Positions 1 to 64,000 of a DNA stretch of 64,000 nucleotides are shown in pieces. The notes beneath the pieces are model-generated. The model worked only from the letters and a program-made list of their open reading frames with translations, was not told the origin of the DNA and did not search any database. Each line of letters starts with the position of its first letter. Within the stretch, counting starts at the first letter, position 1. The DNA lies in the NCBI RefSeq assembly GCF_003633755.1, contig NZ_RBIL01000002.1:1798001-1862000 (forward strand), read 5' to 3'. The translations under genes and the position numbers were made by a program. This DNA is from Solirubrobacter pauli (GTDB lineage Bacteria; Actinomycetota; Thermoleophilia; Solirubrobacterales; Solirubrobacteraceae).

Positions 1-675
<675 letters not shown>

Positions 676-1281
676 TTAGGCGCCGACCGCGAAGCGGGCG
701 AAGCGCTTGATCACGATGTTCTCGCCGGCCGTGCCGGAGAGGTTCGCGCGAAGCTCCTCGATCGTCTTGCCGTCGTACTTGTCCGTGTTGACGTGCGGCT
801 GGTTGAGCAGCACGTTGTCGTTCATCCACGCCTTGAGCTTGCCCTCGGCGATCTTCGGGCGGATGTGCTCGGGCTTGTCGGCGGCCTGCTGCTCGAACAC
901 GCGCAGCTCGGCTTCCTTGGCCTCGGCGGGGATCTCGTCCTCGGAGACGTAGAGCGGCGCGGCGGCGGCGATGTGCAGCGCCACGTCACGCGCGAAGCTC
1001 TGGAAGTCGTCGTTGCGGGCGACGAAGTCCGTGTTGCAGTCGATCTCCACGAGAACGCCGACCTTGCCGTTCGAGTGGATGTAGGAGGCGACGGTGCCCT
1101 CGGTGGCCTCGCGGTCGCCGACCTTGAGGGCCTTGTCGCCGAGGCGGACGCGCAGGAGCTCGACGGCCTGGTCGAGGTCGCCCCCGGTCTCCGTCAGCGC
1201 CTTCTTGCACTCCATCATGCCCGCGCCCGTCCGGTCGCGGAGCTCCTTGACCTGCTTGGCGGAAATGGTGGGAGCGGTCAC
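676..1281 (-). CDS. tsf: Elongation factor Ts
   Basis: Guanine-nucleotide exchange factor that recycles EF-Tu-GDP during translation. The 201-residue protein has the N-terminal UBA-like segment (ISAKQVKELRDRTGAGMMEC, residues about 7-26). It also has the EF-Ts core signature CNTDFVARNDDF at about residues 82-93. It is of the short type, lacking the larger C-terminal part seen in E. coli Tsf (283 residues), as in several other lineages. The ATG overlaps the rpsB stop by 4 bp (ATGA) and its stop abuts the pyrH GTG, so the three genes form one operon. Confidence 0.97.
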   Translation of the reverse strand: MTAPTISAKQVKELRDRTGAGMMECKKALTETGGDLDQAVELLRVRLGDKALKVGDREATEGTVASYIHSNGKVGVLVEIDCNTDFVARNDDFQSFARDVALHIAAAAPLYVSEDEIPAEAKEAELRVFEQQAADKPEHIRPKIAEGKLKAWMNDNVLLNQPHVNTDKYDGKTIEELRANLSGTAGENIVIKRFARFAVGA

Positions 1282-2513
1282 TTCTCTTCCTTCGGCTCGT
1301 CAGTGGACTCGGCGGGAGCGGCGGCCTCGACGTCGGCCGGGGCCGCGGCAGCGGCTTCCTCGGCGACGGCGCTCGGGCCCGGCTCCGGGGCGGCGGCCTT
1401 CGGCTTGGCCTTGGCCTTGGCGGCCTTCTGCTTCGCCTCGGCGGCGGGCGCCTCGGCGGCCTCGGCGGCCGGCGAAGCGGCCCCCTTCTCGGTCTCGGCG
1501 CCCGTGGGGTTCTCGACCTGCTCGGCGCTGCTCGGGCCGGGGGTGCCGGCGGCGGCGACGGCGGGCTCGGTGGCGGCCTGCTCGGCGGCGGCAGCCTCCT
1601 TGTCGGCGGTGCCGGCGGCGGCCTTCGGCGCGGCCTTGACGGCGGCGGCGACGTTCGCCTCGGCGACGTCACGCGGCTCACCGGCGGCCTGCGTGAGGGC
1701 GGCCTCGGCCTCGGCGCGCTTGGCGGCCTCGGCGGCGGCCTTCTCCTCTTCCTCGCGGCGGGCGCGCTCCTCGGCCTCGCGCTGCTGCTGAGCGGCGGCC
1801 TCGGCGCGCGCGGCCTCCTCCTCGGAGCGGAAGCGGGCGCGGCCCTGCTGGACCACGTCGCCGATCGCCTGCGTGATGATGTTGCAGGCGCGGATCGCGT
1901 CGTCGTTGCCCGGGATCACGTAGTCGATGCCGTCGGGGTCGGCGTTCGTGTCGACCAGGCCGATGATCGGGATGCGCAGGCGCTGGGCCTCGCGCACGGC
2001 GATCGCCTCGGTCTTGAGGTCGATGACGAACATGGCGTCGGGGACGCGCGTCATGTTCTTGACGCCGCCCAGGTTCGCCTGAAGCTTCTCGAGGTCGGCC
2101 TCGGCCGCGAGGCGCTCACGCGTCGGCAGCAGCTGCAGCTGGCCCTCGGAGGCGTAGCGCTCGAGGTCGTGCAGGCGCTTGATGCGCGCGGACATCGTCT
2201 GGTAGTTCGTGAGCAGGCCGCCGAGCCAACGGTGGTTGACGTACGGCATGTTCGACGCGGTGGCGATCTCCTTGATGCCGTCGCGCGCCTGCTTCTTGGT
2301 GCCGACGAACAGCACCGTGCCGCCGCGGTGGGCGATCTCGGTCGCGAAGCGCTGCGCCTGCTCGAGCAGGGCCTGCGTCTTCAGCAGGTCGATCAGGTAG
2401 ATGCCGCCACGCTCACCGTGGATGAAGCGGCGCATCTTGGGGTTCCAGCGGCGGGTCTGGTGACCGAAGTGGACACCGGCTTCCAGCAGCTCCTTCAGGC
2501 CGACTTCGGCCAT
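1278..2513 (-). CDS. rpsB: 30S ribosomal protein S2 with long C-terminal extension
   Basis: S2 sits on the 30S head-body junction and helps recruit S1-type factors. Residues 1 to about 235 are a normal S2: MAEVGLKELLEAGVHFGHQT at the start, then RWNPKMRRFI, LVDTNADPDGIDYVIPGNDD, and IRACNIITQAI. The protein runs on to 411 residues instead of the usual 230-300. The last about 170 residues are first a charged Arg/Glu-rich helix-like stretch (EEEAARAEAAAQQQREAEER), then Ala/Pro/Glu/Lys low complexity. Codon use in the tail is as GC-rich as in the core, so it looks like a real in-frame extension. A good AAGGAG ribosome-binding site lies 7 nt before the ATG. First gene of rpsB-tsf-pyrH. Confidence 0.96.
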   Translation of the reverse strand: MAEVGLKELLEAGVHFGHQTRRWNPKMRRFIHGERGGIYLIDLLKTQALLEQAQRFATEIAHRGGTVLFVGTKKQARDGIKEIATASNMPYVNHRWLGGLLTNYQTMSARIKRLHDLERYASEGQLQLLPTRERLAAEADLEKLQANLGGVKNMTRVPDAMFVIDLKTEAIAVREAQRLRIPIIGLVDTNADPDGIDYVIPGNDDAIRACNIITQAIGDVVQQGRARFRSEEEAARAEAAAQQQREAEERARREEEEKAAAEAAKRAEAEAALTQAAGEPRDVAEANVAAAVKAAPKAAAGTADKEAAAAEQAATEPAVAAAGTPGPSSAEQVENPTGAETEKGAASPAAEAAEAPAAEAKQKAAKAKAKPKAAAPEPGPSAVAEEAAAAAPADVEAAAPAESTDEPKEEK

Positions 2514-2723
2514 GGAGTATCTCCTTGTTACGAGTGATCAGATTCCCGGGCAACGAGGAGACGCGAACCCGGCGCAATCGGTACGCCGGGCAGGAATCGC
2601 GCCCTCGAGATACGCGCTCATCTGGAGCTGCGCAGCCCGGGGTCGGGAACGTGTGGCGAAGAGTTTAGAAAAGTTTTCGCGGACGCCTGCGTTAGGACTG
2701 AAGACGAGCGGGCCGGGGTTCCC
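2514..2723 (-). promoter_or_regulatory. rpsB 5' leader and probable promoter region
   Basis: 210 bp between the rluD stop and the rpsB start, both on the minus strand. It holds a strong Shine-Dalgarno AAGGAG (complement at 2521-2526). An A/T-rich patch containing TAAACT (complement 2662-2667) fits the actinobacterial -10 pattern TANNNT. I see no convincing -35 and no clear terminator for rluD. S2 leaders are autoregulated in many bacteria, but no recognisable S2-binding fold could be confirmed by eye. Confidence 0.4.
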
Positions 2724-3623
2724 CTACGCCGAATGGTCTGCTCGTTCTCCTGACGCCTGCCGGAGGGCCCTGACCAGGTCCTCCGGCAGTGGCGCCCGCA
2801 ACTCCATGGGCGCCCCCGTCTCGGGGTGCTTGAACGCGAGGCGGTGCGCGTGCAGGAACTGCCGGGAGAGCCCGTGCCGGCCGGCGTGGCCGTACTCCGG
2901 GTCGCCGGCGACGGGATGCCCGATCGCGAGCAGGTGCGCGCGGATCTGGTGCGTGCGGCCCGTCTCGAGCGTGACCCGCAGCAGCGTGTCGTCGGGCAGC
3001 GCCTGCTCGGTCTCGAAGTGGGTGATCGCGTCGTGCGGGTCGTCCGTGTCGGTGGACATCTTCGTCCGCACGCGGCGGTCGCGGCCCAGCGGCGCGTCGA
3101 TCGTGCCGCGCTTGGCCGACGGGCGCCCTTCGACGAGCGCGAGGTACTCGCGGGTGACGTCGCGGCGGCGGAGGGCCTCCTGCAACGCGAACAGCGTCTC
3201 CTCGTCGCGGGCGAGCACCAGCAGGCCGGACGTGTCGCGGTCCAGCCGGTGGACGACACCCGGGCGATCCGGGTCGGTCCCGCCCGCCACGCGGCCCGCG
3301 AGCGCCTGCACGAGCGTGCCCTCGCGGTTGCCGACGCCCGGGTGGACGACGACGCCGGCCGGCTTGTTGACGACGATCAGCCGCTCGTCCTCGTAGGCGA
3401 TCTCGAACTGCGCCGGCGGCACGTCGACCTTCGGGCCTTCGGGCGCGGCCTCGACCTCGATGGTCTCGCCGCCCTGCAGCGTGAAGCGCTTCTGCTTGGG
3501 CTTGCCGTCGACGCGGACGAGCCCGGCGTCGATCAGCTTCTGCGCCTTGGCGCGCGAGCCGACGCTGCCCGCCAGGAAGACGTCGAGCCGCTCACCGGCG
3601 GCGCTGTCCGGAACCTCGATCAT
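2724..3623 (-). CDS. rluD: RluD-type 23S rRNA pseudouridine synthase
   Basis: Converts uridines to pseudouridine in 23S rRNA or a related RNA. The 299-residue protein has an N-terminal S4-like RNA-binding domain (about residues 10-70, with SRAKAQKLIDAGLVRVDG). The catalytic domain carries the family motif HRLDRDTSGLLVLA (catalytic Asp in RLD) at about residues 124-137 and a C-terminal GRTHQIRAHL. Start chosen at ATG 3623, which overlaps the lspA stop by 4 bp; a longer frame upstream only runs through lspA. Last gene of the yggS-sepF-proC-yggT-lspA-rluD run. Which uridines it modifies cannot be told from sequence. Confidence 0.93.
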   Translation of the reverse strand: MIEVPDSAAGERLDVFLAGSVGSRAKAQKLIDAGLVRVDGKPKQKRFTLQGGETIEVEAAPEGPKVDVPPAQFEIAYEDERLIVVNKPAGVVVHPGVGNREGTLVQALAGRVAGGTDPDRPGVVHRLDRDTSGLLVLARDEETLFALQEALRRRDVTREYLALVEGRPSAKRGTIDAPLGRDRRVRTKMSTDTDDPHDAITHFETEQALPDDTLLRVTLETGRTHQIRAHLLAIGHPVAGDPEYGHAGRHGLSRQFLHAHRLAFKHPETGAPMELRAPLPEDLVRALRQASGERADHSA

Positions 3624-4069
3624 TTGGACGCTTTCTCGAGTACGAAGACCAGCACGACCACGCCGAGCGTGACGGCGATGTCCGCGACGTTGAACGCGGG
3701 CCAGTGCGGGATCTTGATGAAGTCGGTGACCCACCCGAGCCGGATCCGGTCGATCAGGTTGCCGACCGCGCCGCCGAGCAGCATCCCGGTCGGCAGCCAC
3801 ACCAGCCGCGTCTTGAGGTGGGTGAAGAAGAACGCGAGCAACGCCGCGAGCGCGACGCAGGCGATGACCACGACGAGCGCGCCACCGCCCGAGAACATGC
3901 TGAAAGCCACGCCCGTGTTGCGGGTGTGGACGAGCTTGAGGCCCAGGACGAGGTCGACCTGCTCGAAGCGGTCGATGTTCGCGACGACGATCGCCTTCGT
4001 CACCTGGTCGAGCGCGACGACGCCCGCCGCGACCAGCGCGGCCCGTCCGACCGTGCGGCCGGCGGTCAT
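3620..4069 (-). CDS. lspA: Lipoprotein signal peptidase (signal peptidase II)
   Basis: Membrane aspartic protease that cleaves signal peptides of diacylglyceryl-modified prolipoproteins. The 149-residue protein has four hydrophobic segments. The two catalytic aspartates lie in the expected motifs GNLIDRI (about residues 104-110) and FNVADIAVT (about 126-134), and HTRNTGVAFS is also conserved. The start is ATG 4069, overlapping the yggT stop by 4 bp; its own stop overlaps the rluD ATG. The lspA-rluD pairing is a widespread gene order. The lipobox of the PotD protein at 62.6 kb would be a substrate of this pathway. Confidence 0.96.
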   Translation of the reverse strand: MTAGRTVGRAALVAAGVVALDQVTKAIVVANIDRFEQVDLVLGLKLVHTRNTGVAFSMFSGGGALVVVIACVALAALLAFFFTHLKTRLVWLPTGMLLGGAVGNLIDRIRLGWVTDFIKIPHWPAFNVADIAVTLGVVVLVFVLEKASK

Positions 4070-4350
4070 CCGCGGATCAGCGCGACCAGCAGGCGGCCGC
4101 CGATCGTCAGCACGAGGATCGCGACGATCGGGCTGAAGTCGATCGGGCCGAACTGCAGGCCCAGGCGCCGGAAGATCCGCAGATACGGGTTGGTGACGTC
4201 GCGCAGGAAGTCCAGGACGGCGTTGAGCGGGCGCGAGTACGGCACGCGCACGCCGAACGTGAACACCCACGAGACGATGATCGAGGCGAAGATGATCAGC
4301 GTGTAGACGAAGATCAATGCCGCCAAGAAGTCCGCGATCTCCTCGCGCAA
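4066..4350 (-). CDS. YggT-family integral membrane protein
   Basis: A 94-residue protein with two hydrophobic helices (about residues 8-33 and 72-92) separated by the family-typical loop with FLRDVTNPYLRIFRRLG, where NPYLR.FRR is the YggT hallmark. Function is not firmly known; in Gram-positives the gene clusters with sepF and ftsZ and is linked to division-site or osmotic functions. Here it lies 2 nt after proC and overlaps lspA by 4 bp, in the usual cell-division neighbourhood. Confidence 0.9.
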   Translation of the reverse strand: MREEIADFLAALIFVYTLIIFASIIVSWVFTFGVRVPYSRPLNAVLDFLRDVTNPYLRIFRRLGLQFGPIDFSPIVAILVLTIGGRLLVALIRG

Positions 4351-4352
4351 CG

Positions 4353-5081
4353 TCAGCCTCCCACCACGTCGTCCATTGCTTGGGCCAGGGCCGCGCGCAC
4401 ACCGCCGCGCTCCAGCGCCGCCAGCCCGCGCGCGGTCGAGCCACCGGGTGAGGTGACCCCGCGGCGCAGCGCGAGCGTGTCGGTCTGGGTCAGAAGTGCG
4501 GCGGTGCCGGCCATGGTCTCGGTCACCAGTGTGGCGGCTTGGGCCGCCGGGATGCCGTGACGGATCGCCGCGTCCGTGTAGGCCTCGACGAACAGCGCCC
4601 AGTACGCGGGCCCGACGCCGGTCACCGCGCCGGCGACGTCGAGCAGCCGCTCGGGCACCTCGACGACGCTGCCGACACGCTCGAACAGATCCTTGACGAG
4701 CTGCGCCTCGGGCCGGTCGGAGGCGGCGAGCACGCTCACGCCGCGACGCACCGCGGTCGGCGTGTTCGGCTCCACCCGGATCACCGGCGAGCGCGGGTAC
4801 ACGGCTTCGATCTCGGCGACCGTCGCGCGGCCGAGGATCGACACCACGAGCTTGTCGGTCGTGATGCCCTCGGCCACGGCCTCGAGCTGGTACGGCTTGT
4901 GCGCGAGGATCACGACGTCGGCGCGCTCGAAGACCTGCTCGTTGGTCAGCGCCTCGCCGCCGAGCTCGTCGACGAGCTGCTGGGCGCGGCCGGAGCCGGA
5001 GTCGCTGGCGTAGACGGGCTTGCCCCAGCCACGTGCCAGGGCGCTCGCCATGTTCCCTGCCCCGATAAAGCCGATTCTCAT
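4353..5081 (-). CDS. proC: Pyrroline-5-carboxylate reductase
   Basis: Last step of proline synthesis: reduces 1-pyrroline-5-carboxylate with NAD(P)H. The 242-residue protein starts with the Rossmann motif MRIGFIGAGNMASALARG. It contains the conserved HKPYQLEAVA segment and the C-terminal substrate-binding signature (GVTSPGGSTARGLAALE, about residues 208-224). It lies between sepF and yggT, where proC is often found in actinobacteria and firmicutes. The gap to sepF is 12 nt, so it belongs to the same operon. Confidence 0.95.
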   Translation of the reverse strand: MRIGFIGAGNMASALARGWGKPVYASDSGSGRAQQLVDELGGEALTNEQVFERADVVILAHKPYQLEAVAEGITTDKLVVSILGRATVAEIEAVYPRSPVIRVEPNTPTAVRRGVSVLAASDRPEAQLVKDLFERVGSVVEVPERLLDVAGAVTGVGPAYWALFVEAYTDAAIRHGIPAAQAATLVTETMAGTAALLTQTDTLALRRGVTSPGGSTARGLAALERGGVRAALAQAMDDVVGG

Positions 5082-5093
5082 CGGCCGGGCAGT

Positions 5094-5663
5094 CTACGAC
5101 TGGTTGAAGAAGCCCTTCTCGATCAGCGCCGCGCGCTCTTCCGCCGAGACCTCGACGTTGCGCGGCGTGAGCAGGAAGACCTTGTCCGCGATGCGCTGCA
5201 TGCCCCCGTCCAGGGCGTACGTGAGCCCGGACGCGAAGTCGATCAGGCGCTTCGAGAGGTCGGCCTCGGAGCTCTGCAGGTTGATGATCACGGGGATCGA
5301 GTCCTTGAACTTGTCGGCGACGTCCTGCGCGTCGTTGAAGGACTTCGGGACGACGAGATGCACGCGGACCTCCCCACGGCCGTTGGCGGCCCGTGACGCG
5401 GTCCCTCCCACGGTACGCAGCTGGGTCGTGCGTCGCTCGGACGGCGAGTCATCGCCGAAGATGTCGTCGATCTCGTCGCGGCGGCGACGCGACTGCAGGC
5501 GGCGGACGTTCGGACGTTCCTCGTAGCGGCTCGCGATCTCACGTTCGGGCTCGCGCTCACGCTCCCGCTCACGGGGCGTGTACTCGGGTTCGTCGTCGTC
5601 GTAGTACTCGCGATCCTCGGCGAGGCCGAAGTACACGAGGACTTTGCGGAAAGAGTTGCTCAC
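5094..5663 (-). CDS. sepF: Cell division protein SepF
   Basis: Membrane anchor and bundling factor for FtsZ in bacteria lacking FtsA. The 189-residue protein has an N-terminal amphipathic helix (SNSFRKVLVYFGLAED), then a long acidic and Arg/Glu-rich linker (about residues 18-75). The compact C-terminal SepF domain spans about residues 95-180 (VVPKSFNDAQDVADKFKDSI, FASGLTYALDGGMQRI). A GTG start at 5663 gives the full membrane helix. It sits between yggS and proC, a classical division cluster; ftsZ itself is not in the window. Confidence 0.95.
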   Translation of the reverse strand: MSNSFRKVLVYFGLAEDREYYDDDEPEYTPREREREREPEREIASRYEERPNVRRLQSRRRRDEIDDIFGDDSPSERRTTQLRTVGGTASRAANGRGEVRVHLVVPKSFNDAQDVADKFKDSIPVIINLQSSEADLSKRLIDFASGLTYALDGGMQRIADKVFLLTPRNVEVSAEERAALIEKGFFNQS

Positions 5664-5711
5664 GGGATCGACTGACGGTTCGCGGCAGGGACGGGTTTCC
5701 CTGCAAACATC

Positions 5712-6359
5712 CTAGGTGTACAGGGTCGTGCCGATGCGCACAATCGTTGCACCCTCGGCTGCAGCGACCGCGAAGTCCTGGCTCGTGCCCATGCTCAGGT
5801 GCTCGAGCCCGTGCTCGTCCGCAAGCGCCCTCAGGCGCGCGAAGTGCGGCCGGCTCGCCTCCGGATCGGACGCGAACGGCGGCATCGTCATCAGGCCGAC
5901 GACCTTCACCGGCGACTGCTCCAGGTAGCGCGGCAGCTCCTCGGGCGCGATGCCGGCCTTGTCGGCCTCGCCGGCCACGTTGACCTCGAGGAGGATCTCG
6001 GTCTCCGGCGCCGCGTGCTTGGCCAGCTGGCTCAGCGCGGACTCGCTCGCCACCGAGTGGATCAGCGTCGCGTACGGAAGGATCTGCTTGACCTTGCGGC
6101 TCTGCAGCTGGCCGATGAAGTGCCAGCGGAAGTCCGGGAACCGGCTCGCCTTGTCCTCGAGCTCCTGCGCGCGGTTCTCGCCCAGCAGCGTGAGCCCGGC
6201 GTCCCTGAGCGTCCCGACTTCGTCCAGCGGCACGTACTTGACCGCCGCGAGGATCTCGACCTCGTCGGGGTTGCGACCCGCGTCCGCGATCTCGTTGCGA
6301 ATCCGATCGAGGTTGGCGCGGATGCGGTCGGCGTCGAGGCCGGTGAACTGGCGCGGCAT
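5712..6359 (-). CDS. YggS-family PLP homeostasis protein
   Basis: A 215-residue pyridoxal-phosphate-binding protein of the YggS/YBL036C/PROSC family, which buffers free PLP and affects amino-acid balance; no enzymatic activity is established. The PLP lysine lies in ILAAVKYVPLDEV (about residue 40). GENRAQELEDK, WHFIGQLQSRK and the C-terminal LSMGTSQDFAVAAAEGAT.VRIGT are conserved. Start chosen at ATG 6359, matching the family length; upstream in-frame sequence is not conserved-looking. It heads the sepF operon and has a TANNNT hexamer 10 nt before the ATG. Confidence 0.93.
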   Translation of the reverse strand: MPRQFTGLDADRIRANLDRIRNEIADAGRNPDEVEILAAVKYVPLDEVGTLRDAGLTLLGENRAQELEDKASRFPDFRWHFIGQLQSRKVKQILPYATLIHSVASESALSQLAKHAAPETEILLEVNVAGEADKAGIAPEELPRYLEQSPVKVVGLMTMPPFASDPEASRPHFARLRALADEHGLEHLSMGTSQDFAVAAAEGATIVRIGTTLYT

Positions 6360-6369
6360 GGAAGCTGAC

Positions 6370-6375
6370 AGCGTA
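6370..6375 (-). promoter_or_regulatory. Candidate -10 element of yggS-sepF operon
   Basis: On the minus strand the hexamer TACGCT ends 10 nt before the yggS ATG, a spacing that would give a leaderless transcript. The same arrangement recurs before several other genes in this window. No good -35 was recognised. Confidence 0.35.
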
Positions 6376-6544
6376 GTGCCGCGACTCAGAGCTTCGCGAG
6401 CGCCTACCGGGCGTCTCGCCGCGCCTGGCGGCCGCCGACGATCCCGCACGTACCACCAGTATGCGCTGAATCGCCGACGACCCCCAGCCACGACGATCGG
6501 GCCCGCTATGCACGCGCGAAGCTCCGACTCGCAACACTGGGCCC

Positions 6545-7753
6545 GTGTCGGAGCCCGCGCCCGCCGCCCTTCGGGGCGGCCAGGTCTACGTCGCGCTGTT
6601 GCGCCGTCCCGGTGCCCGCGTGCTCTCGTTGGCGTGCACGCTCGGCTGGCTCGGGTTCGCCGCGACCGGGCTGGCGATCGTGCTGCTCGTCGAGGCGGAG
6701 TCGGGCTCGTTCGCCCGCGCCGGCCTGGCGGTCGGCCTGTTCTCGGCGGGCGCTGGGCTGTTCGCGCCGCTGCGCGGGCGCCTCGTCGACCGCGTCGGCG
6801 CGCCCGCGCTGGTGGCCTTCGCGGCGTCCCAGTGCGCGCTGCTGCTCGTCGTCGTGTGGACGGCGAGCCCGCTCGTGGCCGGCCTGGCGGGAGCGGTCGC
6901 GCCGCCGCTGATCGCGACGGCGCGCACGGTCTGGCCGCGCGTGGCCGGCCCAGAGCTCACCCGCGCCGGCCACGGCCTGAACGCGCTGCTGGGCGACATC
7001 GGCACGGTGCTCGGACCGGCGCTGGCCGGCGGGCTGGTCGCGCTCGCCGGCCCGCAGGTGGCGCTGGCGGCGTTCGCCTGCGGCCCGCTGGCCGGGGCGC
7101 TGCTCGTCGCCCGGCATCCGGCGTTGCCGCCGCGGGAGCGCACGCCACGCCGCGCGCCGACCGCCGCCGCCTCGCCCGCCCCCGCGGTCGCCCACCGGCG
7201 TGGTTCGCCGTTCTCCCCCGGCCTGGTGACGCTCCTCGTCGCGGAGCTCGCCCTCGGCGTGTCGGCCGGGGCGATCGACGTCGCGGCTCCGGCGCTGGCG
7301 GGCGGCGCGCCCGGGCTCTCCGCGCTCGCGCTCTCGGCGATGGCCGTGGGCAGCATCTTCGGCTCGCTGTGGGGCGGGCAGTCGACGATCGCCGCGGACC
7401 GGCGTTTCGTCGCCGGCGTGGTCGGCATGGCCGTCGCGCTCGCGGGCTGCGCGTTCGTCACGTCCTCCTACGCGCTCGCGGCGGTGCTGCTGCTCGCCGG
7501 CGTCGGCTACGGGGTGTTCAACGTCGGCGTGTTCGAGCTGCTCGACGTCGTGGTCCCGTCGCACCGGGCGGTCGAGGCGCTCACGTGGCTCACCACCGCC
7601 GGGAGCCTCGGCATGGCCGCGGGCGCCGCCGCCGCCGGGCAGCTCGCGCACGAGTCACCGCGCTCGGCGCTGGTCCTCGTGGCGGTGGCGACGGCGCCCG
7701 GGGCGGTCATCGCCCTCGGACGCCGGCGCACGCTCACGACAGCGCGGCGCTGA
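6545..7753 (+). CDS. MFS transporter
   Basis: A 402-residue integral membrane protein with about 12 hydrophobic segments arranged as two six-helix halves, joined by a Pro/Ala/Arg-rich loop (about residues 195-220). The loop between helices 2 and 3 contains RGRLVDRVG, corresponding to the MFS signature. It resembles small-molecule exporters of actinobacteria, but the substrate cannot be inferred. GTG start at 6545. The 3' end overlaps the convergent cca gene by 20 bp. It is not in an operon with its neighbours. Confidence 0.85.
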   Translation: MSEPAPAALRGGQVYVALLRRPGARVLSLACTLGWLGFAATGLAIVLLVEAESGSFARAGLAVGLFSAGAGLFAPLRGRLVDRVGAPALVAFAASQCALLLVVVWTASPLVAGLAGAVAPPLIATARTVWPRVAGPELTRAGHGLNALLGDIGTVLGPALAGGLVALAGPQVALAAFACGPLAGALLVARHPALPPRERTPRRAPTAAASPAPAVAHRRGSPFSPGLVTLLVAELALGVSAGAIDVAAPALAGGAPGLSALALSAMAVGSIFGSLWGGQSTIAADRRFVAGVVGMAVALAGCAFVTSSYALAAVLLLAGVGYGVFNVGVFELLDVVVPSHRAVEALTWLTTAGSLGMAAGAAAAGQLAHESPRSALVLVAVATAPGAVIALGRRRTLTTARR

Positions 7754-8672
7754 GCTGGGCCGCACGGTCGGGCGCGCGGCCCTCGAGCATGGCGACCGTC
7801 GCCTTCTCCAGCCCCGCACCGATCTGCGCGCCGGTGAGGCCACGCTCGATCAGGTCCCGGCCGCCGATCGCCAGCCGCTTCTGGCTGAGCTCGTCCCGAT
7901 AGCGTCGCGCGCCCTCGTCGCCGGCCGCGATGAGCAGGTCGATGGTCTCCGGCCGCTCGCGGCGCAAGAGCCGCCACAGGTCGGCGTCCGGCACGTCGGT
8001 ACGGGTATGGAGCTTGAGCGCAGCGGTGATGTCGGGGGCGTCCGAGAGCGCGCCGTACTCCCCCAGGAGGTGCGGCGCCTCGGCCAGCAGCAGCCGGACC
8101 TCGCGGTTGATGCGATCCTGGCTGACGGTCTTGAGCAGGTCGAGGTCGAACCGCGCGGCAGTGCGCGGATCCGGCGTGAAGCCCAAGCGGGCCGCGTACC
8201 GGACCATGCGCAGCATGCGCGTGGGGTCGTCGACGAACGAGCGGTCGTGCAGGATGCGCAGGACACCGCCGCGCAGGTCGTCGAGGGCGCCCGGGAACGC
8301 GACCTCGCGCCCGTCGAGTGCGCGGGCGATGGCGTTGATCGTGAAGTCGCGGCGGGCGAGGTCCTGCTCGATGCTCGCGCCGAGCGTGACCGTCGGGAGC
8401 GCGCCGGGATGCGCGTACGTCTCGGTGCGCGCGGACGTCAGGTCGAAGCTGCCGGAGCCCGTGCGGATCGTCGCGGTGCCGAAGCGCTCGTGGACGGTCA
8501 GCGCGCCACCGAGGCGCTCCGCGGCGCGCCGGGCGACCGCGATCGCGTCGCCCTCGACCACGAAGTCGTACTCCTTCGGCGTGCGGCCCAGGAGCTCGTC
8601 CCGGACGGCTCCGCCGACCAGGTAGACGTGCGGCTCGTCTCTCAGCGCCTCGAACGCGTCCATGCCCCACAT
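7734..8672 (-). CDS. tRNA nucleotidyltransferase / poly(A) polymerase family protein
   Basis: Template-independent nucleotidyltransferase of the class II CCA-adding/poly(A) polymerase family. The head domain shows VYLVGGAVRDELLGR, followed by YDFVVEGD with the metal-binding acidic pair, and RRDFTINAIA. The neck motif DDPTRMLRMVRYAARLGF follows. At 312 residues it lacks the C-terminal HD domain of longer actinobacterial CCA enzymes, so full CCA-adding versus partial activity is undecided. ATG at 8672 (MWGMDAF) or 8663 (MDAF) are both possible. It overlaps the convergent MFS gene by 20 bp. Confidence 0.88.
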   Translation of the reverse strand: MWGMDAFEALRDEPHVYLVGGAVRDELLGRTPKEYDFVVEGDAIAVARRAAERLGGALTVHERFGTATIRTGSGSFDLTSARTETYAHPGALPTVTLGASIEQDLARRDFTINAIARALDGREVAFPGALDDLRGGVLRILHDRSFVDDPTRMLRMVRYAARLGFTPDPRTAARFDLDLLKTVSQDRINREVRLLLAEAPHLLGEYGALSDAPDITAALKLHTRTDVPDADLWRLLRRERPETIDLLIAAGDEGARRYRDELSQKRLAIGGRDLIERGLTGAQIGAGLEKATVAMLEGRAPDRAAQLSAALS

Positions 8673-8707
8673 GTTCCGTTAAGTGGCCCGACTACCCTGC
8701 ATCGCCG

Positions 8708-9992
8708 ATGACGGCCAGGAAGAAGTGGATCCTGGGGGCCGCCACCCTCGTGCTGCTCGTGCTCGCCGCCGGCGGCGCCGTGTTCGCGCTCACCCGGCCT
8801 CCCGAGGACGTGAACAACGCGGACGTCGCGTTCGAGGAGGAGCCGACGGTCACCCCCGTTCCCTCCGCGATCCCGACCGAGCCTCCCGCGAAGTCCAAGA
8901 AGGTCGACCCGCTGCGCAACTTCGTGTGGGCGGGCTACGGCTACTCCAAGGACCGCCGCCGCTACCTGCCGGCGTCCAAGCTCCTGCGGCCGCCGTTCCG
9001 GCGCGTGTGGACCTACCCGGGCTCGATCCTGATGGAGTTCTCGCCCGCGATGGCCGAGGGCAAGCTGTTCCTGCTGCGCAACAACGGTGCGCTGCACGCG
9101 GTCGACAAGCGCACGGGCAAGGCCGTCTGGAAGAAGAAGATCGGCGTGCTGGCCGCGTCGACGCCGGCCTACGGGAACGGGCGGATCTTCGCCACCGTGC
9201 TCTCGCGCGGGAAGGGCAAGGCGGGCGCGGTCTTCGCGCTGGACGCCAAGACCGGCAAGATCCTCTGGAAGCGCCTGCTGCCCTCGCGCTCGGAATCCTC
9301 CCCGGTCTTCGACGGCGACCGCATCTACTTCGGCTCCGAGAACGGGACGATCTACAACCTGCGCGCCGGCGACGGCGCCGTGCGCTGGACGTTCAAGGCC
9401 TCTGGCGCCGTGAAGGCCGGCCTCGCACTCGCCAACGGCAAGCTCTTCTTCGGCGACTACAAGGGTCGCGTCTACGCGATCCGGCAGACCGACGGCAAGC
9501 AGATCTGGGCCTCCACCACGCGCGGCGCGAAGTTCGGGCTCGGCTCCGGGCAGTTCTACTCGACGCCCGCCGTCGCTTTCGGCCGCGTGTACGTCGGCAA
9601 CACCGACGGCCGCATGTACTCGTTCTCGTCCTCCAACGGCAAGCTCGCGTGGACGAAGGGCACCGGCTCCTACGTGTACTCCTCGCCCGCGGTCGCCCAG
9701 CTGCCCGGCGAGAAGCCGCGCGTCTTCTTCGGCTCCTACGACGGCTCCTTCTACGCCGTCGACGCCCGCAACGGCAAGCAGCTCTGGCGCCACAAGGAGG
9801 GCGGCAAGATCAGCGGCGCGCCGACCGTGGTCGGCGACATCGTCTACTACTCCAACTGGGGCAAGAAGACCACGACCGGCCTCGGCGTGCGCACCGGCAA
9901 GAAGGTCTTCTCGATGGGCCGCGGCGCCTTCAACCCGGTCATCAGCGACGGCCGGACGATCTTCCTGACGGGCTACTCGACGCTCTACGCGC

Positions 9993-10012
<20 letters not shown>
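8708..10012 (+). CDS. Membrane-anchored PQQ-like beta-propeller protein
   Basis: A 434-residue protein with an N-terminal signal anchor (about residues 6-28, [20 protein letters not shown]) and a Pro/Thr-rich spacer. Seven or so PQQ-type propeller blades follow. The repeat theme is: a glycine-rich turn, a YFG or VYVGN strand, then a .G...W strand, e.g. [40 protein letters not shown]. These blades resemble BamB or PQQ dehydrogenases, but no catalytic residues are apparent, so a scaffold or binding role on the outer face of the membrane is likely. TACCCT (8693-8698) lies 9 nt before the ATG. It overlaps convergent hisF by 20 bp. Confidence 0.8.
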
Positions 10013-10763
<751 letters not shown>

Positions 10764-10859
10764 GGGGTATGACCCTAGCGACGCCCCCGCTAAGGACGAG
10801 CTAACCGCTCCGTAAGACCTTCCACGATGGCGTGACCGAAGCGGACCGATGGGGTCTAT

Positions 10860-10997
10860 ATGGGCATGACCAGACAGGATCTCAAGCAGGTTGAAGCCAT
10901 CGTCCTCGACCCCGAGCCCGATGAACGCGGCAACGTCTTCGTCATCGTGCGGCTCGAAGACGAGCGCTCGACCGCGCTCGCCTTCAATGCCAACTGA
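10860..10997 (+). CDS. Putative 45-residue protein antisense within the his operon
   Basis: Short frame starting at ATG 10860 (a second ATG lies two codons later) and ending at TGA 10995-10997, in the hisA-hisF gap and opposite to the his genes. It encodes an acidic protein, about [20 protein letters not shown] followed by a beta-type stretch ([19 protein letters not shown]). About four fifths of third codon positions are G or C, which fits coding sequence here. No family recognised, and no clear ribosome-binding site or promoter. It could be a genuine small protein, or chance. Confidence 0.5.
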
Positions 10998-11002
10998 GCC
11001 GC

Positions 11003-11731
11003 CTACTTGCCGTCGAGGGCCGCCTGGCCCTCGGCCACCGTGAACTTCTTCTCGTAGAGCGACTTGCCCGCGATCACGCCCGACAGGTTGACCTGGCGGA
11101 GCTCGGCGAGCGCGCGCAGGTCGTCCAGCGTGCCGATGCCGCCCGAGTAGATGAAGCGGCCGCGCACCGCCTCGGCGACCGTCTTGACGGACTCGATGTC
11201 GGGACCGGTCAGCTTGCCGTCGCGGGAGACGTCGGTGTAGATGAACGACCGCACGCCGCGGCCGGTCAGGCGCTCGATGGCGTCGACGACCGGCAGGGAC
11301 GTCGTCTGGGTCCAGCCCTCGGTGGCGATCATGCCGTCCTTGACGTCGACGGCGATCATGATCCGCGGGCCGAACTGGGTGATGATGTCGTCCAGGAAGT
11401 CGATGTCGCGGAACGCGGCGGTGCCGATGACCGCGCGCTCGGCGCCGGCGCGCAGCGCGTCGCGGACCGCGTCGACCGTGCGCAGGCCGCCGCCGTACTG
11501 GACCGGGATGCCGGTCTCGCTCGTGATCCGCCGCAGGTGCTCCAGCGACTTCGGGGAGCCCGAGCGCGCACCGTCGAGGTCGACGACGTGCAGGTAGCGA
11601 GCGCCCGCCTCGACCCATGAGCGGGCCGCGTCGAGCGGGTCCGCGTGGTAGGTCGTGGCGTCCTCGAACTTGCCTTCGACCAGGCGGACCGCCTGGCCTT
11701 CCATGATGTCGATCGCCGGGTAGAGGATCAT
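11003..11731 (-). CDS. hisA: Phosphoribosylformimino-AICAR ribotide isomerase
   Basis: Amadori rearrangement of ProFAR to PRFAR in histidine synthesis. The 242-residue TIM barrel has the N-terminal catalytic Asp motif [15 protein letters not shown] and the central AVDVKDG. Phosphate-binding glycine loops are YGGGLR and YSGGIG. Some actinobacteria use a bifunctional HisA/PriA that also serves tryptophan synthesis; no trp gene is in view and the distinction cannot be made by eye. It overlaps hisH by 4 bp. The hisF gene follows after a 240-bp gap. Confidence 0.95.
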
Positions 11732-12333
11732 GCGACCAGCGCTGCGGCCAGCGCCGCGAAGTTCTTGAGCATCTGCAAACCGTCGGTGGAGGACTTCTCG
11801 GGATGGAACTGGGCGGCCATGACGTTGTCGCGCTCGACGACGCTCACGAACCGCTCGCCGTACTCGCCGGTGCCGACGACGTCGGACGCGTCGGCGGGGC
11901 GGCAGGCGAAGGAGTGGACGTGGTAGAAGGCCGCGGCCTCGCCGAGGCCCTCCGTCAGCGCGGAGGCGCGCGAGAAGGACACGAGGTTCCAGCCGATGTG
12001 CGGCAGCCGCGGCGACTCGAGCTTCGTGACGACGCCCGGCAGGATCCCGAGCCCCTCGGCACCCTCGTGCTCGGAGGAGGACTCGAACAGCAGCTGCATG
12101 CCGAGGCAGATGCCCAGCACGGGCACACCGGCGGCGGCGCGCTCGACCAGCTGCTCGCGCAAGCCGCTGCGCTCGAGGTTGCGCATCGCCTCCGGGAAGG
12201 CGCCCACGCCGGGCAGGATGATCGCCGAAGCGTCCCGCACGTCGGCGGTGATCACGGATTCGGCACCCACGTGCGCCAGCGCCTTCTCGACGCTGCGCCG
12301 GTTACCCATCCCGTAGTCGGCGATCGCGATCAC
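11728..12333 (-). CDS. hisH: Imidazole glycerol phosphate synthase, glutaminase subunit
   Basis: Class I glutamine amidotransferase feeding ammonia to HisF. The 201-residue protein has the nucleophile elbow [10 protein letters not shown] (Cys about residue 80). The His-Glu pair of the triad lies in [10 protein letters not shown] near the C-terminus, and the family's PHIGWN is present. The start is GTG 12333 ([19 protein letters not shown]), overlapping the hisB stop (GTGA). It is followed without gap by hisA, indicating translational coupling. Confidence 0.96.
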
Positions 12334-12932
12334 GAGGTCAGCGTCCCCTTGGTGGACGGGACGCCGGGCTCGTCCGGATCGATGGCCACGGCGGCCCGCA
12401 GCGCCCGCGCGAACGCCTTGAAGCACGCCTCGACCATGTGGTGGCCGTTCGTGCCGGCGGCGATCTGGATGTGCAGGGTCAGCCGCGCGGCGCTGGCCAC
12501 GGCGCGGAAGAACTCCTCGGCCTCTTCGTAGTCGAACCCGTTGATCGTCCCGCTCGGCAGCCGGTCGAACCCGCCCACGAGCGTGTACGGGCGGCCGGAG
12601 ATGTCGAGCGAGCACTCCGCGCGCGCCTCGTCCATCGGCACGACCGCGTGCCCGTAGCGGAAGATCCCGCGCCGGTCACCCAGGGCCTGGTCGAGCGCTT
12701 GCCCGAACACGATCCCGGTGTCCTCGACCGTGTGATGCGAGCCGGTCTCCAGGTCGCCGACGACCTTCACGTCCAGCTCGAGCCGGCCGTGTCGGGCCAG
12801 CAGGTCGAGCATGTGGTCGAAGAAGCCGACACCGGTCGACCGCGTGCCCTCGCCGTGCCCTTCCAGGCCCAGCGACAGCGTGACGTCGGTCTCCCCGGTC
12901 TTGCGGGAGATAGAGGCGGTACGAGTGCTCAC
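12330..12932 (-). CDS. hisB: Imidazoleglycerol-phosphate dehydratase
   Basis: Dehydrates imidazole glycerol phosphate to imidazole acetol phosphate using a bound Mn2+ cluster. The 200-residue single-function enzyme has the metal-binding histidine motifs GFFDHMLDLLARHG, GSHHTVEDTGIVFG and GTNGHHMVEACFKAFARAL in the right order. There is no fused phosphatase as in E. coli HisB. The start is GTG 12932, overlapping the hisD stop by 4 bp. A histidinol-phosphate phosphatase and HisC aminotransferase are not in the window. Confidence 0.97.
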   Translation of the reverse strand: MSTRTASISRKTGETDVTLSLGLEGHGEGTRSTGVGFFDHMLDLLARHGRLELDVKVVGDLETGSHHTVEDTGIVFGQALDQALGDRRGIFRYGHAVVPMDEARAECSLDISGRPYTLVGGFDRLPSGTINGFDYEEAEEFFRAVASAARLTLHIQIAAGTNGHHMVEACFKAFARALRAAVAIDPDEPGVPSTKGTLTS

Positions 12933-14074
12933 GGGCGGGGATTCTGACGCAAGCGCATCGACGCGGCGTGGGCCGGGAAGGCCTCGGCCTCGGCGATCGG
13001 CACGCCCGCGGCGGCCAGGGCGGCGCCCGCGGACCCCACGCGCACCTCGGCCATCCGGCGCCGGAAGTGGCGCACGTTCAGGCCTGAGGCGAAGCGCGCG
13101 GCGCCCTCGGTCGGCAGGACGTGGTTCGAACCCGCGACGTAGTCGCCGAACGCGGTGCCCGACGAGGACCCCACGAACAGGCAGCCGGCGGAGCGGATGC
13201 GCGGCGCCAGGGCCTCGGCCGCCTCCCCCGCGATCTGCAAGTGCTCGGGCGCGAGCTCCTCGACGAACGCCAGCGCCTCGTCCATGTCGGCCACGAGCAC
13301 GCCGTGCTGCGCGTCCAGCGCGTCGAGGATCGCCTGCGAGTCGGAGACCGCGACGGTCAGCGAGCCCTCGCCGTGCTCGCCCTGCCCGGCGAGGTCGGCC
13401 TTCAGGGCGTCGAGATCGGCGCCCTCGGTGGCGACCACCGTCAGGTCGGAAGGCCCGGCGAACCCGTCGATGCCCACGACGGCGGACACCTGGCGCTTGG
13501 CCTCCTGCACCCACAACGACCCGGGGCCGACGATCACGTCGACCTTCGGGATCGACTCGGTCCCGTACGCGAGCGCCGCCACCGCCTGGGCGCCGGTGAC
13601 CGCGAAGTACGCGTCCGCGCCGCACAGCTCCGCCGCGGCGACCATCACCGGGTGCGGCGCGCCGACGACGTAGACCTCGTCCACGCCCGCGGCCTGGGCC
13701 GTCATGACGCCCATGACGACCGTCGACGGGTACGGGTTGCGGCCGCCGGGCGCGTAGACCGCCGCGCGGCGCACGGGCACGTCACGCAGCTTCACGGAGT
13801 GGCCCTGGGGCAAGGTGACGAGGCGATCCTCGTCCACGCCGGCCTCGGCCACCGCGCGCACGTTGTGGATCGCGACCTCGAGCCCGGCGCGCACGTCGTC
13901 GGCGAGCGCTCCGCCGGACGCCGTGAACGGCGCCTTGGTCCCCGCGCCGAACTCCGCCTCGAGGCGCTCCAGCTCGGCGTCACCGCCGGCCCGCACCGCC
14001 TCGATGATCGTGGCCACCGGCTGAGCGATCGACGCGCCGGTGGGCACCAGCGCGCGGATCTCGTCAGCGCGCAC
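12929..14074 (-). CDS. hisD: Histidinol dehydrogenase
   Basis: Zn-dependent two-step oxidation of histidinol to histidine. The 381-residue protein has the signature block VYAPGGRNPYPSTVVMGVMT. Further conserved segments are VDVIVGPGSLWVQEAKRQV, APEHLQIAGEAAEA, and GSNHVLPTEGAARF (Zn and active-site histidines). It is shorter than the usual 420-440 residues, mainly at the N-terminus. The next gene upstream, hisG, overlaps its start by 11 bp, so a longer start is unlikely. Confidence 0.95.
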   Translation of the reverse strand: MRADEIRALVPTGASIAQPVATIIEAVRAGGDAELERLEAEFGAGTKAPFTASGGALADDVRAGLEVAIHNVRAVAEAGVDEDRLVTLPQGHSVKLRDVPVRRAAVYAPGGRNPYPSTVVMGVMTAQAAGVDEVYVVGAPHPVMVAAAELCGADAYFAVTGAQAVAALAYGTESIPKVDVIVGPGSLWVQEAKRQVSAVVGIDGFAGPSDLTVVATEGADLDALKADLAGQGEHGEGSLTVAVSDSQAILDALDAQHGVLVADMDEALAFVEELAPEHLQIAGEAAEALAPRIRSAGCLFVGSSSGTAFGDYVAGSNHVLPTEGAARFASGLNVRHFRRRMAEVRVGSAGAALAAAGVPIAEAEAFPAHAASMRLRQNPRP

Positions 14075-14681
14075 GGAGCTTCTCCACGACCGCGTCGATC
14101 TCCGCCGCCTTGACCCGGTAGGACACGGGGTTGGCGATCAGCCGCGCCGTCGCGACCGAGATCTCCTCGCGGATCACGAGCCCGTTCTCGCGCAGGGTCG
14201 TGCCCGTGGCGGTCAGATCGACGATCCCGTGGACCATCCCGGTCAGCGGCGCGAGCTCGACGGAGCCCTTGACCTCGACGATCTCCACCTGGCGGCCGGT
14301 CTTCTCGAAGTAGGCGCTGGCCATGTTCGGGTACTTGGTCGCGATCCGCATGATCCCGAGCCGCCGCAGCGCCTCGGCCGCGGGGTCCTCGCCCTCGACG
14401 GTCGCGAACACCATCCGGCAGCGCCCGAACCCGAGGTCGAGCAGCTCGTAGACGTTGCGCTCGGGGTGCTCGGCGAGCACGTCCTTGCCGACCACGCCGA
14501 TGTCCGCCGCGCCCGCCTCCACGTACGTGGGGACGTCGGACGGCCGCATCGTGATCAGGCCGGCGTCCTCGAACAGCAGCTTGCGGTCGTTCGCGCGCAC
14601 CTCGGTGGTGTCGATCCCGAGCAGGTCGAGCCGCTCGAGCGTGTCCTTCATCAGCGCACCGCGCGGGACGGCGATCCTCAT
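14064..14681 (-). CDS. hisG: ATP phosphoribosyltransferase, short form
   Basis: First committed step of histidine synthesis, joining PRPP and ATP. The 205-residue protein begins MRIAVPRGALMKDTLERLD. It has the family signature with VGKDVLAEHP and VDLTATGTTLRENGL. It lacks the C-terminal ACT-like regulatory domain of long HisG (about 290 residues), so it belongs to the HisG-short type that is active only with HisZ, encoded directly upstream. The ATG overlaps the hisZ stop by 4 bp, and the 3' end overlaps hisD by 11 bp. Confidence 0.95.
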   Translation of the reverse strand: MRIAVPRGALMKDTLERLDLLGIDTTEVRANDRKLLFEDAGLITMRPSDVPTYVEAGAADIGVVGKDVLAEHPERNVYELLDLGFGRCRMVFATVEGEDPAAEALRRLGIMRIATKYPNMASAYFEKTGRQVEIVEVKGSVELAPLTGMVHGIVDLTATGTTLRENGLVIREEISVATARLIANPVSYRVKAAEIDAVVEKLRAR

Positions 14682-15598
14682 CGAGCCTCCTCCAGCGCGG
14701 CCGCGTGCACGCGCTCGACGTCCAGCGCCCAGCCCGCGGCCGGCAGCGACCGCCCGAAGCGGCCCAGCAGGTCGTCGTAGCGCCCGCCGCCGCCCAGCGG
14801 CGAGCCGAAGGCCGCGTCGTAGACCTCGAACACCGGGCCGGTGTAGTAGCCGAGCGTGCGGACCAGGCCGAGGTCGAAGATCACGCGCTCGGCGACGTCC
14901 TCGGACAGCAGCGCGAAGACCTCGCGCAGCGGCTCGCCCTCGGGCACGATCTCGACGCCGCCGCGGGCCCGCGCGACGTCCAGCAGATCGGCCGCGCCGA
15001 CGCCGCTGAGCTCGCGCTCGAGGCCGACCATGTCGCGCGCGGCGAGCTCGCGCAGGATCGCGTGCCGCGCGCCCTCGGGCACGCCGTGGGACTCGAGCAG
15101 GCGACCGAACAGCGACGCGTCGCCCAGCCCCACGCGGTAGGACTTCAGCCCGGCGGCGTCGAGCGCCGCGCACAGGACCGTGACCGCCTCGGCGGTGCCG
15201 GACGGCCCCGGCGCGCCGACGAGCTCGATGCCCGCCTGCAGGATCTCCCGCGGCTGCAGCCGGTGCTGGCGCACGGCCCGGTAGGCGTGCGCGATGTACG
15301 AGAACCGCAGCGGCGTCGGCGCGCTGCCGTAGCGGGTGGCCACGACGCGCGCGATCGGGATCGTCATGTCCGAGCGCAGGACGAGCACGTTGCCGTGCTC
15401 GTCGAACAGCCGGTACGCGGGGTCGGCGGCCGCGGAGTCGCCGCGCGTGAGCACGGCCTCGTACTCCAGCGCGGGCGTCGCGACCTCGCCGTACTCGAAG
15501 CGGTCGAAGACCCCGCGCATGGCGTCGGTGATGACGCGCAGCTCGCGGAGCTCGTCCGGGAGCACGTCCCGGGTGCCGCTCGGAATCGGGTGGATCAC
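14678..15598 (-). CDS. hisZ: ATP phosphoribosyltransferase regulatory subunit
   Basis: Histidyl-tRNA-synthetase paralogue without the anticodon-binding domain, forming a hetero-octamer with short HisG and giving it histidine feedback control. The 306-residue protein shows class II synthetase-like motifs: IPSGTRDVLPDE at the start, LRSDMTIPIARVVA, LRFSYIAHAYRA and the C-terminal GGGGRYDDLLGRFG. Start is GTG 15598 overlapping the murA stop. Length and pairing with short HisG favour HisZ over a true HisS. Confidence 0.93.
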   Translation of the reverse strand: MIHPIPSGTRDVLPDELRELRVITDAMRGVFDRFEYGEVATPALEYEAVLTRGDSAAADPAYRLFDEHGNVLVLRSDMTIPIARVVATRYGSAPTPLRFSYIAHAYRAVRQHRLQPREILQAGIELVGAPGPSGTAEAVTVLCAALDAAGLKSYRVGLGDASLFGRLLESHGVPEGARHAILRELAARDMVGLERELSGVGAADLLDVARARGGVEIVPEGEPLREVFALLSEDVAERVIFDLGLVRTLGYYTGPVFEVYDAAFGSPLGGGGRYDDLLGRFGRSLPAAGWALDVERVHAAALEEAR

Positions 15599-16884
15599 GC
15601 CGGCACGCGCTCGAGGTTCGCGCCCAGCGCCCGCAGGCGCTCGTCGATGCGCTCGTAGCCGCGGTCGATGTCGCGCACGTTGTGGATCTCGCTCGTGCCC
15701 TGGGCGCACACGGCGGCGATCAGCATCGCCATGCCCGCGCGGATGTCCGGGCTGGACACGCGCGCGCCGCGCAGCTGCCGCGGGCCGATGACGATCGCCC
15801 GGTGCGGGTCGCAGATCGTGATCTCCGCCCCCATCGAGATCAGCTTGTCCACGAAGAACAGGCGGTTCTCGAACATCTTCTCGAAGATCAGCACGCTGCC
15901 CTCGGCCTGGGTGGCGAGCGCGACCGCGATCGACGTCAGGTCGGCCGGGAACGCGGGCCAGGGGCCGTCCTCGATCTTGGACTGGTAGTCGCCGGCGTCG
16001 CGCTGGACGACGAGCTTCTGGTTGCCCGGGATGTGGCAGGTGCCGTCCTCGCGCATCTCGGACTCCAGGCCGAGGCGGCGGAAGGCCAGGCGGACCATCC
16101 GCAGGTCGTCGGCGACGCAGCCCTTGATGTCCAGCTCGCCGCCCGTCACGCCCGCGAGGGCCATGAACGAGCCGATCTCGATGTGGTCGGGCGAGACCGA
16201 GTGCTCGCAGCCGCGGAGCTTCTCGACGCCGTGCACGGTCATGACGTTGGAGCCGATGCCCTCGATCGCCGCGCCCATCTTGTTGAGCATGCGGGCCACG
16301 TCCTGGACGTGCGGCTCGCAGGCGGCGTTGCGGATGATCGTGGTGCCGGGGACGCCCGCGGCGGCCATCAGCGCGTTCTCGGTACCCATCACGGACGGCT
16401 CGTCCATGAAGAAGTCGCACGAGGTGAGCCCGCCCGCGGGGGCGGTGATGACGATGTCCTTGCCGTGCTCGACCGTCGCGCCGAGCGCGCGGAAGGCGTC
16501 GAGGTGCGGATCGAGCCGGCGGCGGCCGATCACGTCACCTCCCGGCGGCGGCATAGTCGCGCTCCCGAAGCGCGCGAGCAACGGGCCCGCGGCCAGGAAC
16601 GAGGCGCGGATGCGCTCGGCCAGAGCCGCGTCCACGTGCGTCTTGCGCACGTCGGCCGCGTTCATCTTGACCGTGTTGAGGTCGATCCGCTCGACGGTCA
16701 CGCCGAGGTCCGCGAGCAGCTCCAGCAGCGCCTCTGTGTCGCGGATCGCGGGGACGTTGTGCAACGTCACGTCCTCGTCCGTGAGCAGGGCGCAGGCCAG
16801 CAGCGGCAGCGCGGCGTTCTTGTTGCCTGCGGGGGTGACGGTGCCGGACAGCGGCACCCCGCCTTCGATGACGAACTTCTCCAT
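15595..16884 (-). CDS. murA: UDP-N-acetylglucosamine enolpyruvyl transferase with Asp at the catalytic Cys position
   Basis: First committed step of peptidoglycan synthesis: transfers enolpyruvate from PEP to UDP-GlcNAc. The 429-residue protein (start MEKFVIEGGVPLSGTVTPAG) has the N-terminal GNKNAALPLLAC motif and the C-terminal DIDRGYERIDERLRALGA. The loop that normally reads PGGC(A)IG reads PPPGGDVIGRRR, so the Cys that fosfomycin alkylates is Asp117 (codon 16534-16536). Cys-to-Asp variants in mycobacteria are active and naturally fosfomycin-resistant. It heads the his gene run; the hisZ GTG overlaps its stop. Confidence 0.95.
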   Translation of the reverse strand: MEKFVIEGGVPLSGTVTPAGNKNAALPLLACALLTDEDVTLHNVPAIRDTEALLELLADLGVTVERIDLNTVKMNAADVRKTHVDAALAERIRASFLAAGPLLARFGSATMPPPGGDVIGRRRLDPHLDAFRALGATVEHGKDIVITAPAGGLTSCDFFMDEPSVMGTENALMAAAGVPGTTIIRNAACEPHVQDVARMLNKMGAAIEGIGSNVMTVHGVEKLRGCEHSVSPDHIEIGSFMALAGVTGGELDIKGCVADDLRMVRLAFRRLGLESEMREDGTCHIPGNQKLVVQRDAGDYQSKIEDGPWPAFPADLTSIAVALATQAEGSVLIFEKMFENRLFFVDKLISMGAEITICDPHRAIVIGPRQLRGARVSSPDIRAGMAMLIAAVCAQGTSEIHNVRDIDRGYERIDERLRALGANLERVPA

Positions 16885-16896
16885 GGGGGCGGCGGC

Positions 16897-16903
16897 TAGG
16901 CTA
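16897..16903. promoter_or_regulatory. Overlapping divergent -10 hexamers between murA and the HD gene
   Basis: The heptamer TAGGCTA reads as TAGGCT on the plus strand (10 nt before the HD gene ATG at 16913) and TAGCCT on the minus strand (13 nt before the murA ATG at 16884). Both fit TANNNT. The whole divergent space is 28 bp, so both transcripts would be nearly leaderless and the two promoters would compete. No good -35 hexamers were seen. Confidence 0.4.
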
Positions 16904-16912
16904 CCGAGTCTC

Positions 16913-17497
16913 ATGAGCCTGCCCATGACGCGCGACGAAGCCTGGACGCTGTTCTGCGAGTGGACGGAGTCCGAGAGCCTGCGTCGTCACGTGCTCGCCG
17001 TCGAGGCCTGCATGCGCGCGTACGCGCGCAAGTTCGGCGAGGACGAGGAGCGCTGGGGCATGGTCGGGATGCTGCACGACCTCGACTACGAGCGCTATCC
17101 GGACCTCCACACCGGCCATCCCCGCTACGCGCTCGCCGAGCTCGAGCGGCTCGGGTTCCCGGAGGACATGGTCCGTGCGGTCGCGTCCCACGCGGACTAC
17201 CTCGAGGTCTCGCGGGACACGCCGATGGAGAAGACGCTGTTCGCCGTCGACGAGCTGTCGGGCTTCGTGATGGCCTGCGCGTACGTCCGGCCGCAGGGCA
17301 TCGCCGGCATGACGCCCAAGTCGGTCAAGAAGAAGATGAAGACGCCCGCCTTCGCGGCGGCCGTGGACCGCGAGGGCATGCGCGAGGGCGCGGAGAACCT
17401 CGGGATCGACTTCGACGAGCACCTGACGTTCGTGATCGCGGCGCTGGAGCCGCACGCCGAGGAGCTCGGGCTCTCCGGCACCCCTGCCGCGGGCTGA
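16913..17497 (+). CDS. HD-domain hydrolase-like protein
   Basis: A 194-residue cytoplasmic protein with the HD-superfamily metal-binding pattern: RRHVLAVEACMRAYARKFG (first His), then GMLHDLDYERYP (the HD pair), HTGHPRYAL and VASHADY. These phosphohydrolase folds act on nucleotides or small phosphate metabolites; the substrate is unknown. A C-terminal part with GIAGMTPKSVKKKMKTPAFA is typical of a widespread conserved HD protein. ATG 16913 chosen, with 16925 as alternative. Divergent from murA with only 28 bp between. Confidence 0.8.
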   Translation: MSLPMTRDEAWTLFCEWTESESLRRHVLAVEACMRAYARKFGEDEERWGMVGMLHDLDYERYPDLHTGHPRYALAELERLGFPEDMVRAVASHADYLEVSRDTPMEKTLFAVDELSGFVMACAYVRPQGIAGMTPKSVKKKMKTPAFAAAVDREGMREGAENLGIDFDEHLTFVIAALEPHAEELGLSGTPAAG

Positions 17498-17533
17498 GCC
17501 CGAGTCGATCGGCCGGGCTAATCTGCCCGGGTA

Positions 17534-18625
17534 ATGCTGAAGATCATCGTCCTCGAGGGCGACGAGACCGGCCAGGAGCTGCTCGAGCAGTCCATCCGCG
17601 TCCTCGACCCCTCGCTGCTCGGACTCGAGCTCGAGCTGGTCCACTACGACCTGTCGCTCGAGAAGCGGCGCGAGACGAACAACGAGATCGTCCACGAGGC
17701 GGCGCGCGCGATGCGTGAGGCCGGCTTCGGGCTGAAGGCGGCGACGATCACGCCGGAAGGCCGCGACGACGTCGGCTCGCCGAACCGGATCCTCCGCGAA
17801 GAGGTCGACGGCAAGGTCATCGTGCGCACCGGGCGGCGGATCCCGGGCGTCGTCGGCCCCGTGTCGGGCGTCTACCACCCGATCTCCGTGGTCCGCATGG
17901 CCGTCGACGACGCCTACGGCGCCAAGCAGTGGCGCGAGGGTGAGGACGACGAGGAGTCCGCGTTCATGACGATGCGGATCTCGCGCTCGACCTGCCGCGC
18001 GGTCGCCGAGTACTCGTTCATGTTCGCCGAGCGGATCGGCGCGAAGGTCTACGGCGGGCCGAAGTGGACCGTCTCCCCGACCTACGACGGGCTGCTCAAG
18101 GAAGAGATGGACGCCGCGGCGGCCAAGTACCCGGACGTCACCTACCAGCCGGTCCTGATCGATGCGCTCTACGCGGGCCTGATCAGCGGCGCGGCCGACT
18201 CACCACTGGTGATCCCCGCACTGAATCGAGACGGCGACTGCCTGTCGGACCTCGTGATGCCGATGTTCGGCTCGATCGCGGGCGCGGAGTCGGTGCTGCT
18301 CGGGTTCGACGCCGACTACAACGTCGAGGTGGCGATGGCCGAGGCGCCGCACGGCACCGCCCCGTCGCTGTACGGCAAGAACCTCGCGAACCCGATGGCG
18401 ATGCTCCTCGCCTGCGGCTCGGTGCTCTCCTACGCGGGCGCGAAGGGCCACGAGGGCGCCGACCGCGCCTCGCGCGCCGTCTACGAGTCCGTGCTCGAGG
18501 CCACCGCCTCCGGCGTCAAGACGATCGACCTCGGCGGCCACGCGACCACCTCCGAGTTCACCGACGACGTGCTGGAGCGGATCAAGACCAAGATGGAGGT
18601 CTGGTCCTCGCTCGGCTCGAGGTGA
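17534..18625 (+). CDS. Isocitrate/isopropylmalate dehydrogenase family protein, probably isocitrate dehydrogenase
   Basis: Beta-decarboxylating dehydrogenase of 363 residues. The substrate loop SPNRILREEVDGKVIVRTGR resembles the isocitrate-type S.N..LR....D......R.. arrangement. Metal-binding NRDGDCLSDLVMPMFGSIAG and the cofactor region EAPHGTAPSLYGKN (PHGTAP) are present. The true leucine enzyme LeuB is encoded at 40.7-41.7 kb, which supports a TCA-cycle role here; homoisocitrate or tartrate dehydrogenase cannot be excluded. TAATCT (17519-17524) lies 9 nt before the ATG, suggesting a leaderless transcript. Cofactor preference is not predictable by eye. Confidence 0.82.
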   Translation: MLKIIVLEGDETGQELLEQSIRVLDPSLLGLELELVHYDLSLEKRRETNNEIVHEAARAMREAGFGLKAATITPEGRDDVGSPNRILREEVDGKVIVRTGRRIPGVVGPVSGVYHPISVVRMAVDDAYGAKQWREGEDDEESAFMTMRISRSTCRAVAEYSFMFAERIGAKVYGGPKWTVSPTYDGLLKEEMDAAAAKYPDVTYQPVLIDALYAGLISGAADSPLVIPALNRDGDCLSDLVMPMFGSIAGAESVLLGFDADYNVEVAMAEAPHGTAPSLYGKNLANPMAMLLACGSVLSYAGAKGHEGADRASRAVYESVLEATASGVKTIDLGGHATTSEFTDDVLERIKTKMEVWSSLGSR

Positions 18626-18664
18626 CGTCTCGACACCCGCCCCATCGGGCATGATTGGGGACGG

Positions 18665-19111
18665 GTGGACGTCGAGGCAAGCATTGCGCAGGTAGCGGGG
18701 ATCCTCGTCAGCGAGGGGCTCCGCTACCACGTGTCCGGCGACGGGCGCACCTACCGGCTGCGGTTCGACTCGGCCGCCGTCTTCATCGACTTCCGCGAGT
18801 GGCAGGACGACTCGGTCGTCATCATCGTCCACTCCCCCGTGCTGCAGGACATCGATCCCGCCAGCCCGGGCGCGGCGCAGGCGCTGAACCTGCTCAACGA
18901 CCTCAATCGGAGCTTCTTCTTCGTGAAGTTCACGTTCCGGGACGGCGTGCTGGTCGCGCGCTACGACCTCCTCGGCGAATCGCTGCAGACCGGCGAGCTC
19001 GTCAACGCGATCTACGAGATCGCGGGCGCCGCCGACCGGCTTGACGACGAGCTCGCCGACGCGCTCGGCGGCAAGCCGTTCGAGGTCAAGCTGAACGAGA
19101 ACGGCGACTGA
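18665..19111 (+). CDS. YbjN / type III secretion chaperone-like fold protein
   Basis: An acidic cytoplasmic protein of 148 residues starting at GTG 18665. It has the alternating helix-strand pattern of the YbjN family: VAGILVSEGLRYHVS at the start, then ALNLLNDLNRSFFFVKFTF and LVARYDLLGE in the middle, and a helical C-terminus. YbjN-like proteins bind other proteins, and no enzymatic residues are apparent. CATGAT lies 9 nt before the start. It is followed by a 7-bp hairpin. Function unknown; the family assignment is from overall pattern. Confidence 0.65.
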   Translation: MDVEASIAQVAGILVSEGLRYHVSGDGRTYRLRFDSAAVFIDFREWQDDSVVIIVHSPVLQDIDPASPGAAQALNLLNDLNRSFFFVKFTFRDGVLVARYDLLGESLQTGELVNAIYEIAGAADRLDDELADALGGKPFEVKLNENGD

Positions 19112-19119
19112 AATCGCCA

Positions 19120-19139
19120 GCTGCAAGTTTCGTTGCAGC
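19120..19139 (+). terminator. Hairpin after the YbjN-like gene
   Basis: GCTGCAA (19120-19126) pairs perfectly with TTGCAGC (19133-19139) around a 6-nt loop, 8 nt after the stop codon. There is no U run, as is common for high-GC actinobacteria. A second 6-bp hairpin, AGAGCG/CGCTCT (19162-19180), follows and is trailed by TT. Either could end transcription. Confidence 0.45.
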
Positions 19140-19247
19140 AGGGGAACCTCTGTTCGGCTCTAGAGCGCCGAATCCGCTCTTTCCGGGATGACGAGCCCGC
19201 ACGTTGGGACTTTTTCCGTCCGAGCGGATCCGTAGCCTTGCGAACAC

Positions 19248-19553
19248 ATGTTCCCTTCGATGACCAGACAACGCCCGAACAAGCGCTCGCTTCGCGAGCT
19301 GGTGCGCGGGGCCATGGACACGGCCCTGGAGCTCGTCACGCTGGGTGAGGCTCACCGAGCGACGTCGACCGCGTCGCCCGCCCCCACCGTCGTGCACCCG
19401 CACCGCCGGACGCTCGATCATCGTCGTATCCACCGGAAGCGCCAAGGAATGGTGCCGCCCCGGCCACAGGTGTGCATCTCGCCGGTTCATCGCCCGGTGA
19501 GCAGCTCCCCTTCGGTTCATCGCCCGAAGAGCAAGAGCAAGCGCAACGCCTGA
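19248..19553 (+). CDS. Hypothetical basic protein, 101 residues
   Basis: Starts at ATG 19248 with TAGCCT (19233-19238) exactly 9 nt upstream, the same spacing seen before other genes here. The protein begins MFPSMTRQRPNKRSLRELVR, continues with a short helix-prone part, then is rich in His, Arg, Pro and Ser, ending KSKSKRNA. The first half has strong GC3 bias; the second half is less biased. No domain recognised, no signal peptide. It may be a DNA/RNA-associated or regulatory small protein, or not real. Confidence 0.4.
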   Translation: MFPSMTRQRPNKRSLRELVRGAMDTALELVTLGEAHRATSTASPAPTVVHPHRRTLDHRRIHRKRQGMVPPRPQVCISPVHRPVSSSPSVHRPKSKSKRNA

Positions 19554-19661
19554 TCCTCCGCGCCCGCCGGCGATCTGGTCTGGGAGGACTGATCGCACGG
19601 CCGGGCCGCGGAAGGAACATCGCGCCGTTCGGGCGCGGCGAGAAGTCTTTCCGCGAATCGC
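19554..19661. other. Intergenic stretch before the sigma28-like promoter
   Basis: About 110 bp without a credible gene. It contains a GC-rich hairpin around CGCGCC/GGGCGCG (about 19620-19636). Nothing else was recognised; together with the following leader it separates the 101-residue frame from the mini-gene at 19767. Confidence 0.4.
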
Positions 19662-19689
19662 TAAAGGTCTCGCGGGGACGTGCCGATAG
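19662..19689 (+). promoter_or_regulatory. Sigma28 (FliA/WhiG)-like promoter
   Basis: TAAA (19662-19665), 16 nt, then GCCGATAG (19682-19689). The established consensus for the FliA/WhiG/SigD class is TAAA-N15-GCCGATAA, so seven of eight -10 bases match and the spacing is one longer. Transcription would start about 19697 and run through the 30-residue frame at 19767 to the terminator at 19877-19916. The leader (19698-19757) has repeated CTTTGCCGA-type units. No flagellar gene is visible in the window. Confidence 0.55.
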
Positions 19690-19766
19690 AAGGGGTAACG
19701 CGGGTGATGGGCGGGCTTTGCCGAGCCTTTGCCGATGCTTTGCTGCCGCTGCCGAAGATGCGCGGC

Positions 19767-19859
19767 ATGAAGAACATCAAGGTCGCCCTCACCTCTGCAG
19801 TCCTCTTCGTCCCGGTGCTCCTGCCGACGATCGCCGAGGCCCGCGCCACCTGGACCTAG
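19767..19859 (+). CDS. 30-residue signal-peptide-like mini protein
   Basis: ATG 19767 to TAG 19857-19859; an alternative in-frame ATG at 19758 adds MRG. The sequence begins MKNIKVALTSAVLFVPVLLP and continues TIAEARATWT. It has a basic n-region, a hydrophobic core of about 15 residues and Sec-type cleavage sites after AEA or ARA, leaving only 3-5 residues. It stands alone between a sigma28-like promoter and a strong terminator. It may be a secreted micro-peptide precursor, a membrane peptide, or the transcript may be a regulatory RNA. GC3 is high except for two codons. Confidence 0.5.
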   Translation: MKNIKVALTSAVLFVPVLLPTIAEARATWT

Positions 19860-19876
19860 TCCGCACGGACGTCCAG

Positions 19877-19916
19877 AACGCAGAGAAGGCCGCCCGATGG
19901 GCGGCCTTCTGCGTTT
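19877..19916 (+). terminator. Strong intrinsic terminator of the mini-gene
   Basis: AACGCAGAGAAGGCCGCCC (19877-19895) pairs with GGGCGGCCTTCTGCGTT (19899-19915) around a GAT loop, with one bulge, and is followed by TAA. It stands between the plus-strand mini-gene and the convergent surface-protein gene, and could serve both directions. Confidence 0.8.
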
Positions 19917-19931
19917 AAGCGCTCGCCGCGG

Positions 19932-21698
19932 CTACGGCTGGTCCGTGGAAAGCGTGTAGGTCAGCGTCTTGGCGTAGGTGCCGGTGCGGAGGGCGTCGCC
20001 GGCGGCGATCGGCTGCTTGAACTCGAGCGTGACCTTGTCGCCGCTCACCGGTGCGCCGTAGGTGAGCAGTTTCAACGTCGTGCCGGAGACCGTGCCGAAC
20101 GGGTTGCCGGTGTTCGCGGCGTTGACGGCCCGGGCGCTGAGCGGCTGCGGGAGCGTGAAGCTGCCGTTCACCAGGTGGCCGGGCGCGGTCGCGCTCGGGT
20201 CGACGACGCTGAGCGTCGCCTCGCCCGCGGTCGAGAGCACGGTGACGTCGCTCTTGGCGGTGTAGTCCTGCGCGAAGCCCGGCGTGAACGCGCCGAACGT
20301 CGGCGGGGTGCCGAGGCTGAGCGCGAGCGTCGCCGGCACCGAGCCCGTGACCGTGCCGGTCGTGGTCGTGGTGACCGCCGGAACGTCGAGCTCGGTCGAG
20401 ACGACGCTGCTCTGCCCCGCGGAGTCGGTGATCGTCGCCGTCAGCACGACGTGCTTGCCGATGTGCGCGTACGCGGGCCGGTACTCGAACTCGTACGGCG
20501 CCGTCCCGAGCGTCGCGACCGGCACGCCGTTCGCGCTCAGCGCGACCGACTTGACGCCGAAGTCGTCGGCGGCGACCACGACCGGGGAGATGGTCTCGTC
20601 CCAGGCGACCGTGGTCGGGCCGTACGGGTCGACGATCGCGCCGGTCGGCGCCGCGTCGACGGTGACGGCGGGCACGCTCAGCGGCGCCGGCGCCTGCGGC
20701 AGCGGTGTCCCGCTCTCCACCGGGCCCGTCGTCGTGCTCGTACCCCAGTAGTTGCCGGTCACGAGCGCCGCCGTCGTGCCCGTGTTGGTGAGCCCGCCGA
20801 GCAGGCTCGAGCCGGTCGCCGAGAAGCCGCGCACGATCGGGTTGCTCGGGTCCGCGCCGGTCTCGGCGTCGGTGAGGACGACCTGGCCGGTGATCTCGCT
20901 GCCGGAGATCGCGCCGCGCTGCCCGTACGTGTAGCCGACCGATCCCTGGATCCGCGAGCCGACGACGTTGCCGTAGGCCTTGATGCCCGAGCGGGTCGTC
21001 GTGGTCGCGGCACCGTCCGCGCCGCGCGCGTCGTCGAACAGCACGGTGCCGTTGACCAGGCTCTTCTCGATCGTCACCTCGCGCCGGATGCCGGCCTCGG
21101 CGCCCTGGAGCGAGTTGGTCATGACGAGCCCGTAGCTGTACGGGCCGCCGTCGGCCTTGATCGTCCCGATCCGGCTGTTGGCGATCCGGCCGCTCGTGTT
21201 GAAGAACGCGACGGCGGCCTCCGCGTAGGCGTCCGGGGATTCGATCGTCACGCCTGACAGGTCCAGGAAGTTCTCGTTGTCGTCGGACGAGCCGCCGGAC
21301 TGGCGCGAGATCGTCACGACGTTGCCGCCGCCGTCGCGCAGGTACGGCGCCGTCCCCGCGAGGGAGGCGCCGAGCGCCGCGGCCGGGCGGATCGTGACCT
21401 TGTCCGCGCCGGCGCCCTTGATGGTGAGCGGCTTGGTGATCGTCAGCCCGTTGCGCGATCCCGTCTGGCTCGGCGAGTTGTTGCCCGAGGCCGGCACGGA
21501 CTGCTCGTAGTACGCGCCGGCGCAGATCACGACGGTGTCCCACGGCGCAGCCTGGTTGACCGCTGCCTGGATCGAGGTGAAGGCGGCGTTCGGGCAGTCG
21601 GCCTTGTCATCGTCGACCGTCCAGGTCGACGCGTAGGCACTGGTCGGGGCGAGCGCCGCGAACACCGCGGCGGCCACGACAACAGGGACTCGTCTCAT
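19932..21698 (-). CDS. Secreted surface protein, parallel beta-helix plus Ig-like domains
   Basis: Large exported protein (588 residues from ATG 21698; an in-frame ATG at 21743 is less likely because the signal peptide would be internal). Signal peptide MRRVPVVVAAAVFAALAPTS with cleavage near AYA-S. Residues about 20-330 have pectate-lyase-like right-handed beta-helix character: TSIQAAVNQAAPWDTVVICA, then many short Asn/Gly/Ser strands. An Ig/Big-like domain follows at about 350-430. The C-terminal domain, with PTFGAFTPGFAQDYTA and TLSVVDPS, is a type seen in actinobacterial surface proteins. No catalytic motif is visible. Convergent to the mini-gene; function in adhesion or polysaccharide binding is inference. 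Confidence 0.75.
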   Translation of the reverse strand: MRRVPVVVAAAVFAALAPTSAYASTWTVDDDKADCPNAAFTSIQAAVNQAAPWDTVVICAGAYYEQSVPASGNNSPSQTGSRNGLTITKPLTIKGAGADKVTIRPAAALGASLAGTAPYLRDGGGNVVTISRQSGGSSDDNENFLDLSGVTIESPDAYAEAAVAFFNTSGRIANSRIGTIKADGGPYSYGLVMTNSLQGAEAGIRREVTIEKSLVNGTVLFDDARGADGAATTTTRSGIKAYGNVVGSRIQGSVGYTYGQRGAISGSEITGQVVLTDAETGADPSNPIVRGFSATGSSLLGGLTNTGTTAALVTGNYWGTSTTTGPVESGTPLPQAPAPLSVPAVTVDAAPTGAIVDPYGPTTVAWDETISPVVVAADDFGVKSVALSANGVPVATLGTAPYEFEYRPAYAHIGKHVVLTATITDSAGQSSVVSTELDVPAVTTTTTGTVTGSVPATLALSLGTPPTFGAFTPGFAQDYTAKSDVTVLSTAGEATLSVVDPSATAPGHLVNGSFTLPQPLSARAVNAANTGNPFGTVSGTTLKLLTYGAPVSGDKVTLEFKQPIAAGDALRTGTYAKTLTYTLSTDQP

Positions 21699-21929
21699 GT
21701 GTTCGGAAGGACCTTTGTCAGTGAGAGATGACCGCGCAGCCATCAGTGGCGCGCGGTTGCAGCGGCCGCAATCTACGTGGCCCCCTGGTCCTGTTGTTAT
21801 GTGAATTCAGTCGGTCGTTGACCCGTCACCTTTCTACCGGTGGTCCACACAACCGGCCCCACCTCCGGACGTACGATCTCGCCGCTTCGCCGCGCACGGC
21901 CACGCTGCCGTGCGAGCACGGACGCACCC

Positions 21930-24344
21930 ATGAATCGACCGCACGGAGAACTGGTGACCCCTGCCCTTAAGGCCCTCGCGCTTGCGCTCTTCTTGGCGGT
22001 GCTCGCGCCGGCGACATCGCTGGCCGCACCGCCCGACCCGCTCGACCGCGGGCCCTACACCGTCACGACCCTCGACCCGCTGAAGATCGGCACGGTGGAC
22101 CTGCAGGAGCCGAACGCCGCCGGCGGGGCCACCACGGGCACCGCCGCCGCCGCGACGGTCCAGCTGCGCGGCTCGATCTACTACCCGGCCAACCGCGCCA
22201 GCGGGTCACCCGTGATCGTCCTGGTGCACGGCAACCACTCGAGCTGCGACACCGGCTCGGCGCCGAACTGCACCGCGTTCAAGCGCAACGACCGCGGCTA
22301 CGCCTATCTGGGCGAGAACCTCGCGAGCTGGGGCTACACGGTCGCGTCGATCGACCAGGACCAGCTGATGTACTACCAGGACGGCACCGCCCGCGGCATG
22401 CATCAGCGCCGGATCATCATCGCGGCGATGCTGGACAAGCTGTGGGACGCGAACGTCGCACCGATCCCGATGGGCGACAACGCGAACATCGGCGGTGCGC
22501 TCGTCGGCAAGCTGGACTTCTCGCGCGTCGGCCTGATGGGCCACTCGCGCGGCGGCGACGCGGTCAGCAGCTTCATCGACTACAACCGCACGCGTCCTGC
22601 ACCGGGCCGCAAGTACAACCTGCGCGGCGTGATCGCGCTCGCCCCGGTGGACTACGAGCGCCGCGCGCCGTACGGCGTTCCCTACATGACGATGTTCGGC
22701 TACTGCGAGGGCGACGTCACGAACCTCCAGGGCGCCCGCATGTTCGAGCGCAGCCAGTACATCGCCCCGGGCGACCCCTTCCCGCGGATCCAGGTGTCGA
22801 TGCTCGGCGTCAACCACAACTGGTTCAACTCGGTGTGGTTCGCCGACGGCGACGACGCGACCGGCACCGACACCGCCTGTGGCACGTCGCAGCCGAACAA
22901 CATCCGGCTCAGCGGCGGCACGTACACCGCGGCCACGCGCGGCTCGGGCGACCCGGCGCTGATGGGCGACCAGGAGAAGGCCGGCCTCGCGCTCATGGGG
23001 TCGTTCTTCCGCCGGTACGTCGGTGGCGACGTCGCGTTCGACCCATACATGACGGGCGAGCTCGGCGAGGACGGCGTCTCGCCGCAGATCCCCGTCTCCG
23101 CGTGCCCGACGTCGCCGTCCGGGACGCGGATCCCGTGCGCCGAGCGCAACATGGTCACCTACTTCGCCGAGCCGGCGGCCCGGCGTGACGTGCTGCGCCC
23201 GGAGACGGACACCCCGCTCACGGTCAGCGCGGTCGGAACGGCGATCACGGGCAGTGGCTTCGCGAACCCCTACCAGGCCGGTAGCGGCATCAGCCCGATC
23301 CCGCCGACCACCGCGGGCGGATTCGACTGGTGCAACCCGGAGCCGATCTACTTCACGCCGTCCTCGTTGGGCTTCTCCGGGCTTCCGACCGCGACCAAGG
23401 GCTGCCCGCTGCCGGCGGCCAGCGCGCTCGGCGGCCAGAGCGGCACCCGCGAGAACGCGCCGGTCAACCACTCTTACGGGATGCAGCTCGCGCTCGCGTG
23501 GGAGCAGCCGGCGTCGATCGCGACGCGGATTCCCGCCGCGTCGGGCGACGTGCGCGGGTTCAAGACGCTCACCCTGGGCGCGGGCGTGAACTTCTTCGAC
23601 ACCCGCAACCCGCCGCGCACCGGCGACGCCGTGTGGAACCCGGCGCTCACGACGCAGGACTTCTCGATCGTCCTCGTCGACAAGAACGGGAACACGGGCA
23701 CCGTCGCGGCCGGCTCGCCGCGCTACGGCAACGCGCTGCATCAGACGACCGGGTCGACCACGGCCCGGACGCACGTCGTGCTCAACGCGATCCGCGTGCC
23801 GCTGCAGGACTTCGCCGCTCAGGGCGTCGACCTCGCCAACGTCCGCAAGCTCGAGCTCAAGTTCGGCGAGCTGGGCAAGCCCGCCACCGGATCGATCCAG
23901 CTCTCCGACGTCCGCTTCCAGGAGGCCGTGGGCGGCTCGGCCGTCTACACCGACAAGCTCGCCGACATCCCGCCCACCACGGCGCCCGCGCCGGCGGCGA
24001 CCGTGAAGACGGCGGCCGCGGCGACCGGCGGCACCAGGGCGACGGCCACTGAGCTCGGTGCCCCGGCGTCCGCGCCCGCGACGACCGGTGCCGTGGCGAA
24101 GCCGGCGGCGTGCTCGCCGACGCTCAAGTCGGCGACCGTCAAGGCCCGCACGCTCGTCCTGAAGGGAGCGACGACGTGTGCGAGCCCGATCCGCGTGACG
24201 GTCGCGCGTGTCGGCAAGGCGAGCAAGAGCAAGGCGCTCCGCGTGAAGGTGGCCGGAAGCGGTTGGACGGCGAGCGCGAAGCTCGCCGCAGGGCGCTACA
24301 AGGTCACAGTGGCCGCCGCGACGCGGGTCGTGACCGTCCGGTAG
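21930..24344 (+). CDS. Secreted alpha/beta hydrolase with C-terminal beta-domain
   Basis: Start set at ATG 21930 (MNRPHGELVTPALKALALAL) because a Sec signal peptide follows directly; cleavage near SLAA, giving about 804 residues. The hydrolase core has the strand-turn VIVLVHGNHSSC (oxyanion region) at about residue 95. The nucleophile elbow GLMGHSRGGDAV (Ser in GHSRG) lies at about 200, and a candidate catalytic His in LGVNHNWFNSV. Fold resembles PET-hydrolase/lipase-like or chlorophyllase-type enzymes; substrate unknown. After about residue 420 comes a beta-rich part, an Ala/Thr/Pro linker and a Lys-rich C-terminal domain. A terminator follows at 24370. Confidence 0.78.
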   Translation: MNRPHGELVTPALKALALALFLAVLAPATSLAAPPDPLDRGPYTVTTLDPLKIGTVDLQEPNAAGGATTGTAAAATVQLRGSIYYPANRASGSPVIVLVHGNHSSCDTGSAPNCTAFKRNDRGYAYLGENLASWGYTVASIDQDQLMYYQDGTARGMHQRRIIIAAMLDKLWDANVAPIPMGDNANIGGALVGKLDFSRVGLMGHSRGGDAVSSFIDYNRTRPAPGRKYNLRGVIALAPVDYERRAPYGVPYMTMFGYCEGDVTNLQGARMFERSQYIAPGDPFPRIQVSMLGVNHNWFNSVWFADGDDATGTDTACGTSQPNNIRLSGGTYTAATRGSGDPALMGDQEKAGLALMGSFFRRYVGGDVAFDPYMTGELGEDGVSPQIPVSACPTSPSGTRIPCAERNMVTYFAEPAARRDVLRPETDTPLTVSAVGTAITGSGFANPYQAGSGISPIPPTTAGGFDWCNPEPIYFTPSSLGFSGLPTATKGCPLPAASALGGQSGTRENAPVNHSYGMQLALAWEQPASIATRIPAASGDVRGFKTLTLGAGVNFFDTRNPPRTGDAVWNPALTTQDFSIVLVDKNGNTGTVAAGSPRYGNALHQTTGSTTARTHVVLNAIRVPLQDFAAQGVDLANVRKLELKFGELGKPATGSIQLSDVRFQEAVGGSAVYTDKLADIPPTTAPAPAATVKTAAAATGGTRATATELGAPASAPATTGAVAKPAACSPTLKSATVKARTLVLKGATTCASPIRVTVARVGKASKSKALRVKVAGSGWTASAKLAAGRYKVTVAAATRVVTVR

Positions 24345-24369
24345 CCCAACCGATACAGCGCAGCACCGC

Positions 24370-24400
24370 AAAGGGGACGGCCGTTTCGGCCGTCCCCTTT
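24370..24400. terminator. Perfect 14-bp bidirectional terminator
   Basis: AAAGGGGACGGCCG (24370-24383) and its exact complement (24387-24400) enclose TTT; T-rich sequence follows on the plus strand and A-run sequence precedes. It lies between the convergent secreted hydrolase and acetyltransferase genes and probably serves both. Confidence 0.9.
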
Positions 24401-24405
24401 GTCGT

Positions 24406-24972
24406 TTAACCCGACGCCGTGGCGCGTTCCGGTTTGTCGGAGGACGTACCGGCGCCGATCGAGTAGATCACCAGCTGCCCCGGACCGCTGGGCTCAGGGA
24501 CGGTTTCCCCGCGCGCGAGCCCCAGACGGTCCGCGACGGCGATCGACGACCGGTTGTCGGGGTCGATGCACGCGATGACGCGCTCGAGTCCGAGCTCCGC
24601 GAATCCGCATTCCAGCGCGAGCCGCCCGGCCTCGGTCGCGAACCCGCGACCCCAGGCGGACGGGTGCAGCCGCCGCCCGATCTCCACTTCAGACGCGTAC
24701 GCCGGGAACCACAGCGGGTGGCATAGCCCGGTGAACCCCACGCACGCGCCGGCGACCTCCACCGCCCACAGCCCGAAGCCGTAGCGGTCCCAGTGGGCGG
24801 CGAACCGGGCGGATTGTCCAGCGGACTCCTCGGGCGTGAACGGCACCCCGGCATTGAGGAACCGCACCGCTTCGGGCAGCGCGTTGAGCGCGGCGAGCGC
24901 CGGCGTGTGCGTCGGCGCGTGCCAACGGCGGAGCACCAGGCGCTCGGTCGTGATCAGCTCGGTATACGCCAT
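24406..24972 (-). CDS. GNAT-family N-acetyltransferase (RimJ/RimL type)
   Basis: A 188-residue protein starting MAYTELITTERLVLRRWHAP, the typical RimJ/RimL opening (TERL.LR.W). The acetyl-CoA-binding motif is GRRLHPSAWGRGFATEAGRL (motif A, about residues 96-115). A conserved RVIACIDPDNRSSIAVADRLGL follows. It probably acetylates a protein N-terminus or a small amine; substrate unknown. It lies just downstream of the rRNA operon on the same strand; the rRNA terminator at 24984-25004 sits only 12 nt before its start, so it may also receive read-through. Confidence 0.88.
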   Translation of the reverse strand: MAYTELITTERLVLRRWHAPTHTPALAALNALPEAVRFLNAGVPFTPEESAGQSARFAAHWDRYGFGLWAVEVAGACVGFTGLCHPLWFPAYASEVEIGRRLHPSAWGRGFATEAGRLALECGFAELGLERVIACIDPDNRSSIAVADRLGLARGETVPEPSGPGQLVIYSIGAGTSSDKPERATASG

Positions 24973-24983
24973 AGAACGACAAA

Positions 24984-25004
24984 GAGCCGCCCACTGGGCG
25001 GCTC
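24984..25004 (-). terminator. rrnT: Terminator of the rRNA operon
   Basis: On the minus strand GAGCCGCCC and GGGCGGCTC (24984-24992 and 24996-25004) form a perfect 9-bp stem with a 3-nt loop, followed by TTTGTCGTT. It begins about 20 nt beyond the 3' end of 5S rRNA. Confidence 0.88.
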
Positions 25005-25024
25005 GTCGTACTGCTTATTCAAGA

Positions 25025-25141
25025 ACTGGCGGCGACCTACTCTCCCAGACCCTTTCAGGTCAAGTACCATCGGCGCTACGGGGCTTGACTGCTCTGTTCG
25101 GAATGGGAAGAGGTATTTCCCCCGCGCAATAGCCACCAGAA
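25025..25141 (-). rRNA. rrf: 5S ribosomal RNA
   Basis: On the minus strand the sequence opens with TTTCTGGTGGCTATTGCGCG and contains CATTCCGAACAGAGCAGTCA. It closes with GGGAGAGTAGGTCGCCGCCA, a canonical 5S of about 117 nt. The ends pair as expected (TCTGGTGGC with GCCGCCAG). Ends are accurate to a few bases. Last gene of the rRNA operon. Confidence 0.96.
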
Positions 25142-25163
25142 ATTTGTCAAGACCTCGCCTCAA

Positions 25164-25192
25164 GCGGGCCTTCAAAGCTGCACAATCCTGCC
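25164..25192 (-). other. 3' arm of the 23S rRNA processing stem
   Basis: This 29-nt segment between 23S and 5S is nearly complementary to 28274-28302 in the 16S-23S spacer (shared core GATTGTGCAG and flanks, with a few mismatches). Together they would enclose pre-23S rRNA in a long helix, the usual RNase III-type processing substrate. Confidence 0.75.
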
Positions 25193-25221
25193 AACGACGG
25201 GCATCACGGAAAATATATCCG

Positions 25222-30012
<4,791 letters not shown>

Positions 30013-30283
30013 GAAGAACTTCACAAAGAGTGTCTCTCGCTACACGAGAGCCGACCAGTACACATGAGGCCGGCTGAGCGATTGACAGGGTTACTGCTCA
30101 GTACTGCTGGTACTTCTTACTACTTGATTCCTTATTCCGTCCACCCTGGGTTACAGGGCGTCGGAGTAACGAAACCTGGACACAATCGATGACTAAGGAA
30201 GCCATCAATGTGCATGCTGTTGAGTTTTCAAAGACCGCTGCGCCTCGCTTGCGGCGGGGATTCCGCCGAGTGCTGCGCTATGT
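30013..30283 (-). promoter_or_regulatory. 16S rRNA leader with processing arm and boxA-like site
   Basis: Transcribed leader of the rRNA operon. The 5' arm of the 16S processing helix lies at 30212-30228 and is the exact complement of 28339-28355. Overlapping it, the minus strand carries TCTTTGAAAACT (complement 30223-30234), which resembles boxA antitermination elements of Gram-positive rrn leaders. Several further local hairpins occur between 30030 and 30180. Confidence 0.7.
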
Positions 30284-30458
30284 TGGAGCCTAGCAGCTCC
30301 GTGTCCGGCGCCGTTTGGCTCCAGGCCTTGAAGCTTAGCGCCTCAGGCCCGGCGCCTCTTGACTCCGGGCCGAGAAGCTTAGCGCGTCTCGCCCGGCGCC
30401 TTTCGGCTCCGGCCCTATGAAGCTTAGCGCTTCAAAGGGGCAGTGGAGTTTAGCGTAC
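30284..30458 (-). repeat. 44-bp tandem repeats in the rRNA leader
   Basis: Three contiguous 44-bp units at 30284-30327, 30328-30371 and 30372-30415, plus a partial fourth to about 30458. On the minus strand each has GGAGYC-4 nt-GGCGCCGG, which can fold as a hairpin with a four-base loop (GAAA, AAGA, AAAC). Then comes a GCTAAGCTTC-type end (GCTAGGCTCC in the last unit), which includes a TANNNT hexamer. They lie between the best promoter candidate and the 16S gene. They may be tandem promoters or structured leader repeats. Confidence 0.7.
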
Positions 30459-30520
30459 CCGCCTCCCGGACCACAGTCCTGTCGGCCGGAGGGCGTTGCC
30501 TCACCCCGCTGCGGCGCAGA

Positions 30521-30548
30521 AGAGTAGCAGCGCCTCTCCGGCCTACAA
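30521..30548 (-). promoter_or_regulatory. Candidate rRNA operon promoter with A/T-rich upstream element
   Basis: On the minus strand TTGTAG (complement 30543-30548), 16 nt, TACTCT (complement 30521-30526). Immediately upstream, about 15 nt before the -35, is GAAAAATTTCTTC (complement about 30558-30570), a rare A/T-rich block in this GC-rich region and suggestive of an UP element. It drives toward the 16S gene about 510 bp away. Confidence 0.5.
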
Positions 30549-30966
30549 GGGGCCGCCGAAGAAATTTTTCAGGAGCCCCGTTTCGAGGCCCCTCAGACGC
30601 CCTCGGCGTGCCGCAGCGCCCCATCGTGTGCGCGCCCCCGCGTGTGCGCGTCGCGCGGCCGTCCGGCTCGCGCCAGTTCCCGGGGGACGTCCTGTAGGCG
30701 CCCTCCCCCCGCGCGCTTGCTTCGTAGCGATCGCGCGTCGGTGGCGGCGGGGACGCGCCTGTGTGCGGGACCACGTCGCTCGGACACGGTGCGCTTCCCG
30801 TCTAGACAGCCGAGGCAAGGCGCCGCGGAAGCAGCACGCCTCCCTAGCTGGTCCGCGCCTGATGCCAGACGGCGGCGGCCGGCAGGTGGGGATCGGCCGT
30901 GCCGGTGGCGGCCGAGCCGACCCAGGACGAGCTCCGGGGAGCTCGCCGGCGTACCGGCGCAGCTCG

Positions 30967-31062
30967 CGCCGCCTCGCTTGCGTGCCCACGCCGCCTCGCA
31001 TCGTGCCCGCGCCGCCTCGCGCCGCCTCGCGTCGTGCTCGCGCCGCCTCGCGTGCGTGATCG
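30967..31062. repeat. Degenerate 21-bp tandem repeat
   Basis: Units beginning CGCCGCCTCGC: 30967-30988, 30989-31009, a half unit 31010-31019, 31020-31040 and 31041-31062. The typical full unit is CGCCGCCTCGCRTCGTGCYCG (21 bases in total, written here as a consensus of two shorter blocks). Units differ by substitutions and one-base indels. No coding or known regulatory role is apparent. Confidence 0.7.
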
Positions 31063-31263
31063 CGCGCGGCGCGCCCGTGGGCGGGCGCCGCGCCTGCCCG
31101 CTCGCCCCCCAATCGCTGGTGCCCACCGAGTCACGGCCGTCCCGGCGCCCGGCCGACGGGTTCGTCCGTTGCGCGCTCCTCGGTTCGGGGGAACCCGGTT
31201 CAAGCCCCCTGGCACGGGGGCCGATCACCCCAGGGAAGGGGCGCCGGCGGCGCCTCAGCAGGC

Positions 31264-31293
31264 GGACGGTTCCGTCCAGGCCGATGCTAGAGT
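31264..31293 (+). promoter_or_regulatory. Possible PBP promoter with inverted repeat
   Basis: GGACGG-TT-CCGTCC (31264-31277) is a perfect 6-bp inverted repeat lying where a -35 would be, 10 nt before TAGAGT (31288-31293, TANNNT). Transcription would begin about 31300, leaving a 90-nt leader to the ATG at 31389. The -35 itself is not consensus-like, so an operator or alternative sigma site is possible. Confidence 0.3.
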
Positions 31294-31388
31294 CGAACGA
31301 CCTGGCCGGGCTTGGTCCGCCCGCCACCCGCCTCGGCTTGATCCGTGGCAGAGTCTCCGGTCCTAGGTCGGGGACCCAGCACCCTGTC

Positions 31389-33800
31389 ATGAGCGATCGC
31401 GAGCGAACCACCACCACTCCGGGCGAGGCAGACGACCTCAACGGGAACGGGTCGGTCGTTGAGTTCCCGCGTGAGCGCGCGCGTACGCGTAGCGGCAAGG
31501 GCGGACGACTTCGGTTCTGGCCCCGCCGGCGGCGCAAGAAGCGCTTCCGGGTGCGCAAGCTGCGGGTGCTGATCGTCCTGTTCTTCCTGGGGATCCTCGC
31601 GGCGATCTCGACGGCGTTCGGGCTGTTCATGGCGCTCGCCGCGGACCTTCCGCGGCTCGAGCCGCTGGACGCGCCGGCGCAGCCTTCGGTGCTGCTCGAC
31701 AAGCGCGGGGAGCAGATCGGGACGCTCACCGGCAACGACCGGCGGATCTACCTGTCGGAGGAGCAGATCGCGCCGGTGATGAAGCAGGCGATGGTCGCGA
31801 TCGAGGACCGGCGCTTCTGGACGAACTCGGGCGTCGACGTGCGGGGCATCCTGCGTGCGGCGTTCCAGAACACGGCCGAGGGCCGGGCGGTTCAGGGCGC
31901 CTCGACCATCCCGCAGCAGTACGTGAAGATCCAGCTCGCCGCGGAGAACGAGCGCACCGTGTTCCAGAAGCTGCGCGAGGCGGCGCTCGCCTACCAGCTC
32001 ACGCGCCGGTGGTCGAAGGACCGGATCCTCCGCAACTACCTGAACACGATCTACTTCGGCAACGGCGCGTACGGCGTCGAGTCGGCCGCGCGCACGTACT
32101 TCGCGTACAACCACGACAAGTGCGAGCCCAACTGCGCCGCGGTGCTGCTGCCGCACGAGGCGGCGTTGATCGCCGGCGTGGTCGCCTCGCCCAGCGCATA
32201 CGACCCGGTGGCGCACCCGGTCGCCGCGCAGAAGCGCCGTGACCTGGTCCTCCTGCGCATGTACGAGCTCGGGAACATCCCGCGCGACGTGTACGAGGAG
32301 GGCAAGCGGCAGCCGATCCCGACGCGGTACGACCTGACCTTCCCCAAGGAGGACACGGAGTTCCCGTACTTCACGTCCTGGGTCAAGCAGCAGGTCGTCG
32401 ACCAGCTCGGCGGCGGCCAGCAGGGCGCGGCGAAGGCGTTCGACGGCGGTCTGCGGGTCACGACGACGATCGACTCCAAGCTTCAGCGGGCCGCCGAGAA
32501 GTCGATCAAGGACTGGCTGCCGAACCCGGACGGTCCGCGGGCGTCGCTCGTGGCCATCTCCAACAAGGACGGCATGGTCCGGGCGATGGTCGGCGGCGAC
32601 GACTACGCGGAGAAGCCGTTCAACCTGGCCACCCAGGGCCAGCGCCAGCCCGGCTCGTCGTTCAAGCCGTTCGTGCTCGCCGAGGCGCTCAACCGCGGCA
32701 TCAGCCCAGGTTCGACGTGGGAGTCGAAGAAGCTCACCTACATCCTCAAGGGTGGTGAGCGCTTCACCGTCAACAACTACGACGACGCCTACGCGGGCGT
32801 GACCACGCTCGCGAACGCGACCACGTTCTCCGACAACGCCGTCTTCGTCCAGGTGGCGAAGAAGGTGGGGATGAAGAAGGTCGCGCGGCTCGCGCGCGAG
32901 ATGGGTGTCCGCACCTCGGTGTCCACGAACCTCGCGAGCGCCCTCGGCGGCCTGCGCCGGGGCGTCACGCCGCTGGACATGGCCCACGCCTACGAGACGT
33001 TCGCCACCGGCGGCCTGCTCGTCACCGGCAGCCTGTCCCCCGGCCAGAGCAAGCGGAGCCTGCCGGTCCCCGGCCCCGTCGGCATCGAGAAGATCGAACA
33101 GGGCAAGGGCAAGAAGGCCAAGGTCGTCAAGAACGAGAACGGCAAGCGGATGGTGAACAAGCGCGAGCGCACGCGCGTGCTCAAGCCGCACATCGCCTCC
33201 CAGGTCCAGCAGATCCTGACGAACGTCGTCAAGGAGGGCAGCGCGACGCGCGCCCAGATCCCGGGCGTGATGGTCGCGGGCAAGACGGGCACGACCGAGT
33301 CCTACGGCGACGCGTGGTTCGTCGGCTGGACCAAGGAGTACACGGTCGCCGTCTGGGTCGGCTACCCCGACAAGTTCAAGCCGATGGAGACCGAGTTCCA
33401 GGGTGAGCCGGTCGCCGGCGGCACCTTCCCGGCCGGCATCTGGAAGTCGTTCATGATGTCGCTGCTCAAGATCGACCCGCTCCCGAAGGCCGACGGCGGC
33501 AACGGCCGCGAGAAGCCGACGCCCACCCCGAGCGGCGTCGCTCCGGGCACCGCCACGCCCGCCCCGACGTCCGCCGCGCCGCCCCCGTCGTCGACCGACG
33601 GCACCGGTGGCGGCACCCAGGCCCCGCCCGAGAACGAGGCGCCGCCCGCGCAGACGCCGGTGCCGACCGCGCCGCCCGCCCAGACACCCGCCCCGACCGT
33701 CGCGCCGACCGACCCGGGAACGGGTGGGACCGGCGGAGCCGGTGGCACCGGTGGGACCGCGCCCGCCGCGGGCGGCACGGGCGCCACCGGCACCGGCTAG
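31389..33800 (+). CDS. Bifunctional class A penicillin-binding protein
   Basis: Peptidoglycan glycosyltransferase and transpeptidase on the outer face of the membrane. 803 residues: a basic cytoplasmic tail (residues 1-55), one transmembrane helix (about 60-85, LRVLIVLFFLGILAAISTAF), a GT51 domain and a transpeptidase. GT51 shows AIEDRRFWTNSGVD, GASTIPQQYVK and NTIYFGNGAYGVE. The transpeptidase has PGSSFKPF (SxxK), FSDNAVF (SxN) and AGKTGTTE (KTG). The last about 110 residues are a Pro/Thr/Gly-rich disordered tail. Start ATG 31389 (MSDRERTTTTPGEADD); longer frames upstream run through repeats. A 9-bp terminator hairpin follows at once. Confidence 0.94.
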   Translation: MSDRERTTTTPGEADDLNGNGSVVEFPRERARTRSGKGGRLRFWPRRRRKKRFRVRKLRVLIVLFFLGILAAISTAFGLFMALAADLPRLEPLDAPAQPSVLLDKRGEQIGTLTGNDRRIYLSEEQIAPVMKQAMVAIEDRRFWTNSGVDVRGILRAAFQNTAEGRAVQGASTIPQQYVKIQLAAENERTVFQKLREAALAYQLTRRWSKDRILRNYLNTIYFGNGAYGVESAARTYFAYNHDKCEPNCAAVLLPHEAALIAGVVASPSAYDPVAHPVAAQKRRDLVLLRMYELGNIPRDVYEEGKRQPIPTRYDLTFPKEDTEFPYFTSWVKQQVVDQLGGGQQGAAKAFDGGLRVTTTIDSKLQRAAEKSIKDWLPNPDGPRASLVAISNKDGMVRAMVGGDDYAEKPFNLATQGQRQPGSSFKPFVLAEALNRGISPGSTWESKKLTYILKGGERFTVNNYDDAYAGVTTLANATTFSDNAVFVQVAKKVGMKKVARLAREMGVRTSVSTNLASALGGLRRGVTPLDMAHAYETFATGGLLVTGSLSPGQSKRSLPVPGPVGIEKIEQGKGKKAKVVKNENGKRMVNKRERTRVLKPHIASQVQQILTNVVKEGSATRAQIPGVMVAGKTGTTESYGDAWFVGWTKEYTVAVWVGYPDKFKPMETEFQGEPVAGGTFPAGIWKSFMMSLLKIDPLPKADGGNGREKPTPTPSGVAPGTATPAPTSAAPPPSSTDGTGGGTQAPPENEAPPAQTPVPTAPPAQTPAPTVAPTDPGTGGTGGAGGTGGTAPAAGGTGATGTG

Positions 33801-33801
33801 A

Positions 33802-33829
33802 CCCGCGCGGCGCGGAAGCTCCGCGCGGG
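33802..33829 (+). terminator. Terminator after the PBP gene
   Basis: CCCGCGCGG (33802-33810) and CCGCGCGGG (33821-33829) form a perfect 9-bp stem just after the stop codon; no U run follows. Confidence 0.6.
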
Positions 33830-33850
33830 ACGCACGGCGGGACCCACGCG

Positions 33851-33898
33851 CGGCGCTGACCGAGCGCGGCGCTGACCGAGCGCGGCGCTGACCGAGCG
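33851..33898. repeat. Three perfect 16-bp tandem repeats
   Basis: CGGCGCTGACCGAGCG occurs three times in a row without change (33851-33866, 33867-33882, 33883-33898), and CGGCG of a further unit follows. It lies in the noncoding space between the PBP terminator and the inverted-repeat element. Perfect identity suggests recent slippage. Confidence 0.85.
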
Positions 33899-33953
33899 CG
33901 GCGGGCGGCGCGGCGCTCAGCTCAGGTGACGCTCTTGGGTGCGGTGCGTGACT

Positions 33954-34373
33954 CGGGAGCACACCGTCGGGCGGCGCGTCAAGCAACTCGCGCTTCGCGG
34001 CGAGCCGCTTGACCCGCCGGGCGCCGGTGCGCTCTTGTGCGGGTGAGCGGCTGCGCCGGATTGCGCCCGGGCGCGGGCCTCGCGCGCGTCCCGGGGGCGG
34101 GTTCGCCGCGCGAACGTCGAGTTTTGTACCTATGCAGTCGGTCTCGCGACGTTCGCGTGCCGGACGCCACGCGAGCGTTCACTTTTCCACCTGTGCAGTG
34201 GGAACGTGCACGCTCGGTGCGGCTGAGCCCGCGGGCGCGGGTTGGCCCCACGCGGGGGCTCGCCGGCCCCAGCCGGCCTGACCAGCCCAGAGCACGCCGG
34301 CGTGCGGCGGGTCAAGCGGCTCGCCCGCGAAGCGACCGAGCTGCTTGACGCGACGCCCGACGGTGTGCTCCCC
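33954..34373. repeat. Nested inverted-repeat and hairpin element
   Basis: Two arms of about 80 bp (33954-34034 and 34290-34373) are inverted copies of each other with roughly 80-85 % identity by eye. Each arm folds on itself through GTCAAGC and GCTTGAC. Between them lie two related hairpins. One (34109-34157) has a perfect 11-bp stem CGCGAACGTCG. The other (34172-34216) has a 7-bp stem CGAGCGT. Their loops share TTTT.NACCTRTGCAGT.GG (17 of 22 positions identical, 61 bp apart). No credible coding frame. It might be a non-autonomous mobile element, a REP-like element or a structured RNA. Confidence 0.7.
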
Positions 34374-34441
34374 GGACGCGGCCGCGAGGCCCGGCGCGTC
34401 GCGCGCTGAGCGCCACGGCGATGGCGCAGCGGGATGACGGC

Positions 34442-35176
34442 TCAGCGCAGCGACGCCCGGAACCCCGGCGGCCAGGGCTTCGACACCTCGCGGAATCCGA
34501 GGGCGCAGAACCGCCACGGCAGCTCCGCCGCCTTGGTGATGCCGATCCGTGGGCCGGTCACGTACTCCAGCGGCTCCCCGCGGCGGATCACGATCGGACC
34601 GTCCACCAACGACGTGTTGTTCTCGGTGAGGTCGATGCCCATCGCCTGGGTGAGCTTGCCCGGGCCGTTGGTGAGCTCGCCCGCGCCGCGGCGCTCGCGC
34701 ATCGCCTCGAGGCCCTCGAGCGGCTCGAGCGCGCGGATCAGGACCGCCGCGCCGACGTCGTAGGACTCGCAGACGGCGTTCAGGAGCGCGTGGATCCCGT
34801 AGGACCGGTACACGTAGGCCGTGCCCGGGGCTCCGTACAGCACGGAGGTCCGGGCGGTCAGGCCGACGTAGGCGTGGCAGGCCGGCTCGGTGTGGTGATA
34901 GGCCTCGGTCTCCACGATCCGGCCGGCGCAGCCCTCGAACTCGACGATGCAGCCGAGGAGGTCCGGTGCGACGTCGAGCACCGGCCGGTCGTAGAAGTCA
35001 GCGCCCAGGGAGATCCGCGAAGCGATCTCCCCAGCCGAGGTCGACTGCCCCGGCGAAGCCGGCGGCGTCGACGGAGCGCCTAGGTCGTCTGATCGAGTGC
35101 TGCCTTGGCGTGGGCGAGCTGCTCGCGCACCCGGGCCAGCGAGGTTCCGCCCTCGCTCTCCTTGGACTCCAGCCAC
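34442..35176 (-). CDS. 3-methyladenine DNA glycosylase (AAG/MPG family), start uncertain
   Basis: Base-excision repair enzyme removing alkylated purines. The domain begins LGADFYDRPVLDVAPDLLGC and shows RIVETEAYHHTEPACHAYVG (catalytic Glu region), then GTAYVYRSYGIHALLNAVCE and ELTNGPGKLTQAMGI, all typical of AAG. The only in-frame ATG/GTG/TTG is GTG 35176, inside argH (97-bp overlap), giving about 50 extra N-terminal residues. A CTG at 35008 would give 188 residues, the family length. It sits right beside an 8-bp hairpin (35008-35031). It lies downstream of argH on the same strand. Confidence 0.85.
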   Translation of the reverse strand: MAGVQGERGRNLAGPGARAARPRQGSTRSDDLGAPSTPPASPGQSTSAGEIASRISLGADFYDRPVLDVAPDLLGCIVEFEGCAGRIVETEAYHHTEPACHAYVGLTARTSVLYGAPGTAYVYRSYGIHALLNAVCESYDVGAAVLIRALEPLEGLEAMRERRGAGELTNGPGKLTQAMGIDLTENNTSLVDGPIVIRRGEPLEYVTGPRIGITKAAELPWRFCALGFREVSKPWPPGFRASLR

Positions 35177-36447
35177 GCCCCTTGGGATAGCACCGCGTAG
35201 AAGTCGTCATCCAACACCTCGGAGTGCTCGCGGAGCTCCTCGGGCGTCAGCTGGGACAGCACGCGGCCCGACTCCACCGCGGTGCGCACGAGCCCGGCGA
35301 CGATGCCGTGCGACTGCCGGAACGGGATCCCGCGCTTGACGAGCATGTCCGCCACGTCCACGGCCGCGAGCATCTCGTCGGTCGCGGCGGCGGCCAGGCG
35401 CTCGCGCTTGAACGTCATCGATTCGAGCATCCCGCGCGCGGCCGCGAGCGTCAGCTCGAGCGTGTCGACCGTGTCGAAGAGATGCTCCTTGTCCTCCTGC
35501 ATGTCCTTGTTGTAGGTCAGCGGAAGCGCGTGCATGACGCCGTGGAGCCCGCTCAGGTGGGCGACGATCCGCGGCGCCTTCGCCCGCAGCAGCTCGGCCG
35601 CGTCCGGGTTCTTCTTCTGCGGCATGATCGAGCTCGACGACGCCCAGTCGTCTCGCACCTCGCAGAAGCCGAACTCCTCCGAGGACCACAGGACGATCTC
35701 CGCGCCGAGGCGCGAGAGGTGCGTGGCACACGTGGCCGCGGCGTTGAGGTAGTCGAGCACGAAGTCGCGGTTGGAGACCGCGTCGATCGAGTTCGGGACG
35801 ACGCCCGCGAAGCCGAGCTCGCTCGCCACCAGCCGGCGGTCGGTCGGGAAGTTGACGCCCGCCAGCGCGCCCGCGCCCAGCGGCAGCTCGCTCGTCCCGC
35901 CCAGCACCAGCTCGAACCGCGCCGCGTCGCGCTTGAACATCCAGAAATAGGCCAGCAGGTGGTGTGACAGGTACACCGGCTGCGCCCGCTGGAGATGCGT
36001 GTAGCCGGGCATCGGCCAATCGAGATGGGCCTCCGCGACCCGCACGAGCACGGTCTGCAGATCCTGCAGCGCCTCGATCGCCCGCAGCGCGTGCGCGCGG
36101 GTGAACATCGCCATGTCGGTCGCGACCTGGTCGTTGCGGGAGCGCGCGGTGTGCAGCTTGCCGCCGACCGGCCCGACGATCTCGGTCAGCCGGCGCTCGA
36201 CCGCCATGTGGATGTCCTCGTCGTCGTCGAGGAACTTGAACTCGTTCGCGTCGAGCTCGGCCTGCACGCGATCGAGGCCCTTGAGCAGCTCGTCGCGGTC
36301 GGCATCGGTGATGATCCCCGCGGAGGCGAGCATCGTCGCGTGGGCCCGCGACTGCTCGACGTCATAGGGATACAGGCGCCAGTCGAAGCCGATCGAGGCG
36401 TTGAGCGTGACGAAGACGGGATCAGGTGGCAGCGAGAAGCGCGACAT
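35080..36447 (-). CDS. argH: Argininosuccinate lyase
   Basis: Last step of arginine synthesis: argininosuccinate to arginine and fumarate. The 455-residue protein has the superfamily signature SSSIMPQKKNPDAAELLRAK (about residues 270-289). It also has HTARSRNDQVATDMAMF and PGYTHLQRAQPVYLSHHL. The start is ATG 36447 (MSRFSLPPDPVFVTLNASIG), 21 bp from the divergent acetyltransferase. No other arg biosynthesis gene is adjacent. It is probably co-transcribed with the glycosylase gene downstream. Confidence 0.96.
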   Translation of the reverse strand: MSRFSLPPDPVFVTLNASIGFDWRLYPYDVEQSRAHATMLASAGIITDADRDELLKGLDRVQAELDANEFKFLDDDEDIHMAVERRLTEIVGPVGGKLHTARSRNDQVATDMAMFTRAHALRAIEALQDLQTVLVRVAEAHLDWPMPGYTHLQRAQPVYLSHHLLAYFWMFKRDAARFELVLGGTSELPLGAGALAGVNFPTDRRLVASELGFAGVVPNSIDAVSNRDFVLDYLNAAATCATHLSRLGAEIVLWSSEEFGFCEVRDDWASSSSIMPQKKNPDAAELLRAKAPRIVAHLSGLHGVMHALPLTYNKDMQEDKEHLFDTVDTLELTLAAARGMLESMTFKRERLAAAATDEMLAAVDVADMLVKRGIPFRQSHGIVAGLVRTAVESGRVLSQLTPEELREHSEVLDDDFYAVLSQGAWLESKESEGGTSLARVREQLAHAKAALDQTT

Positions 36448-36468
36448 CGCCCGCCATCATGACCCAAG

Positions 36469-37092
36469 ATGGATTTGCTCGTCCGCCCCGCGCGCCCCGA
36501 CGACGCGTGCGTCCCGCTGCTGTTCGAGTCGGCGAAGCCGTACTACACCGCCTACGCGGGCAGCGAGCGCCGCGCGCTGAAGCTGCTGCAGCGGGCGTTC
36601 GCCCAGCCCGGGCACGCCGCGAGCTTCGAGTACACGCAGGTGCTCGTGACGCCCGAGGACGACTTCGTCGCCGGCGTGCTCACCGCGTTCCCGGTCCGCG
36701 ATGGCGACCGCCTCTCGCGCCGCTTCATCCGCCTGACGCTCACGCGCGTGCCGCCGTGGAGCCTGACCGGCACGTTCAAGCACCTGTACGCGGCGGGCGG
36801 GGTCGCGCCGCAGCCACCGTTGGACGCCTACTACGTCGACGCGCTCGCGGTGCACGAGCGCTACCGCCGCCTCGGCCTGGCGCAGCGCCTGCTCCGCCGC
36901 GCCGAGCAGGACGCCGCGCGGGCCGGCTGCCGGCGCCTCGCGCTGGACACCGGCCTGCACAACACCCCGGCGCGCGCGCTGTACGACGCGTACGGGTTCC
37001 GGGAGCGCGAGGTCCGGCGCGCGCCGAGCCCCCGCATCGCCAAGGCCCTAGGCGGCCCCGGCTTCGTGGGCTACCTGAAGGACATCGGCTAG
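36469..37092 (+). CDS. GNAT-family N-acetyltransferase
   Basis: A 207-residue protein, MDLLVRPARPDDACVPLLFE at the start. The acetyl-CoA-binding stretch YYVDALAVHERYRRLGLAQR (motif A: V...RR.G.A..L) lies at about residues 123-142. A C-terminal LDTGLHNTPARALYDAYGFR is the classic GNAT motif B. Substrate unknown. It is divergent from argH with 21 bp between and overlaps the convergent DegT-type aminotransferase by 45 bp. Confidence 0.88.
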   Translation: MDLLVRPARPDDACVPLLFESAKPYYTAYAGSERRALKLLQRAFAQPGHAASFEYTQVLVTPEDDFVAGVLTAFPVRDGDRLSRRFIRLTLTRVPPWSLTGTFKHLYAAGGVAPQPPLDAYYVDALAVHERYRRLGLAQRLLRRAEQDAARAGCRRLALDTGLHNTPARALYDAYGFREREVRRAPSPRIAKALGGPGFVGYLKDIG

Positions 37093-38166
37093 CGCTTCGG
37101 CGACCTCCGCGACCTGCCCCTCGGACAGCTCGGGGAAGAACGGCAGGGCGATCGACCGCGCGGCGACGTCCTCGCACACCGGGAACATGCCCTCGCGGTA
37201 GCCGAACGCCTCGCGGTAGAAGGACATCAGGTGGATCGCGGGCAGGTACGGCTTGGACTGCACGCCACGGGCGAGCAGCGCCCGGATCGTCTCGTCGCGG
37301 TCGACCGACCGCGGGAGCTGGACGACGAACACGAACCAGCCGCGCACGTCGCCGCCGAAGTCCTCGCACGGCAGCTCGAGGCCTTCCACGTCGGCCAGCG
37401 CCTCGCGGTACCACGAGGCCACCCGCGCGCGGTCGGCGAGCATGCCGTCGAGCCGGTCGAGCTGGACGAGCCCCAGCGCGCAGGCGATGTCCGTGAGCCG
37501 GTAGTTGAAGCCCAGCCGGTCGTGATCCAGCCAGCCCATGTCCGGCGCGCGGCCCTGGTTGCGCTCGGAGTCCACGCGCTCCTTGTGCTCGGCCGAGCCC
37601 ATCGTGAGCATCCCGCCCTCACCCGTGGTGAGCTGCTTGTTGGCGTAGAAGCCGAACGCCGACGGATGGCCGCGGCCGCCGACGCGCACGCCGTCGGCGT
37701 GCACGGCGCCCAGCGCCTCGCACGCGTCCTCGACGATCGGCAGCCCGTGGGCCTCGAGCGCCGGCGTGTCCGCGGGGTAGCCGAAGATGTGCACCGGCAG
37801 CAGCGCCGTCGTCCGGTCCGTGATCGCGGCCGCCGCCGCCTCCACGTCGAGGTTGAGCGTCACCGGGTCGATGTCGACGAACACGGGCTTCGCGCGCTCG
37901 TACAGGATCGAGTTGGCCGAGGCTACGAACGAGAACGGCGACGTGATCACCTCGTCGCCCTCGCCGACGCCCACCGCGCGCAGCGCGAGGTGCAGCGCCG
38001 CCGTGCCCGAGGAGACCGCGGACGCGTACGGCGCCCCGACGCGCGCGGCGAAGCCCGCCTCGAAGGCCGGCACGCGCGGGCCGAGCGAGAGGTGCCGCGA
38101 GCGCAGCACCTCGACGACGGCGGCTTCTTCCTCGGGTCCGAGGACCGGACGGGCGACCGGGATCAC
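37048..38166 (-). CDS. DegT/DnrJ/EryC1/StrS-family PLP aminotransferase
   Basis: Sugar aminotransferase-type enzyme, 372 residues. The PLP lysine is in SAFGFYANKQLTTGEGGML (about residues 165-183). The N-terminal MIPVARPVLGPEEEAAVVEV and GTAALHLALRAVGVGEGDEV are typical, as is IVEDACEALGA with the PLP-binding Asp. Such enzymes aminate nucleotide-linked keto sugars for cell-surface glycans or glycosylation. No other sugar gene is nearby. It lies 46 bp downstream of cimA and may be read with the leu operon. Substrate is unknown. Confidence 0.88.
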   Translation of the reverse strand: MIPVARPVLGPEEEAAVVEVLRSRHLSLGPRVPAFEAGFAARVGAPYASAVSSGTAALHLALRAVGVGEGDEVITSPFSFVASANSILYERAKPVFVDIDPVTLNLDVEAAAAAITDRTTALLPVHIFGYPADTPALEAHGLPIVEDACEALGAVHADGVRVGGRGHPSAFGFYANKQLTTGEGGMLTMGSAEHKERVDSERNQGRAPDMGWLDHDRLGFNYRLTDIACALGLVQLDRLDGMLADRARVASWYREALADVEGLELPCEDFGGDVRGWFVFVVQLPRSVDRDETIRALLARGVQSKPYLPAIHLMSFYREAFGYREGMFPVCEDVAARSIALPFFPELSEGQVAEVAEALADVLQVAHEAGAA

Positions 38167-38212
38167 GACGAAGAAGGGTGCCCCGGGGCTCGGACGGGCC
38201 GCGCGCCGGCCG

Positions 38213-39772
38213 TCACGAGGAGGTCGTCGCCGACGCCTGCGAGCGCAGCATGCCCGCTTCCAGCGAGTCCACCAGCGCGTCCCACGACGCCTCGATCACG
38301 TTCTCGTGCACGCCGATCGCACCCCACGTCGACTCGCCGTCGGACGCGTCGAGCAGCACGCGGGTCGTCGCCCCCGTCGCCTTCCACTCGTCCAGGATGC
38401 GGACCTTGAAGTTGACGAGCTTGATGTCCCGCAGGTGCGGGAACCGCTCGCCGATCGCGGCGCGCAAGGCCTGGTCGAGCGCGTGGACGGGGCCGTTGCC
38501 CTCGGCCGTGCGCACGAACCGCTGGTTGCCGACCCAGACCTTGATCGTCGCCTCGGTCTCCACGCGCCCGTCGGCGCGCTTCTCGGCGATCACCCGCCAG
38601 GACTCGAGCGTGAAGAGCGGCTGGTAGTCGCCGGTCTCGCGCTTGATCAGCAGCTCGAAGGAGCCGTCGGCGGCCTCGAACTGGAAGCCACGGTGCTCGA
38701 GCTCCTTCACGCGCTCGACCACGCGCGAGGCGGTCACGTCGTCCAGGTCGCCGCCCGCGTGGGCGATGACCGTGCCCTTGCCGGCCAGCTCGCTCACGAG
38801 GACCTCGCGCGAGTTGCCGACGACCGCCGGGTCGATGTGCTCGAACGTCGACGGGTCCGCGTTCACGCCCGCGACGTGCATGCCGCCCTTGTGCGCGAAC
38901 GCGTTCTTGCCCACGTACGCCTGGTTGGCGTTCGGCTGCAGGTTGAGCATCTCCGCGACCAGGTGCGACGCCTCGGTCAGCCCTTCCAGCGATGGCAGGC
39001 ACTGCTTGCCCATCTTCAACTGCAGGTTCGGGATGATCGAGATCAGGTTGGCGTTGCCGCAGCGCTCGCCGTAGCCGTTCATGGTCCCCTGAACCATCAC
39101 CGCGCCCTCGGCGATCGCGGCCAGCGAGTTGGCGACCGCGCACTCAGCGTCGTTGTGCGTGTGGATGCCGAGCGCGGCGCCGGGCAGCGCCTCGCGCACG
39201 GCCCGGACCGCCGACGCCACCTGGTGCGGCAGCGTCGCGCCGTTCGTGTCGCACATCGTGAGGTTCTCGGCACCCGCTTCCAGCGCGGCGGTCAGGCACG
39301 CGATCGCGTACCCGGAGTCGTCGAAGAAGCCGTCGAAGAAGTGCTCGGCGTCGTAGATGACGCGCTTGCCGGACGCCACGAGGAAGGCGACCGACTCGGC
39401 GATCATCCGCAGGTTCTCCTCGCGGTCGACCTTCACGACCTTCTCGAGGTGCAGGCCCCACGTCTTGCCGACGATCGTCGACACCGGCGTCCACGACTCC
39501 GCGAGGACGCGCAACGCCGCGTCCTCCTCGGCGGAGACGCCACGCCGGCGCGTCATCCCGAACGCGCACACGTCGGCGCGCAGGCCGGCGTCGCGCAGGC
39601 GCTCGAACAGCTCGAGCTCCTTCGGGTTCGAGGTCGGGAAGCCCGCCTCGATCATCGGCACGCCGAGCTCGTCGAGGATGCGCGCCACGCGCACCTTCTC
39701 CTCGACCGAGAGCGACATCCCCTCGCCCTGCATGCCGTCGCGCAGGGTGGTGTCGTAGACGACGACGTCCAT
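38213..39772 (-). CDS. cimA: Citramalate synthase
   Basis: Condenses acetyl-CoA and pyruvate to (R)-citramalate, the entry to threonine-independent isoleucine synthesis. The 519-residue protein opens MDVVVYDTTLRDGMQGEGMS (HMGL-family metal/active-site motif DTTLRDG.Q). HTHNDAECAVANSLAAIAEG and GTMNGYGERCGNANL (second signature) follow, and a LeuA-type C-terminal regulatory domain spans about residues 385-510. The true LeuA is encoded at 47.7 kb. The operon with leuC, leuD, leuB and ilvE fits citramalate rather than homocitrate. The ATG overlaps the ilvE stop by one base. Confidence 0.9.
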   Translation of the reverse strand: MDVVVYDTTLRDGMQGEGMSLSVEEKVRVARILDELGVPMIEAGFPTSNPKELELFERLRDAGLRADVCAFGMTRRRGVSAEEDAALRVLAESWTPVSTIVGKTWGLHLEKVVKVDREENLRMIAESVAFLVASGKRVIYDAEHFFDGFFDDSGYAIACLTAALEAGAENLTMCDTNGATLPHQVASAVRAVREALPGAALGIHTHNDAECAVANSLAAIAEGAVMVQGTMNGYGERCGNANLISIIPNLQLKMGKQCLPSLEGLTEASHLVAEMLNLQPNANQAYVGKNAFAHKGGMHVAGVNADPSTFEHIDPAVVGNSREVLVSELAGKGTVIAHAGGDLDDVTASRVVERVKELEHRGFQFEAADGSFELLIKRETGDYQPLFTLESWRVIAEKRADGRVETEATIKVWVGNQRFVRTAEGNGPVHALDQALRAAIGERFPHLRDIKLVNFKVRILDEWKATGATTRVLLDASDGESTWGAIGVHENVIEASWDALVDSLEAGMLRSQASATTSS

Positions 39773-40698
39773 TACGAGACCGCCGTCGGCACCTTGTCGA
39801 GCCAGTCCGCGTAGCGCTCGGACCGGCCGTGCAGCGCGTCCTCGAAGATCGCCTGGATCTCGGTCGTGACCGGGCCGCGCGTGCCGTCGCCGACCGGCTG
39901 GTCGTCGACCTCGCGGATCGGCGTCAGCTCGGCCGCGGTGCCGGTCATGAAGATCTCGTCGGCGCGGTAGAGCTCACCGCGCGCGATGTTGCGCTCGACG
40001 ACCTCGTAGCCCTGGTCGCGCAGGATCTCGATCGCCGCCGCGCGGTTGATCCCCTCGAGGATGTCGTTCGCGAAGCCCGGCGTGTGCACGACCCCGTCCT
40101 TGACGAGGAACAGGTTCTCTCCCGTGCCCTCGCAGACGTAGCCGTTGGCGTCCAGGAGGATCGCCTCCTCGTAGCCGGCCTTGTCGGCCTCGATCTTCGC
40201 GAGGATCGAGTTCAGGTACTGCCCGCCGGCCTTCGCCGTCGGGATCAGGGCGTCCGACGAGATCCGGCGCCACGACGACACGCGCGCACGCACGCCGTTG
40301 AGCTTGCCCTCGTCGCCGAGGTACGCGCCCCACGCCCAGACGGCGATGATCACGTCCACCGGGCAGTCCAGCGGGTACAGGCCCATCGGCCCCGCGCCAC
40401 GGAAGACGAGGGGCCGGATGTAACACGACTTCAGACCGGATGCGGTGATCGTCTCGAACGTCGCCTGGCGGATCTCGTCCTTCGAGAACGGGATCTCCAT
40501 GTGGTAGAGCGCGGCCGACCGGAACAGCCGGTCGATGTGGTCCTGATGGCGGAACACCGCCGAGCCGCCGTCCGGCGTCTCGTACGCGCGCACACCCTCG
40601 AAGACGCTCGTCCCGTAGTGCAGCGCGTGCGTGAGCACGTGGACCTTGGCGTCCTCGTGACCGACGAGGTCACCGTTCATCCAGATCTGATGGCTCAC
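39772..40698 (-). CDS. ilvE: Branched-chain amino acid aminotransferase
   Basis: Transaminates the 2-oxo acids of leucine, isoleucine and valine with glutamate. The 308-residue class IV (fold-type IV) PLP enzyme has the lysine region LIPTAKAGGQYLNSILAKIE. It also has EAILLDANGYVCEGTGENLF (class IV signature), and TGTAAELTPI near the C-terminus. It is placed 1 nt after leuB and one base into cimA, so the operon supplies both the extended keto acids and their amination. Confidence 0.94.
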   Translation of the reverse strand: MSHQIWMNGDLVGHEDAKVHVLTHALHYGTSVFEGVRAYETPDGGSAVFRHQDHIDRLFRSAALYHMEIPFSKDEIRQATFETITASGLKSCYIRPLVFRGAGPMGLYPLDCPVDVIIAVWAWGAYLGDEGKLNGVRARVSSWRRISSDALIPTAKAGGQYLNSILAKIEADKAGYEEAILLDANGYVCEGTGENLFLVKDGVVHTPGFANDILEGINRAAAIEILRDQGYEVVERNIARGELYRADEIFMTGTAAELTPIREVDDQPVGDGTRGPVTTEIQAIFEDALHGRSERYADWLDKVPTAVS

Positions 40699-40699
40699 G

Positions 40700-41725
<1,026 letters not shown>

Positions 41726-41738
41726 AAGTTGCGGGACC

Positions 41739-42299
41739 CTACAGATTGAGAGTGACGGGGCCAGGACGCTCGCGCGAGGACTCGTACGACGAGATGTCCT
41801 CGGCCTTCTGCAGCGTGAGCGCGATGTCGTCGAGCCCGTTCAGCAGTCGGTGGCGGCGCTCGGCTTCGAGCTCGAACGGCACGGAGCGACCGGCGAAGCG
41901 CACTTCGAGCGCCTCGAGGTCGATCTCCGCCTCACCGGCCTCCATCAGCGCCCTGACGTCCTCCTCGGGCAGCACGACCGGCAGCAGGCCGATCTTGGTG
42001 CAGTTGGAGAAGAAGATGTCGGCGAAGCTCGAGGCGACGATCGCCTTGAAGCCGTAGTCCTGCAGCGCCCACGGCGCGTGCTCACGCGAGGAGCCGCAGC
42101 CGAAGTTCGCGCCCGTCGCGAGGATCGGGTTCTTGGGCAGCGACCAACCCGGCTCCTGCGCCCAGTCGTAGAACAGGAACTCGCCGAAGCCGGTGCGCTC
42201 GATCCGCTTGAGGAACTGCTTGGGGATGATCTGGTCCGTGTCCACGTCCGCACGCGCCAGCGTGGTGACCGGACCCGCGACGACCTTCACAGCGTCCAT
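41739..42299 (-). CDS. leuD: 3-isopropylmalate dehydratase small subunit
   Basis: Swivelling-domain subunit of isopropylmalate isomerase. The 186-residue protein shows TDQIIPKQFLKRIERTGFGE (substrate specificity loop region) and the conserved GCGSSREHAPWALQDYGFKA. The start ATG 42299 directly abuts the leuC stop, implying coupled synthesis of the two subunits. In the citramalate pathway the same LeuCD isomerises citramalate through citraconate. Confidence 0.97.
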   Translation of the reverse strand: MDAVKVVAGPVTTLARADVDTDQIIPKQFLKRIERTGFGEFLFYDWAQEPGWSLPKNPILATGANFGCGSSREHAPWALQDYGFKAIVASSFADIFFSNCTKIGLLPVVLPEEDVRALMEAGEAEIDLEALEVRFAGRSVPFELEAERRHRLLNGLDDIALTLQKAEDISSYESSRERPGPVTLNL

Positions 42300-43670
42300 C
42301 TAGTTCCACTCCCGGATGTCGACGAAGCGGCCCTCGATCGCCGCGGCGGCGGCCATCGCCGGCGACACCAGGTGGGTGCGCCCGCCGCGGCCCTGACGGC
42401 CTTCGAAGTTGCGGTTGGAGGTCGACGCGCAGCGCTCGCCCGGGTCCAGCGTGTCCGGGTTCATGCCCAGGCACATCGAGCAGCCCGCGGTGCGCCAGTC
42501 GAAGCCGGCCTCGCGGAAGATCACGTCCAGCCCCTCGGACTCGGCCTGCTTGGCCACCTGCACCGAGCCCGGCACGACCATCGCGTTCTTGACCGTCGAC
42601 GCGACCTTGCGGCCCTTGACGATCTCGGCGGCGGCGCGCAGGTCGCCGATCCGGCCGTTCGTGCACGAGCCGATGAAGATGCGGTCGAGCGTGAGCTCGG
42701 TGATCGGCGTGCCGGCCTCCAGGCCCATGTAGACCAGCGAGCGCTCGTCGGTCTCGCCGTTGGGCTCGGGCACCGCGCCCGCCACGCCGACGACCTGCCC
42801 GGGCGTCGTGCCCCACGTCACCAGCGGCGAGATCTTCGACGCGTCGACCGTGATCTCGTGGTCGAACGTCGCGCCCTCGTCGGTCTTGAGCGTCTTCCAG
42901 TACGCGACGGCCTCGTCGAAGTCCTCGGGCGCGGCGACCCGGCCGCGCACCCACTCGAACGTGGTCTCGTCCGGCGCGATCATGCCCGCGCGCCCGCCGC
43001 CCTCGATCGTCATGTTGCAGATCGTCATCCGCTCCTCCATCGAGAGGTTGCGGATGAGCTCGCCCGCGTACTCGACGACGTAGCCGGAGGCGCCGTTGGT
43101 GCCCATCTGGCCGATCGTGCCGAGGATCAGGTCCTTGGCGGTGACGCCGTGGCCGAGCTCGCCGACGTAGTTGATCCGCATCGACTTCGGCTTGGGCTGG
43201 GAGAGCGTCTGCGTCGCCAGGACGTGCTCGACCTCGGAGGTGCCGATGCCGAACGCGAGCGCGCCGAACGCGCCGTGCGTCGCCGTGTGCGAGTCGCCGC
43301 AGACGATCGTCATGCCCGGCTGGGTGACGCCCAGCTCCGGGCCGATGATGTGCACGATCCCCTGGCGGTCGGACCCGAGCGAGTAGACCGGGATGCCGAA
43401 CTCGTCGCAGTTGGCCTCGAGCGCCTCCACCTGGCGGCGCGAGAGGGCGTCGCGGATCTTCGCGCTGACCGGCGTGCCGTCGGTCGGCACGTTGTGGTCG
43501 GCGGTGGCGAGCGTGCGATCGGGACGGCGCACCTCACGACCGGCGAGCCGGAGGCCTTCGAAGGCCTGGGGGCTCGTCACCTCGTGCACGAGGTGGAGGT
43601 CGATGAAGATGAGCCCCGGCGCGATCTCGTGCGCGGACCAGATCTTGTCGAACAGCGTGGTGGGGGTCAT
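42300..43670 (-). CDS. leuC: 3-isopropylmalate dehydratase large subunit
   Basis: Aconitase-family [4Fe-4S] subunit of isopropylmalate isomerase, 456 residues. Cluster cysteines lie in [20 protein letters not shown] and in [40 protein letters not shown] is the aconitase-family signature. It follows the regulator gene with a 4-bp ATGA overlap and abuts leuD. It is the bacterial-type LeuC that pairs with a separate small subunit. Confidence 0.97.
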
Positions 43671-44251
43671 GACCGGCGCAGGCCCGCTGACACGATCGCC
43701 AGCAAGACGGCCTCCTCCTCTCCGAGGTTGGCGAAGTGATGTGACAGGTCGGCGTCGAAGGTCACGGAGTCACCCGCGGTGAGCTCGTGCTCGATGTCCT
43801 CGACGTGCAAGGTGACGGTGCCGCGCTCGATCAGGGCCGTCTCACGCGCGCCCGGCTCGTGCCGGGGCGGGTCGCCCGGGCCGCCGGTGACGGCGCCGGG
43901 AGCCAGCGTGTGACGGGTGACCTCGGCGCGCAGGCCGGGCAGCGGCGGGGTGAGGAGCTCGTAGGCGTGTCCGGCCGTCCCGCCGCGACGGCCTTCGCCG
44001 GCGCGCACGATCGAGACGGTGCCCTCCTCGTCCAGGCGCAAGAGCTGCGACAGGCGCAGCTCCAGGCCGGACGCGATGCGGCTGGCCACCTGCAACGTCG
44101 GGCTCGTCTCCCCGCGCTCGACCTGGCTGAGCATCGGGGCGGAGACGCCGGACCGCTCCGCGAGGTCGCGCAGTGAGAGGTCCATCGCCTCTCGCAACGC
44201 CTTCACGCGCGGGCCGACGGCCGCGACGGTGGGATCAGCAGCTGCCGCCAT
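43667..44251 (-). CDS. XRE-family HTH regulator with C-terminal cupin domain
   Basis: A 194-residue DNA-binding protein. A Cro/C1-type helix-turn-helix spans about residues 14-70 ([20 protein letters not shown], then [16 protein letters not shown]). A cupin domain spans about 105-190 ([20 protein letters not shown], ending [19 protein letters not shown]), which in relatives binds a small effector. It heads the leuC-leuD-leuB-ilvE-cimA operon and overlaps leuC by 4 bp, so it is most simply an autoregulatory controller of branched-chain synthesis; that role is inference. A perfect inverted repeat overlaps its promoter. Confidence 0.88.
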
Positions 44252-44252
44252 T

Positions 44253-44288
44253 ACGCCTGTACGTTATCGCATACAGGCGTTCTTTCAA
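44253..44288 (-). promoter_or_regulatory. Promoter and inverted-repeat operator of the leu operon
   Basis: On the minus strand TTGAAA (complement 44283-44288), 16 nt, TAACGT (complement 44261-44266). The -10 ends 9 nt before the regulator ATG at 44251, so the transcript should be leaderless. ACGCCTGTA (44253-44261) and TACAGGCGT (44272-44280) form a perfect 9-bp inverted repeat spanning the -10. A bound regulator would block the promoter. Confidence 0.65.
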
Positions 44289-44511
44289 CACTTCAGGTGC
44301 GGCAGCATCAGTTGCGCCAGTGGTCCAGCATCAACGCGGCTCCTTGGTTGGGCCGCGCGCGTTCCCCGGCGCACGGTATGTCGGTCCTGTCGCAACCGGC
44401 GCCTGACACGTCGACTGCTCAAGGTGCGGGTTTCCGGACCATCAACACCGCAAACCGCGGTGAAGGGTCATACGTCCGAACGACAACTTCGCCGGTCACT
44501 ACGGTGGAAGC
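44289..44511. other. Intergenic region upstream of the patatin gene
   Basis: About 220 bp between the leu operon promoter and the patatin-like gene. TACGGT (44500-44505) lies 6 nt before the GTG and is a possible -10. Nothing else was recognised. Confidence 0.3.
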
Positions 44512-45405
44512 GTGATCGACGGGCTTCCGGACGCGTTGGTGCTGGGCGGCGGCGGGACCGTCGGAGAGGCGTGGCTGCGCGGCGTCCTGAACGGGATCGA
44601 GGCCGGTAGCCAGCTCGACTTCCGCGACTGCGAGTACCTGGTCGGCACGTCCGCCGGCTCGATCGTGGCCGCGACGCTCGCGGCGGGCAAGCGCCCCGAC
44701 GCGGGCGAGCGCGCCGCGCGCGAGTGGGCGCGGGCGGTGCCGGACGAGCTCGACGAGGTCGTGGCGCCGCGGTTCGCGGCCGTCGGCAAGGCCGCGCGGG
44801 CCGCGGCGACGCCGTTCGCGAACGTCGCGCTGTCGGTCACGGCACCGGCCGGCCGGCTCGCGCGCGCCGCCGTGCTGCGCCGCGCGCCACGCCCGGAGCG
44901 CTCGCTCGCGGAGCTCGGCACGCACGTCGACGCCCTCGGCGCGCGCTTCGACGGGCGGCTGCGGATCTCCGCCGTGGACCGCGCCACCGGCAAGCGCGTG
45001 ATGTTCGGCGCCCCGGATGCGCCCCGGGCGACCGTCGCCGAGGCCGTGCTGGCCTCCTGCTCGGTGCCGTGGATCTTCGCCCCGGTGACGATCGGCGAGC
45101 GCGAGTACGTGGACGGCGGCGTCTGGAGCCTGGTGAACCTCGACGCCGTGCCCGCCGGCCGCGGCTCCCGCGTGCTCGTGCTGGTTCCCACCGCAGGGGC
45201 GAGCATCGCGGCGCTGCGCACGGCGACCTCGCTGGCGCTCTCGCGCGAGGCGTCGGCGCTGCGCGGCCGCGGCGCGACGGTGACGACGATCGTCCCCGAC
45301 GACGCCAGCCTGAAGGCCATGGGCCCGGACCTGATGGACGGCAGCCGCGCGGGTGCCGTGGCCACCGCCGGGTACGCGCAGGGCCGTCGCGCAGCCGGTG
45401 CGTGA
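44512..45405 (+). CDS. Patatin-like phospholipase family protein
   Basis: A 297-residue serine hydrolase-type protein. The oxyanion loop GGGGTVGEAWLRGVL lies at residues about 12-26, and the nucleophile motif GTSAGSIVA (Ser in GxSxG) at about 44-52. The catalytic Asp is in the DGG motif YVDGGVWSL at about 202-210. The Ser-Asp dyad of patatins is complete. It probably acts on membrane lipids or acyl esters; substrate unknown. GTG start at 44512. It lies 57 bp upstream of the c-di-GMP enzyme on the same strand. Confidence 0.88.
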   Translation: MIDGLPDALVLGGGGTVGEAWLRGVLNGIEAGSQLDFRDCEYLVGTSAGSIVAATLAAGKRPDAGERAAREWARAVPDELDEVVAPRFAAVGKAARAAATPFANVALSVTAPAGRLARAAVLRRAPRPERSLAELGTHVDALGARFDGRLRISAVDRATGKRVMFGAPDAPRATVAEAVLASCSVPWIFAPVTIGEREYVDGGVWSLVNLDAVPAGRGSRVLVLVPTAGASIAALRTATSLALSREASALRGRGATVTTIVPDDASLKAMGPDLMDGSRAGAVATAGYAQGRRAAGA

Positions 45406-45462
45406 CCGCCCCGCTGCGCTTAAGTCCTCAACTCGCGACGAGAAGCGGCCGATGTTCGCCAG

Positions 45463-47754
45463 GTGACCAATCGCTCACTTCGGCTGCGGCTGCTCCCCGC
45501 GCTGGTCGGCACCGTCCTGGTGATCGCGGCGATGGTGTGGGTGGCGCAGCGCGCGGCGAGCGACGCCGATCGGGCGCGCCAGGCGCAGATCGTCATGGAG
45601 CACCTCCGCGCCGAAGCGCGCGGCGGGCAGGTGGATCTGTGGCGCAGGGTGGCGACGCGGACCGGCGAAGTCGCCGAGCAGGTCGGGGTCACCTCGGCCC
45701 AGGCGGTCACCGCCGACCTGCAGCGGCTCCATGAGCTCGAGCCCGGCGACGCGAGCGTCAACGGGGTCGCCGCCGCGTTCGCCGCGGCCTACGCCGCTGA
45801 GCTGCCCGCGATCAACATGATGCGCGACGACCCGGCGCGGGCACGCGGGCTCGCGGTCTCCCACTTCGCGCCGAGGATGCTCGAGGTCGAGCGCCGGCTG
45901 GACGTGGCCATCGCCGGCCAGGCGCACGCTGCCGCGGCCGCGCGCACCCGCGCGGGCGCCGCGACCGCCGGCTCGCTCGTCTGCGGGCTGCTGCTGCTCG
46001 GCCTGCTCGCCTGGATCGTCGCCCGTGCCCGCCGCCGGGCGGCCATGCTCGAGCACGGCCGCGAGGCGGAGCGGCGGCTGCGGGCGCTCGTGCGCCACTC
46101 CTCCAGCGTCGTCGTGGTGATCGACGCCGACACGCTCGTGCTCTGGGTCACCGAGTCGGTCGAGCGGGTCCTCGGGCTGTCGCCGAGCACGCTGATCGGC
46201 CGGCCGCTGCTCGACCGCGTGCACCGCGAGGACCGCGGGATCGCCGAGGAGCTGCACGCCGAGCTGCTGACGGGAAGCGGAACACGTGAGGTCACCTTGC
46301 GCCTCGAGGACGGCTCCGGCACCGTCCGCCACGTCGAGGTGATCGCCGAGAACCACATCGACGACCCGTTGATCGGCGGCGTGCTGCTCAACCTGCGCGA
46401 CGTCACCCAGCACCTCGCGCTCGAGAACCAGCTGCGCCGCCAGGCGTTCCACGACACGTTGACCGGGCTGCCCAACCGGGCCCTGTTCGAGGACCGGCTC
46501 GCGCAGGCGCTGGCGCGTGAACGCCGCCACGGCGGCGCCGTCGGCGTGCTGTTCGTCGACCTCGACGACTTCAAGCTCGTCAACGACAGCCTCGGCCACG
46601 CGGCCGGCGACGAGCTGCTGCGCGCGGTCGCCACCCGCCTGGCCGACGGCCTCCGGGACACGGACACGGCCGCGCGCTTCGGCGGCGACGAGTTCGCCGT
46701 GCTGCTGCCCGAGCTCGTCGACGGCCTCGCCGAGGCCGAGGGCGTCGCCGAGCGGCTGCGCGCCGCGCTCCAGCTGCCGGTCGATGTGCGCGGGCAGGCG
46801 CTGACCCTCACCGCCAGCGTCGGGATCGCGCTCGCGGCGGGCGGCGACACCTCCGAGGACGTCCTGCGCAACGCCGACGTCGCCATGTACGCCGCCAAGG
46901 AGCGCGGCAAGGGCCGCCTCGCCGCCTTCGAGCGCGAGATGCACGAGCGGGCGGTCGAGCGGCTCGAGCTGGGCCGCGACCTCGAGTGCGCGCTCGGCCG
47001 CGGCCAGCTCTCGCTCGCCTACCAGCCGATCGTGCGGCTCGAGGACCACACGCTGTTCGGCGTCGAGGCGCTGCTGCGCTGGGAGCACCCGTGCAGCGGG
47101 CCGATCTCGCCCGCCCGCTTCATCCCGATCGCCGAGGCCACCGGCCTGATCGTGCCGATCGGGGAGTGGGTGCTCCGCACCGCGTGCCGTCAGCTCGCCG
47201 AGTGGGAGGACCCCGCGTTGCAGCTGAGCGTGAACGTCTCCGTCCGGCAGCTCGCCGACCCGGGTTTCGTGGCGACCGTCGCCGACGTCCTCGCCGAGAC
47301 CGGGATCGCGCCGCAGCGGCTCACGCTCGAGCTCACCGAAGGGCTGCTGGCCGACGACGGCGAGGACACGCTGGAGCGCTTCCGGGCGCTCAAGGTCCTC
47401 GGCGTACGGCTCGCGATCGACGACTTCGGCACCGGCTACTCCGCGCTCAGCTACCTGCGGGCCTTCCCGATCGACGTGCTGAAGATCGACCGGTCGTTCC
47501 TGCGCGGGGTGACCGAGGACGCCGAGCGCGCCCGGCTCGTGCACGGCATCATCGAGATGGGCCGCTCGCTGCAGCTCGCGATCGTCACCGAAGGCATCGA
47601 GGAGCCCGCCCAGGCGGCGTTGATGCACGAGCTGCGCGCGGAGCTCGGCCAGGGCTACCTGTTCTCGCGCCCTGTCCCGCCGGACCGGATCGCCGTGCTG
47701 CTCGAGCACGGGATGCCGGTCCAGGCGGATGCGGCGCTCAGGGCGTCTGCGTGA
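45463..47754 (+). CDS. Membrane-bound PAS-GGDEF-EAL cyclic-di-GMP enzyme
   Basis: A 763-residue sensor enzyme. Two membrane helices (about residues 9-28 and 170-188) flank an extracytoplasmic helical sensor region. A PAS domain follows at about 205-325. The GGDEF domain (about 330-490) has RFGGDEFAVLLPE and an inhibitory-site-like RDTD just before it. The EAL domain (about 505-750) has GVEALLRWEHP, LELTEG, DDFGTGYSALSYL, LKIDRSFLRG and VTEGIEEP. Both catalytic signatures are intact, so it could make and break c-di-GMP. GTG start. Its end overlaps convergent leuA by 17 bp. Confidence 0.94.
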   Translation: MTNRSLRLRLLPALVGTVLVIAAMVWVAQRAASDADRARQAQIVMEHLRAEARGGQVDLWRRVATRTGEVAEQVGVTSAQAVTADLQRLHELEPGDASVNGVAAAFAAAYAAELPAINMMRDDPARARGLAVSHFAPRMLEVERRLDVAIAGQAHAAAAARTRAGAATAGSLVCGLLLLGLLAWIVARARRRAAMLEHGREAERRLRALVRHSSSVVVVIDADTLVLWVTESVERVLGLSPSTLIGRPLLDRVHREDRGIAEELHAELLTGSGTREVTLRLEDGSGTVRHVEVIAENHIDDPLIGGVLLNLRDVTQHLALENQLRRQAFHDTLTGLPNRALFEDRLAQALARERRHGGAVGVLFVDLDDFKLVNDSLGHAAGDELLRAVATRLADGLRDTDTAARFGGDEFAVLLPELVDGLAEAEGVAERLRAALQLPVDVRGQALTLTASVGIALAAGGDTSEDVLRNADVAMYAAKERGKGRLAAFEREMHERAVERLELGRDLECALGRGQLSLAYQPIVRLEDHTLFGVEALLRWEHPCSGPISPARFIPIAEATGLIVPIGEWVLRTACRQLAEWEDPALQLSVNVSVRQLADPGFVATVADVLAETGIAPQRLTLELTEGLLADDGEDTLERFRALKVLGVRLAIDDFGTGYSALSYLRAFPIDVLKIDRSFLRGVTEDAERARLVHGIIEMGRSLQLAIVTEGIEEPAQAALMHELRAELGQGYLFSRPVPPDRIAVLLEHGMPVQADAALRASA

Positions 47755-49309
47755 GCACCGGCTCGCCGCTCTCGGCCGACTCGGCCGCGGCGATGACCTT
47801 GCGCTCCACGTTCGAGAGCGCGCGTACGTAGGCGAGCGCCGCGGCCTCGATGATGTCGGTCGACACGCCCTGGCCGGACGCGTTCTGCCCGGAGAGCTCG
47901 AGCACGACGCTGGCCTCGCCGAGCGCGTCCTGGCCGGACGTGATCGCGTCGATGCGGAAGTCGCGGAGCTTGACCTCGCGGGTGGTCGCCGCGTTGATGG
48001 CGCGGAAGATGGCGTCGATCGGGCCGTCGCCGGTGAAGTCGCCGCGCACGGTCTCGCCGGCGGGCGTGACGATCTCGACCGTCGCGTGCGGGGGCCGGCG
48101 GCTCGAGGCCTCGACGTCGAACCACTCGAGCGTGTAGGCGCCCTCGTCCGTGCGGAGCTCGTCGGTGACGAGCGCCTCGAGGTCCATCGCCGTGACCTGC
48201 TTCTTCTTGTCCGCGATCTCCTTGAAGCGCTTGAACGCCTGGTTCAGCGTCTGGCCGCTCACGTCGTAGCCCAGGTCCATCAGCGCCGACTGCAGGGCGT
48301 GACGGCCGGAGTGCTTGCCGAGCACGATCGAGTTCGCGTCGTCGAAGCCGACGGAGGCGGCGGACATGATCTCGTAGGTCGAGCGCTCCTTCAGGACGCC
48401 GTCCTGGTGGATGCCGGACTCGTGCTGGAAGGCGTTGCGGCCGACGACCGCCTTGTTGGGCTGCACGCCGTAGCCGGTGAGGCGGCTGACCAGGCGGCTC
48501 GTGCGGGCGATCTCACGCGTGTTGACGCCGGTGGTGAAGCCGACGGCCTCCTCGCGGGTCTTGAGGAGCATCACGATCTCCTCCAGCGACGCGTTGCCTG
48601 CGCGCTCCCCGAGCCCGTTGATCGCGCACTCCACCTGGCGGGCGCCCGCCTGCAGGCCGGCGAACGAGTTCGCGACGGCCAGGCCGAGGTCGTTGTGGCA
48701 GTGGACGCTGAGGACGATGTCCTTGAGCCCCGGCACGCGCTCGTACAGCCCGGTGAGGAACGCCGCGTACTCGTTCGGCATGGCGAAGCCGACGGTGTCC
48801 GGGATGTTGATCGTGGTCGCGCCCTCGTCGATCGCGGCCTGGAGCACCTCGGCGGTGAAGTCGATGTCGGCGCGGGTGGCGTCCATCGGGGAGAACTCGA
48901 CGTCGTCCACGAGGCTGCGGGCGTGGGCGACCGCGGCGCGCGCCTGGCCCAGCACGTCCGGCCGCGTGGAGTTCAGCTGGTGCTGGATGTGGATGTCGCT
49001 CGTGGAGATGAACGTGTGCACGCGCGGGCGCTCCGCGTCCTTGACGGCCTCGGCGGCGCGCTCGATGTCGGCGGCGTGCGCACGCGCGAGGCCCGCGATG
49101 ACCGGGCCGTGCACCTCCCTGGCAATCGCTCGTACAGCTTCGAAGTCGCCCGGCGAGGCGATCGGGAATCCAGCCTCGATCACGTCCACGCCGAGGCGCG
49201 CGAGCTGGTGGGCGATCTCCAGCTTCTCCGTGGTGTTGAGGCTGATGCCCGGCGACTGCTCGCCGTCGCGCAGCGTGGTGTCAAAGATGATGACCCGGTT
49301 GGGGTCCAT
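47738..49309 (-). CDS. leuA: 2-isopropylmalate synthase
   Basis: First committed step of leucine synthesis: acetyl-CoA plus 2-oxoisovalerate. 523 residues. Start MDPNRVIIFDTTLRDGEQSP (metal/active-site motif), then SVHCHNDLGLAVANSFAGLQ and INGLGERAGNASLEEIVMLL. The C-terminal leucine-binding regulatory domain spans about residues 390-510. It is of the type I bacterial LeuA. A strong Shine-Dalgarno AAAAGGAG precedes the ATG. Expression is probably controlled through the leader peptide at 49391-49435. It is separate from the leuCDB operon. Confidence 0.96.
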   Translation of the reverse strand: MDPNRVIIFDTTLRDGEQSPGISLNTTEKLEIAHQLARLGVDVIEAGFPIASPGDFEAVRAIAREVHGPVIAGLARAHAADIERAAEAVKDAERPRVHTFISTSDIHIQHQLNSTRPDVLGQARAAVAHARSLVDDVEFSPMDATRADIDFTAEVLQAAIDEGATTINIPDTVGFAMPNEYAAFLTGLYERVPGLKDIVLSVHCHNDLGLAVANSFAGLQAGARQVECAINGLGERAGNASLEEIVMLLKTREEAVGFTTGVNTREIARTSRLVSRLTGYGVQPNKAVVGRNAFQHESGIHQDGVLKERSTYEIMSAASVGFDDANSIVLGKHSGRHALQSALMDLGYDVSGQTLNQAFKRFKEIADKKKQVTAMDLEALVTDELRTDEGAYTLEWFDVEASSRRPPHATVEIVTPAGETVRGDFTGDGPIDAIFRAINAATTREVKLRDFRIDAITSGQDALGEASVVLELSGQNASGQGVSTDIIEAAALAYVRALSNVERKVIAAAESAESGEPVLTQTP

Positions 49310-49390
49310 GGCGCAGCTCCTTTTCTGGACTCTTCTCGCTTCTTCTTCGGTGTGAGTTCGCGGCTAGCGGCCGCCCACGCAGCAATCCCC
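49310..49390 (-). promoter_or_regulatory. leuA leader RNA with pairing to the leucine codons
   Basis: Between the leader-peptide stop and leuA. The purine stretch GAAGAAGAAG (complement 49339-49348), close to the AAAAGGAG Shine-Dalgarno, is exactly complementary to the CTTCTTCTTC leucine codons (complement 49405-49414). The nearby CTCCT can pair with AGGAG. Competing short hairpins are CCCCC-GCTA-GGGGG at the leader stop codon and GCGGC-CGCTA-GCCGC. No U-run terminator is present. This suggests translational rather than transcriptional attenuation (inference). Confidence 0.6.
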
Positions 49391-49435
49391 CTAGCGGGGG
49401 AGGAGAAGAAGAAGGGAAAGGCCGAACGGCTGCAT
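49391..49435 (-). CDS. leuL: Leucine-rich leader peptide of leuA
   Basis: ATG at 49435 (minus strand) to TAG at 49391-49393, encoding MQPFGLSLLLLLPR: 14 residues with six leucines, five of them consecutive. It lies between the leuA promoter candidate and leuA, about 80 nt upstream of the latter. Leader peptides rich in the end product are the classical sensor of amino-acid supply. Stalling at leucine codons would change the folding of the RNA before leuA. The ATG lies about 5 nt from the expected transcription start, so the transcript is nearly leaderless. Confidence 0.8.
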   Translation of the reverse strand: MQPFGLSLLLLLPR

Positions 49436-49446
49436 CGCGACCTCGG

Positions 49447-49476
49447 ACTGTAGCTCAGACATGCCACCCGTGCCAA
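49447..49476 (-). promoter_or_regulatory. leuA promoter
   Basis: On the minus strand TTGGCA (complement 49471-49476), 18 nt, TACAGT (complement 49447-49452). Transcription should begin near 49440, just before the leader peptide ATG at 49435. The promoter overlaps the 3' end of the upstream PPOX gene. Confidence 0.6.
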
Positions 49477-49847
49477 TGGTCGAGCTCGATCCAGGCGCTC
49501 GTGCGCGTGCGGTCGCGGACCGGATAGGCCTCGCCGCGGTAGTGCGTCGAGAGCCGGTCGATGTCCACGAGGTCCGTGTCCGGCTTGAGCTCGACCACCC
49601 GGCCCTGCAGCGAGACGTGCCGGTACCAGTCGCTGTCGAGCACCGTCAGCGACACGCGCGGGTCGGCCTTCAGGTGCTTCAGGCGAGCGCGTGAGTCGTC
49701 GAGGTTGACGAGCACCCGGCCGTCCTCGAACAGGTACCAGGTGGCGACGGTGAGCGGGGAGCCGTCGGGCTTGAGCGACGCCATCACGGCGGGATGCGGC
49801 TGGGACAGCAGCGCCTGGAGCTCTTCGGGGAGCGGGGGCTTGGGCAT
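49455..49847 (-). CDS. PPOX-class F420/flavin-dependent protein
   Basis: A split-beta-barrel flavin- or F420-binding protein of 130 residues, like pyridoxamine-phosphate-oxidase-related proteins. The opening LPEELQALLSQPHPAVMASL and the pattern GSPLTVATWYLFEDGRVLVN, SRARLKHLKADPRVSLTVLD match small actinobacterial PPOX proteins. Many of these use F420 to reduce small molecules. Cofactor and substrate are not resolved. The leuA promoter overlaps its last codons. It is divergent from the arsR-type gene. Confidence 0.85.
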   Translation of the reverse strand: MPKPPLPEELQALLSQPHPAVMASLKPDGSPLTVATWYLFEDGRVLVNLDDSRARLKHLKADPRVSLTVLDSDWYRHVSLQGRVVELKPDTDLVDIDRLSTHYRGEAYPVRDRTRTSAWIELDHWHGWHV

Positions 49848-49891
49848 CGCCGCGTTCTATCAGGTCGTCGGGCACGACATTCCGTATTCGT

Positions 49892-49897
49892 TATATT
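49892..49897 (+). promoter_or_regulatory. -10 element of the arsR-sulP operon
   Basis: TATATT ends 9 nt before the ATG at 49907, in a conspicuously A/T-rich 30-bp stretch. The flanking TATTC repeats (49885-49889 and 49894-49898) may be part of an operator. A leaderless transcript is expected. Confidence 0.45.
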
Positions 49898-49906
49898 CTA
49901 ATAATT

Positions 49907-50221
49907 ATGCCCCACGTGCCCGCGCTCAAGGCCGAGTTCTTCAAGGCGATCGGCCATCCGGTCCGGATCCGCGCGCTCGAGCTGCTCAGCGAGGGCGAGC
50001 ACTCGGTGTCGGACCTGCTCGCGGCGATGGACGTCAGCCAAGCCCACCTCTCCCAGCAGCTCGCGATCCTGCGCCGCGCCGGGCTGGTCGTCGCGCGGCG
50101 CGAGGGCGCCAACGTCTTCTACGCGCTCACCGACGCCCGCATGGCCGACCTGCTCGCCGTGGCGCGGGAGATGCTGGTCGACATGGCGACGGCGACGCGC
50201 GACGAGCTGCTGCGCGCGTGA
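49907..50221 (+). CDS. ArsR-family winged-helix regulator
   Basis: A 104-residue DNA-binding protein: FKAIGHPVRIRALELLSEGE at the start, recognition helix SQAHLSQQLAILRRAGLVVA at about residues 44-63, wing RREGANVFYAL. It has no cysteine at all, so the metal-sensing ELCVCDL motif of arsenic/cadmium sensors is missing (here SVSDLL). It may sense something else or act by redox-independent means. Its stop overlaps the sulP GTG, so it probably regulates the transporter. Confidence 0.9.
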   Translation: MPHVPALKAEFFKAIGHPVRIRALELLSEGEHSVSDLLAAMDVSQAHLSQQLAILRRAGLVVARREGANVFYALTDARMADLLAVAREMLVDMATATRDELLRA

Positions 50222-51885
50222 TCGACCGCCTGCGCGCGCTGCGCCCGCGGCGGCACGACTACCAGGGGCTGCGACGCGGATGGCCGGGCGAGCTGCTCGC
50301 CGGCGTCACGGTCGCGGTGGTCGCGCTCCCGCTGGCGTTGGCCTTCGGCGTCGCGTCCGGGCTGGGTGCCGAGGCGGGCCTGGTGACCGCGGTCGTGGCG
50401 GGTGTCGTCGCCGGCGTGTTCGGCGGCTCGCACGTGCAGGTCAGCGGGCCGACGGGGGCGATGACCGTCGTGCTCGTGCCGGTCGTCGCGTCCGTCGGAC
50501 CGGGTGGAGTCGTCGTGGTCGCGCTGCTCGCCGGAGCGATCCTGGTCTTCGCCGGCGTGGCGCGGCTCGGCCGCTACGCGAGCGTGCTCCCGTGGCCGGT
50601 GGTGGAGGGCTTCACCGTCGGCATCGCGGTGCTGATCTTCCTCCAGCAGGTCCCGCCCGCGCTCGGCGTGGAGACGCCCGACGGCACCAACACGGCCGTG
50701 ATCGCGGCCCGGGCGCTCGCGGACTGGGCGCCCGCGCAGTGGCCGGCGCTCGCGATCGCGGCGCTCGTGGCCGCGACGATGGTCGTGCTGCCGCGTGTCC
50801 GCCGCGGGCTGCCGGCCGCGCTGATCGCCGTGGCCGCGGCCACCGTCATCGCCGAGGTCGCCGACCTCTCGGTCGACCGCATCGGCGAGATCCCGTCGGG
50901 CCTGCCGCTGCCGGAGCTGCCCACGTTCGTCGCGGGCGACCTCCCCCGGCTGCTGTCGGCGGCGCTCGCCGTGGCCGCGCTGGGCGCGATCGAGAGCCTG
51001 CTGTCGGCCAAGGTCGCCGACGGGATGGCCGACGCCGAGCCGCACGATCCCGACCGCGAGCTGTTCGGCCAAGGCCTGGCGAACGTGTCCGTGGCGTTCT
51101 TCGGCGGCATGCCGGCGACCGGCGCGATCGCCCGCACCGCCGTGAACGTGCGCGCGGGCGCTCGGACGCGAGCCGCCGCGGTCATCCACGGCGTGGTGCT
51201 CGCCGGCTCGATGGTCGCGCTCGCCTCGCTGCTCGCACGGATCCCCCTCGCCGCCCTGGCCGGCGTGCTGATGGTCACCGCGGTGCGGATGATCGAGTTC
51301 GGCACGGTCGCGCACGTCGTCCGCTCGACGCGCGACGACGCGCTCCTCGTCGTGGTGACCGCGTTCGTCACCGTCGCCTTCGACCTCGTGCTGGCGGTCG
51401 GCGTCGGGGTCGCGCTGGCGTCGTTGCTGGCGCTGATCGCCGTGGCCGACAGCACGTCGTTCGAGCGCGAGCCCATCGACTCGGTGGACGTGGACCCGGC
51501 GCTCGAGCACGCGCTGCTCCACGAGCACATCGTCGCCTATCGCCTCGACGGCGCGCTGTTCTTCGGAGCGGCCGAGCGCTTCCTGCTGGAGCTGGCCGAC
51601 GTGAGCGACGTCGAGGTGGTGATCCTGCGGCTCGGGCGGCTGCGGGTGATCGACAGCACCGGGGCGCAGGCGCTGAGCGACCTGATCGCGCAGCTCGAGC
51701 GCCGGGGCATCACCGTGCTGCTCACGTCCGTGCAGCCGCAGCACCGGGCGCTGATCGAGCACGTGGGCGTCATCGGCCGCCTCGCACACGAGAACCACCT
51801 GCTTCCCACGCTCGCGGACGCGCTCGTCCATGCCCGCCGGCACGTGCGAGGGCCCGGGAGCCTGAAGCTGGCCGGAAACGGGTAG
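50218..51885 (+). CDS. SulP-family anion transporter with STAS domain
   Basis: A 555-residue membrane protein. The N-terminal part has about 10-12 hydrophobic helices with GELLAGVTVAVVALPLALAF (SulP entry motif), GGSHVQVSGPTGAMTVVLVP and FFGGMPATGAIARTAVNVRA. A C-terminal STAS domain follows (about residues 440-550, RLRVIDSTGAQALSDLIAQL). SulP proteins carry sulfate, bicarbonate or other anions; the STAS domain regulates. The GTG start overlaps the arsR stop (GTGA). Substrate is not determinable by eye; bicarbonate or sulfate are the leading options. Confidence 0.92.
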   Translation: MIDRLRALRPRRHDYQGLRRGWPGELLAGVTVAVVALPLALAFGVASGLGAEAGLVTAVVAGVVAGVFGGSHVQVSGPTGAMTVVLVPVVASVGPGGVVVVALLAGAILVFAGVARLGRYASVLPWPVVEGFTVGIAVLIFLQQVPPALGVETPDGTNTAVIAARALADWAPAQWPALAIAALVAATMVVLPRVRRGLPAALIAVAAATVIAEVADLSVDRIGEIPSGLPLPELPTFVAGDLPRLLSAALAVAALGAIESLLSAKVADGMADAEPHDPDRELFGQGLANVSVAFFGGMPATGAIARTAVNVRAGARTRAAAVIHGVVLAGSMVALASLLARIPLAALAGVLMVTAVRMIEFGTVAHVVRSTRDDALLVVVTAFVTVAFDLVLAVGVGVALASLLALIAVADSTSFEREPIDSVDVDPALEHALLHEHIVAYRLDGALFFGAAERFLLELADVSDVEVVILRLGRLRVIDSTGAQALSDLIAQLERRGITVLLTSVQPQHRALIEHVGVIGRLAHENHLLPTLADALVHARRHVRGPGSLKLAGNG

Positions 51886-51895
51886 ATCGCCGCCC

Positions 51896-52024
51896 GTGGC
51901 CGCGATCTCCCCCTCTCCCCGCCGTTCTCGCAACGACCTGCCGCGCTGGGCCGGCACGCTCGGACTCGTGCTCGGCAGCACGATCGGCGCGGCCGCCTGC
52001 TTCGGGCTCGCCGCCCTGCTCTAA
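51896..52024 (+). CDS. Small single-pass membrane protein, 42 residues
   Basis: GTG 51896 to TAA 52022-52024, 10 nt after sulP. A basic N-terminus with Pro/Ser/Arg is followed by one hydrophobic helix (about residues 18-42, AGTLGLVLGSTIGAAACFGL). GC3 is high throughout. Position suggests co-transcription with arsR-sulP and possibly a transporter-associated small protein. It overlaps the convergent arginase stop by 4 bp. No family was recognised. Confidence 0.5.
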   Translation: MAAISPSPRRSRNDLPRWAGTLGLVLGSTIGAAACFGLAALL

Positions 52025-52866
52025 GCAACCACGTCCGCGATCAGCCGCACGATCCGGTCGGCGTCCCGGCCGGTCGGGTCCTGGTCGGGGTCGTAGATCA
52101 CGAAGCTCATGCCGATGCAGCCGCCCGCGGCAACGGCGCCGGTCAGCAGCGCGGTGAGCTCGTCCCAGCTCAGCCCACCGGGCTCGTTCTCGCCGCCCGG
52201 CACGCCCTGGGCCGGGAGCTGCAGCGGATCCAGGACGTCCAGGTCGACGTGCAGCCACCACGGGCTTCCGACGTGCGCGACGGCCTTGGCGCCCGTCGAC
52301 GCCTCGACCTCGCCGAGCGGGCGGACGTGCACGCCCAGCCCGGCGAGCGAGGCGACGTCGAACTGGGCGCGCCACGCATCGTCGCGCGGGCCGATGAGCG
52401 CGAGCGCGTCGCGCTCGAGCGCCCGGAAGTCCAGCCCCGCGGGCAGCAGGCCGCCCGTGAGGCCGAGCAGCAGGCCGATCTCGGTGTTGGCCGCCTCGCC
52501 GTCCTCGGACACGTCGAGCGGCATCGTGTCCTCGTGCCCGTCGACGCACAGCAGCCCGACCGGCGCGAGTGCCGGGACGATCCCGAGCAGCACGGAGCAG
52601 TCGCCGCCGACGACGACCGGGAACCGCGTCGCCGCCGCCACACGCCGCCCGAGCGCGTCCGCCATGACCAGCAGCGCGTCCTCGTTGATCAGGCCGGTCC
52701 GCGCGCCCCGCTCCGGGATGCCGGCCGGCAGCTCCAGGTCTCCCCCGTCGTGCGCGCCGAGGGCCGCCTGGAGACCGGCCGCGCGCAGCGCCGTGGCGGC
52801 TCGCGCTTGATGGCCGGGTCTCCCGTACCCGTCGAACGGGACGCCGATGAGCTCGATCGCCATCAC
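52021..52866 (-). CDS. Arginase/agmatinase-family ureohydrolase, variant first metal motif
   Basis: Mn-dependent ureohydrolase-fold protein, 281 residues. The three metal motifs are VVVGGDCSVLLG (normally GGDHS), VDGHEDTMP (D.H.D kept) and WLHVDLDVLDPLQLP (D.D..DP kept). The first His ligand is thus Cys. It may be an arginase, agmatinase or formimidoglutamase relative; polyamine genes lie 3-10 kb away. ATG 52866 or 52863. It is convergent to the small membrane protein. Confidence 0.82.
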   Translation of the reverse strand: MMAIELIGVPFDGYGRPGHQARAATALRAAGLQAALGAHDGGDLELPAGIPERGARTGLINEDALLVMADALGRRVAAATRFPVVVGGDCSVLLGIVPALAPVGLLCVDGHEDTMPLDVSEDGEAANTEIGLLLGLTGGLLPAGLDFRALERDALALIGPRDDAWRAQFDVASLAGLGVHVRPLGEVEASTGAKAVAHVGSPWWLHVDLDVLDPLQLPAQGVPGGENEPGGLSWDELTALLTGAVAAGGCIGMSFVIYDPDQDPTGRDADRIVRLIADVVA

Positions 52867-52960
52867 CGGAACGGTACGCCGACGGGCATCCCGGTACGCT
52901 CGGCGCCGTGTCAGGGAGCATCATCGACGCGGCCGCCCGCTCCGGGCCCGCCGCCGTGCC

Positions 52961-53206
52961 GTGAAGGCCGGACAGGCACTCGGGTTCGGCGCCTGGCTGC
53001 TGGTCATCGCCTGGCTCGTCCTGTACCTCGTCGGCGAGCAGGCCGCGTCCGGCTGGTGCCTGATCGCTGCGGGCGCGCTGCTGTTCGTCGCGGGCCCGCT
53101 GTTCCGGCGATTCGGCGAGGGACAGGTCCGGCTGACCGGCGCTGTGATGATCGGCGCGGCCGTCTTCTTCGTCGGCTTCGGGCTCGCGGTCGTGACCTCG
53201 GCCTGA
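52961..53206 (+). CDS. Small integral membrane protein, 81 residues
   Basis: GTG 52961 (VKAGQALGFGAWLLVIAWLV) chosen, since earlier in-frame codons run into the arginase promoter region. Three hydrophobic segments are seen (about residues 7-23, 30-47 and 57-79), separated by short charged turns such as FRRFGEGQ. No family recognised; such small multi-pass proteins are often of unknown function. It is divergent from the arginase-like gene. Confidence 0.65.
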   Translation: MKAGQALGFGAWLLVIAWLVLYLVGEQAASGWCLIAAGALLFVAGPLFRRFGEGQVRLTGAVMIGAAVFFVGFGLAVVTSA

Positions 53207-53250
53207 GATGCGACTGAGGTTTGCCTGAGCGGGGTACCCCGTTCGCCGCA

Positions 53251-55833
53251 ATGGTCGCTCGCAGCCTGCTTACCGTCGCGCTGACGCTCGTCGTCACCGC
53301 CACCGCCTCCGCCGCACCGGCGAGGTTGCCGTACGTCAACGGCACCGTCTCCGACCTGCTGGTCGACGGGGACACGCTGTACGTCGGCGGCCAGTTCACC
53401 GTCGCCGGGACCGCCGCCGGCCCGCTCGTGCTCGCGCGCGGGGACACGGGAGCACTCGTGCGGACCTTCCCCGGGTTCGGGAAGACCGGCGAAGGCGACA
53501 TCTCCGCGGAGGCGGTGCTGAGCGACGGCGCCGGCGGCTGGTACGTCGGCGGCGGCTTCGCACGGGTGGACGGCGAGCCGCGCCACGGCCTCGTGCATCT
53601 GCTCGCCGACGGGTCCGTCGACCGGGCCTTCAGCGGTCCGCCGCGCTGGGGCGCTCACGTCCTGGCACGCCACGGCGACGTCCTCTGGCTCAACGGCTGG
53701 TCGGGCTATGAGGAGGAGACGCCGGAGGCCGAGCGTGGTCCGCGTCTGCTGGCGCTGAACGCGCGCACCGGCGCGCCGCTGGCGATCGCTCCGGCTCTGT
53801 CCAGCGCGGTGACGGACCTGGACGTCGAAGACGGGCGGTTGTTCGTCTCGACGCGGCGGCACGGCGTGTACGCGTTCGACGCGGCGACCGGCGCCGCGAC
53901 GGGGTGGCACGTGTCCGCCGGCCGCGAGGTCGAGGCGATCGACGTCGACGGCGGCGTGGTCTGGGCGACCGACCAGGCACCGGGCCAGGAGTCCGGCGAG
54001 TCCGACGTCGTCGGCTACCGGGTGAGCGACGGGGCGGCCCTGCCCCAGACGTTCCGGTACGCGGCCGACGCGACAGATCTGGTCGCCACCGAGGACTTCG
54101 TCTTCATCGTGTGCGACTGCTGGCGGACCAACCAGCCGTCGCTGCAGGCGTACGACCGCGACACGGGCCAGTACATCGACCTGCGGGCGATGAAGACCGT
54201 CGAGCGCGTGGCGGTCGGTGGCGGGCGGCTCTACGCAGGCGGGCCGGGCGGCTACGTCGCGTATGACCTGGCGACGCTGCAGCGCGTGCCGTGGGCCGTG
54301 GACCTGCTCGACGCGCGGCCACGCGCGATCGCGGTCGCCCCCGACGGCACCGTCGCGCTGGCCGGCTACAACAGCGCGGTCGCCGGCGCCGCGCGGACGA
54401 ACCTCGCCGCGTTCCGCCTTTCGACGGGCGAGCTCCTGCCCTTCGACCCAGCGCCGCTGACGCCCCTCCCGGACTGGTTCGGGCCGGGCTATGCGCCCGC
54501 CGTATGGGCGTTGGAGAAGGCCGGCGACCTGCTGTTCGCGGCCGGCTACTTCTCCCGCGCCGCCGGCGTCCCGCGCAAGAGCCTCGCGGCGTTCGACCTC
54601 CGCACCGGCGCGCTGGTCGACTTCCCCGAGCCGCGCAGCCGCCTCGTGCAGGACCTCGTGGTCGCCGACGGCAAGCTGATCGCGGGCGGCGAGATCATCG
54701 AGGCGTTCGACCTCGCGAGCCGCACCAAGCTCGCCTGGGAGGCGTGGCCGCACGACGCGGTCCGCGCCCTCGCGGTGGTCGACGACACGCTGCTCGCCGG
54801 CGGTGAGTTCTACGCGGTCGAGATGAAGGATGGCCCGATCGTGCCGCGCAAGTTCCTGGCCGCGTTCCACGTCTCCGACCTGTCCCCGTCGCCGCGGTTC
54901 GCGGCCGAGCCCAGCAGCTATGTCAACGACATCACGCCTGACGGCGCGGGCGGCGCCTTCCTGGCCGGCTACTTCCGCGTGCTGGGCGCCGTGCCGTCCG
55001 ACTTCGTCGGCCACCTCGACGCGACCGGCGCGCCCGAGCCGAACTTCCCAGGCTCCGACGGCTACGGCGCCGGCTCGGTGGTCGCCGACAGCTCGCACCT
55101 CTACGTGTCCGGTGTCGACGGCCTCGGAGGGCTGCCGCGCCGGGGCTCAGCGGCGATCCGCCTCGCCGACCGCTCGGTGACCGCGTTCGACCCGGGCGTC
55201 GGCGGTCGCGCGATGATCCCGCTTCCGAGTGGCGAGCTCCTCGTTGGCGGTGACTTCCGGTCCACCAGCCACAACTCGTCGAGTGGGATCGGCTGGTTCC
55301 TACCAGACGGGAGCACAGCGGTCCCGGCGCAGGGCGGCGGCACCGGCACGAGCCCGGGCACGGGCGGCGGCAACGGCCCGAGTCCGGGCGGCGGCAACGG
55401 CAACGGCGCGGGCGGCGGCGACGGCACGGGCGGCACACTCGGCGACGCTGCCCCGGACGGAGGCACCGGGGCCGGTGGCGATACCGGCGCGGCCGACGGC
55501 ACGAACCTCGGCGGCGCGGGCCGCACCGGCGCGTCGAGCAGCGGCGAGCCCGTGGACGCTCGTGCGCGCGGCTCCCGCGTGCGTGTGGCCTTCGCCTCAC
55601 GGCGGGTCTCGCGCGGGCGGGTCTCGGTGCGGGTCGCTTCGCCGGCCGGTGGGCGCGTGACCGTGCGTGTGCGGCTCGCGAGCGGCCGACGGACCGTGCT
55701 CGGCCGGGCGACCGTCACGCTGCGTCCCAGCGTTGCGCGCGTCGTGCGGATTCGAGTCGCCGGGCGCGCCGTCCGGCGAGCGGTCGTGGCCGAGGCCGAG
55801 GCGACGGTTAGCCGCGCGGTCCGTCTGCGCTGA
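53251..55833 (+). CDS. Secreted beta-propeller-like protein with Gly-rich linker and C-terminal beta-domain
   Basis: Exported protein, 860 residues from ATG 53251, with a signal peptide (MVARSLLTVALTLVVTATAS, cleavage near ASA). Residues about 25-690 hold repeated short blades: a GG.F or LFV strand, a turn, a LA.D..TG motif (e.g. LYVGGQFTVAGTAAGPLVLA, LLFAAGYFSRAAGVPRKSLA). These resemble delta-60 or PQQ-like propeller repeats. A Gly/Asn/Thr linker (about 700-775) precedes an Arg/Val-rich beta domain (RVRVAFASRRVSRGRVSVRV) that ends the protein. No catalytic residues were noted; a surface scaffold or binding role is likely. Convergent to the oxidase gene. Confidence 0.78.
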   Translation: MVARSLLTVALTLVVTATASAAPARLPYVNGTVSDLLVDGDTLYVGGQFTVAGTAAGPLVLARGDTGALVRTFPGFGKTGEGDISAEAVLSDGAGGWYVGGGFARVDGEPRHGLVHLLADGSVDRAFSGPPRWGAHVLARHGDVLWLNGWSGYEEETPEAERGPRLLALNARTGAPLAIAPALSSAVTDLDVEDGRLFVSTRRHGVYAFDAATGAATGWHVSAGREVEAIDVDGGVVWATDQAPGQESGESDVVGYRVSDGAALPQTFRYAADATDLVATEDFVFIVCDCWRTNQPSLQAYDRDTGQYIDLRAMKTVERVAVGGGRLYAGGPGGYVAYDLATLQRVPWAVDLLDARPRAIAVAPDGTVALAGYNSAVAGAARTNLAAFRLSTGELLPFDPAPLTPLPDWFGPGYAPAVWALEKAGDLLFAAGYFSRAAGVPRKSLAAFDLRTGALVDFPEPRSRLVQDLVVADGKLIAGGEIIEAFDLASRTKLAWEAWPHDAVRALAVVDDTLLAGGEFYAVEMKDGPIVPRKFLAAFHVSDLSPSPRFAAEPSSYVNDITPDGAGGAFLAGYFRVLGAVPSDFVGHLDATGAPEPNFPGSDGYGAGSVVADSSHLYVSGVDGLGGLPRRGSAAIRLADRSVTAFDPGVGGRAMIPLPSGELLVGGDFRSTSHNSSSGIGWFLPDGSTAVPAQGGGTGTSPGTGGGNGPSPGGGNGNGAGGGDGTGGTLGDAAPDGGTGAGGDTGAADGTNLGGAGRTGASSSGEPVDARARGSRVRVAFASRRVSRGRVSVRVASPAGGRVTVRVRLASGRRTVLGRATVTLRPSVARVVRIRVAGRAVRRAVVAEAEATVSRAVRLR

Positions 55834-55844
55834 TCGCGCGGCCG

Positions 55845-57203
55845 TCAGCGGGCGACGTGCATGCCCAGCGCGCGCGGTGCGGCGACGGCCGCGCGCGTGA
55901 TCAGGTCGACGCGGCCGCCCTGCTCCTCCAGGCGCTCCTTGCGCAGGAAGGCACGCCGGACCATCGTCCCGCCGGTGATGGCGAACGGCTCCGACGGCAC
56001 GCGGACCGGGCTCGGATCGGTCACCGCGAGGTCCGTGGACTCGCCGCTGGCGAGGGCGGCCAGCGCGCGCCCCGCGAGGTGCGAGGGGCCGACGCCGTTG
56101 CCCGTGAAGCCGAAGGCGTAGTGCACCGGGCCGTCGTCGAGCGTGCCGATCTGCGGGAGGTGGCTCGGCGAGACGTCGATCGGGCCGCCCCAGGCGTGGG
56201 TGACCGCCCGGCCGGTGAGCTGCGGGAACATCTCGACCAGGTGCGCGTGGGTCTCGTCGGCGACCTCGGGGTCGACCTCGACCTTGCCGTGCAGGCGCGC
56301 TCCCGCGGCGAGGCGGCCTCCGCCCCACCCGAAGGCGATCCGGCCGTCGCGGGTCGTGCGGAAGTAGTGCACGAACGTGCGCGCGTCGGTGATGCACTCG
56401 CCGCCTGACCAGCCGAGCTCGTCGAGGACGTCCGGGACCGGCTCGGTCAGGACGATGTGCGAGGAGGTGACGCTCAACCGGTTGCGCAGCGGCGGCACCG
56501 CGCGGGTGGCGGCGTTCATGGCCAGCACGGCGGCGCCCGCCCGGACGCGACCGCCGTCGGTCTCGACCACGACCTCGCGCGGCCCCGAGCGCAGCGCGTT
56601 CACGCGCGAGCGCTCGCGGATCACGTCCAGCAGCTTGGACCGCAGGCCGAGCGCGAGCCGCGCCGGCTGGACCGTGGCGTCGTCGGCGACGAGCAGGCCA
56701 CGGCGGAAGCGAGGCGAGTCGCAGCGCGCGCGGGTCTCGGCCTCGGTGAGCGCCCGCACGCGGTCGCCCGGCGCCGCGGCCAGGATCTCGTCCAGCACCG
56801 CGTCGTGCGCCGGCGCCGTGGACGCCATCACGTAGCCGCCCGGCGTGAACCAGGCGTCCACGCCCTGCGCCTCGCACCACGCGCCGATCGAGCGCACGCT
56901 GTCCGCGGAGGCGTCGCACAGCTCGAGCGCACGGTCGCGGCCGAACCGCTCGACCAGCGACGGGAAGTGCGTCCACAGCGTCTCGCAGAAGCCGCCGTTG
57001 CGCCCGCTCGGCCCGTGCCCGCACAGATCGGCCTCCAGCAGCCGCACCGACGCGCCACGCTCGCGCAGCTGCCAGGCGGTCCACATGCCGGTGTAGCCGC
57101 CGCCGATGATCACCACGTCGGCGTGCTGCTCGCCCTCCAGGACGGGCGCGGGCGTGACCGGACCGGCTTCGGAGAGCCAGTAGCCGTGAGCGGTATGAAC
57201 CAT
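55845..57203 (-). CDS. FAD-dependent amine oxidase (gamma-glutamylputrescine oxidase-like)
   Basis: DAO-family flavoenzyme of 452 residues. The N-terminal dinucleotide-binding motif is ADVVIIGGGYTGMWTAWQLR. GPSGRNGGFCETLWTHFPSL is the typical PuuB/OrdL block, and GWGGPIDVSPSHLPQIGTLD with FTGNGVGPSHLAGRALA forms the C-terminal FAD site. The ATG overlaps the stop of the class III aminotransferase by one base, so the two are co-made. With the polyamine transporter and PucR regulator nearby, oxidation of putrescine or a gamma-glutamyl derivative is likely but not proven. Confidence 0.88.
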   Translation of the reverse strand: MVHTAHGYWLSEAGPVTPAPVLEGEQHADVVIIGGGYTGMWTAWQLRERGASVRLLEADLCGHGPSGRNGGFCETLWTHFPSLVERFGRDRALELCDASADSVRSIGAWCEAQGVDAWFTPGGYVMASTAPAHDAVLDEILAAAPGDRVRALTEAETRARCDSPRFRRGLLVADDATVQPARLALGLRSKLLDVIRERSRVNALRSGPREVVVETDGGRVRAGAAVLAMNAATRAVPPLRNRLSVTSSHIVLTEPVPDVLDELGWSGGECITDARTFVHYFRTTRDGRIAFGWGGGRLAAGARLHGKVEVDPEVADETHAHLVEMFPQLTGRAVTHAWGGPIDVSPSHLPQIGTLDDGPVHYAFGFTGNGVGPSHLAGRALAALASGESTDLAVTDPSPVRVPSEPFAITGGTMVRRAFLRKERLEEQGGRVDLITRAAVAAPRALGMHVAR

Positions 57204-58609
57204 CAGCCGACGTAGAAGCGCTGCGACGCGTCGGCCAGCACGGCCTCCGTCTTCGCGGCCATCTCCTCGAGCTCCTCGCGCGTGGACGTGAGCGGAGGCG
57301 CGAGGTGCAGGACGGCGTCGCCGCGATCGTCCGGGCGGGCGATCAGGCCCTCCTCGAGCAGCCGGCCGGAGAGGAAGCCGCGCAGCAGCTTCTCGCGCTC
57401 CTCGGCGCTGAAGCGGGACGCCTCGGCGTCGCGGACGAGCTCCAGCGCCCAGAAGAACCCCGCCCCGCGGACGTCGCCGACCATCGGCACGCGCTGCTTG
57501 ATGCCCTCGAGCAGCTCGCCGATGTACGGCTCGAGCGCCCGCACGTTCTCCAGCACGCCGTCGCGCTCGAAGATCTCCAGGTTGCGCAGCGCGACCGCGC
57601 TCGCCACCGGGTGCCCGGCGAACGTGATCCCGTGCATGAGCATGCGGCCGTCTTCGTACAGCGGCTCGGCGATCTTGTCGGAGACCAGCACGGCGCCCAT
57701 CGGCGCGTACGCGGACGTGATGCCCTTCGCGCACGTGATCAGGTCCGGCGCGACGCCGTACCGAGCGGACGCGAACCACTCGCCGATGCGGCCGAAGCCG
57801 GTGATCACCTCGTCGGCGACCAGCGCGATCCCGTACTTGTCGCACAGCGCGCGCAGGCCGGGCCAGTACCCCTCGGGCGGGACGAGGCAGCCGCCGGCGT
57901 TCTGGACGGGCTCGGCGATCAGCATCGCCACGGTCTCCGGGCCGGCCTCGACGATCGTGCGCTCGGCGTCCTCGAGCAGGCGGCGCGTGAACGCGGCCTC
58001 GTCCTGGGCCTCGGGGTCGCGGTACGCGTTCGTGTTCGCGATCCGCGTGACCGGGATCGGGGCCGCGCCGAACGGCTCCTTCATCGGGCGCACGCCGGTG
58101 AAGCTCAGCGCGCCCAGCGTCACGCCGTGGTAGGCGATCTCGCGCGCGATCGCCTTCACGCGCTGCGGCTCGCCCTTGGCCAGGTAGTGCTGGCGGACGA
58201 TCTTCCAGGCGGCTTCGACGGACTCGGAGCCCCCGTTGGTGAAGAACACGCGGTTCAGGTCGCCGGGCGCGCGCTCGGCCAGCGCCGCGGCGAGCTTGAT
58301 CGACGGCGGGTGCGCGGTCGCCCAGTTCGTGTTGAACGCGAGCGTCGACATCTGCGCCGACGCGACCGACGCCATCTCCTCGCCGTAGGAGTAGCCGATC
58401 TGGCAGCAGAACAGCGAGCTGAGGCCGTCGAAGTAGCGCTTGCCCTCGGTGTCGAAGACGTACGAGCCCTCGCCGCGCTCCAGGACGAGCAGCGGCTTGC
58501 CGCCCGGCCCGAAGGCGCCGTTGCGCGTGAAGTGCATCAGCAGGTGCCGGTGCGCCTGCTCCTGGAGCGAGTCGAAGCCAACCGTCTCGGGCGCTGTCAT
58601 GGGCTCCAT
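57203..58609 (-). CDS. Class III aminotransferase, putative putrescine/omega-amine transaminase
   Basis: PLP enzyme of 465-468 residues (ATG 58609 or 58600; both in frame). VLERGEGSYVFDTEGKRYFD, FFTNGGSESVEAAWKIVRQH and LVADEVITGFGRIGEWFA are class III landmarks. The PLP lysine is in LITCAKGITSAYAPMGAVLV. Relatives include putrescine, gamma-aminobutyrate and taurine-pyruvate transaminases. Co-transcription with the flavin oxidase and closeness to potABD point to polyamine breakdown. Substrate assignment is inference. Confidence 0.9.
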   Translation of the reverse strand: MEPMTAPETVGFDSLQEQAHRHLLMHFTRNGAFGPGGKPLLVLERGEGSYVFDTEGKRYFDGLSSLFCCQIGYSYGEEMASVASAQMSTLAFNTNWATAHPPSIKLAAALAERAPGDLNRVFFTNGGSESVEAAWKIVRQHYLAKGEPQRVKAIAREIAYHGVTLGALSFTGVRPMKEPFGAAPIPVTRIANTNAYRDPEAQDEAAFTRRLLEDAERTIVEAGPETVAMLIAEPVQNAGGCLVPPEGYWPGLRALCDKYGIALVADEVITGFGRIGEWFASARYGVAPDLITCAKGITSAYAPMGAVLVSDKIAEPLYEDGRMLMHGITFAGHPVASAVALRNLEIFERDGVLENVRALEPYIGELLEGIKQRVPMVGDVRGAGFFWALELVRDAEASRFSAEEREKLLRGFLSGRLLEEGLIARPDDRGDAVLHLAPPLTSTREELEEMAAKTEAVLADASQRFYVG

Positions 58610-58729
58610 GCTCGCCCGCGCTTCCCGGACCTGGCAATAGGCGGAACGTCGCGACCGGTCACGCTGACGCCGACAGACCGTCACGCTGGACGAATAGGCC
58701 GCTTGTCGCTTTTCGAACGAGGGCACACC

Positions 58730-59197
58730 ATGCCCCCAGTGACGCGATGGATCGTTCTCGCCGTGCTCGCCGCCGTCGGCGCCACGCTGCTGATCACCTG
58801 GCCCGAGGTCAAGGAGGAGACGGGGCCGCAGAAGGCCGCGTCGCTCTACGGCTTCCGGTGCAAGGCGCCGTGCGCGTACGGACCGTCGTACGTCGCCTAC
58901 CGGGCGAGCAAGCTGTTCGCCACCGACGTCAAGCCCGGCGCGTGGGAGGACAAGCCACTCAACCCGACGCCCTCGATCGGTGCGATCGCCGACTTCGGCG
59001 ACGGCCATGTCGCCTTCGTCGAGGACGTGCTGTCCTCCGGCGCGATCGAGATCAGCGAGCTGAGCGAGCGCACGCTGACGCGACGGACCGTCACGCTCGA
59101 CGACGGCTGGCCTCGCGGCTTCCGGCTGGTCGGCGCGCGGCCCGCGCCCGGCCCGGACGACGGTACCCCGCCGACCGGCGACCTCAGCGACATCTAG
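58730..59197 (+). CDS. Small secreted or anchored CHAP-like protein with displaced Cys
   Basis: A 155-residue protein with an N-terminal hydrophobic signal/anchor (about residues 5-23, TRWIVLAVLAAVGATLLITW). The core resembles a CHAP amidase domain: SYVAYRASKLF, then PTPSIGAIADFGDGHVAFVE, with the conserved His in GHVAFVE. In CHAP enzymes the catalytic Cys sits about four residues before the VAYR-like block. Here that position is Gly, and Cys residues occur a few residues earlier (CKAPCAYGP). It may be a degenerate or divergent peptidoglycan-related domain. Convergent to the cupin gene (4-bp overlap). Confidence 0.55.
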   Translation: MPPVTRWIVLAVLAAVGATLLITWPEVKEETGPQKAASLYGFRCKAPCAYGPSYVAYRASKLFATDVKPGAWEDKPLNPTPSIGAIADFGDGHVAFVEDVLSSGAIEISELSERTLTRRTVTLDDGWPRGFRLVGARPAPGPDDGTPPTGDLSDI

Positions 59198-59751
59198 CTC
59201 GGGCCGAACGGGCGCCGCGCCGGAACCCGCCGCACCGCTGGCAGGTCGCCGTACGCCTCGGAGTCCCGGGTGGTCGTGCGTTCCACGCTCGCGCCGTAGC
59301 GCGCCGCGGTCGCGTTCGCGATCCAGGTGACGGCGCGCCGGGGGTCCGGGCTGCCGAACATCAGGATCGCGCACGGCTCGTCGCCGGCGCCGACCGTGAT
59401 GTGCGCCGTTCCGGGCGGTGAGTGGAAGTAGTCCCACTGGCGCATCCGGCGCTCCTCGCCCTCGACGACGGCGACGCACTCGCCGCTCAACACGAGGAAG
59501 CCCTCCTGCGCGTCCTCCTCGTGGTAGTAGCCGTTGGACTCGCCCGGCTGGAAGACGTGCACGTGCACGCCGATGCCGGGGCCGTCGGGGTCCGCGTCCG
59601 GGGCGTTGAAGTCCCGCCACGTGCCGAATCCGGGCGCCGACTCCCAGGCGAGCCGGCCGAGGTTCGCGACGAACCAGCCGCCGTCGAGCGGAACCTGGCC
59701 CTCGGGCGTGACCTGCATCTGAGCCTCGCGCATGCGCGGTGTGTACCGCAC
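59194..59751 (-). CDS. Cupin-domain protein
   Basis: Cupin of 179-185 residues (GTG 59751 or ATG 59733). The metal-binding cupin motif 1 reads VHVFQPGESNGYYHEEDAQE and continues GFLVLSGEC; motif 2 is DYFHSPPGTAHITVGAG. It may be a small-molecule dioxygenase, isomerase or sensor. Its start directly follows the pucR stop, so the two are one operon next to polyamine genes. It is not assigned to a reaction. Confidence 0.8.
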   Translation of the reverse strand: MRYTPRMREAQMQVTPEGQVPLDGGWFVANLGRLAWESAPGFGTWRDFNAPDADPDGPGIGVHVHVFQPGESNGYYHEEDAQEGFLVLSGECVAVVEGEERRMRQWDYFHSPPGTAHITVGAGDEPCAILMFGSPDPRRAVTWIANATAARYGASVERTTTRDSEAYGDLPAVRRVPARRPFGPS

Positions 59752-61368
59752 CTACGTGCGCGCGCCGCGACGGAACCGTCGCGCGCGCACCGCGAGGTGC
59801 AGGCCGAGCACGACGTCCTCGTCCTCGAGCGAGACGCCGAGCGCCTCCTCGATCCGGCGCAGGCGCAGGTACAGCGACTGGCGCTCGAGGTGCAGCGCCC
59901 GCGCCGCCTCGGCCTTGCGCCCGCCCGCGGCCAGGTAGGCCTCGAGCGTGTCCAGGAGCACGCGGCCCCGCGGGGTGCCGTCGCCCAGGAGCGGGCCGAG
60001 CTGCTCGGCCACGAACGCCTCCAGCTCGGGTGTGTCGCGCAGCTCGTGCAGGAGGTCCGTGACGCCCGGGCGCCGCGCGTCGTACCAGCGCCGGACGTCG
60101 AGCGCCGTGGCCGCGCCCGCCGAGCGCCGGACCCGCCGCAGGCCCTGGCCCGCCGCCGCCCACGTGTCCGCCGGCCCGCCGACCGCGAGCGCGGCGTCGG
60201 CCGGGCCGAGCCCGTGCCGGTCGAGCGCGCCGTGGAACAGGTGGGCGACGTGCTCGACGAGCGCCTCGTCGTAGTCGCGCGAGCCGAGCGCGAGCAGCAC
60301 GAGCAGGTCGACGTCGCGCGGGCCGAGCAGGACCGCGAGGCCGGTCGACGCGAGCGCGCCGCGCAGATCACCGGACAGTCGCGTCCACGAGATCCCGTCG
60401 GCCCCTTCCGAGCGGCCGCGCGTGTAGGCGGGGCGGCGCCAGGCCGCGACCAGCGGCAGCAGCGCGCCGCGGCCGGTGCCCGGGAAGCCGAGCGCCTCGG
60501 CGCGACGGCGGGCGTCGGCCTCTTCCACGCGGCCGTCGGCCAGCTCGGACAGGAACGCGCCGCGCGAGCGGGCGCGCAGCTGCTCGTCGTGCTGCTGGGT
60601 GAGCAGGTCGATCGCCACCGCGAGCGCCGCGCGCTCGATCGCGACGCGGTCGAAGTCGTCGAGCCGGTGCTCCAGCGAGAGCGCCATCACGCGCCCCCAC
60701 GAGGAGTCCAGCAGCCGCACGTCCGCGCACAGCACGCCCTCGGCGGTCTCCCCGCGAGCCTCGGCGCGGTGCACGTCGGCCCACGCGGACAGCGCCAGAT
60801 CGTCACCGGGCGGTCCGCTCACGTAGTAGACGAGCGATCCGCCCGCGTCCTCGAGCACGACCGGGCTCTTCACGGCCGCGCACAGCTCGGCCAGGATCTC
60901 GGGCACGCCGCGCCCGCGCAGGATCAGCTCGGTGAAGCGCCGGTGGATCTCCTCGCCGCGGGCGAGCAGCGCGTACTGGGCGTTGATGACCGCCGCGTGC
61001 ACGGCCTCGGTGATCTCGATGAAGCGCACCGGGCGGTGGAACGCGATCACCGGCACCCCCGCCCGCGCGCAGCCGGCGACGACGGCCGGCGGGACGTCGC
61101 GCCACGTGCTCCCGAGCTCCACCGCCAGCGCGGCGACGCCCTGGTCGACCAGCGAGCGCGTCCATGCCGTCTGGTGCACGGGATCGCCCGCCGGGCCCAG
61201 TCCCGTCGTCAAGACGAGCTCGCCGCCCTTCAGCAGATCGTCGGGGTCGGGCATCTCGATCACGTGCGCCCAGCGGATCTGGCGGTCCAGAGCGGCATCG
61301 CCCACCACCACCTCGGGGAGTGCGCGTCGGACCACCGGCAGTTCGAGCACGTCGGCGAGGCTCAACAT
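59752..61368 (-). CDS. PucR-family transcriptional regulator
   Basis: A 538-residue activator-type protein. The N-terminal PucR-like domain spans about residues 1-125 (MLSLADVLELPVVRRALPEV, with WAHVIEMPDP and GGELVLTTG). The central region has a GGDEF-like or CdaR-type fold. A C-terminal HTH_30 lies at about 465-525 (AYLAAGGRKAEAARALHLER, then QSLYLRLRRIEEALG). PucR proteins respond to purine or amine substrates and often regulate adjacent catabolic genes. It is divergent from potA and followed at once by the cupin gene. Confidence 0.9.
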   Translation of the reverse strand: MLSLADVLELPVVRRALPEVVVGDAALDRQIRWAHVIEMPDPDDLLKGGELVLTTGLGPAGDPVHQTAWTRSLVDQGVAALAVELGSTWRDVPPAVVAGCARAGVPVIAFHRPVRFIEITEAVHAAVINAQYALLARGEEIHRRFTELILRGRGVPEILAELCAAVKSPVVLEDAGGSLVYYVSGPPGDDLALSAWADVHRAEARGETAEGVLCADVRLLDSSWGRVMALSLEHRLDDFDRVAIERAALAVAIDLLTQQHDEQLRARSRGAFLSELADGRVEEADARRRAEALGFPGTGRGALLPLVAAWRRPAYTRGRSEGADGISWTRLSGDLRGALASTGLAVLLGPRDVDLLVLLALGSRDYDEALVEHVAHLFHGALDRHGLGPADAALAVGGPADTWAAAGQGLRRVRRSAGAATALDVRRWYDARRPGVTDLLHELRDTPELEAFVAEQLGPLLGDGTPRGRVLLDTLEAYLAAGGRKAEAARALHLERQSLYLRLRRIEEALGVSLEDEDVVLGLHLAVRARRFRRGART

Positions 61369-61390
61369 GACGTTCTGTCAGTCATGATGG

Positions 61391-61432
61391 CGGAACATCC
61401 GACCCACTGTCCATTGCGACGGCTTGACGCAA
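61391..61432. promoter_or_regulatory. Candidate operator between pucR and potA
   Basis: The 101-bp divergent gap holds TTGCG (61414-61418) and CGCAA (61428-61432) as a 5-bp inverted repeat. GGCGGAACATCCGACC starts at 61390, and a similar GGCGGAACGTCGCGACC occurs at about 58642 upstream of the aminotransferase gene. Both could be binding sites of the PucR regulator (inference). SD AGGAAGGAG for potA follows at 61456-61464. Confidence 0.35.
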
Positions 61433-61469
61433 CCGGAAAGGTGGGCAACGGTCAGAGGAAGGAGCGAGG

Positions 61470-62561
61470 GTGGCAGCAACGGAGGCCGAGGCCGACATCC
61501 ATCTGGATGGCGTCAGCAAGCGCTTCGGGGAAATGACGGCGGTCGACGACCTCACGATGTCGATCCCGCGCGGGAGCTTCTACGCCATGCTCGGCCCGTC
61601 CGGGTGCGGCAAGACGACGACGCTGCGCATGATCGGCGGGTTCGAGGACCCGACGGCGGGCAAGGTCTACCTCGGCGGCGCCGACGTCACCCAGCACCCG
61701 CCGTACAAGCGCGACGTCAACACCGTCTTCCAGTCGTACGCGCTCTTCCCGCACCTGAGCGTCGAGAAGAACGTCGCGTTCGGCCTCGAGCGCAAGAAGA
61801 TCGGCAAGTCCGAGGCGCTCAAGCGCGCCCACGAGGCGCTCGAGCTGGTGCAGCTCGACCACGTCGGCAAGCGCAAGCCCGCGCAGCTCTCCGGCGGCCA
61901 GCAGCAGCGCGTGGCGCTCGCCCGCGCGCTGGTGAACCGACCCCGCGCGCTCCTGCTCGACGAGCCGCTCGGCGCGCTGGACCTGCGCCTGCGCAAGCAG
62001 CTGCAGATCGAGCTCAAGCGGATCCAGCAGGACGTCGGCATCACGTTCGTGCACGTGACCCACGATCAGGAGGAGGCCATGAGCATGGCCGACACGATCG
62101 CGGTCATGAACGGCGGCAAGATCGAGCAGGCGGGCTCGGCCACCGATCTCTACGAGCGCCCGCGCACCGCGTTCGTCGCCAACTTCCTCGGCATCTCGAA
62201 CCTGATCGACGCGAAGGTCACCGGCGACCAGCGCGTGACCACGCACGACGGCGCGCAGCTCCATGCGCCCGAGTGCGCCGGGCTCACCGGCGACGTGCGG
62301 ATCGGCGTGCGCCCGGAGAAGATCACGCTCGTCCCCGCCGGCGAGGCCGTGCCCGACGGGTCGAACGTCCTCAAGGGCAAGATCCTCGTGGCGGCGTTCC
62401 TCGGCGTCTCGATCCAGTACGTCATCCAGGCCGCCGGTGGCGAGGAGCTCAACGTGTTCGCGCAGAACTTCAGCGGCTCCGAGCCCGAGGCGCTGGCCGT
62501 CGGCCGCGAGGTGCAGCTCGTCTGGCGGCCGGAGCACACGTTCGTGGTGGAACGTGGCTGA
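61470..62561 (+). CDS. potA: Spermidine/putrescine ABC transporter ATP-binding protein
   Basis: Energises polyamine import. 363 residues: Walker A GPSGCGKTTTLRMIGGFEDP, signature LSGGQQQRVALARAL, Walker B RALLLDEPLGALDLRLRKQL, H-loop VHVTHDQEEAMSMAD, and a C-terminal TOBE domain (about residues 280-360). The GTG start at 61470 has a strong AGGAAGGAG site 5 nt upstream. The first of potA-potD-potB; its end overlaps potD by 8 bp. Substrate (polyamine) is inferred from the partner binding protein and catabolic neighbours. Confidence 0.93.
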   Translation: MAATEAEADIHLDGVSKRFGEMTAVDDLTMSIPRGSFYAMLGPSGCGKTTTLRMIGGFEDPTAGKVYLGGADVTQHPPYKRDVNTVFQSYALFPHLSVEKNVAFGLERKKIGKSEALKRAHEALELVQLDHVGKRKPAQLSGGQQQRVALARALVNRPRALLLDEPLGALDLRLRKQLQIELKRIQQDVGITFVHVTHDQEEAMSMADTIAVMNGGKIEQAGSATDLYERPRTAFVANFLGISNLIDAKVTGDQRVTTHDGAQLHAPECAGLTGDVRIGVRPEKITLVPAGEAVPDGSNVLKGKILVAAFLGVSIQYVIQAAGGEELNVFAQNFSGSEPEALAVGREVQLVWRPEHTFVVERG

Positions 62562-63705
62562 GCACACCCGCCGCCGGTTCCTCGGCCGCGGCGGCTCGCT
62601 GGCGCTGGCCTACGCGCTCGCGGGCTGCGGGATCGAGGGGACGCTCGAGCAGGCCGAGAAGGCCGCGACGCCGATCCCCGAGATCACCCACAAGAAGGTC
62701 CCGATCGGCAACTGGACGTTCTCGAACTGGCCGCTGTACATGGACAAGGCCATCCTCAAGGACTTCGACAAGCAGTTCGGCGGCCACGTCAAGTACGTCG
62801 AGGAGATCAACGACAACGACGAGTTCTACGGCAAGGTCCGCCAGCAGCTGCAGTCCGGCACCGCGATCGGGCGCGACATCGTGACGCTGACGGACTACAT
62901 GGCGGTCAAGTGGGTCCGCAACCGCTACGTCGAGCCGCTCGACAAGAAGAACATGCCGAACGTCGTCAAGAACCTCGTCGACAACCTCAAGTCGGTGCCG
63001 TACGACAAGAAGCGCGAGTTCACGGTGCCGTACCAGTCGGGCGCGATCGGGCTCGGGTACAACCCGAAGAAGACCGGCCGCAAGCTCAACTCGGTCAACG
63101 ACCTGTTCGACCCGGCGTTCAAGGGCCGCGTGACCATGTTCACCGAGCCCTACGACTCGGCCGGCACGACGTTGCTCGGCATGGGCATCGACCCGACGAC
63201 GGCCAAGATCGACCAGATCCTCGCCGCCATCGACAAGATCGGCAAGGCCGCCGACGCCGGCCAGTTCCGGCGCTTCACCGGCAACGACTACTCGACCGAC
63301 CTCGCGAAGGGCAACATCTGGGTCGCGCTCGCCTACTCGGGCGATCTCGTCCAGCTGCAGAGCGACAACCCGGAGCTGGAGTTCGTCTACCCCGACGAGG
63401 GCGCGATGACCTTCACGGACAACATGATGGTCCCGGCCAAGGCGGAGCACATCTACGCCGCCGAGACGATGATGAACTTCCTGTACGAGCCGGAGATCGC
63501 CGCCAAGCTCGCGATCTTCGTCAACTACCTCTCGCCGGTGAAGGGCGTCCAGGAGATCGTCCAGAAGACCGACCCGGACATCGCCGAGAACCCGCTGATC
63601 TTCCCGCCGGACGAGATCCGCGCGAAGCTGCATTCCTACCCCGCGCTCTCGGACTCCGACGAGCGGACCATGAAGGAGGCGATGGCGAAGGTGACGGGCG
63701 CCTGA
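62554..63705 (+). CDS. potD: Polyamine-binding lipoprotein of the ABC transporter
   Basis: Extracytoplasmic substrate-binding protein, 383 residues. The N-terminus has a twin-arginine-like RRRFLGRGG followed by a hydrophobic stretch and a lipobox LAGC, so it is likely a Tat-exported lipoprotein handled by LspA (3620-4069). NWPLYMDKAILKDFDKQFGG and the segment after PVPYQSGAIGLGYNPK resemble the PotD/PotF fold, as does GNIWVALAYSGDLVQL. GTG start at 62554 overlaps potA. The potB start overlaps its stop. Confidence 0.92.
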   Translation: MAEHTRRRFLGRGGSLALAYALAGCGIEGTLEQAEKAATPIPEITHKKVPIGNWTFSNWPLYMDKAILKDFDKQFGGHVKYVEEINDNDEFYGKVRQQLQSGTAIGRDIVTLTDYMAVKWVRNRYVEPLDKKNMPNVVKNLVDNLKSVPYDKKREFTVPYQSGAIGLGYNPKKTGRKLNSVNDLFDPAFKGRVTMFTEPYDSAGTTLLGMGIDPTTAKIDQILAAIDKIGKAADAGQFRRFTGNDYSTDLAKGNIWVALAYSGDLVQLQSDNPELEFVYPDEGAMTFTDNMMVPAKAEHIYAAETMMNFLYEPEIAAKLAIFVNYLSPVKGVQEIVQKTDPDIAENPLIFPPDEIRAKLHSYPALSDSDERTMKEAMAKVTGA

Positions 63706-64000
63706 TGAGCCTCAACACGCGCCGCAAGCTCCTCCCCTGGCTGTTCATCGGCCCCGGCCTGCTGTGGCTGCTGATCTTCTTCCTGTACCCGCTGCTCAAC
63801 CAGGCGTCCGTGTCGCTGATGACCGGCAACCCCGAGCAGGGCTACGAGCTGACGTGGGCGTTCCACAACTACTGGGACGCGATCTCCGAGTACAAGGAGC
63901 AGTTCGGCCGCTCGATCGCCTACGCGGGCATCTCGACGCTGCTGTGCCTGATCATCGGCTTCCCGCTCGCCTACTTCACGGCGTTCCACGCGGGCCGCTG
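63705..64000 (+). CDS. potB: Polyamine ABC transporter permease, 3' part outside window
   Basis: ATG 63705-63707 overlaps the potD stop by one base. About 98 codons are present, beginning MSLNTRRKLLPWLFIGPGLL. Hydrophobic segments (residues about 9-32 and 76-98) and the NYWDAISEYKEQFGRSIAYA loop match PotB-type permeases. The rest, including the EAA motif, and presumably a second permease potC, lie beyond the right edge. Confidence 0.9.
   Translation, partial: MSLNTRRKLLPWLFIGPGLLWLLIFFLYPLLNQASVSLMTGNPEQGYELTWAFHNYWDAISEYKEQFGRSIAYAGISTLLCLIIGFPLAYFTAFHAGR

Follow-up and report, generated by a model that had tools for sequence, protein, structure and literature searches.

The window analysed here, a stretch of 64,000 nucleotides of Solirubrobacter pauli DNA, carries at 19767..19859 (+) a frame of 30 codons plus TAG (MKNIKVALTSAVLFVPVLLPTIAEARATWT) that family comparison marks as almost certainly a real gene under selection. 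The reading we lean towards, with somewhat better than even confidence, is that this gene specifies a Sec-exported micro-peptide, transcribed from a SARP-type leaderless promoter and, in the window copy, also from a sigma28-type promoter, and that a pentapeptide would be released from its C-terminus. Together with its relatives, the product looks like a new and apparently genus-restricted family of predicted secreted micro-peptides.

The microprotein and its relatives

Profile searching recovered ten copies of the frame, nine of them distinct, in six of the seven Solirubrobacter genomes that make up our set of this thermoleophilian genus. Besides the 7.1-Mb genome to which the window belongs, the set includes S. 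phytolaccae (G003), S. taibaiensis (G004), S. soli (G005), S. deserti CPCC 204708 (G001) and Solirubrobacter sp. CPCC 204708 (G006); given that the last two share a strain number and that their compared 16-kb loci are identical, the seven genomes represent about six strains. The first copies, in sister species plus one paralog in the window's own genome, came from a search of 41 genomes with the window DNA and a single-protein search of the own genome, and the collecting profile (A2), built from the members themselves, added only the G006 copy, which is identical to that of G001. Every copy is exactly 30 codons long and ends in A-[EQ]-A-[KR]-[AC]-[TS]-W-T-stop, with M1, K5, L19, P20, A23, A25, W29 and T30 invariant among the nine distinct sequences. 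The copies occupy several unrelated loci, including a tandem pair in S. taibaiensis, and in this sequence comparison the frame with its A-x-A motif and TWT-stop end is conserved across loci.

Neighbouring genes and sequence together sort the copies into two subfamilies, with Pfam annotation of the neighbours taken from the own genome only. Subfamily A (the window, S. phytolaccae and S. taibaiensis) lies downstream of Iso_dh- and YbjN-like genes; subfamily B (the paralog in the own genome, both S. deserti assemblies and the S. taibaiensis tandem pair) adjoins an ABC-transporter gene pair; and two singleton copies in S. soli fall outside both. The initial annotation had described a free-standing, signal-peptide-like gene of 30 residues without a described family. 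The recurrence of the same length and stop in nine distinct sequences across six genus genomes bears out the first part of that description, and the absence of any match in Pfam, PHROGs or, at cut-off, NCBIfam agrees with the second.

Variability across the codon fits coding, since the second position is the least variable (column entropy at positions 1, 2 and 3 of 0.66, 0.31 and 0.71 bits; permutation P 0.0015, a test in which kinship is ignored). Ungapped identity falls beyond the stop in all eight pairs compared; between the own copy and that of S. phytolaccae this fall is partly an indel, and the terminator itself is conserved. Pairwise dN/dS values of 0.26–1.0 (soli2 rows left out) give a weak signal, as expected when the hydrophobic core is loose and third positions are GC-rich. 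Longer in-frame starts at GTG 19704 and ATG 19707 were considered and rejected: the S. taibaiensis ortholog lacks them and has an in-frame stop 20 codons upstream. Subfamily A has an additional in-frame ATG three codons upstream (ATG 19758 in the window), and a 33-codon form starting there is possible in this subfamily.

Profile searches of wider samples returned no convincing relative in the 139 non-genus genomes among the 146 of the taxonomic family, two of which gave only partial matches to stretches of long frames (E 0.006–0.009). A class sample of 299 genomes gave weak partial matches only, in 17 non-genus genomes. Overall, the weak matches outside the genus have E values of 0.006–0.09, and many lie in long open frames and resemble ordinary signal peptides. 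Forty pattern stretches examined in a virus collection contained no relative. The sole NCBIfam match, NF040554, scored 15.2 and 16.8 bits against a cut-off of 40. The literature searched, including that on Solirubrobacter flagella and with thin coverage of subscription journals, yielded nothing on the family.

The elements named in the initial annotation (TAAA, GCCGATAG, the CTTTGCCGA repeats, the 30-codon frame and the terminator) are all present in the sequence. The terminator, a predicted hairpin at 19875..19916 (+) between convergent genes, had been described as 17 bp long; the hairpin is there, and its predicted fold has 18 pairs with a 2-nt bulge (−31.9 kcal/mol). It is kept in S. phytolaccae, and a different palindrome takes its position in the S. 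taibaiensis ortholog. That ortholog carries the palindrome CTAAAGAGGGACnGTCCCTCTTTAG on both flanks (L059, around 8001–8093), pieces of which (CTAAAGAG...) also lie beside other pattern matches in the genus. Outside the unit, the convergent neighbour at 19932..21743 (−) encodes a secreted protein with an Ig-like domain (Big_7) and an N-terminus reading ...ASTWTVDDD, and the upstream neighbour at 18665..19111 (+) a YbjN / TY-Chap1 family protein. Directly 5' of the unit lies a basic frame of 101 codons (19248–19553, +; MFPSMTRQRPNKRSL...), the DNA of which is partly similar in S. phytolaccae.

Two predicted promoter elements upstream

The initial annotation had treated the CTTTGCCGA repeats as a feature of the leader. 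They are instead part of an array of three heptamer direct repeats with an 11-bp period at 19717..19745 (+), whose units start at 19717 (TTTGCCG), 19728 (TTTGCCG) and 19739 (TTTGCTG), followed at 19754..19759 (+) by GAAGAT, the proposed −10 of a proximal promoter, 8 bp past the repeat register and 7 bp before the ATG. Eight independent upstream regions are available for comparison, the second gene of the tandem pair lacking one of its own, and all eight contain two or three heptamers of the N-T-[TA]-[AG]-C-C-G type with an 11-bp period. Anchored at the ATG, the arrangement is repeats, 8 bp, GA-N3-T, 7 bp, ATG; GA-N3-T is found in every region, and its distance to the ATG is 7 nt in seven and 6 nt in one S. 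soli copy. Units deviate in places: the third reads TTTGCTG in the window and TTTTCTC in S. phytolaccae and is degenerate in both, one S. soli copy has an off-pattern first unit, and single positions differ in other copies. The 8-bp distance is for this reason measured to the repeat register. The subfamily A ortholog of S. taibaiensis has exactly one 11-bp unit fewer, two instead of three, with the remaining spacing kept.

SARP targets, as described in PMC10936776, contain direct repeats at intervals of 11 or 22 bp, the 3' one lying 8 bp away from the −10; through a box of this kind, with a −10 that is suboptimal, AfsR activates afsS. PMC5930380 describes PimR sites as three heptamers with 4-bp spacers. 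Here the repeats are 11 bp apart and the 3' repeat lies 8 bp from the proposed −10, a geometry that, on sequence, matches published SARP (AfsR-type) sites. The repeats are thus a good candidate for a SARP-type activator site, and we consider this assignment likely; the activator is, we infer, a protein of the SARP/OmpR class. MtrA was also considered as an activator, in view of its sites. The short distance from GA-N3-T to the ATG, together with the lack of a well-placed Shine–Dalgarno sequence as judged by eye, suggests a leaderless mRNA.

Further upstream, a distal element of the FliA/WhiG type, TAAAGG-N14-GCCGATAG, spans 19662..19689 (+), with TAAA at 19662–19665 and GCCGATAG at 19682–19689, separated by N16. 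Motif enrichment and ortholog comparison make it likely to be a functional sigma28 promoter, in agreement with the initial annotation, which had also suggested looking at the genome-wide distribution of the motif and its overlap with flagellar genes. TAAA-N14-16-GCCGATA occurs four times in the own genome and never when reversed, and all four sites start TAAAGG and have the N16 spacing. Across the seven genus genomes, TAAAGG-N13-15-GCCGATA was found at 28 sites (23 distinct, two of the assemblies sharing a strain number), against none in reversed controls; 25 of the 28 have N16, counted from TAAA, as the flagellar sites do. Flagellar rod genes lie downstream of the motif in five of the seven genomes (Pfam check at two of the five loci), and in single genomes the motif precedes genes for PilN, a type IV pilin and a GGDEF protein, each by Pfam. 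Elsewhere the motif is followed by a cupin gene, an epimerase gene, frames that match nothing in Pfam or, immediately, a terminator. A FliA/WhiG-type sigma factor (TIGR02479 over cut-off) is encoded in all seven genus genomes; of 14 named control genomes, 3 encode one.

Conservation of the distal element in sister genomes holds for part of the family. The element is intact in two orthologs, the window and S. phytolaccae, and has one change in the −35 of S. taibaiensis (TCAA); the subfamily B and S. soli copies are without it in the 110 bases upstream. Homology between S. taibaiensis and the window begins at the element (match from window position 19659), and similarity to S. phytolaccae extends further upstream. 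Given that the element is confined to one subfamily, a unit driven purely by motility or sigma28, as had been envisaged, is too narrow a reading, even with the promoter itself upheld. By contrast, every independent copy has the proximal element, and in these alignments no other promoter element is shared by all of them; regulation is probably double, by a SARP-type and a sigma28-type element, with the former the more general.

A separate observation concerns the motif elsewhere in the genus. At 11 of the 28 sigma28-type sites (9 of the 23 distinct ones), the sequence runs into a terminator hairpin, mostly AGACCGCC-loop-GGCGGTTT, 7–11 nt past GCCGATA (L068, at G000:C2:1572782 in the own genome, and L070, L071, L074, L080, L081, L082, L083, L084, L086 and L090); L073 has a near-identical hairpin that the terminator scan did not score. 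A promoter and a terminator with almost nothing between them suggest very short sigma28-driven RNAs, as a prediction.

Further SARP-type sites and a second microprotein family

The proximal arrangement served as a search pattern across the genus, with the reversed pattern as a rough null only. Two repeats plus an ATG matched 34 times (29 without the duplicate assembly), with 7 of these matches in the family, and 4 times when reversed; three repeats gave 47 (43) against 6, with 8 family members; and the family members match by construction, the pattern having been derived from them. The two-repeat search returned six exact matches, four of them in the family. Several non-family matches sit inside unrelated coding sequence and are probably chance. 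Good non-family matches precede MFS-type transporter genes, one Pfam-confirmed and the others assigned by likeness.

In the own genome, one site precedes MNTATTKEGWTMGFKFGWKV, a frame of 20 codons; divergent from it runs an AfsR-like gene (Trans_reg_C, BTAD, TPR), with a second AfsR-like gene alongside. SARP genes of this genome lie at G000:C2:1395004-1397706 and 1397837-1400533. S. taibaiensis has the related frames MGFKFDPANGFKFGPAQGWKYGFKI and MGFKFSPADGWKMGWKMGVQGWRF at the equivalent place, each with its own leader, and S. deserti and S. soli (there elsewhere in the genome) have one related frame each. These frames form a second microprotein family of 16–25 residues with G-[FWY]-[KR]-type repeats behind SARP-type sites (L154:5767-5829; L158:10197-10431; on the minus strand, L162:6388-6450, L189:6149-6196 and L201 near its centre), at least four of them in S. 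taibaiensis. They adjoin AfsR-like genes or fragments in the own genome, S. taibaiensis and S. deserti. A profile built from the members found the second family in five of the seven genus genomes, and in the other 139 genomes returned only matches of E 0.2–0.4, in four genomes.

Close homologs of the AfsR-like proteins (57–100% identity) are encoded in five genomes; in the S. deserti assemblies only a 41% homolog passed the limit of E 1e-100. There, the AfsR-like gene beside the microprotein is reduced to fragments (L189:6278-6724), and the MFS-like frame behind a SARP-type site (L101, from 1539) runs for 107 residues to a stop. Despite the broken SARP and the short MFS-like frame, S. deserti keeps both microprotein genes, and its TWT gene retains a perfect three-repeat site, so the linked SARP cannot be the sole activator. 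G002 encodes AfsR-like SARPs and has no member of the TWT family. SARP-TPR genes adjoin some members of the second family; directly beside the TWT loci, no TPR-type receptor gene was recognised in ORF lists with few ORFs annotated.

Predicted export, rival explanations and known systems

The segment at 19767..19841 (+) has the layout of a signal peptide, with an n-region MKNIK, a hydrophobic stretch at residues 6–19, LLPT and A23-x-A25. Across the family, residues 6–19 have a mean hydropathy of 1.96–2.65. The n-, h- and c-regions and the A-x-A motif are all present, as assessed by sequence features, and the Sec-signal character attributed to the frame earlier is upheld by this layout and by the invariance of A23 and A25 in nine sequences. 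The balance of these features tips towards a micro-peptide that is exported and cleaved. What follows A25 is [KR][AC][TS] before the invariant W29-T30-stop, and a pentapeptide of the form [RK][AC][TS]WT, in the window RATWT (19842..19856, +), would probably be released. The own genome would thereby yield RATWT and KASWT, and sister genomes KATWT and KCTWT. A role of the micro-peptide in signalling is a more tentative proposal, which we consider less likely than not.

In the scheme that we favour, an activator of the SARP/OmpR type bound to the repeats would recruit RNA polymerase to the poor −10 and give rise to a leaderless mRNA. When a flagellar/WhiG sigma factor is active, the window copy would also be transcribed from 19662–19689, which would couple the micro-peptide to motility or surface behaviour. 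The product would enter the Sec pathway, signal peptidase I would cut after A-E-A (A25) to free R-A-T-W-T, and the short peptide might act as a signal outside the cell or after re-uptake.

The main rival, which we regard as unlikely, is that the 30-mer stays uncleaved and acts as a microprotein embedded in the membrane, where it would bind a membrane partner and expose K-A-T-W-T or R-A-T-W-T as a short tail. Thirty residues is a usual size for membrane microproteins, the n-region is very short, there is a single hydrophobic segment, and W29-T30, which never varies, could be the point of contact with a partner at the membrane surface. However, A23-x-A25 is invariant and comes after a helix-breaking L-P, as suits a signal peptidase I site, for which an anchor would have no use. 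Less likely still is a type I toxin–antitoxin system; its small hydrophobic toxins are matched in size and hydrophobicity, and the tandem duplication in S. taibaiensis would suit one, but the signal-peptidase motif, the polar conserved tail and a predicted leaderless promoter rather than a long structured leader make this very improbable.

A small RNA had been raised as an alternative in the initial annotation; here this would be a transcript under sigma28 or SARP control that ends at the terminator and is itself the product. The terminator is strong, and the sigma28 sites that lead into terminators (11/28; 9/23 distinct) indicate that non-coding units may exist in the genus. Constraint on the frame speaks against it: second codon positions are the most conserved, and every copy has 30 codons, while the S. 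taibaiensis ortholog does not preserve the sequence of the terminator. Rfam, in addition, has no family at gathering score within 17000–23000, and we give this reading very little credence. Equally improbable is a remnant of a larger gene, in which the signal peptide and the beginning of the mature part of a secreted protein, for instance the ...STWTVDDD neighbour, would have been duplicated and truncated. Alignment to the N-terminus of the own neighbour scores 40 against a shuffle mean of 22 (2 of 500 shuffles as high) and that of the S. phytolaccae neighbour 39 against 22 (0 of 500), scores that overstate the match because the shuffles do not preserve signal-peptide layout. The N-terminus of the neighbouring secreted protein is thus a possible evolutionary origin of the microprotein. 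As a description of its present state, a remnant is contradicted by ten copies that all have the same length and the same stop, by the conservation of the upstream sites and by the constraint across codon positions; seven of the ten copies lie at loci where no such neighbour was seen.

The exported micro-peptide remains our preferred reading, and with it comes a wider and frankly speculative picture, which we consider improbable as a whole: a peptide-signalling network on AfsR-like SARP-TPR regulators, with the pentapeptide and the G-aromatic-K microproteins encoded next to the SARPs as ligands or outputs, the MFS proteins behind this type of promoter as their transporters, and sigma28 tying the pentapeptide to motility. 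If so, SARP-TPR proteins would act as peptide receptors; we know of no AfsR-type protein with such a role, and to our knowledge the trigger of large SARPs via their TPR domains is poorly understood. AfsR-like SARPs, a precise promoter code, transporters and two new microprotein families (16–30 residues) come together here in a non-Streptomyces bacterium. Were the micro-peptides signals or outputs, the system would offer a small, testable model for SARP-TPR function and a tie between motility and secretion. Gene callers tend to skip frames that consist only of a signal peptide, and such frames can be real genes.

Four known systems invite comparison. NF040554, a family of HHHH-motif proteins, aligns weakly with residues 1–26, the signal-peptide part; the microproteins fall short of its cut-off and are without the HHHH motif. 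The Phr/PapR peptides of Bacillus are small Sec-type pheromone precursors with a functional short C-terminus, a design that the present product, a small precursor of predicted Sec type with a short C-terminus, appears to share. Unlike them, the present precursor has 30 residues and no spacer between signal peptide and pentapeptide, it is actinobacterial, and no receptor gene was recognised beside the TWT loci, where few ORFs are annotated. FliA/WhiG promoters share TAAA and GCCGATA with the distal element, and the same motif stands before flagellar rod, PilN, pilin and GGDEF genes; the two parts are separated by N16 here, whereas the textbook spacing is N15.

The closest parallel in regulation is AfsR–afsS of Streptomyces. 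AfsS is small, and both systems combine 11-bp direct repeats, a 3' repeat 8 bp from a poor −10 (here a proposed one) and a small target gene; the genus, moreover, encodes AfsR-like SARP-BTAD-TPR proteins linked to the same type of site. These proteins are AfsR-like and not AfsR, the linked SARPs scoring 225.1 and 224.8 bits against the cut-off of 1430 for the AfsR equivalog NF053617. The repeats here are mostly three and of the N-T-[TA]-[AG]-C-C-G type, and the target is a 30-residue signal-peptide protein with a predicted leaderless transcript. The peptide family itself lies below the cut-offs of the libraries searched, and its regulatory logic, as predicted from the promoter layout, resembles that of AfsR–afsS.
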